From assembly GCA_025656375.1 (NCBI GenBank), contig JAHXHU010000328.1, positions 1 through 35,979 on the forward strand: a stretch of DNA of 35,979 nt, read 5' to 3'. This document shows positions 1 to 35,979 of this stretch, piece by piece (position 1 is the stretch's first letter; each line of letters starts with the position of its first letter). The notes under the pieces are model-generated. The model was given only the letters and a program-made list of their open reading frames with translations. It was not told the origin of the DNA and searched no databases. The position numbers were made by a program, and so were the translations under genes. The stretch is from Candidatus Thiodiazotropha sp. (ex Ustalcina ferruginea) (GTDB lineage Bacteria; Pseudomonadota; Gammaproteobacteria; Chromatiales; Chromatiaceae).

Positions 1-87
1 CTTCACCATTCCAAGTGAAACGCCCTGTGCGGAGCCGCATGCAGGGTGTTGTGGGGGCTGGGGGTTAGAGACCCCCGGCTACCCGAT
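1..87 (+). mobile_element. 3' end (domain V / VI) of a group II intron; the rest lies upstream of the window
   Basis: Domain V-like hairpin at about 20-48 (CGCCCTGTGCGG AG CCGCATGCAGGGTG), then domain VI-like hairpin GCTGGGGGT-TAGAG-ACCCCCGGC, then CTACCCGAT with a candidate branch-point A at 81, 7 nt from a 3' end at about 87. This matches the usual bacterial group II intron ending (...CTACYCGAT). Confidence 0.75.
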
Positions 88-117
88 TGTCCACGGAGAA
101 AGGGGGATGAAGACAAG

Positions 118-3100
118 ATGAGAATAGCCGAAGTAAATCTTGCCGCATTCGGTCCCTTTACCGACAGAGTATTGGCTTTTGATGAAGTGGGCCTCCATAT
201 CGTTTACGGACCTAATGAGGCGGGGAAGAGTTCGGCCCTGCGGGGGTTGAAAGCCCTATTGTATGGTGTTGAGGAACGGACCATCGACAATTTTCTTCAT
301 GCCAATGACAAGCTCCGTATCAGTGGATTTTTACGGACGAGTGATGGACATGAGCTTACAGTTGTTCGTCGCAAAGGCCGGAAAAATACGTTATTGTCTC
401 CTGAGGGTGAAGCACTTGATGACCAGGTGCTGGCACCCTTTCTTCAGGGTGTGACTCAGGAGCTCTTCGGGACGCTTTTTGGAATTGACCATCAGGCATT
501 GGTCCAGGGTGGTCAGGAGATTCTTGAGCAGAAGGGTGAGGTCGGACAGGCACTTTTTTCAGCAGCGATCGGTAGCCATGCATTGCATGCTGTACTCGCA
601 CAACTTGATGAGGATGCGAAGAAGCTATTTCTTCCATCTGGATCAAAGCCAGTGATTAACTCATCCGTTCGTGTACATAGGGAGCTCTTGGCTGAGATTA
701 GAAAGAATTCCCTTTCATCCAGAGAATGGGATGAGCATCGTCGTGCTTTGGGGCGTACGACAAAGGAACTGGAGAAAATCCAAGCTGAACTGGCGGGCAA
801 CAGGATTGAGGTAAACCGTTTGCAACGTATCCAGCGTGTTTTACCGAAACTCGCCCGGCGCCGTGAGCTTTTTCAGGAACTGGAGCTGTTGGGAGATGTT
901 GTCGTCCTGCCGAATGATTTTACCGACCGTCGCCAGATGGCAGTGAAAGCGTTGGAGACCGCTCAGGCCATCGTTGGCAAGGCAACCCCTCGTCTCGACG
1001 GATTACAGGAACAGCTCAAAGAATTATCAACAAACCAAGGATTGTTGGATCAGGCGGAGAATATTGAAGATCTCCATGCACGCCTAGGCGGTCATCGAAA
1101 AGCACTACAAGACCGACCACATCTCGAAGCGGAAGGCCAACAGCTACTGGCAGATACTGAATCCATCCTCAAAGAGATTCGCCCTGATCTCGAACTGAAG
1201 GATATCGAGGAATTACGTCCCGTACTGGCAAGGCGGCAGGCCATTGCCGAGTTGGGCAGCAAAAATGCCGTACTGAATGCTCGCGTAGAATCGGCAGAGT
1301 CCGGTTTGCGTGAAACAGGAAAGCGCGTGAAGGCCGCCCGCAAGGAACGCGATGAGATCCCCGAATCGGGCGCCACAGACGCATTGCACCGGGCAATTGC
1401 TGCCGCCAGAAAACAGGGGGAATTGGATGCCTCGATCCAGTCCACTCAGAGCCAACTTACAAGCCTGCAAGCAGAATGCGCTGCCGATCTTGTACGAATC
1501 ACGCTATGGGAGGGGGAGCTGGATGATATGTCCGGATTGAGGTTACCCAACCGGGAAAGCATCCGTCGATTTGAAGAGGACTACGATCAGTTCTCGAAAC
1601 GCATCCAGCGGCTTGAAGAGAAAAAAGAAGAACTCATCAACTCTTCGCAAGATACCTTGCAGAGACTCGATGAGATCGAGCGTGTCGGGGAGGTGCCGAC
1701 AGAAGCAGCCCTGACCAATGCCCGATCCGAACGTGATGCCCTCTGGCAGTTGCTGCGACGGCATTGGGTGGATGGTGAGGATGTTTCAGCCGAAGCAAGT
1801 GAACACCAGGGTGAAGGCACGCTGCCGGATACCTTCGAAAATCGTCTTGCTGGCGCCGATGAGGTATCCGATCGACTACGCCGTGAAGCAGACCGAGTCC
1901 ATGAATTAGCAAGCCTTCAGGCCAAGCAGGAGGGCGGGCAACAGCAAGCCGAGGAGATCACCGAACTGCTTGGGGTAATTAACGCCGAAAAGGTTCAACT
2001 GGATGCAGACTGGCAGGCATTGTGGGCTGCCTGTCAGATTGAACCACGTACCCCACGAGAGATGCGGGTCTGGCTGGATACCTTTGAAAAGCTTCGTGAT
2101 CGGGTAGGGCAGCTCGATCTGCTGCGCCAGAAGACAGGTGAGCTTGAGCAAAATCGTGCCACGTATATCCAGCGACTTAACGAACAGCTGGACGAGATGG
2201 GAAGAGCGCGCTCCACATCAAACGAGATTGAAACTGTGCTCTTGGAATGCGAGGCGTTAGCAAGTCAGCTGGATGAAGCCAGACGCAAACAGGATTCGCT
2301 GAATAAGGAGGTCAAAGAGCGGGAAGCCGATGTTGAGTCGTTGGGTGAAGAGCATCGATTGGCAACCAAGGCGCTTGAAGCATGGAAGGCGCAGTGGGGA
2401 GGGCAGATACATAGTCTTGGCCTCGAAGGCGAGACCTCACCATCAGAAGTAGATAATTTCATTGAGAACACCAGAGCACTTTTTACAAAACAGGGTGAAG
2501 CAGAAAAACTGCGCATACGCATCAATGCTATCGACGAAGACGCAGAGGCATTCCGTAGCCAAGTGGAGGTCATGGTTGCCACGATTGCCCCGGAACTGGG
2601 TGATTTACCCGCAGATGATGCCGTCGTGCGTCTCAACTCGCTGTTATCGGAAAACAGATCGAGGCAGACCAAACGGCAACAGCTTGAAGAGCAGATCGAA
2701 CAAGCGAAGCAGGAGATTCAGGATTCGAAGGCATCCATACAGACCATGACTGAGCGGCTGGATGCGTTATGCGTAGAAGCGAAATGTGATGGCCACAATC
2801 AACTCGAAGAGGCGGAACGCAGCTCGGCTGATTATCTTCGAATCAAGGCGGCAATCGCGTCGATTGAGCAAGAAGTCCTGGAGACAGGAGAAGGCGTCAC
2901 CATTGCAGAGTTGGAGGCCGAAGCGGAGGGAATAGATCCAGATAGTCTGCCCGGACGAATCAAAGAGTTGAGCAATAAGATCGAGGATGATCTCGAACCC
3001 AGACGGACTGAACTTGCGGAAACAAAGGGGCGTGAAGAGAAGGAACTCGAACTCATGGATGGCAGTGATCACGCGGCCATGCTCGCTGATCAGGCCCAGG

Positions 3101-3606
3101 CCGTACTCGCCAGTATTCGTTCAGATACCGAGCGCTACGTGCATGTAAAATTAGCTGGCAAGATTTTGCGTGATCAGATTGAGCGTTATCGCAGAGAGAA
3201 CCAAGGGCCGCTGGTCAAGCGCGCCAGCGAACATTTTTCTGCGTTGACACTTGGGTCGTTCGATGGACTCATGACCGACTTTAATGAAAAGGATGAGCCT
3301 GTCCTTGCCGGCATTCGCTCAGGAGGAGAGCGGGTGACTGTGGAAGGCATGAGTGCAGGGACACGGGATCAGCTCTACCTGGCATTGCGCTTGGCTTCTC
3401 TTGAAAAATACATGGAAAGTGCAGAGCCCATGCCTTTCATTGTGGATGATGTGCTGGTGGACTTTGATGATGCTCGCTCACAAGCAGCATTGAATGCGCT
3501 TTCGACATTGGCGGAAAAGACGCAAGTTATCCTTTTTACCCATCATTCACAGGTGGTCGAGCAGTCGAAGCAATTGCAAGGATCGGTGCAGGTGCATGAA
3601 CTGTAA
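118..3606 (+). CDS. YhaN-like AAA/SMC-type ATPase with long coiled coil (SbcC/Rad50-like)
   Basis: N-terminal Walker A GPNEAGKSS, long coiled coil, ABC signature EGMSAGTRDQLYLALRLA and Walker B PFIVDDVLVDFDD at the C-terminus. True start is ATG 118 (MRIAEVNLAAFGPF) after a GGAG/GGGGG purine tract. The track start at 46 lies inside the intron. Confidence 0.88.
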   Translation: MRIAEVNLAAFGPFTDRVLAFDEVGLHIVYGPNEAGKSSALRGLKALLYGVEERTIDNFLHANDKLRISGFLRTSDGHELTVVRRKGRKNTLLSPEGEALDDQVLAPFLQGVTQELFGTLFGIDHQALVQGGQEILEQKGEVGQALFSAAIGSHALHAVLAQLDEDAKKLFLPSGSKPVINSSVRVHRELLAEIRKNSLSSREWDEHRRALGRTTKELEKIQAELAGNRIEVNRLQRIQRVLPKLARRRELFQELELLGDVVVLPNDFTDRRQMAVKALETAQAIVGKATPRLDGLQEQLKELSTNQGLLDQAENIEDLHARLGGHRKALQDRPHLEAEGQQLLADTESILKEIRPDLELKDIEELRPVLARRQAIAELGSKNAVLNARVESAESGLRETGKRVKAARKERDEIPESGATDALHRAIAAARKQGELDASIQSTQSQLTSLQAECAADLVRITLWEGELDDMSGLRLPNRESIRRFEEDYDQFSKRIQRLEEKKEELINSSQDTLQRLDEIERVGEVPTEAALTNARSERDALWQLLRRHWVDGEDVSAEASEHQGEGTLPDTFENRLAGADEVSDRLRREADRVHELASLQAKQEGGQQQAEEITELLGVINAEKVQLDADWQALWAACQIEPRTPREMRVWLDTFEKLRDRVGQLDLLRQKTGELEQNRATYIQRLNEQLDEMGRARSTSNEIETVLLECEALASQLDEARRKQDSLNKEVKEREADVESLGEEHRLATKALEAWKAQWGGQIHSLGLEGETSPSEVDNFIENTRALFTKQGEAEKLRIRINAIDEDAEAFRSQVEVMVATIAPELGDLPADDAVVRLNSLLSENRSRQTKRQQLEEQIEQAKQEIQDSKASIQTMTERLDALCVEAKCDGHNQLEEAERSSADYLRIKAAIASIEQEVLETGEGVTIAELEAEAEGIDPDSLPGRIKELSNKIEDDLEPRRTELAETKGREEKELELMDGSDHAAMLADQAQAVLASIRSDTERYVHVKLAGKILRDQIERYRRENQGPLVKRASEHFSALTLGSFDGLMTDFNEKDEPVLAGIRSGGERVTVEGMSAGTRDQLYLALRLASLEKYMESAEPMPFIVDDVLVDFDDARSQAALNALSTLAEKTQVILFTHHSQVVEQSKQLQGSVQVHEL

Positions 3607-3628
3607 AAAGCCTAAACGCGAATATTAG

Positions 3629-4696
3629 ATGGCTAATCGCAAAACATACAAATGGACCTTTCCTGCCCGCTTCCGAAGCGGCATTTACAGCTGGAAGGCA
3701 TCCCGACTGGCCTGCCAACGTCTTCGTGAAGCCGTCTCTGAGATTAAAAAGGTTGCGAAGAAAGATCCCGTTCTCGGGGCGGAGGGCGCAGTCCGTCTGA
3801 TGGAGAAGATTTGGCCAGCGCTGGAGCATGTGGACAGTTCCAGTGGCGCTCTGGGATCGGCTGTAAATAAAGTGCTGGATGCGATGATACCAATTATCGT
3901 CAAGGCAGCTGCTGACGAGAATACTCGTTGCAAATGGCTCGACCGGCTCTGGCAGGCGATGGAGGATGATGGCGTTGACTACCTCAGTCCGGTCGGCGAT
4001 CGGTGGGGTGAAATCTGTGGTTCGGTTGAAGTTGCCGGGCGTTGGGCCGATGAACTTGTTTCCACGTTGCGCTCCTGCTGGACGGATCCGAATCCGGGTA
4101 ACTATTTCCACGGTGCGACGGCCTGTTTGTCCTGTCTGCTGGTGGCGGGACGGCACCAGGAGTTGCTTGAGCTTTTGGAGTTGGATCGCTACCCCATGTG
4201 GCATTACCGGCGCTATGGTGTCGAGGCGCTCCTGGCTCTGGGTAAGAAGGCGGACGCTATCCAGTATGCCGAGGCTTCGCGGGGCTTGAATCAGCCGGAT
4301 TCCGTGATTGACCAGGCTTGTGAGGAGATCCTGATCTCGTCCGGTCTGCATGAGGAGGCCTACCAACGCTATGGATTGAGCGCTGCAGTGGGAAACTCCT
4401 ATATCACCTGTTTTCGCGCGGTTGCGAAGCGATATCCCATGAAGGAACCGCCACAGATTTTGGCTGACCTGGTTGCCACGACGCCGGGAGAAGAGGGCAA
4501 ATGGTTCGCCACGGCCAAGGATCTCAAGCATTATGATCTGGCGATGGATGCCGCAGCCAGGTTGAATAAAGTTGAAGAGGTAACAGAACAGATTCGGCAA
4601 CTCGTAGAGTCGAATGCGAGTGCTTCAGTGTTGTTTGTTCGACAGTCTTTGCACGAACGCATATGCACGCCTCTTTCATCGGTTAATGAGACATGA
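3629..4696 (+). CDS. Uncharacterised helical-repeat protein, partner of the YhaN-like gene; C-terminus may be shortened
   Basis: Intact 355-aa ORF 22 nt after yhaN-like stop, same strand; alpha-helical/TPR-like character (GYHYRRYGVEALLALGKKADAIQYAEASRGL-type repeats). Confidence 0.7.
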   Translation: MANRKTYKWTFPARFRSGIYSWKASRLACQRLREAVSEIKKVAKKDPVLGAEGAVRLMEKIWPALEHVDSSSGALGSAVNKVLDAMIPIIVKAAADENTRCKWLDRLWQAMEDDGVDYLSPVGDRWGEICGSVEVAGRWADELVSTLRSCWTDPNPGNYFHGATACLSCLLVAGRHQELLELLELDRYPMWHYRRYGVEALLALGKKADAIQYAEASRGLNQPDSVIDQACEEILISSGLHEEAYQRYGLSAAVGNSYITCFRAVAKRYPMKEPPQILADLVATTPGEEGKWFATAKDLKHYDLAMDAAARLNKVEEVTEQIRQLVESNASASVLFVRQSLHERICTPLSSVNET

Positions 4697-4814
4697 CTGC
4701 GTACGAATTTTGAACCATGAGTGTGGAGGCACTTTGATAAAAAAGAACCAATCTGCGTTCCACAAAAGGGACATTCAGAGACAATGGGAGACAACGAAAC
4801 GAAATCGTAAGCAT

Positions 4815-4843
4815 AAAAAAAGCCCTGTAAAAATAAGGCCTTT
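4815..4843 (-). terminator. Rho-independent terminator downstream of tRNA-Leu
   Basis: Minus strand AAAGGCCTT-ATTTTTAC-AGGGCTTTTTTT: hairpin (with G-U pairs) followed by a T run, just beyond the tRNA 3' end. Confidence 0.55.
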
Positions 4844-4878
4844 CATCACTTCTGGTAGTCTGTGATGGTTTTTCAATA

Positions 4879-4965
4879 TGGTGCCGAGGAGAGGACTTGA
4901 ACCTCCACGGGGTTACCCCCACTAGCACCTGAAGCTAGCGTGTCTACCAATTTCACCACCTCGGC
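4879..4965 (-). tRNA. tRNA-Leu (anticodon CAG)
   Basis: Reverse complement GCCGAGGTGGTGAAATTGGTAGACACGCTAGCTTCAGGTGCTAGTGGGGGTAACCCCGTGGAGGTTCAAGTCCTCTCCTCGGCACCA: acceptor GCCGAGG/CCTCGGC, anticodon loop CTTCAGG, long variable arm, TTCAAGT, encoded CCA. Confidence 0.96.
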
Positions 4966-5005
4966 AGATGTGGCAATTCCGGCGGTACCGGCTTAGAGAT
5001 CGCGA

Positions 5006-5034
5006 ACTCTACAACCAGTTCCTTTGTCTGTCAA
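5006..5034 (-). promoter_or_regulatory. sigma70-type promoter for tRNA-Leu
   Basis: Minus strand: TTGACA (5034-5029), 17-nt spacer, TAGAGT (5011-5006; 4/6 to TATAAT), then GC-rich TCGCGA discriminator, about 30-40 nt before the tRNA. Confidence 0.6.
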
Positions 5035-5249
5035 TCTTCTTTCTCAGGCTTGTTGGCTCCTGGAATTTGCTATGTTAGTTTGCAGTTACAAATTAAGAGA
5101 GTAACGAAGCAGACATAGCTCATGAGTGTGTTGGTGGTTTGGATGCAGTCAACATGACAGGTGTACAAGAATCTGGTTTTTAAGTCCTTTACAGGGCAAT
5201 GTAGGCTAATAAACACACGCTAGAGTTATTTACCAACAAAATTACCGCA

Positions 5250-6107
5250 ATGTGGTTGTCCATGAAATTCATACGATACATACCCGACAGTCAGAGACGT
5301 TATATTATTGGGTTGTGCCTCTCATTATTGTTGCCATTACCTGTCTGGTCGGTGACCCTGGAGGGAGACCTTACCCAGGGTGGTATGGTGATCGGGCGTG
5401 TTAGTCCTGGTGATGAGGTGACTGTTAATAAACACACCATACGGGTCTCTCCCGATGGGGTGTTTCTGCTTGGCTTTGGTCGTGACGACAAGTTGAACCA
5501 TGATCTTGTTGTGAGCAGAGATGGTAAGCTGATCGAACAGAAGCGGATATCGATCACTAAAAGAGAGTACCTGATCCAACAGATTAACGGTTTGCCGCCC
5601 AGTAAAGTGACACCCCCCAAACGGGATTGGGATCGGATCAAACGGGAGACTGCCCTTGTGAAAAAGGCACGCAGGCTCAATGATGACCGTCATGATTTCC
5701 TGACAGGGTTTATCTGGCCGGCGCAGGGGATTATCTCGGGTGTGTACGGCAGCCAGCGTGTACTCAATGGTGAGCCTAAACGGCCTCATTTTGGGGTGGA
5801 TGTTGCTGCTCCGGTGGGTACGACAGTGGTGGTGCCTGCTGATGGGATCGTCACCCTCGCTCATCCGGATATGTTCTACTCCGGTGGAACCTTGATCGTC
5901 GATCATGGTCATCAACTTTCATCCTCGTTTCTACATCTGCATAAGATCCTGGTCAAGGTAGGAGAGCGGGTTAAACGGGGTGAACCTATTGCTGAGATAG
6001 GGGCTACGGGTAGGGTGACCGGTGCCCATCTCGATTGGCGCATGAACCTGCGTAATGCACGTATCGATCCTCAGTTTCTGGTACCTCCAATGCCTGATGC
6101 AGAATAG
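5250..6107 (+). CDS. M23 family metallopeptidase (LytM domain), exported
   Basis: Signal-peptide-like N-terminus; HFGVDVAAPVGTTVVVPADGIVTLA, GGTLIVDHGHQLSSSFLHL, GRVTGAHLDWRM motifs. Start may be 5262. Confidence 0.92.
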   Translation: MWLSMKFIRYIPDSQRRYIIGLCLSLLLPLPVWSVTLEGDLTQGGMVIGRVSPGDEVTVNKHTIRVSPDGVFLLGFGRDDKLNHDLVVSRDGKLIEQKRISITKREYLIQQINGLPPSKVTPPKRDWDRIKRETALVKKARRLNDDRHDFLTGFIWPAQGIISGVYGSQRVLNGEPKRPHFGVDVAAPVGTTVVVPADGIVTLAHPDMFYSGGTLIVDHGHQLSSSFLHLHKILVKVGERVKRGEPIAEIGATGRVTGAHLDWRMNLRNARIDPQFLVPPMPDAE

Positions 6108-6210
6108 GTGTTTGATACTTTATGATACAGGTCAGCCAAGCTATCTGTGGTAAAGTTGCCCGGTAATTTTTTCTGCGGTCTAAACAACCGACTATGACGA
6201 TGGAACAATA

Positions 6211-7533
6211 ATGAAATCGATTAAGCGATTAGTCATCATCTTACTGTCTCTCTCCGTGCCACTGTTGGTTCAGGCTGAGGATTTGATGGGCATATATAAT
6301 TTGGCACTACAGAATGATCCACAGCTTCAGGCTGCGAAAGAGCAGCTGAGTGCAGCCCGTGAATCGAAGAGTCTGGCACGTTCCCAACTGTTGCCAACGG
6401 TGGGGTTAGGTGTCAATTACGACGTGGTCCGCAGAGATCTCAAAACACTGCAAGGTGTACCGATAGATCAGAAGAGTACCGATCGTGAAAAGGCACTTGG
6501 CTTGAATCTGACTCAGCCGATTTATCGCAGAGATCGGTTGCTGCAACTGGAGCAGGCTGACAGCACAATCGCTCAGGCTGAAGCCCAGTATGCGTCGTCG
6601 GAGATCGATCTGATGGCGCGTAGTACTACAGCCTATTTTAATATTCTCTCCGCTGAGGATGACCTGCGTGTCGCGAAGGCAGAGCGTGAGGCCACCGGGC
6701 GCCAGCTGGAGCAGGCACAGCAGCGTTTCGATGTGGGCTTGATCGCGATTACCGACGTGCATGAGGCGCAGGCAGCTTTTGATGCGGCTCGGGCTTCAGA
6801 AATCGCTGCAGACAACAGTCTCGATAATGCATGGGAGGCACTGTTCGAAATTATCGGTCCACAACCTCAGAATAGCCTGGCTAAATTGGGAGAGGACCTG
6901 GCACTCAATCCACCGGCACCTAACCGTCTCCAGGAGTGGTCGGATATCGCCCAACAGCAGAATTACGACATCATTGCCTCGCGAGCCAATCTTGAGGTAC
7001 TCAAGCAGGATATCGATGTCACTCAATCGGGACACTTCCCAACCTTGGATCTGGTGGGTGGGTACAATATGAATCGCAGTGATTCAGATACGGCTACTGA
7101 ATCCGATACCGGCACCATCGGATTGGCACTGGAAGTACCGATCTATACCGGAGGAGCCGTGAATTCCCAGACCCGACAGGCGCAGGCAAACTATCGTGCC
7201 GCCCAACAAAACCTGGATCAAACTCGCCGTGCTGTGAATCGGCAGGTCAGGGACGCCTATCGTGGTGTACTCTCAACCATCAGTCAGGTCGAGGCATTGA
7301 AAGCAGCAACCGTATCCGCGCAAAGCGCTCTGGAATCAACTCAGGCTGGCTATGAAGTTGGAACCCGGACTATTGTCGATGTGCTGAATGTACAACGAAA
7401 CCTGTTCTCCTCCCAACGGGACTATCTCAATTCACGCTATGACTACATTATTAACGGACTCTCGCTGAAATTAGCTGCCGGTACCCTCAGTGAATCTGAC
7501 CTGCAGCGGGTCAACGGCTGGTTGGAAAAGTAG
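6211..7533 (+). CDS. tolC: TolC family outer membrane protein
   Basis: Signal peptide; '[23 protein letters not shown]', repeated helical OEP domains, '[26 protein letters not shown]'. Confidence 0.93.
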
Positions 7534-7541
7534 GGATTCCC

Positions 7542-8639
7542 ATGTCTGGCAATAGTATCGGCAAGCTGTTTACAGTGACTTCGTTTGGTGAGTCTCATGG
7601 TCCGGCCATCGGCTGTATAGTGGATGGTTGTCCACCAGGATTGGCACTCTCTGCCAGTGATCTTCAGCATGATCTGGATCGACGCAAGCCTGGTACCTCC
7701 CGTCATACCACTCAAAGACGGGAAGCGGACGAGGTAGAGATTCTTTCCGGCGTGTTCGAAGGTAGAACCACCGGTACACCGATTGGCTTGATCATTCACA
7801 ATACCGATCAGCGATCAAAGGACTATTCCGAGATCATGGACCGTTTCCGACCCGGTCACGCTGACTACACCTATAACCAGAAATATGGATTTCGTGACTA
7901 CCGCGGCGGTGGTCGTTCATCGGCACGCGAGACGGCCATGCGGGTTGCGGCCGGTGGTATCGCAAAGAAGTATCTACGTGAACGATATGGTATTGAGATA
8001 CGTGGCTATCTCTCTCAGCTGGGTCCGATCAAGATTGAAAAGCTCGATTGGGAGCAAGTTGAAAAAAATCCGTTTTTCTCCCCAGATGAGGATAAGGTCG
8101 TTGAAATTGAGGCCTATATGGATACCCTGCGTAAAGCGGGCAATTCTGTTGGGGCACGGATTAATGTGGTTGCCAGCGGTATGCCTGCTGGACTGGGAGA
8201 GCCTATCTTCGATCGCCTGGATGCAGATTTGGCACATGCCCTGATGAGCATCAATGCAGTGAAAGGTGTCGAGTTGGGAGATGGTTTTCGGTGCGTCGGG
8301 CAAAACGGGACTGAACACCGCGATGAGATGACGCCCGATGGTTTTCTCAGCAATCATGCCGGTGGGGTCTTGGGTGGTATTTCCAGCGGTCAGGATCTGT
8401 TGGCATCGATTGCACTCAAGCCTACCTCAAGCTTGCGTCTGCCTGGTCAGACCGTAAATCGTACAGGCGAGCCGGTTGAGGTGGTGACGAAAGGACGTCA
8501 TGATCCCTGTGTCGGGATTCGTGCCACACCGATTGCAGAGGCGATGATGGCCATTGTCGTGATGGATCATCTGCTACGCCATCGTGGACAGAATATGGAT
8601 GTCCAGTCTGGCTTGACGGATCTTGGATCGAATCAATAA
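7542..8639 (+). CDS. aroC: Chorismate synthase
   Basis: [54 protein letters not shown]; full-length 365 aa. Confidence 0.98.
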
Positions 8640-9789
8640 AAGGATGCCTTACTGGCGCCTTTCCGGGTTTTATTTCTTCTACTTTGCATCGCTAGGTGCC
8701 CTGGTGCCCTTCTGGGGGCTCTATCTGCAAGCGCGGGGTTTCTCACCCGTAGAGATTGGTGAGCTGATGGCCGTGATCATGGCCACCAAATTGATTGCAC
8801 CCTACATCTGGGGCTGGATCAGTGACCATACAGGTCATCGTATGCCCATCGTACGGTTGGCCTCTCTACTCTCGGCGATCTGTTTCCTGGGGATCTTCTT
8901 TGCAGATGGTTTCTTGTCGCTAGCCCTGGTTATGATGCTTTTCAGTTTTTTCTGGAATGCATCGCTGCCTCAGTTCGAAGCAGTCACCATGAGCTACCTT
9001 CAGGAGCGTATTCAGCACTACAGTAGAGTCCGGCTTTGGGGGTCGATCGGTTTCATTCTTACCGTTGTTGCCTTAGGCTTTCTGTTGGATGAGTGGGGTG
9101 TCGAATGGGTACCGAAAATCGTACTGCTCCTCTATTTCGGTATCTTTCTTTTCAGTCTGACAGTGCCTGAAAATGATGCCGACATGCCTGCCCACGACCA
9201 GGGGTCCATTTTACAGGTGCTCAAACGTGGCGATATCATCGCTTTTCTTCTGGCCTGCTTTTTCATGCAGGCAAGCCATGGTGCCTATTACGCTTTTTAC
9301 TCCATCTATATGGAAGAGGTTGGCTATTCCAGTATTGTGATTGGTTTACTTTGGGCGCTCGGGGTCATTGCAGAGGTGCTGGTCTTCCTTGTCATGCATC
9401 AACTGCTGCATCGATGGGGTGCAAGAAAGGTCCTTATTGCCAGTCTTGGTATGGCTGTGGTGCGCTGGATACTGGTGGGTTCGGCACCGGAAAACCTGTT
9501 GCTTGTGCTATTGGCGCAGGTGATGCACGCAGCTACTTTTGGCACCTTTCATGCTGCTGCCATCCATATGGTGCATCACTACTTCGTCGGACGTCATCAG
9601 GGAAGAGGTCAGGCGCTCTATAGCAGTATCAGCTTTGGTGCAGGTGGTGCCTTTGGCAGCCTGTTGAGTGGCTATTTATGGATTGGCATCGGGGCTGCAG
9701 CTACCTATTGGGTTGCAGCAGGCTATGCATTGCTGGCACTCGTTATTGCCTGGCGATGGATTGATCGTGAGACACTAACCATAGCTTGA
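8623..9789 (+). CDS. MFS transporter (HcaT/3-phenylpropionate-transporter-like)
   Basis: 12-TM-like protein; [34 protein letters not shown]. Overlaps aroC 3' end; alternative ATG at 8644. Confidence 0.85.
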
Positions 9790-10015
9790 ACCTAGATTCC
9801 GCAGTTGACCGCTGATATTTGAGGTAAGGTAATGATATGGAGAATCAAATAATAGATTTTTCCCTCACACATTGGGTGAGTTCTGTAACACCACATAGAT
9901 TTGAGAAGAATCGCGGCGCACCCCGCTGCGTTGTCGTTATTGTCAAGGGAACAGCCATTTACGGCGAACGAGGCCTTGCCGGGTACGCCCCATGTTCAAC
10001 TGCGGATTCTAGGTT
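9789..10015. repeat. ~227-bp element bounded by 20-bp imperfect inverted repeats (candidate MITE or IS deletion derivative)
   Basis: Left AACCTAGATTCCGCAGTTGA (9789-9808); right TCAACTGCGGATTCTAGGTT (9996-10015), whose reverse complement AACCTAGAATCCGCAGTTGA matches 19/20. Confidence 0.7.
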
Positions 10016-10141
10016 GACAGTTGCCAAGTTGAGCAGTAAGTTGCCCGCCTGTTGCACTGCAACATAAGCATTTAATCTGAATCCACGGGTTCAGGTTTTT
10101 ATTTGATCTTCATCTGTATTGACTGACCCAGGAGCTACTCA

Positions 10142-10570
10142 ATGGCCATTGAACTAACCTTTTCCATAATAAAACCGGATGCTGTTGCAAAGAACCAGAT
10201 CGGTCAGATCTATAGTCGTTTTGAAGGGGCCGGATTGAAGATCGTAGCTTCCCGTATGCTTCATCTCAGTCGTGAACAGGAGGGTGAGTTCTATGCAGTA
10301 CACAAAGAGCGCCCATTCTACAATGATCTGATCGACTTCATGACATCTGGACCCGTCATGGTTCAGGTACTCGAGGGAGAGGGTGCTATAACCCGCAACC
10401 GTGAAATCATGGGTGCTACCAATCCACAAGAAGCTGCACCTGGCACCATTCGAGCCGACTTCGCCGAAACAGTGGATGAAAATGCTGTGCACGGATCTGA
10501 TGGTCCGGATACAGCAAAGGTTGAAATCAATTTCTTCTTTCCTGAGGGTGTCTGTAAAAGGACTCGCTAG
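10142..10570 (+). CDS. ndk: Nucleoside diphosphate kinase
   Basis: [25 protein letters not shown]; catalytic [13 protein letters not shown]; 142 aa. Confidence 0.97.
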
Positions 10571-10768
10571 GTCTATCTAAGTATCAATTCCAGCATTACA
10601 CAGGGATGCGCCCCGAAGGAAGTGCCCTTGGGGTGTGTTGTTGGGGTGGCAGAGAATGACAACAACCAGACGATATTGTGGCCGCATGGCTTTTTTGGAC
10701 AGACACTCATTAAAATGTTGAGGCATTTTGGGTCTTTATTGTGATCTGTTTATTGACCGCAATTTGAT

Positions 10769-11640
10769 TCAATGGGATTGATTTCCCCTGAACAGCAACA
10801 TTTCACGCATTGCCTGTGCTGCGTTTGAGAGCGTTCGTTTTCGGTGTGTGACAATGCCAAGCGAGCGACTCAGTAGCAACTCGGGCACCTTCAATGATAC
10901 CAGATGATCATCCAGGAGAATCTCCGGCAGCAGACTCCATCCCAGACCGATGGTGGTCATCATCTTCAGGGTTTCCAGATAATCTGTGGCGAGTGAACAG
11001 TTTACCTGTTTGTGGTGGCTTGAGATTCGTTGCTCAACCAATGTTCGGGTATAGGTTCCACGGGTTGGCAATACGGCCGGGTAGTGTAAAAGCTCATTCA
11101 GGCTCACCTGATGAAGTTTTGCCAATGGATGATCCATGCCAACGACCACTTTTAAGGGGTCTAGCCAAATCGTCTTGCTACGCAAGGCATCGGCAGGCTT
11201 CAGCGGCAGTGTCACAACGGCCAGTTCCAGCTTGCCATGTTCCACTGCTTGACAGGCTTTTTCCGACTCCATGAAATGGATATCCAGTTCGACTTGAGGA
11301 TTGGAATCGGTATAACTACGCAGCACAGCAGGCAGTCGATGTAGACCGATATGGTGACTGGTGCCCATAGCCAGTCGACCGGCAATCCTTCCCGAAAGAT
11401 TGGAAAGCTCACGCCGAATATCGGTGAGTTCATGGATGATCCGCTTGGCTCTGGGTAGTAGATGACGACCGGCTTCGGTGAGAAAGACCTGCCTGCCCAT
11501 GCGATCAAAGAGCCGGATGGTGAGTTCATTTTCCAATCCGGCAAGATCGCAGGTTGGGTCAAGTAGAGGGATTCTGCGGCCTGGGAGAATGATCCGTCAT
11601 GGGCTACTTGTACAAAAGCACGAAGGGCATTTAATTCCAT
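10769..11640 (-). pseudogene. LysR-family transcriptional regulator with frameshift in the HTH
   Basis: Minus-frame N-terminus MELNALRAFVQVAHDGSFSQAAESLYLTQPAI joins, in a different frame, GLENELTIRLFDRMGRQVFLTEAGRHLLPRAKRI...; the break is at about 11540-11553 inside the HTH. The remaining effector domain is open to 10769. Confidence 0.85.
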
Positions 11641-11759
11641 ATCTATTCCTGTAAAGAATGGAAAAAATAAAAATTATGAATTTGTATTATGTAGCACACT
11701 GCCCTATGTTTTTAAACCTGAGTCCAGGTGATCAATTGAGATATATGAGGTTATGAGAG

Positions 11760-13178
11760 ATGAGTGCCAAAACCCTTTACGATAAACTTTGGGAATCCCA
11801 CCTGGTACAGACTGATGAAGATGGCACCGCACTGATCTATATCGATCGTCATCTGGTTCATGAGGTGACCTCACCCCAGGCATTCGAAGGATTACGTCTG
11901 GCAGAACGTGAGCCCTGGCGGATCGACGCCAACCTGGCGACACCGGATCACAATGTACCGACTACCGAGCGTACCGGCGGCGTAGACGCCATTGAGGATC
12001 CCATCTCTCGCACTCAGGTCGAGACGCTGGATGCAAACTGTCTTGAATTTGGTATTACAGAATTCGAGATGCTCGACACACGCCAGGGTATTGTCCATGT
12101 TGTGGGTCCGGAGCAGGGCGCGACACTGCCGGGGATGACAGTGGTGTGTGGTGACTCCCATACCTCCACCCACGGTGCGATGGGTGCGCTGGCATTTGGT
12201 ATCGGTACTTCTGAGGTCGAGCATGTGCTTGCTACACAGTGCCTTATCCAGAAGAAATCAAAGGCAATGCAGGTCCGGGTCGAAGGCAAGGCAGGGCCTG
12301 GTGTGACCGCCAAGGATATTGTTTTGGCGATAATCGGTGAGATCGGCACTGCGGGGGGTACCGGTTATGCGATAGAGTTCGCGGGCTCCGCAATTGAGGA
12401 TCTTTCCATAGAAGGACGGCTCACGCTGTGTAACATGGCGATTGAAGCGGGGGCAAGAGCAGGCTTTGTCGCAGTCGATGACAAAACCATCGACTATGTC
12501 AGGGGACGTCCCTATGCCCCTGATAGTGATCAATGGGAGCGTGCTGTGGCCAGCTGGCGGACACTGCATAGCGATGAAGGTGCTGAGTTTCACCTGGTAG
12601 TGACACTGGATGCCGTGGCTATCAAGCCCGAAGTGACCTGGGGAACCTCACCTGAGATGGTTGTGGGCATTGATGATTCGGTACCCAATCCTGCGGATGA
12701 GCCAGACAGTGTGAAGGCGGAAGGGATGGGCCGTGCATTAGACTACATGGGGCTTAAAGCCGGCACCCCGATGAGCGATATCACTCTGGACAAGGTTTTT
12801 ATTGGCTCATGTACCAATTCACGCATAGAAGATCTACGGGCAGCGGCGCAAATAGCCAATGGCCGGCAAGTGGCAGCGAATATTAAGTTGGCGCTGGTGG
12901 TCCCGGGATCGGGTTTGGTTAAGGCCCAGGCGGAACAGGAGGGACTTGATCGGATCTTTACCAATGCTGGCTTTGAATGGCGTGAACCGGGATGTTCGAT
13001 GTGTCTTGCCATGAATGCCGATCGTTTATCACCGGGGGAACGCTGTGCTTCCACCTCCAACCGTAACTTCGAGGGTAGACAGGGGCAGGGAGGCCGCACC
13101 CATCTGGTCAGTCCAGCGATGGCCGCCGCCGCTGCTGTGAGCGGCCACTTTGTCGATGTGGCTACCCTGATTAAATGA
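11760..13178 (+). CDS. leuC: 3-isopropylmalate dehydratase large subunit
   Basis: [79 protein letters not shown]. Confidence 0.98.
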
Positions 13179-13209
13179 TAAGAAACAGTTCGGAAACGAG
13201 GATTTTAGA

Positions 13210-13851
13210 ATGCAAAAATTTGAGATATTCACAGGCATTGTCTGCCCTTTGGATAGATCCAATGTAGACACAGATGCCATTATTCCGAAACAGTTTCTGA
13301 AGTCGATTAAACGTTCAGGCTTTGGTCCCAACCTGTTTGATGAGTGGCGATATCTTGACCAGGGTGAACCAGGGATGGATAACAGTAAAAGGTCTGTTAA
13401 TTCGGATTTCGTACTTAATGATATCCGCTATAAAGGTGCACAGATACTCTTAACAAGAATGAATTTCGGTTGTGGGTCATCTCGTGAACATGCCCCCTGG
13501 GCCCTGGAGGATTACGGATTTCGGGTAATTCTAGCACCGAGTTATGCTGACATATTCTTTAATAACTGCTTTAAGAATGGTCTTCTTCCAATAGTTTTAG
13601 AAGAGAAAACTATAGACAATCTTTTTCGCTTGGCCAGTGATGACCAGGCATTGGAGATGACAGTTGATCTGCACAAGCAAGCGCTGGTTATAGGCGATGA
13701 GCGGATTATGTTTGAGGTGGATCCCTTTCGAAAACACTGTCTGCTTAATGGCTTGGATGACATTGGCCTTACACTGCAAAAAGTTGATGCCATCAAGGCG
13801 TATGAAAAGTGTAGAAAAGATGAAGCGCCTTGGTTGTTTCATGGTGAGTGA
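13210..13851 (+). CDS. leuD: 3-isopropylmalate dehydratase small subunit
   Basis: [43 protein letters not shown]. Confidence 0.98.
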
Positions 13852-13976
13852 TCAATCATGCCGTATTGATCTTTGAGTTGATTGTAAATAAGCTCAGGTA
13901 ATAAATTGAATTATAACGTAAATAGCCCGCTAACACTTTTCTCAATGGGTGGCGGGGCTACTTCAGGTGATTAAAG

Positions 13977-15053
13977 ATGAGTAAGAGTATTTTGATACTG
14001 CCGGGTGACGGTATAGGTCCTGAAATTGTCGCAGAGGCGGTCAAAGTGTTGGCGACACTACGAGATAATTATGGGCTGGACATCGATCTGGATGAGGCAC
14101 TGGTTGGCGGTGCGGCGATTGATGCCACCGGCGGACCGCTGCCTGATGCAACCATGGATCTGGCAAAAGAGGCGGATGCCCTTTTACTCGGTGCTGTTGG
14201 GGGCCCAAAATGGGAGGCGTTGGATATCTCAATACGTCCGGAAAAGGGGTTGTTGGGTCTACGATCCTCGCTCAATCTTTTTGCAAATCTTCGCCCTGCC
14301 ATCCTCTACCCGCAACTGGCGGATGCGTCCAGCCTCAAGGCCGACATTGTCGCTGGTCTTGATATCATGATTGTGCGTGAGCTGACAGGCGGCATCTATT
14401 TTGGTCATCCCCGTGGTATCCGGGAGTTGGATAGTGGTGAAAGACAAGGTTTTAACACACTGGTCTACAGTGAGCCCGAAATCGACCGTATCGCCCGGGT
14501 GGCTTTCGATATTGCAAAAAAACGCGGCAACCGGATCTGCTCTGTTGATAAGGCGAACGTGCTTGAATGTACGGAATTATGGCGTGAAGTAGTGAGCCGA
14601 ATCGGTGAAGAACATCCCGATGTGGAATTGAGTCATATGTATGTAGACAATGCAGCCATGCAGCTGGTGAAATGGCCAAAACAGTTCGATGTCATGGTGA
14701 CGACCAATATGTTTGGCGATATCCTGTCCGATTGCGCGGCAATGTTAACAGGCTCTATCGGTATGCTGCCCTCTGCATCTTTGGATGAGCAGGGTAAGGG
14801 TATGTATGAGCCGATACACGGATCGGCACCGGATATAGCGGGTAAAGGTACAGCAAATCCCCTGGCGACCATACTTTCCGTCGCAATGATGTTGCGATAC
14901 AGCTTGGATGAGCCGGCAATGGCAGATCGTATCGAACGTGCTGTGGATAAGGTTTTGGATGATGGCTTGCGCACACCGGACATCATGTCTGATGAGATGA
15001 CCGAAGTGGGCTGTGAGGCGATGGGTGATGCTATCGTTGCGGCATTGGATTAA
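13977..15053 (+). CDS. leuB: 3-isopropylmalate dehydrogenase
   Basis: [61 protein letters not shown]. Confidence 0.98.
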
Positions 15054-15149
15054 TTATGAATTTTTAATGTTGAATTTTGAATTATTGCGCGCGTCAGCTC
15101 TATTTGAATATGCGCGTTCTATTCTGATTTCACGATTCAAAAATACTTT

Positions 15150-16280
15150 TTGGGTTTTTTTAAGATGAAACGAGTTGGATTTGTTGGTTGGCGAGGCATG
15201 GTGGGATCCGTCCTGATGGGACGTATGCTGGAGGAGAATGATTTTGCCGGGATTGAAGATCCGGTGTTCTTCACCACTTCTCAGGTAGGGCTGCCAGGAC
15301 CCGATATTGGCAGGGAGATAGCCCCGCTGAAAGATGCCACTGATATCGATGCCCTGATGGAGATGGAGGCGATCGTGACCTGTCAGGGTGGTGGCTATAC
15401 CAATCAGGTCTATGAAAAATTGCGTGCTGCCGGTTGGAAAGGCTACTGGATTGATGCAGCCTCCAGCCTGCGGATGAAAGATCACACGCTGATCGTCCTC
15501 GACCCGGTCAACAATACGGTTATTCGTGATGGGCTGGTAAACGGCAAAAAAGACTTTATTGGTGGGAATTGCACGGTCAGTTTAATGCTGATGGCACTTG
15601 GCGGGTTATTTCAAGAGGACCTGGTAGAGTGGGTCACATCAATGACCTATCAAGCTGCCTCGGGAGCGGGTGCGAAAAACATGCGCGAGCTGATCAGTCA
15701 GATGGGTGCTGTCGAAAAGGCTGTACAGGAAAAATTAGCCGATCCTGCCTCAGCTATTCTTGAGATCGACAGAAAGGTTGCGGAGACGCTGCGAAGTGAT
15801 GGTTTTCCAACTGACAATTTTGGTACCGCTTTAGCCGGGAGTCTGATTCCATGGATCGATGTGCCGTTGGAAAACGGTCAAAGCAAAGAGGAATGGAAGG
15901 GATTTGTTGAAACCAACAAGATTTTAGGAAAAAGCGATAATCCTGTTCCAATTGATGGAACTTGTGTACGCATCGGCTCCATGCGATGCCATAGTCAGGC
16001 ATTGACCATAAAGTTACGTAGTGATGTGCCGATAGACGAAGTGGAGTCGATACTGGATGATGCCAACAGTTGGGCAAAGGTTATTCCGAATGAACGGCAT
16101 ATCACAGTACGAGAATTAAATCCGGCCCAGGTTACAGGTACATTGACTGTCCCAGTCGGACGTCTGAGGAAAATGAACCTGGGTACTGAGTATCTCAATG
16201 CCTTTACTGTAGGTGATCAGCTCTTATGGGGTGCTGCGGAACCGCTGCGACGAATGCTAAGGATTCTGCTGGAAGGATGA
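15150..16280 (+). CDS. asd: Aspartate-semialdehyde dehydrogenase
   Basis: [35 protein letters not shown]; start may be 15165 (ATGAAACGAGTTGG). Confidence 0.97.
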
Positions 16281-16314
16281 ATTGCTGACGGATTTTATCT
16301 GGAGAAGCGCATAT

Positions 16315-16354
16315 AACCCCGTCGTAGAGTCGATCGACTGACGACGGGGTTTTC
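16315..16354 (+). terminator. Rho-independent terminator after asd
   Basis: AACCCCGTCGT ... ACGACGGGGTTTTC, 11-bp perfect stem with TTTTC tail; loop contains palindrome AGTCGATCGACT. Confidence 0.8.
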
Positions 16355-16625
16355 TATTTGGAGTGTAATTAGGGCTAATTTAAAGGTGAAAAACTCGACC
16401 TAATTCTCACTTTGGGCAGTCGCGGGCTAGCTGCGGAGTGGTAAAGCAGAAAATACTGTGAAGATCATTGAAGTTTTGGTAAAAAGATCATTCATCAGCT
16501 ATAGTTAGCGACTAATTGTTAAGTTTATTCTAAACCTATCGGGACTGTTCAGCGGGCCTTTTTGTCCACTGCGCCGGAACGAGTTTGACCGGTAGGTAGG
16601 GTATGTTTTCTGGCAAGGAGGAAGC

Positions 16626-19043
16626 ATGATTCGTAAGCTGTCTCTGGCAGTGGCTGTCGCAACAGCCCTATCACCCATGGGTGCTCTGGCTCTCGGATTG
16701 GGTGAAATACATCCCCAATCGGCGCTCAACCAGACTTTTAAGGCCGATATCGATCTGCTTTCTGTCACCCAGGAAGAACTGCAGGATGTTAGTGTCTCGC
16801 TGGCCTCCCTAGAGGCCTTCAACAAAGCGGGTATGGATAGACCCTTTCTGTTGACCGGCCTGAAGTTCGCTCCTATGTTGTTGCCATCAGGTAAACCGGT
16901 GATATCAATTTCCAGTTCTGATGCCATACGGGAGCCCTTCCTGAATTTCCTGGTTGAAGTGAATTGGCCTAAGGGAAGGTTGGTGCGCGAATATACGGTG
17001 CTGCTGGATCCACCGGTGACGCTAAGACGAGCTCCGCAATCGATCTCTGCCCCAGTCACAAAAACAGCACCTTCTCGCAGCACGGCCATCGCACGAACAG
17101 AGACGGCGAGCTCCTCCATGAGTAGTGGCGATGCCAGAGAATATGGTCCGGTGCGGCCCAATGACAATCTCTGGAAAATCGCGAAGCAGATGCAGCGGTC
17201 AGAGGAGTCTGTCGAGCAGGTGATGATGGCTCTGCAACGCCACAACCCGTCGGCCTTTATCAAAAACAATGTTAATAACCTCAAAGTGGGCAAGATATTG
17301 CGCCTGCCTGAGGATGCCGATGTTACTTCTCTTTCGAAACGTGAGGCCCTTGATGAGTTTCTTGCACAGACACAGGTGTGGCGCTCAGGCCGTGCGGGTG
17401 TCTCTACAAAACCGTCGGTTGACAAGAAGCCCAGTAGAGCCGCGCCAAAAGATGAAGACCGCCTCAAATTAATTTCCGCCAAACCAGTTGCCGGTGAAGC
17501 GGCTGATCGGGAGGGTATGGCTGAATCCAGTAACGAGCTTGACCGACTGCAGCAGGAGATCATGCTTGTCAGGGAGTCCAATGAAGGGGCTCTGCAAGAG
17601 AATGACACATTACGAACCCGCGTTCAGGAGCTCGAGAAACAGATCCAGGATATTCAGCGTCTACTGACACTGAAGAGTGATCAACTCTCTGAGATCCAAA
17701 CGGCCCAAGATATCGCCTCTGAGAAAATGGAGGAGATGGAGTCGGTTGAACCTGTACCTGCAGAAGAGTCGATGCCGGCACCTCTGGAGGCAGAAGTAGT
17801 AGCTGAACCTGAGATTGAGCCACAAGCCGTGGTTGAGGCTGAGATGCCTGTGGTACCGGTTCCAGAAGGTACGGTGATCGAAGAAGTCGATATCGAAGCA
17901 CAAATCGAGGCAGCGCAACAGCCGGTCACAGCTGAAGAGGAAGCTCCAGCGCCAGTGGTTGAGCCGACGCCTGCACCAACAGCCACAGTGAAACCTCCTG
18001 TCACTGCTGAGCAGCCTGTAACACCACCCGTTGTCAAAATGCCACCAAAGAAGGTGTCTTACTTCGATGGCTTGAAAGAGAATAGCAGCCTCCTGAGTAT
18101 AGTCGGGGGTGTCGCAGTCCTGTTGATCGGTCTATTGTGGATGATCATGCGTCGTCGCAAAGAGGCCGAGGCTGAGTTTGCAGAGAGTATATTGGTTTCA
18201 CCTGACAGTGGCGTCGTCGTCAGTGGTAAGGATGATAACAGTTCTCTCACTGCGCCGACCGATGAAACCTCGTTTATGAGTGATTTCTCACCCAGTGATA
18301 TCGACGCATTGCAAGATGAAACAGGTGAAGTAGATCCCTTATCCGAAGCTGATGTCTATATAGCGTATGGTCGTTATCAACAAGCCGAAGAGCTGATAAA
18401 GCAGGCGATTGATAAATTTCCGGAGCGGGAAGAGCTCAAACACAAATTGGTTGAGATCTACTTTTCTGCTAAAAAGCCAAGTGAATTCACATCGCTTGCC
18501 CAAGAGTTGCACGATACAGGTATAGAGGATAGACAGCCTGATGCCTGGTCGAAAATAACCGCTATGGGTCAAGAGTTGGATCCTGCCCATGCATTGTTTG
18601 CTGGTGCGGCGGGAATGGCTGCCGGTGCTACTCTTTCTGGTGCTGATGATTTGGATGACTTGGGGCTGGACCTCAGTTCGGAGTCTCTAGGTGGCATGGA
18701 CGAGCAGCCTCGGATTGAGGCATTACAACAAGCATCCGAAGTTGAGATCGATTCAATGGATAACCTCGATCTAGAAAGCATAGAAAAGGAGTTGGAGGGT
18801 CTCTCTTCCGATCTGGATAACGAAGATTCGGAACTTGATGAGCTGAGCTTGTTACACAGTCATAGCGAAAATCTGGATCTTGACTCTACTGATGAGATTA
18901 CGACCAAATTGGATCTCGCCCGTGCCTATATCGATATGGGTGATAATGAAGGTGCAAAAGGTATCCTCGAAGAAGTTGCCAGCGAAGGCAGTGAACTGCA
19001 GCAGAAAGAGGCCGAGGAGTTATTGAATAATCTCGGTGCCTGA
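16626..19043 (+). CDS. fimV: FimV/HubP-type pilus assembly/polar hub protein
   Basis: LGLGEIHPQSALNQTFKADIDLLS N-terminal domain, LysM-like segment, coiled coil and Pro/Glu-rich linker, single TM, C-terminal TPR-like KLDLARAYIDMGDNEGAKGILEEV; between asd and truA as in other gammaproteobacteria. Confidence 0.92.
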   Translation: MIRKLSLAVAVATALSPMGALALGLGEIHPQSALNQTFKADIDLLSVTQEELQDVSVSLASLEAFNKAGMDRPFLLTGLKFAPMLLPSGKPVISISSSDAIREPFLNFLVEVNWPKGRLVREYTVLLDPPVTLRRAPQSISAPVTKTAPSRSTAIARTETASSSMSSGDAREYGPVRPNDNLWKIAKQMQRSEESVEQVMMALQRHNPSAFIKNNVNNLKVGKILRLPEDADVTSLSKREALDEFLAQTQVWRSGRAGVSTKPSVDKKPSRAAPKDEDRLKLISAKPVAGEAADREGMAESSNELDRLQQEIMLVRESNEGALQENDTLRTRVQELEKQIQDIQRLLTLKSDQLSEIQTAQDIASEKMEEMESVEPVPAEESMPAPLEAEVVAEPEIEPQAVVEAEMPVVPVPEGTVIEEVDIEAQIEAAQQPVTAEEEAPAPVVEPTPAPTATVKPPVTAEQPVTPPVVKMPPKKVSYFDGLKENSSLLSIVGGVAVLLIGLLWMIMRRRKEAEAEFAESILVSPDSGVVVSGKDDNSSLTAPTDETSFMSDFSPSDIDALQDETGEVDPLSEADVYIAYGRYQQAEELIKQAIDKFPEREELKHKLVEIYFSAKKPSEFTSLAQELHDTGIEDRQPDAWSKITAMGQELDPAHALFAGAAGMAAGATLSGADDLDDLGLDLSSESLGGMDEQPRIEALQQASEVEIDSMDNLDLESIEKELEGLSSDLDNEDSELDELSLLHSHSENLDLDSTDEITTKLDLARAYIDMGDNEGAKGILEEVASEGSELQQKEAEELLNNLGA

Positions 19044-19065
19044 CAGCAACGTCATCTAACGTCAG

Positions 19066-19095
19066 GGGGGCGCACTGGGTGCGCCCCTTTTTTAT
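19066..19095 (+). terminator. Rho-independent terminator after fimV
   Basis: GGGGCGCA-CTGGG-TGCGCCCC followed by TTTTTTA. Confidence 0.85.
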
Positions 19096-19108
19096 TTCAG
19101 GGTGGTGC

Positions 19109-19891
19109 ATGAAGATAGCACTTGGAGTGGAATACGATGGCAGCGCATTTCACGGCTGGCAGTTCCAGGGGGATGTTCGTAGTGTACAGGAGTTATTGCA
19201 GCTCGCGCTTTCCAGGGTTGCCGATCATGATGTCACTGTACATTGTGCCGGACGTACTGATAGTGGTGTCCATGCCACTGGCCAAGTGGTCCATTTCGAA
19301 ACCGGTGCACACCGATCCATCAGGTCCTGGGTCTTAGGGAGTAACACCAATCTTCCTGATGATACCAGTATCAGTTGGGCCAAACAGGTGCCAGACACGT
19401 TTCATGCTCGCTTTTCTGCCGTTGGGCGGCACTATCGCTATCTGATCCTGAATCAGCAGTTTCGCTCGGCGCTATGGCGCAAACGCGCAGTTTGGATTCA
19501 CCAGCCATTGGATGAGTCTCGTATGCATATCGCGGCTCAAAAGCTTGTAGGCGCCCATGATTTCTCTTCTTATCGTGCGTTAGGCTGCCAAGCTAAACAC
19601 CCTGTCAGAACCATCCATAGTGTGGCTGTCAAACGACAAGGTAGCTTTGTGAGCATCGAGGTACATGCCAATGCCTTTCTGCACCATATGGTAAGAAATA
19701 TCGCCGGTGTACTCATTGCTATAGGCAAAGGAGAACAGGCCGTGTCATGGGCAGAAGAGGTACTCTGCTTGCGTGACCGTACCCTGGGTGGCGTCACGGC
19801 TCCCCCGCAAGGACTCTACCTTACCAAGGTTGATTACCCGGCAGAGTTTGATATTCCAGAATCCGCAGGTGCATCGCAGATCAATGATTAA
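19109..19891 (+). CDS. truA: tRNA pseudouridine(38-40) synthase TruA
   Basis: MKIALGVEYDGSAFHGWQFQ; CAGRTDSGVHATGQVVHFE. Track start at 19079 lies inside the upstream terminator hairpin. Confidence 0.97.
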   Translation: MKIALGVEYDGSAFHGWQFQGDVRSVQELLQLALSRVADHDVTVHCAGRTDSGVHATGQVVHFETGAHRSIRSWVLGSNTNLPDDTSISWAKQVPDTFHARFSAVGRHYRYLILNQQFRSALWRKRAVWIHQPLDESRMHIAAQKLVGAHDFSSYRALGCQAKHPVRTIHSVAVKRQGSFVSIEVHANAFLHHMVRNIAGVLIAIGKGEQAVSWAEEVLCLRDRTLGGVTAPPQGLYLTKVDYPAEFDIPESAGASQIND

Positions 19892-20132
19892 TGTAATTTG
19901 TCGTCATCTTATATTGGACTCTAGACATGACATTAAGGATGTTGTTTGTCGTAGCACAAGCGATCGGCATGCTGTATCTTCCTGCTGATCGTTCTAGAAT
20001 CTCAATTGGCCACTATCTACTCTGTAAATCACTTTAATGACATGGATTTTTTGACGGTTAAAGGGTTACATCGATTGGCTGAACGGTGTTACGCCGCCAA
20101 TGCGTCCTTCACGGTGTTCAACTGAGGTTTCC

Positions 20133-20762
20133 ATGATCATGAGAACCCGGATAAAAATATGTGGTATCACGCGAGTGGAAGATGCTGCTGATGCTGTCCG
20201 ACACGGTGCTGATGCGATCGGATTGGTGTTTTACCCCCCCAGTCCTCGGGCAATATCTCTCAGACAGGCGCAGGCCATTGTGAAAACCCTGCCGCCATTT
20301 GTTACAGTGGTGGGTCTTTTTGTGGATGAGGCGCGCTCACAGATCGAACGTTTTATCCGTGAGGTGCCTATCGATCTGCTGCAGTTCCATGGACATGAAA
20401 CCGCGGCGGACTGCAGTGGTTATGGCCGGCCCTGGATTAAAGCGGTTAGGATGCGAGAGGGGATTGACCTGGCTATAGTTGAGCGTGATTTTAATCATGC
20501 TTCAGGGTTATTACTCGATAGCTATCAAGTGGGGGTACCAGGTGGTACAGGGCAGTGCTTCGACTGGAGCAGGATCTCGCCAGCCTTGGCTTCAAAGGTC
20601 ATTCTTGCGGGTGGCCTCAATCCGCAGAATGTGGTTCAGGCGATAAGACAGGTGCATCCCTATGCAGTGGATGTCAGCGGTGGCGTTGAAGTAGCGAAAG
20701 GAGTGAAAGATGCCGCAAAGATTGAGGCCTTCATTGCAGGAGTAAAGCGTGGCGATAACTGA
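20133..20762 (+). CDS. trpF: Phosphoribosylanthranilate isomerase
   Basis: [51 protein letters not shown]; overlaps trpB by 14 nt. Confidence 0.96.
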
Positions 20763-21963
20763 AAATATCATTGGGGCACTACCTGACGAACGGGGGCATT
20801 TTGGGCCATACGGAGGGCTGTTCGTGCCTGAGGCGCTGATGGAGCCATTGGAAGAGTTACGCGTCGCTTACAAACATTACATGGGGGATGAGAATTTTCT
20901 GAGGGAGTTGGACGAGGATCTCGCTAACTATGTTGGACGCCCATCCCCTATCTACCATGCCAGACGCTGGAGCGAGCAGTTGGGTGGTGCACAGATCTAC
21001 CTGAAACGAGAGGATCTGAATCACACAGGTGCGCATAAGGTGAACAACACTGTCGGACAGGCTCTTCTCGCCCGGCATATGGGTAAGCGTCGTATCATCG
21101 CTGAAACAGGCGCAGGCCAACATGGGGTGGCCAGTGCGACAGTCGCCGCCAGACTCGGGTTGGAGTGCGTAGTCTATATGGGGGCTGTGGATATCGTTCG
21201 GCAGGAGGCAAACGTCTATCGTATGCGTCTGCTTGGGGCAGAAGTGAGAGCGGTCGAGTCTGGTTCTAAAACGCTCAAGGATGCCCTTAACGAAGCGATG
21301 CGTGACTGGGTGACGAATGTAGATAACACTTTTTACATCATTGGCACGGTGGCCGGGCCTCATCCTTATCCGGCAATGGTGCGTGACTTTCAATCAATCA
21401 TTGGCAGAGAGGCGCGTACCCAGATGCCACACCAGGCAGGTCACCAGCCAGATGCACTGGTAGCCTGTGTGGGTGGTGGCTCAAACGCTATCGGTCTTTT
21501 CTATCCCTATTTGGATGATCAAGGGGTTGCTATTTATGGTGTTGAGGCTGCCGGCAACGGTCTGGAAACGGGGCAACATGCTGCCCCCCTCTGTGCCGGC
21601 AAACCAGGGGTGTTACATGGCAATCGTACCTATCTGATGGAAGATGCTGATGGTCAGATCATTGAGACCCACTCTATTTCTGCAGGATTGGACTATCCGG
21701 GTGTCGGACCTGAACATGCCTGGTTGAAAGACAGTGGGCGCGCCAACTACGTCGCTGTAACAGACGATCAAGCACTCGCTGCATTCCATGATTTGACACG
21801 TATAGAGGGAATAATCCCAGCGCTTGAGTCGAGCCATGCCCTTGCCTATGCCAGTCAACTGGCAACAACCATGAGACCTGATCAGATAATTCTGGTTAAT
21901 CTCTCGGGACGAGGTGATAAAGATATGCATACCGTTGCCGCGAGGGAGGGCATTCGTCTATGA
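20749..21963 (+). CDS. trpB: Tryptophan synthase beta chain
   Basis: [52 protein letters not shown]. Confidence 0.99.
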
Positions 21964-22769
21964 GTCTGATCAGCAGGAGATTTGCTCAACTCAAGGCACG
22001 GGGTAAGAAGGCGTTGATACCCTTTATCACTGCCGGAGATCCCATTCCGGAGATTACTGTGGATTTGATGCATGATTTGGTTTCTGCAGGTGCCGATCTC
22101 ATCGAACTGGGAGTACCCTTTTCAGACCCAATGGCGGATGGGCCGGTTATTCAACGGGCTAGCGAACGCGCATTGGAATACCATGTCAGTCTGCGGGATG
22201 TGTTGGAGATGGTCTCTCTGTTCAGGCAGCTGGATGCAGAGACACCTGTGATACTGATGGGATATCTTAATCCTATCGAAGTGATGGGTTATGAACATTT
22301 TGCTGACCAGGCGGCAAATGCCGGTGTGGATGGCTTACTGATTGTTGATATCCCTCCGGAAGAGGGAGAGGAGCTACAACGGATATTTAAAGCTAAATCG
22401 ATTGATCAGGTTTTTCTTGTGGCTCCCACCAGTACACCTGATCGAATCCAGCGTATTTGTGATGTGTCAGGTGGCTTCGTCTATTATGTTTCAGTTAAGG
22501 GTGTCACTGGTGCCAGCCACCTGGATCTGAAATCTGTGGAGCATAAGCTAGCAGAGATTCGTAGCAGAACCGATCTGCCTGTTGGCGTAGGTTTTGGTAT
22601 AAAGGATGCGCAAACTGCCGCTGCTGTATCACGACTAGCGGATGCCGTGGTGGTAGGCAGTGCTTTGGTTTCCCGTGTTGAAGCCCTGGCTGATGAGCCT
22701 GAAAAAATCGGTGCCTCCTTGCGGGAAGTGATTTCATCGATGAGACAGGCGATGGATAAGGTAGACTAG
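21960..22769 (+). CDS. trpA: Tryptophan synthase alpha chain
   Basis: [58 protein letters not shown] overlap with trpB. Confidence 0.98.
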
Positions 22770-22878
22770 TGTCGGTGATGGCGTTAGTCCAGGTTTTGGA
22801 TAGGGGCTGTTAACATCCCTCAGAATCGTTGGATTCGGGTATATCGGGTATATAAAGAGATAAAGGTCGAATACATCT

Positions 22879-23739
22879 ATGAGTTGGTTTGAAAAATTGA
22901 TGCCAAGCCGCATCCGTACGGATGCCGGACACAAGCGTGCGGTACCCGAAGGCTTGTGGGCCAAGTGTCCTGGATGCAGCGCAATTCTCTACCGGGCCGA
23001 GATGGAGAGGAATCTCGATGTCTGTCCCAAATGTAACTACCATAACCGGATCGGTGCCCGACGGCGTCTGGAGACCTTTCTTGATCCGGAGCCCCGGGAG
23101 GAGATCGGCACCAATTTGGAATCGGTTGATCCTCTGAAGTTCAAGGATAGTAAGAAGTACAGGGAGCGTCTCAGCCAGGCACAGAAAAGCTCCGGCGAGA
23201 AGGATGCCTTGGTGTCCATGCGTGGCCAGCTGAAAGGGATAGACCTGGTTGTGACAGCATTTGAGTTCAGTTTTATGGGTGGATCGATGGGTTCTGTGGT
23301 TGGTGAGCGTTTCGTGCGTGGCGTCAACATGGCCCTTGAACGGCATACTACCCTGGTCTGCTTCTCAGCAAGCGGTGGAGCACGAATGCAGGAGTCCTTG
23401 TTCTCTTTAATGCAGATGGCCAAGACCAGCGCTGCCCTGGAACGTCTGCAAAAACGTGGCTTACCCTTTATATCTGTCATGACCGATCCAACTATGGGTG
23501 GTGTCTCGGCCAGCCTGGCAATGTTGGGTGATATCAATGTAGCTGAGCCGAATGCCTTGATCGGATTTGCGGGTCCACGGGTCATCGAGCAGACGGTGCG
23601 AGAAAAACTGCCGGAAGGTTTTCAGCGCAGTGAGTTTCTGCTCGACCATGGCGCCATTGATATGATTATCGACCGACGGGATATGCGAGATCGTATTGCC
23701 GATCTGATCAGTATCCTGATGAGTAAACCAAGGGCTTGA
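22879..23739 (+). CDS. accD: Acetyl-CoA carboxylase carboxyltransferase subunit beta
   Basis: [18 protein letters not shown]...CPKC zinc ribbon; [25 protein letters not shown]. Confidence 0.98.
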
Positions 23740-23805
23740 ACAAACAGTTTCAGGTATCGGTTTGCTGCATCCATCAAGCATAAGCTGGTTGCAGGGTTAA
23801 CAGTC

Positions 23806-25077
23806 ATGCGCTTTGATACGCTGGATCAGTGGCTCGACTGGCAAACCACCCTACACCCGAAAGAGATTGAATTGGGCCTGGATCGGGTTATTGCCGTATG
23901 GCAGCGACTGCAGCCAGAGGGCCTGCACTCAAAGGTTGTCACAATTGCAGGTACCAATGGCAAAGGATCCAGTGTGGCCATGCTGGAGACCATCTACCGC
24001 CAGGCAGGTTTTAGTGTAGGCGCCTACACCTCTCCCCATCTGGTTCACTACAATGAACGCATCCGGTTGAATGGTGTGGCCGTTTCCGATCAGCAACTGT
24101 GCCATGCCTTTGAGGCCATTGATCAGGCCCGGGGTCGAGTGAGTTTAACCTACTTTGAATTCGCTACCCTTGCGGCATTGATCATATATGCAGCCGAAAA
24201 AACCGATCTGGTCATCTTGGAAGTGGGTCTTGGAGGGCGTCTTGATGCAGTGAACATTATCGATACAGATGTAGCGTTAATCACTACTATCGATTTGGAT
24301 CATACTGATTTGCTAGGAGACGACCGTGAAGCAATAGGTCGAGAGAAGGCAGGAATAATCCGTCCCTACAGGCCGGTGGTACTGGGGGATCGAGAAATGC
24401 CTCGCTCAGTATCTGAGCAGGCCGAACAACTTCAGACAGAGGTCTATTTGTCGGGCCGCGAATTTGATTTTGATCTGCATAAGGATGGTTGGCAGTGGTC
24501 GGGGCCAGATGCTGTAAAGCAGTTACTGCCTGTTCCGAATCTAAGTGGGAGTAAACAGTTAGTCAATGCCAGTGCTGTGGTAATGGTCTGCCAGCTTCTG
24601 CAGGACGTTTTCCCGCTAAGTTGGGAGCTCATTGCGAACGGATTACAACAAGTCAGACTGCCTGGACGGTTACAATGGGTGCCAGGCAACCCCAGTCTTC
24701 TCCTGGATGTGGCGCATAACAGGCAGTCACTGGAAACGCTTTGTGAGGCGTTGGATAGACTGGACTGCCAGGGCCACATTCATGCCCTGTTCGGAATGTT
24801 GAGGGATAAGGATGTCGCTGCTGTAGCCGATATACTTGGGCCGCGAATTACTAGTTGGTATCTGCTTGATTTGCCGGGAGAGAGGGGACGCTCGGCTAAA
24901 CAATTGGCCATCGCGCTACGGCAGGCAGGAGTGAATAAACCCATCAATTGCTTCCATGCATTTCCCCAGGCCTATCAAGCATGCCGAGATGAGGTACACT
25001 CTCAAGACCTGATTCTGGTGTTCGGATCCTTTCTGATTGTCGGAGAGGCGATGGGATATTTGGACTTACTAACCTGA
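23806..25077 (+). CDS. folC: Folylpolyglutamate/dihydrofolate synthase
   Basis: VVTIAGTNGKGSSVAMLETIYRQAGFSVGAYTSPHLVHYNERI; Mur-ligase fold. Confidence 0.97.
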   Translation: MRFDTLDQWLDWQTTLHPKEIELGLDRVIAVWQRLQPEGLHSKVVTIAGTNGKGSSVAMLETIYRQAGFSVGAYTSPHLVHYNERIRLNGVAVSDQQLCHAFEAIDQARGRVSLTYFEFATLAALIIYAAEKTDLVILEVGLGGRLDAVNIIDTDVALITTIDLDHTDLLGDDREAIGREKAGIIRPYRPVVLGDREMPRSVSEQAEQLQTEVYLSGREFDFDLHKDGWQWSGPDAVKQLLPVPNLSGSKQLVNASAVVMVCQLLQDVFPLSWELIANGLQQVRLPGRLQWVPGNPSLLLDVAHNRQSLETLCEALDRLDCQGHIHALFGMLRDKDVAAVADILGPRITSWYLLDLPGERGRSAKQLAIALRQAGVNKPINCFHAFPQAYQACRDEVHSQDLILVFGSFLIVGEAMGYLDLLT

Positions 25078-25215
25078 ATGTCGCCTAACCTACGGTCGGG
25101 TTAGTATAATGAAGGTTATCGAGAATTGAGCTGATATACTTGGCTGATTACGGCGCTGATCTAAAGCATGGCCGGTGCCGGGTGATTTGTTGAACAGTTA
25201 GATGGAAAAGTAGAT

Positions 25216-25800
25216 ATGGCCCTGGAGGAGAGACTTAAACAGCGATTGCTGGGAGGTGCAGTGCTCGTTGCTCTGATTGTGGTATTTGTGCCCATGCTGA
25301 TTGATGATCCGGTTGAAACTCAGATAGTCTCCGATCACACCATTCCTGCAAAACCTCCCATTAAGGAGCGGGCAGCTGTTCAGATTGTTCCGCAAACAAA
25401 ATCTGAGAAATCAACTCCCAGTAAAGTAACTCCAAGGGTAGAGCCTAAGCGGGTTCCCGTTTCGAAACCGGTTCCCGAAGCTACGCCTCGGCCTCAGTCT
25501 AAGCCAAAGCCAAAGCCAAAGCCAAAGAGTGAAGTGCCAGCCGCTAAAGGTAAGTCTTCACCAACTGCCTGGATGATTCAGGTAGCTAGCCTGACCAATG
25601 AGCAGAATGCACAAAAGCTGGTTGCCCGTTTACGAAAAGCCGATCTGCCAGCGCAGATGGAGAGGGTGAAACTGGATGGTAAACAACACTACCGTGTCAG
25701 GGTTGGGCCGGAGGTAGATCACAGATTGGCAGAGAAGATGCTTGCTAAGATAAAGAAAACGTTCAAGCTGTATCCTAAACTGATGCGATACCCGGAATAG
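25216..25800 (+). CDS. SPOR domain protein (DedD-like), single TM
   Basis: N-terminal TM (LLGGAVLVALIVVFVPMLI), Pro/Lys-rich linker, C-terminal SPOR domain (WMIQVASLTNEQNAQKLVARLRKADLPAQ...YRVRVGPEVD). Confidence 0.88.
   Translation: MALEERLKQRLLGGAVLVALIVVFVPMLIDDPVETQIVSDHTIPAKPPIKERAAVQIVPQTKSEKSTPSKVTPRVEPKRVPVSKPVPEATPRPQSKPKPKPKPKSEVPAAKGKSSPTAWMIQVASLTNEQNAQKLVARLRKADLPAQMERVKLDGKQHYRVRVGPEVDHRLAEKMLAKIKKTFKLYPKLMRYPE
25501..25527 (+). repeat. Short in-frame tandem repeat (AAGCCA x 4.5) encoding Lys-Pro
   Basis: aagccaaagccaaagccaaagccaaag inside the SPOR-protein linker. Confidence 0.9.
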
Positions 25801-25820
25801 ATAAGGAGATTTCCACACGA

Positions 25821-26777
25821 GTGGGGAGAGAGATGAATATCGCTGCACAGGCACAAGCCTATCTTAATGACTGGATGGCAGAAAAACCGACCCCCAAGTG
25901 GTTGGAGAAACTCCTTTCAAGACAACTACCTCTGGCTGCCGCACTGCTACTGCTGTTACTGATAGGCTGGAGGATGGCGGATCTGACCTGGCGTTTGATA
26001 CCTGAACCTGAGATTCAACAACAAGTCCGTCCTCTCAGTGCCTCTAAATCTACATCCGGCAACAGAGATCCAGCCAGCACTAACCAGCTCGAAAAAGTGG
26101 CAAAACTACATCTGTTCGGTATTGCGGGTGCAACCAAACCGAAAAAGGCTATCGATAAGAAGGCACCGGATACCCGGCTAAATCTGACCCTGCACGGTGT
26201 TTTTGTATCCGCACAAACAAATAAAGGAGAAGCCATCATTGGAACCTCCGGGTCGGCGCAAAAATACTATAAGGTCGGCAGTGCGGTGATGTCGGGTGTC
26301 ACCTTACAGGCTGTGTTTGAGGATCGGGTGGTTTTATTGAGAAATGGTCAATCTGAGGTATTGCGTTTTCCTGAAATCTCTAACAAAAGTTCCCCCTCGG
26401 TTTCTAGAACCACTAGAAAATCCAAAAGTACAGTTGCCCCGGGTTCAAATGTCCCCCCAGTTTCTAGAAGAAATCTCAGCCGTTATCGAGAGATGTTGAG
26501 AAACGAGCCATTAAAAATATTTGAACATGTCCGCTTCGTGCCAGTCAGGTCGAGAGAGGGTATGAAAGGCTACCGTGTCTTACCGCAAAAGAACCGTGAG
26601 CTCTACAATCAGTTGGGTGTGCGTCCTTCCGATCTGGTGACCTCTGTCAACGGTATACCATTGTCTAATGACAAAGAGGCCATGAAACTGATTGAAAAAC
26701 TAAAAGATGCACAGTCGATACAGGTTGAGATCGTACGCAATGGCCAACCTCAATCACTCAGTTTCGATTTGAATTAG
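25821..26777 (+). CDS. gspC: Type II secretion system protein C-like (GspC/XcpP), with C-terminal PDZ-like domain
   Basis: N-terminal TM (ALLLLLLIGWRMADLTWRLI), HR-like domain (KLHLFGIAG...LTLHGVFVSAQTNKGEAIIGTSGSAQKYYKVGSAV), C-terminal RPSDLVTSVNGIPLSNDKEAMKLIEKLKDA. Confidence 0.85.
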   Translation: MGREMNIAAQAQAYLNDWMAEKPTPKWLEKLLSRQLPLAAALLLLLLIGWRMADLTWRLIPEPEIQQQVRPLSASKSTSGNRDPASTNQLEKVAKLHLFGIAGATKPKKAIDKKAPDTRLNLTLHGVFVSAQTNKGEAIIGTSGSAQKYYKVGSAVMSGVTLQAVFEDRVVLLRNGQSEVLRFPEISNKSSPSVSRTTRKSKSTVAPGSNVPPVSRRNLSRYREMLRNEPLKIFEHVRFVPVRSREGMKGYRVLPQKNRELYNQLGVRPSDLVTSVNGIPLSNDKEAMKLIEKLKDAQSIQVEIVRNGQPQSLSFDLN

Positions 26778-26821
26778 GGCCTGTTACTAGCCAATTTCTC
26801 GGGTTAGTAAGTATTTTGAGC

Positions 26822-27463
26822 TTACTCATTAGGTGTTGCAGGTGGGGTAGGGCGGTTTGGCACCAGTGCAACCTCATCACCATCCTCCAAGCGAGTGAAA
26901 AATTCAGCAAACTGCTTATTGATGGTCAGTCTCAGAAGCGATTCATCAAAGACCGGGGCAATTTCATTGCGCCGATTTCTTAATAGTTTTAATAACTCCG
27001 AGATATTAGTCACGGAGGGAGGCAGCACGACTTCTTCACTCTCCTTACCGGTTTTGTTGGCCAACCAGGCGAAGTAGAAAAGTTTAATTCGCCGCACCCT
27101 ATCGACCACATCCCGACGCTCATATCCTAAAGCCTGGAGTTTTTCCAGATAGGTGTTCCAGTTCTTCTCCTTCTCGCAGCCAAGCTTGTAAAGTGTCTCC
27201 CAGGAGAAGATGCCGGTGTCGTGACCATCGTCAAATATGAGACGAATGGCATATTGACCCTGAGGTTCAATCCTCTCAATGTTCACTGACTCTTTGCCTG
27301 TAATTGGGATTTCACTTGTTTTTACTTCAGCAGCAGTGGAGAAAGCGCGTAGATATTCGCAAGGCAGTTCGAAATTGGCTCCATCGGAGAACCGGAGTGC
27401 CAGAAGACGTGACTTTTGATGTAAATTGATCTCAATCGGCGTCGGGATGGTCTCTTTCGTCAT
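26822..27463 (-). CDS. DUF971 (GBBH-like N-terminal) domain fused to a MoaD/ThiS-like beta-grasp domain lacking C-terminal Gly-Gly
   Basis: aa ~1-115 DUF971-like (RFSDGANFELPCEYLRAFSTAAEV...IRLIFDDGHDTGIFSWETLYKL); aa ~125-213 MoaD-like (IKLFYFAWLANKTGKESEEVVLPPSVTNISELLKLLRNR...LRLTINKQFAEFFTRLEDGDEVALVPNRP). Confidence 0.8.
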   Translation of the reverse strand: MTKETIPTPIEINLHQKSRLLALRFSDGANFELPCEYLRAFSTAAEVKTSEIPITGKESVNIERIEPQGQYAIRLIFDDGHDTGIFSWETLYKLGCEKEKNWNTYLEKLQALGYERRDVVDRVRRIKLFYFAWLANKTGKESEEVVLPPSVTNISELLKLLRNRRNEIAPVFDESLLRLTINKQFAEFFTRLEDGDEVALVPNRPTPPATPNE

Positions 27464-27646
27464 AATCTCTTACTGCTGGCATGTAGCAGATTGGGCATGA
27501 ATTCTGTCACAGAATAGCTTGAAGCTTCAACCTGGTAGGCGGTAGTCTATTTTCCCCATTTTTCTTGGCACCTATCCCAGCTATACATGCCAGCGTCAAA
27601 TTCGCAGAAATTGGGTTGATATGTCGTGAAATTGCGCAATATATCC

Positions 27647-28528
27647 TCATGATCGAGAAATATCTCTCTGTAGATGCTCCTCAGCTCTACCATCACCCGA
27701 TACCTTTTTCAGTGCTCTGTCCATACCGCGGCTTGTCAGTATGCGTCGAAGTAGAGCGAATAGATGGGTAGGGAAGGTGACATGATAACGCGGTTTGGGT
27801 TTTCGGCTCTCCAGGGCATGAATGACCTTCTTCAACACAGCCTCGGGCGGTAGTGTAAAAGGGGCTGCAGGGCCTTTTGTTTCCAATCTTTTCTGCATTG
27901 CCTGATAGTAGGGCTGGTGTGCTGAGTGCTCTACATCAATATGTTTATGCCACATAGCCAGCGCATTAGCACGAAATCGGCTCTCAATGGGGCCAGGTTC
28001 GATCAACGATACATGAATGCCACTACCCGCTAATTCCAGACGTAATGTGTCGCTCAGACCTTCTAAAGCAAACTTGCTGGCTACGTAGGTGCCACGATAG
28101 GGAAGTGTCATAAAACCGAGTATCGAGCTGTTTTGGATAAGACGGCCCTCACCCTGTCTGCGCATCGCAGGAATAACCCTGCAGGTCAGTTGATGCCAGC
28201 CAAATAGATTGGTCTCGAACTGTTGTTTTAATACATCGCGGCTTAGATCTTCAATGGCACCAGGTTGGCCGTAGGCGCCATTATTGAATAGGGCATACAG
28301 TGCCCCGTTTGTCAGCTCCAGTACCTGATCAACGGCATGATCGATGGATTGACCATCATCGAGGTCAAGCTGTAATGCATCGAATCCCTGCTGTCGTAAG
28401 TCAGTTACATCCCGCTCCTTGCGGGCGGTGGCGAATACTCGGTATCCACGGGTTTTCAAGCCCTTGGCCACACAAAGACCAATACCGCTGGAGCAGCCGG
28501 TGATGAGAATGTTCTTCACTTCTGACAT
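27647..28528 (-). CDS. SDR family NAD(P)-dependent oxidoreductase
   Basis: NILITGCSSGIGLCVAKGLKTRGYRVFATAR; NNGAYG; YVASKFALEGLSDTLRLEL. Likely start MSEVKN at 28528 rather than 28573. Confidence 0.92.
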   Translation of the reverse strand: MSEVKNILITGCSSGIGLCVAKGLKTRGYRVFATARKERDVTDLRQQGFDALQLDLDDGQSIDHAVDQVLELTNGALYALFNNGAYGQPGAIEDLSRDVLKQQFETNLFGWHQLTCRVIPAMRRQGEGRLIQNSSILGFMTLPYRGTYVASKFALEGLSDTLRLELAGSGIHVSLIEPGPIESRFRANALAMWHKHIDVEHSAHQPYYQAMQKRLETKGPAAPFTLPPEAVLKKVIHALESRKPKPRYHVTFPTHLFALLRRILTSRGMDRALKKVSGDGRAEEHLQRDISRS

Positions 28529-28749
28529 GCTGGATAGGATACAGGATTGGGATATCAGTTGTCGTACGCCCAAACCTGTAAAAAATCATCATCATAGTGG
28601 GGTTGAGGAATTAAAGTTTGGCCCTGCCTGACCGCTAAAACAATCAGATTATAGTGGTAGAAGAGGTTTGAAGACTGACAGTGGACAGGGTTAAGTCTGG
28701 CTCCCTCATAGTCTGTAAAAACAGCAACGAGGAATCGGAGAAATAATCG

Positions 28750-29508
28750 GTGGATATTGCTACTCTGGTAGGTCTATTGGGTGGATTTGGCATTATCATC
28801 GGGGCGATCGCTTCGGGTGGTGATGTTATGTTATTCGTCAATGTCCCCTCCATATTGATCGTTGTAGGCGGCACTTTCATGGTGACGTTAATGCAAGTCT
28901 CTCTGGGCGATTTTCTCGGCTCTTTCAGCATTGGCATGAAGGCCTTTTTCTATAAAACCGATGACCCGAAGAAACTGATTGAAGAGGCGGTGGAGCTTGC
29001 TGATATCGCACGTAAGAATGGTTTGCTAGCACTCGAAGGACAGGAGATCGGTAATAATTTCCTCAAGCAAGGCATAGGCCTTTGTGTCGATGGGCATGAT
29101 CCTATGCTCGTCAACAAGCTATTGACCAAGGATATCAACTTGACCATTCAACGTCATGAAGTCGGTCAGACGATGTTCTCGAATATGGCTATCATGGTGC
29201 CAGCAATGGGAATGATTGGAACGCTGGTGGGGCTAGTGCAGATGTTGGCAAATATGTCAGATCCAGCCAGTATCGGTCCTGCCATGGCGGTGGCCCTGCT
29301 AACCACCTTGTATGGTGCGGTAATCGCCAACGCCTTTGCTCAGCCCATCTCTAACAAGCTGGCTCGTGCCAGTACCATGGAAAAGACCAATAAGTCACTG
29401 ATTATTGAAACGATATCAGGGATTCAAGAGGGTATGAACCCACGGGTTCTCGAGCAGCTGCTCAGCACCTATCTTCCGACAGGTAAACGCCCGGTACAGG
29501 AATCCTAG
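28750..29508 (+). CDS. pomA: Flagellar motor stator protein PomA (MotA family)
   Basis: GTG start; MDIATLVGLLGGFGIIIGAIASGGDVMLFVNVPSILIVVGGTFMV; PAMGMIGTLVGLVQMLANM. Confidence 0.93.
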   Translation: MDIATLVGLLGGFGIIIGAIASGGDVMLFVNVPSILIVVGGTFMVTLMQVSLGDFLGSFSIGMKAFFYKTDDPKKLIEEAVELADIARKNGLLALEGQEIGNNFLKQGIGLCVDGHDPMLVNKLLTKDINLTIQRHEVGQTMFSNMAIMVPAMGMIGTLVGLVQMLANMSDPASIGPAMAVALLTTLYGAVIANAFAQPISNKLARASTMEKTNKSLIIETISGIQEGMNPRVLEQLLSTYLPTGKRPVQES

Positions 29509-29511
29509 ACG

Positions 29512-30381
29512 ATGTCTGACGAATGTCCGAAATGTAATGCCGGCCTGCCACCCTGGTTGGCAACTTTCGCTGATCTGATGTCTTTGCTAATGTGCTTTTT
29601 TGTACTGCTGCTCTCCTTTGCCGAGATCAATGCGGTCCGCTTTAAGAAGATGCCGGACTCGATGAAGGATGCATTTGGTGTGCAGCGTGAGATTCCGGTG
29701 ATAGAGGTGGTCAAAGGTACCAGTGTCATCATGCAGGAATTCAGTCCCGGCAAGCCGGAGCCGACACCCATCAAGGAGATTCGCCAACAGACGGCTGATA
29801 TCGAGAACGAGTTGCTGGAGATAGAAGAGAAATCCCAGCAGGACCTGGATATCGATGCTGCAAAGGCGGCAATGCAGGCTGAATTGGAGCAGGAGGTCAA
29901 GGAGCAGGCATCCGAATTACAAGAGATGCTGGATAGTGAAATTGCTGATGGATTACTGGATGTGGAGACCGAAGACACTAAGATTATTATCCGTATTCAG
30001 GAGCAGGGTTCGTTTCCATCGGGGCGCGCCAATCTGAATCCGGATTTCTTTGAAGTTATTACCAAGATCACCGAGGTGATAGCCACTACCCCTGGTAAGA
30101 TAATTGTTGCCGGCCATACTGACAACATTCCCATATCCACTAGACGGTTTCGTTCCAACTGGGAACTCTCTTCAGCACGTGCAGTGACTGTCGTACATGC
30201 CATGCTGAGTAATGCGGCGCTGGATGAGAGCCGGTTTCTTATTCAAGGATATGCAGATTCGTGGCCATTGGTCGCCAACGATTCGAGTGAAAATCGGGCG
30301 CAAAACAGGCGCGTTGAGCTTGTCATTCAACGTGGAGAGGATATGGATAGCGGCGAGGTGATCAAGGCTGGTGAAGAGTGA
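29512..30381 (+). CDS. pomB: Flagellar motor stator protein PomB (MotB family, OmpA-like)
   Basis: PPWLATFADLMSLLMCFFVLLLSFAEINAVRFKKM; OmpA-like peptidoglycan-binding VAGHTDNIPISTRRFRSNWELSSARAVTVVHAML. Confidence 0.93.
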   Translation: MSDECPKCNAGLPPWLATFADLMSLLMCFFVLLLSFAEINAVRFKKMPDSMKDAFGVQREIPVIEVVKGTSVIMQEFSPGKPEPTPIKEIRQQTADIENELLEIEEKSQQDLDIDAAKAAMQAELEQEVKEQASELQEMLDSEIADGLLDVETEDTKIIIRIQEQGSFPSGRANLNPDFFEVITKITEVIATTPGKIIVAGHTDNIPISTRRFRSNWELSSARAVTVVHAMLSNAALDESRFLIQGYADSWPLVANDSSENRAQNRRVELVIQRGEDMDSGEVIKAGEE

Positions 30382-30443
30382 GCTACTATGATGTCTCTAC
30401 CCAACGTCACTACTTAGTAAGACGGAGAGAGGAGTTTTGATAG

Positions 30444-31061
30444 ATGACTAATGATGAGCCGGGTACAACCCAGGATGAACGTAGAGAGTTCTTCCGAATA
30501 GATGATTTGATTCAGGTCAGCTATCGGGTGATAACCCCAGAAGAGTTACCGGAAAGCATTGATGAACCTCTTCAAGGAGATGATCGATTAACCGTGATGA
30601 CCCGGTTGCAGACAATTAGCCAGCATCTGTCAGCCCCGCTTCATCGTATTGAGCAACGTGACCCGGATGTCGCCGATTATTTAAAGGCACTGGACGAAAA
30701 GATCAATCTTTTGGGTCAGAGTTTCCTCACCGAAGAGAAGGAGCTGTTGAATCGGCCTTCGCAGTCGGTCAATCTGAGTGCAGGTGGTCTTGCGATGGAT
30801 ATCACCGAATCGCTACAGGTGGGGGACCTGGTAGAGATTAAACTGCTGCTTTTACCCTCATATACGGGTGTACTCGCTTATGGCGAAGTGGTCGGGGTGG
30901 ATAACTCGACAGGTGGTGATGCGGCCTATCCTTTTCATATCAGGATAAATTTTTCGCTGATCCGCAACAGCGACCAAGATGCATTGATCAGACATATCAT
31001 GCGTCGTCAGGGCGAAATGTTGAGACAACGTCGAGAACAGCTGGATCAGGAGTACGATTGA
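30444..31061 (+). CDS. PilZ domain protein with large insertion between RxxxR and NxSxxG motifs
   Basis: RREFFRIDDLIQVSYRVI at aa 13-30 and SVNLSAGGLAMDI at aa 108-120. Confidence 0.85.
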   Translation: MTNDEPGTTQDERREFFRIDDLIQVSYRVITPEELPESIDEPLQGDDRLTVMTRLQTISQHLSAPLHRIEQRDPDVADYLKALDEKINLLGQSFLTEEKELLNRPSQSVNLSAGGLAMDITESLQVGDLVEIKLLLLPSYTGVLAYGEVVGVDNSTGGDAAYPFHIRINFSLIRNSDQDALIRHIMRRQGEMLRQRREQLDQEYD

Positions 31062-31233
31062 TCAAGATTCGCCCCGAGATGTGCTCTGAGAAGGCAACCG
31101 GGAGGAAGGATCTAAAAAATCAGCGTATTAGAACTTGAATAGTCATCCACTGCCCCCATTGTGGTAGGATTCCCCGATTCGGTGGCCTCTTTTAGGTTGA
31201 TAGCCACCCAATCAAACTATTAAGGAACCTGTC

Positions 31234-31518
31234 ATGCCTATCTATGAATATCGCTGTGAAGCTTGTGACCATGAGCTGGAAGCCTTGCAGAAGATGAGTG
31301 ATCCGGCCCTTTCTGAGTGCCCTGATTGTAAAAAGGATGCCCTGAAAAAGGTTATCTCGACAGTCGGTTTTCGCCTCAAAGGTAGTGGTTGGTATGAGAC
31401 CGATTTCAAGAGCGGGGATAAGAAAAACGTCCACGACAGTGGCAAAAAAGAGACTAAGCCCAGCAAGTCGGAGAGTAAGTCTTCCAGCTGTGGCGGTGGT
31501 TCTTGCGGTTGTCACTGA
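31234..31518 (+). CDS. FmdB-family zinc ribbon protein
   Basis: MPIYEYRCEACDHELEALQKMSDPALSECPDCKKDALKKVIS; Ser/Gly/Cys-rich tail. Confidence 0.95.
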   Translation: MPIYEYRCEACDHELEALQKMSDPALSECPDCKKDALKKVISTVGFRLKGSGWYETDFKSGDKKNVHDSGKKETKPSKSESKSSSCGGGSCGCH

Positions 31519-31538
31519 TTCCTAATCGGACACGATAG

Positions 31539-32168
31539 ATGAGTTTCCTTCGTCGCTATCTGGTGGCTGGCCTGTTGGTCTGGCTACCGCTTGGTGCAAC
31601 CTTTTTTGTGATTCAGCTGTTAGTCAGATGGATGGATAACAGCTTGTTGCTACTTCCGGAGGCCTATCGGCCCGATAATCTGCTGGGTTTTCATATCCCA
31701 GGATTGGGGGTTGTACTCTCTTTGTTGATCCTGTTGATCACGGGTTTGGTGGCGGCCAATCTGTTTGGGCGCAAGCTGGTGAGCATGTGGGAGAGATTAC
31801 TGTCCCGCATCCCGTTGGTCAGATCGGTCTATTCGGCAGTCAAGCAGCTGGTAGAGACCATGTTTGCCGACAATGGCAAATCCTTTCGCAAAGTGGTCCT
31901 GGTGGAGTTCCCCCGACGAGGACTCTGGACACTTGCCTTTTTGACCAGTGAAGAGAACGGCATTGTTCAACAAGCTACTGGCCGGGATGTGGTCAATGTC
32001 TATATTCCGACCACACCCAATCCCACCGGCGGATATTTTGTCCTTGTACCAAAGGATGATATCCGAGAGTTAGATATGAGCGTCGACGATGGTTTGAAGA
32101 TGCTGCTTTCGATGGGAGCGGTCAATCCCGAAGCTATCCCTCGCCAGAATACTTCTCCAAGTCACTGA
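31539..32168 (+). CDS. DUF502 family membrane protein
   Basis: RRYLVAGLLVWLPLGATFFVIQLLVRWMD; LVRSVYSAVKQLVETM; between fmdB and aspS. Confidence 0.92.
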   Translation: MSFLRRYLVAGLLVWLPLGATFFVIQLLVRWMDNSLLLLPEAYRPDNLLGFHIPGLGVVLSLLILLITGLVAANLFGRKLVSMWERLLSRIPLVRSVYSAVKQLVETMFADNGKSFRKVVLVEFPRRGLWTLAFLTSEENGIVQQATGRDVVNVYIPTTPNPTGGYFVLVPKDDIRELDMSVDDGLKMLLSMGAVNPEAIPRQNTSPSH

Positions 32169-32400
32169 AAAATTACTCAACACACTGTTTTTATATGCCT
32201 ATTTCAAGGGGCGCGGACAGTTAGAACCTGTTGCCAGGGGTTGCTGAATGCACCCTCACATCGATCTTGGCATGAATATCACCAACCTGGATGAAACGCT
32301 GGGAAAGCAATGGGCTTGCAGAGGCAGTGGTCAAGCCGTAACATTCCCGCTTTTTAGCCAGCTGAAGAGCAATTTCAGCGGATTCTCACAGGAAACATAC

Positions 32401-34188
32401 ATGCGCAGCCATTATTGCGGACAGATCAACAGCTCCCATATCGACCAGGAAGTAGAACTTTGTGGTTGGGTACACCGTCGTCGTGATCATGGGGGGGTGA
32501 TTTTTATTGATCTCAGGGATCGCGAGGGCCTGGTACAGGTCGTCTATGATCCTGATCTGCCCGAAGTGTTTGGCATTGCCGAACATGTACGCAACGAGTT
32601 CGTGCTAAGGATCAAGGGACGTGTCAGACCAAGACCTGAAGGTACAGTGAATAAAGACCTGCCAACCGGAGAGATTGAGATCCTGGGTCTGGAACTGGAG
32701 GTCCTCAATCGTGCCGATACCCCGCCATTTCAGCTTGATGAGCATGAAAAGGCATCAGAAGAGATCCGCCTGCGTTACCGCTATGTCGATCTGCGCCGCC
32801 CTGAGATGCTGGAAAAGATCCGCACCCGTGCCCGTGTGACACAGGTTCTACGCCGTTTTCTCGACGATCGAGGTTTCTTGGATATTGAGACGCCGATGCT
32901 GACCAAGGCGACTCCGGAAGGTGCGCGAGACTATCTTGTGCCCAGTCGAACCCATCCTGGCGAATTCTTTGCGCTGCCGCAGTCACCACAGCTGTTCAAA
33001 CAGCTGCTGATGATGTCGGGTATGGATCGATACTATCAAATCGTACGTTGTTTCCGTGACGAAGATCTGCGGGCGGACAGACAACCTGAATTCACCCAAC
33101 TCGATATCGAGACCTCCTTCCTCGACGAGGATGAGATTATCCAGCTCAACGAGGAGATGATCCGTCAGCTGTATAAAGAGATTCTGGATGTGGATCTACC
33201 GAATCCCTTCCCGCGCATGACCTATGGCGAAGCGGTGGAACGATACGGCTCAGATCGTCCCGATCTTCGTATTCCTTTACAACTGATTGATCTGCGTGAT
33301 TTGATGCAGGATGTTGAATTCAAGGTCTTTTCCGGCCCTGCCAAAGATCCGAAGGGTCGTGTTGCGGCACTGATGGTGCCTGGTGGTAGTTCGCTCAGCC
33401 GTAAGCAGATCGATGCCTATACCAAATTTGTGGGCATCTACGGGGCCAAGGGATTGGCCTATATCAAGGTCAATGAGTTGGCCAGGGGTATTGAGGGACT
33501 GCAGTCGCCCATCCTTAAGTTTCTGCCGGATGAAGCGGTCAACGGCATTTTACAACGCACCGGTGCAAAAGATGGCGATCTGATTTTCTTTGGCGCCGAC
33601 ACAACCCACGTGGTGAATGAAGCATTGGGTGCATTGCGTGTCAAAGTAGGTCAGGATCTGGACTTGATGCAAGGGGAGTGGAAACCACTCTGGGTTGTCG
33701 ATTTTCCGATGTTTGAGTGGGATGAGCAGCACGCGCGCTGGAATTCGCTTCACCACCCCTTCACCTCTCCAAAACTGGATCAGATCGATCTGCTCGATAG
33801 CGATCCGGGAAATTGCAAGTCCCGTGCCTATGACATGGTCATGAATGGGGTTGAACTGGGTGGTGGCTCTATCCGTATTCACCAACAGGATGTACAGCAG
33901 AAGATCTTCAAGTTGCTGGAGATCAGTGAGGAGGAGGCTGATGAGAAGTTTGGCTTTCTTTTATCAGCACTGAAATTCGGCTGTCCGCCCCATGGTGGTC
34001 TGGCATTCGGTCTCGATCGCTTGGTGATGCTATTGACCGGTTCTGCTTCTATCCGAGAGGTGATGGCCTTTCCGAAGACTCAGACCGCAGCCTGTATGTT
34101 AACCTCAGCACCCTCGGAAGTGGGTGCGGACCAGCTGCGCGAACTCTCAATCCGGGTACGTAAGCCGGTTAGTGAAGACAGTAAATAA
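32401..34188 (+). CDS. aspS: Aspartyl-tRNA synthetase
   Basis: [89 protein letters not shown]. Track start 32248 is probably 5' extended. Confidence 0.97.
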
Positions 34189-34645
34189 AAGGCCGGCATC
34201 GGTCCTGGTGGTGGTCTACACCATCAGGGGCGAGTTTCTGATGCTGCGCCGTACTGCCCCCAGTGATTTCTGGCAATCAGTGACGGGCAGTCTTGAGTGG
34301 GGAGAGTCCGCCATACAGGCTGCCCGTAGGGAGCTCTATGAAGAGACTGGGATGATGGCCGGTAATGCATTGATCGATCTCCACTGTCAGGAAAAGTTTC
34401 CCATCCTTCCGGCCTGCCGTTCCCGCTACGCGGCCTCAGCCCATGTCAATACGGAACACTGGTTTGCTTTGAGAGTACCAGGTCGACGTCAGCCAAAGCT
34501 GGATGCCGATGAACACGCTGAATACCGCTGGGTGCCTTATGCACAAGCCTTACGGCTTGCATCATCCTGGACAAATCGGAAGGCGATTCGTCTGGTGCGG
34601 CAGGCCGCACCCAATACAAGCTCGATTCGGCTCAGTCTGTTTTGA
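34172..34645 (+). CDS. nudB: Nudix hydrolase, dihydroneopterin triphosphate diphosphatase-like
   Basis: [56 protein letters not shown] (Nudix box). GTG start at 34172 overlaps aspS end. Confidence 0.88.
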
Positions 34646-34667
34646 GAGCTGAGCTTTTTAATCACGC

Positions 34668-35024
34668 CTAGCAGCTTCTCTTTGGCTTCAGTGGCGACCA
34701 TCCGTCACGCAAGTGTCCAAGAATGGGTTCTGGGTCCATGAAGTTGACTACAACTTTTCCGTTATCTGCTTATCGCATGATGAAATGACAGGGGAAGAGG
34801 GTGTCTGCATTGGGTTCACTGCTCAATACCCCCCGATCGGCCAGTATGGTATTACAAGCACCAAAAAAGTGATAATCAGGAATGGTCTTATCCATCTTGT
34901 TTTTGAATATGGTCTGGACATCCACATCACTGACAATGCCAAGATGATGTTCAAGCAAAACCTCATGGCCCTTTTCTATAGCCTGTTTAAAAGGGAGATC
35001 GATTTCAGTGTTAAATTCGTACAT
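34668..35024 (-). pseudogene. DUF302 family protein interrupted by one in-frame TAA
   Basis: MYEFNTEIDLPFKQAIEKGHEVLLEHHLGIVSDVDVQTIFKNKMDKTIPDYHFFGACNTILADRGVLSSEPNADTLFPCHFIMR * ADNGKVVVNFMDPEPILGHLRDGWSPLKPKRSC *. GGAGG Shine-Dalgarno 5 nt before the ATG. Stop codon at 34770-34772. Confidence 0.85.
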
Positions 35025-35112
35025 AGTGCCTCCAAATATCAGGGATCGACATTCCAGCAGAGTGCCGATTGATTGACATTAAAATTCATCAAGCACTAGG
35101 GAGAAACTGAAG

Positions 35113-35535
35113 ATGCGTGAGACTATCATGCTGAAAACCGACAGTTGTGAAACCCTCGTCGATATGACTGATCAAGTAGAGCAAGTGGTCGTTCTGAGTG
35201 GGATAAAGAATGGCTTGGTCAATGTCTATGCGCAAGGGGCAACCGCAGCCATTATGATTCAGGAGAACTGGGATCAGAGTGTTCAGACCGATGTGGTCAA
35301 CCTTTTACGCACTATGATTCCCCAGGGGGTCTGGTTGCACGATGCCCAGGATGGCAATGGCGATAGCCACCTAAAGGCTGGTTTGGCCGGACCTTCGGAA
35401 TCCATACCATTAATAGACGGAAAGTTGGGCGTTACATTGTCAGTTATCTTCTTTAAAACTCTAATAAATGGTGATTGCCTGACCTCCACAATGTGGTTTA
35501 TTCCAGAGGTGTGGCAGAATAACTCAGATGAATAA
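35113..35535 (+). CDS. YjbQ/UPF0047 family protein, divergent
   Basis: YAQGATAAIMIQENWDQSVQTDVVNLL (cf. HTTAAI..NE), LHDAQDGNGDSHLKAGLAGPSESIPLIDGKL; canonical H of HTTAAI and the C-terminal GTWQ and EFDGPR motifs are not recognisable. Confidence 0.75.
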   Translation: MRETIMLKTDSCETLVDMTDQVEQVVVLSGIKNGLVNVYAQGATAAIMIQENWDQSVQTDVVNLLRTMIPQGVWLHDAQDGNGDSHLKAGLAGPSESIPLIDGKLGVTLSVIFFKTLINGDCLTSTMWFIPEVWQNNSDE

Positions 35536-35762
35536 TTGTATGATCCCTAGGAGTATCGCTATTCCGATCGAGGCAATTGCTGGTTTTTTTATTTGCTCGG
35601 CAGTTTGAATAGCATGCTGATATCCCACAAACCACATAAAATGGAAAAATGCTTCAGTTGAAACTTCCACGCTATGTCTTGATTGTTGCTTTGAACATTT
35701 TTACTATTGGTATCGATGATGAAGAACATATGCTTGGTACCATGAAATTCATCAGGTGACAT
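35524..35762 (-). pseudogene. Possible remnant of a small membrane protein, split between two frames
   Basis: Minus frame 1 (35762-35589) MSPDEFHGTKHMFFIIDTNSKNVQSNNQD...; minus frame 2 ending at 35524 HSVEVSTEAFFHFMWFVGYQHAIQTAEQIKKPAIASIGIAILLGIIQLFI*. Confidence 0.35.
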
Positions 35763-35913
35763 ACCGGAGAATTAACAGGCTTGATTAACAGTAAACCGAT
35801 TGTATTTTAATTTTATGATTCTCGATATTTTTAAGTTCCATTTACCCTCTCCTAGTTCAAATAGGGTTTAAGTATCGCTCATGTTCACACACTAGTGTAG
35901 TGTCCTAAACATA

Positions 35914-35979
35914 TTATCCATTTTGCAATACAACCTTGGCTCGCCCCACTTTTTCCAGTATCTGATCAACGCTTTTAGT
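35914..35979 (-). CDS. Possible C-terminal tail of a CDS running off the right edge
   Basis: Minus-strand open frame from the edge: TKSVDQILEKVGRAKVVLQNG*, amphipathic-helix-like; too short to assign. Confidence 0.3.
   Translation of the reverse strand, partial: TKSVDQILEKVGRAKVVLQNG

Follow-up and report, generated by a model that had tools for sequence, protein, structure and literature searches.

A DUF971-MoaD-like fusion protein without a Gly-Gly tail: candidate docking partner in dissimilatory sulfur oxidation

Introduction

What does a sulfur-carrier fold do once it has lost the chemistry of a carrier? The question is raised by a single gene of Candidatus Thiodiazotropha sp. (ex Ustalcina ferruginea), located on a stretch of 35,979 nucleotides (contig JAHXHU010000328.1) that we refer to as the window. 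An earlier note, made from the sequence of the window, described the gene as a fusion of a DUF971 domain to a MoaD/ThiS-like domain and suggested a docking or regulatory module linking Fe-S handling with molybdopterin or sulfur transfer. The fusion clearly illustrates how a sulfur-carrier fold can be kept after carrier chemistry is lost, and its possible setting is of wider interest: sulfite oxidation by APS reductase is a main energy pathway of sulfur-oxidizing bacteria, animal symbionts included, and the assembly and coupling of the AprM-less form of the enzyme are not settled. A conserved gene that, in our sample, is found only in genomes with dsrA, and that adjoins sat-aprBA in one family, lends itself to a direct test by genetics and pull-down.

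Results

The fusion gene occupies positions 26822..27463 of the minus strand (stop codon 26822-26824), a strand left unstated in the earlier note; the plus strand is interrupted by stops over the same interval. The gene starts with ATG, with AAGAG a few bases upstream, and encodes 213 amino acids. Both domains were recovered by Pfam and in an AlphaFold2 model (mean pLDDT 82.9, pTM 0.68). The DUF971 (GBBH-like_N) domain, at residues 12-92 (27188..27430, minus strand), matched PF06155 over the full profile (1-85 of 85; E 2e-25; 89.8 bits against a cut-off of 22.8), and the first half of the model matched the solved DUF971 structures 2l6n, 2l6p, and 3luu. The MoaD/ThiS-like domain, at residues 124-202 (26858..27094, minus strand), was matched by PF02597 (ThiS) at residues 130-202 (E 4e-9, above the cut-off) and by TIGR01682 (moaD) at residues 126-202 (E 4e-10; 40.5 bits, under the curated cut-off of 66.15). 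Its predicted strands and helices agreed with this assignment, and the second half of the model matched the MoaD structures 6jc0, 5mpo, 1fm0, and 1jwb. By profile and by model, the second half has the beta-grasp fold. Neither a P-loop domain (Pfam domain search) nor a predicted membrane segment was found in the protein.

The protein ends VALVPNRPTPPATPNE, with PTPPATPNE at the very end and no GG. This tail, NRPTPPATPNE (residues 203-213; 26825..26857, minus strand), stands in place of PVTGG. The proline-rich form is kept in relatives from Thiodiazotropha and other Chromatiales and is lost or different in more distant fusions; GG was found in 0 of 47 distinct fusion tails, which upholds the earlier argument that carrier chemistry is unlikely for this protein. 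The separate MoaD proteins of fusion genomes end FFPPVTGG (once LFPPVTGG, once FFPPVSGG), and their ThiS proteins end GGG.

Positions F7, L59, and F75 of E. coli MoaD form the hydrophobic face that binds MoeB (E1), as in the MoeB-MoaD structure, and MoaE. The first two of these positions are kept. F131 (27071..27073, minus strand), at the F7 position, is Phe in 39 of 39 fusions and in 20 of 20 MoaD proteins; F185 (26909..26911, minus strand), at the L59 position, is Phe in 38 of 39 fusions and lies inside T(V/I)NKQFA (TVNKQFA in the window), a fusion-specific motif nearly invariant across 14 families. The third position is changed: V201 (26861..26863, minus strand), where F75 would stand, is Val, Thr, or Ile in 39 of 39 fusions, as compared to Phe in 20 of 20 MoaD proteins, and MoaD R11 is lost in every fusion. 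The docking role put forward in the earlier note fits the two kept positions.

A scan of public genomes returned 28 full-length relatives, in Ca. Thiodiazotropha, Ca. Thiosymbion, Sedimenticola, Lamprocystis, and other Gammaproteobacteria. A class sample of 369 gammaproteobacterial genomes contained 23 carriers from 14 families (two of the 23 as contig-end fragments); these counts cover matches stronger than about 2e-44, among which the weakest full-length fusion scored 1e-52, and very divergent carriers could be missed. No fusion retaining GG was found. Among the best 30 loci from 299 genomes across the phylum, the only DUF971 domain was the window's own, and the other loci were MoaD-like open reading frames without DUF971. 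An isolated truncation can be ruled out, every relative seen being without GG, as can an assembly artefact, the fusion being present in dozens of independent genomes.

Three related genes occur in the window's own genome: the fusion, a stand-alone DUF971 gene flanked by hslU and ubiE, and a canonical moaD adjoining moaE. Fusion and stand-alone DUF971 domains were split by one branch with 99/99 support, and in the beta-grasp tree a 100/97 branch set the MoaD proteins apart from the other rows. A single clade of fusion beta-grasp domains was not recovered as such and was not rejected either (AU p 0.21; few columns). With both trees unrooted, the simplest reading is that the fusion arose once and was afterwards inherited patchily or lost in some lineages. 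Purifying selection acts on both halves of the protein: in the two close pairs with measurable dS, dN/dS was 0.04-0.15 across both domains, the beta-grasp half giving about 0.04-0.07. Separately, genome G569 encodes a stand-alone 86-aa ThiS/MoaD-like protein (L143:1486-1746, minus strand) that lacks GG, ends GDEIAFIEMVAL, and carries the fusion-type TVNKQ motif; it is possibly a separated relative of the second half of the fusion.

Within the 369-genome sample the fusion was confined to genomes bearing dsrA. All 23 carriers had dsrA, as compared to 117 of the 369 genomes overall (hypergeometric 6.7e-13), and by family the figures were 14 of 14 as compared to 59 of 181 (4.8e-8); aprA was present in 22 of 23 carriers as compared to 106 of 369 genomes (Fisher 3.9e-12), all three p-values overstating the evidence because the sampled genomes are related to one another. 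The co-occurrence partly reflects shared ancestry. The fusion was absent from 94 genomes with dsrA and 84 with aprA, so the pathway does not depend on it. Among the carriers, G218 lacks aprA at a rated completeness of 100%, and the only AprA of G098 and of G159 is of lineage I.

The carriers mostly encode an AprM-less APS reductase with the charged loop CDGCKGQ[DE][KR] in its AprB subunit, the type known as SOB Apr lineage II and tied to QmoABC (PMC2211403; PMC3779200). Lineage-II AprBA without aprM was found in 20 of the 22 carriers with aprA and in 50 of the 84 other aprA genomes (p 0.004), a post hoc comparison made after the data were seen, in which lineage was called by TIGR02061 bit score, gene order and the AprB loop were checked in the loci read, and the Qmo tie comes from the literature. 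In five families (f1, f138, f118, f95, and f58) the carriers were lineage II and the sampled non-carriers lineage I; two families (f43 and f65) include lineage-II non-carriers, and two (f2 and f99) have carriers without lineage II. Just downstream of lineage-II aprBA, most loci read encode a protein of about 300 amino acids with a putative domain for chelating zinc or iron, marked by CxxCxxCC (L166-L176, L185, L066, L067, L207, and L208; PF03692 in L066, homologues elsewhere), a candidate second accessory factor of APS reductase.

Gene neighbourhoods place the fusion beside sat-aprBA in a single family. In f138 the fusion is set among sat, aprBA, and an H+-pyrophosphatase gene, with aprB 0.53-0.74 kb away in 16 of 20 fetched loci, divergent or co-directional. 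Among the remaining loci, the H+-pyrophosphatase gene adjoins the fusion in L209, with aprB 4.6 kb off, and in L210 and L212, with aprB absent within the stretch covered; in L211 sat lies 0.3 kb from the fusion. The linkage to sat-aprBA was absent from the other families read, including the window's genus and Chromatiaceae, where neighbours were unrelated.

Other neighbours were rejected as functional clues. In the window, a gene for type II secretion protein C (25821..26777, plus strand; PF11356, E 4e-33) is convergent with the fusion, and a short-chain dehydrogenase gene (27647..28573, minus strand; PF00106, E 2e-39) lies 0.18 kb upstream on the same strand; both adjoin the fusion only in near relatives. 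GATase, PIN/MazE, gshB, HDOD, GGDEF/EAL, and other neighbours were each confined to single lineages. Farther along the window, positions 28750-31061 hold genes of the MotA/ExbB and MotB/OmpA types with a PilZ-domain gene after them; together they may form a stator set that responds to c-di-GMP.

Discussion

On the best-supported reading, the fusion may be a soluble, non-catalytic accessory to dissimilatory sulfur oxidation that acts by docking, with AprBA/Sat as its likeliest clients; we give this reading a probability of roughly 45%. The protein would serve the cytoplasmic pathway that runs through rDsr and ends with APS reductase and ATP sulfurylase as its last step. The DUF971 half is related to the stand-alone protein found at the hslU locus, and the beta-grasp half is a MoaD derivative in which the Gly-Gly carrier tail is lost while some of the binding face of MoaD survives. 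Because the tail is lost and part of the face is kept, this half would be a protein-binding module for docking or assembly rather than a sulfur carrier. The likeliest client would be the Qmo-type (AprM-less) APS reductase AprBA, or AprBA together with Sat, presumably bound through the beta-grasp face, and the action would lie in assembly or electron-transfer docking, not in regulation. A narrower proposal strikes us as possible rather than probable: in sulfur-oxidizing Gammaproteobacteria the fusion would be a soluble partner, not described before, of the oxidative APS reductase of Qmo type, its MoaD-derived domain having traded carrier chemistry for docking and joining AprBA, perhaps also Sat, to assembly or electron-transfer machinery. 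Occurrence only alongside sulfur-oxidation genes in the sample, with sat-aprBA adjoining in one family, recommends the fusion as a candidate helper of the pathway.

Several other functions were weighed against this reading. The first is delivery of Fe-S clusters, in which the DUF971 half would pass clusters on to AprB or DsrAB, with target recognition falling to the beta-grasp half. HCF101 Fe-S carriers have DUF971 as their C-terminal domain (PMC7980591), and AprB, which holds two [4Fe-4S] clusters (PMC2211403), is encoded beside the fusion in f138. However, no full fusion open reading frame contains CxCxxC, the metal motif known from HCF101-type DUF971. N-terminal domains contain a single Cys in 42 of 49 cases and none in 4; the sole widely conserved one, C35 (27359..27361, minus strand), is Cys in 45 of the 47 fusions with a letter there. 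The P-loop domain is likewise missing. With GG lost and CxCxxC absent, GG-thiocarboxylate chemistry is therefore excluded on sequence grounds, and binding of a cluster or zinc at the CxCxxC site is unlikely. Within the link to Fe-S handling drawn in the earlier note, direct metal binding of the HCF101 kind is not supported. We consider Fe-S delivery unlikely.

A second possibility is that the fusion is a dead MoaD, its beta-grasp domain docking on MoeB (or MoaE), either as a decoy or to regulate synthesis of the molybdenum cofactor, while DUF971 senses or localises it. Retention of F131 and F185 from the MoaD face that binds E1 and MoaE suits this idea, as does the coexistence of canonical MoaD, MoaE, and MoeB with the fusion in nearly all carriers. 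In G062 and G300 (loci L081 and L082) the fusion lies directly downstream, on the same strand, of the genome's only MoeB-type gene, but both genomes belong to one genus, and no other shows the linkage. The changes at F75 and R11 also count against it. Molybdopterin oxidoreductases, rejected as a clue, occur in every fusion genome and every control genome, yet the fusion is confined to genomes with dsrA. Of the molybdopterin or sulfur link first proposed, molybdopterin as the main connection is not supported, since dsrA in 23 of 23 carriers and sat-aprBA adjoining in one family point to dissimilatory sulfur oxidation. The MoeB adjacency keeps the E1/Moco idea alive; we regard that idea as rather unlikely.

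Third, the fusion could be an adaptor for HslUV proteolysis, steering proteins of sulfur oxidation towards the protease or away from it, if stand-alone DUF971 works with HslU. The stand-alone gene adjoins hslU in 19 of 25 loci and ubiE in 21 of 25; in G000:C213 (L002) it lies between the two. The literature searched gave no function for this hslU-ubiE protein. The fusion itself was not seen in that context, however, and an action on HslUV is hypothetical even for the stand-alone protein; an adaptor role is very unlikely. Finally, a vestigial fusion with a functionless beta-grasp half accords with the missing carrier tail but is improbable in the extreme, being largely contradicted by the conserved core and fusion-specific TVNKQFA across 14 families and by the low dN/dS of that half in both measurable pairs.

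Returning to an accessory role in sulfur oxidation, neither the DUF971-MoaD fusion nor a tie between it and sulfur oxidation was found in the literature searched, beyond which lay most subscription literature, and the same search found no report of aprBA together with MoaD. The domain types are already known; the architecture and its sulfur-oxidation tie appear undescribed, as the earlier note had supposed of the architecture.

The closest known systems each share part of the fusion. The stand-alone DUF971 protein (hslU-DUF971-ubiE; PDB 2l6p, 2l6n; also 3luu) has the same fold and occurs in the same genomes, and the copy in the window's genome shares 46% identity with the first half of the fusion; it differs in having no beta-grasp domain, in lying on the opposite side of the 99/99 branch, and in its hslU-ubiE context. 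MoaD, the small subunit of molybdopterin synthase, shares the beta-grasp fold, the F7/L59 face, the GDEVA strand, and 34% identity (to the MoaD of the same genome); unlike MoaD, the fusion has no GG, has F75 and R11 changed, scores under the curated MoaD cut-off, and has DUF971 attached. HCF101-type carriers (FSCA-ParA-DUF971) share DUF971, but the fusion lacks ParA, FSCA, and the CxCxxC of their DUF971, and has another partner domain. RnfH, TmoB, and the Ub-like domains fused to Mut7-C (Iyer 2006, PMC1779556), among other beta-grasp proteins, resemble the fusion in using a MoaD/ubiquitin-like fold outside sulfur carriage; they are separate families, and a DUF971 fusion was not found in the passages of that survey consulted. 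AprM, the membrane partner of lineage-I APS reductase, is like the fusion an accessory gene adjoining aprBA in sulfur oxidizers; but AprM sits in the membrane and is encoded at lineage-I loci, whereas the fusion belongs to another family, is predicted to be free of membrane segments, and lies beside lineage-II aprBA.
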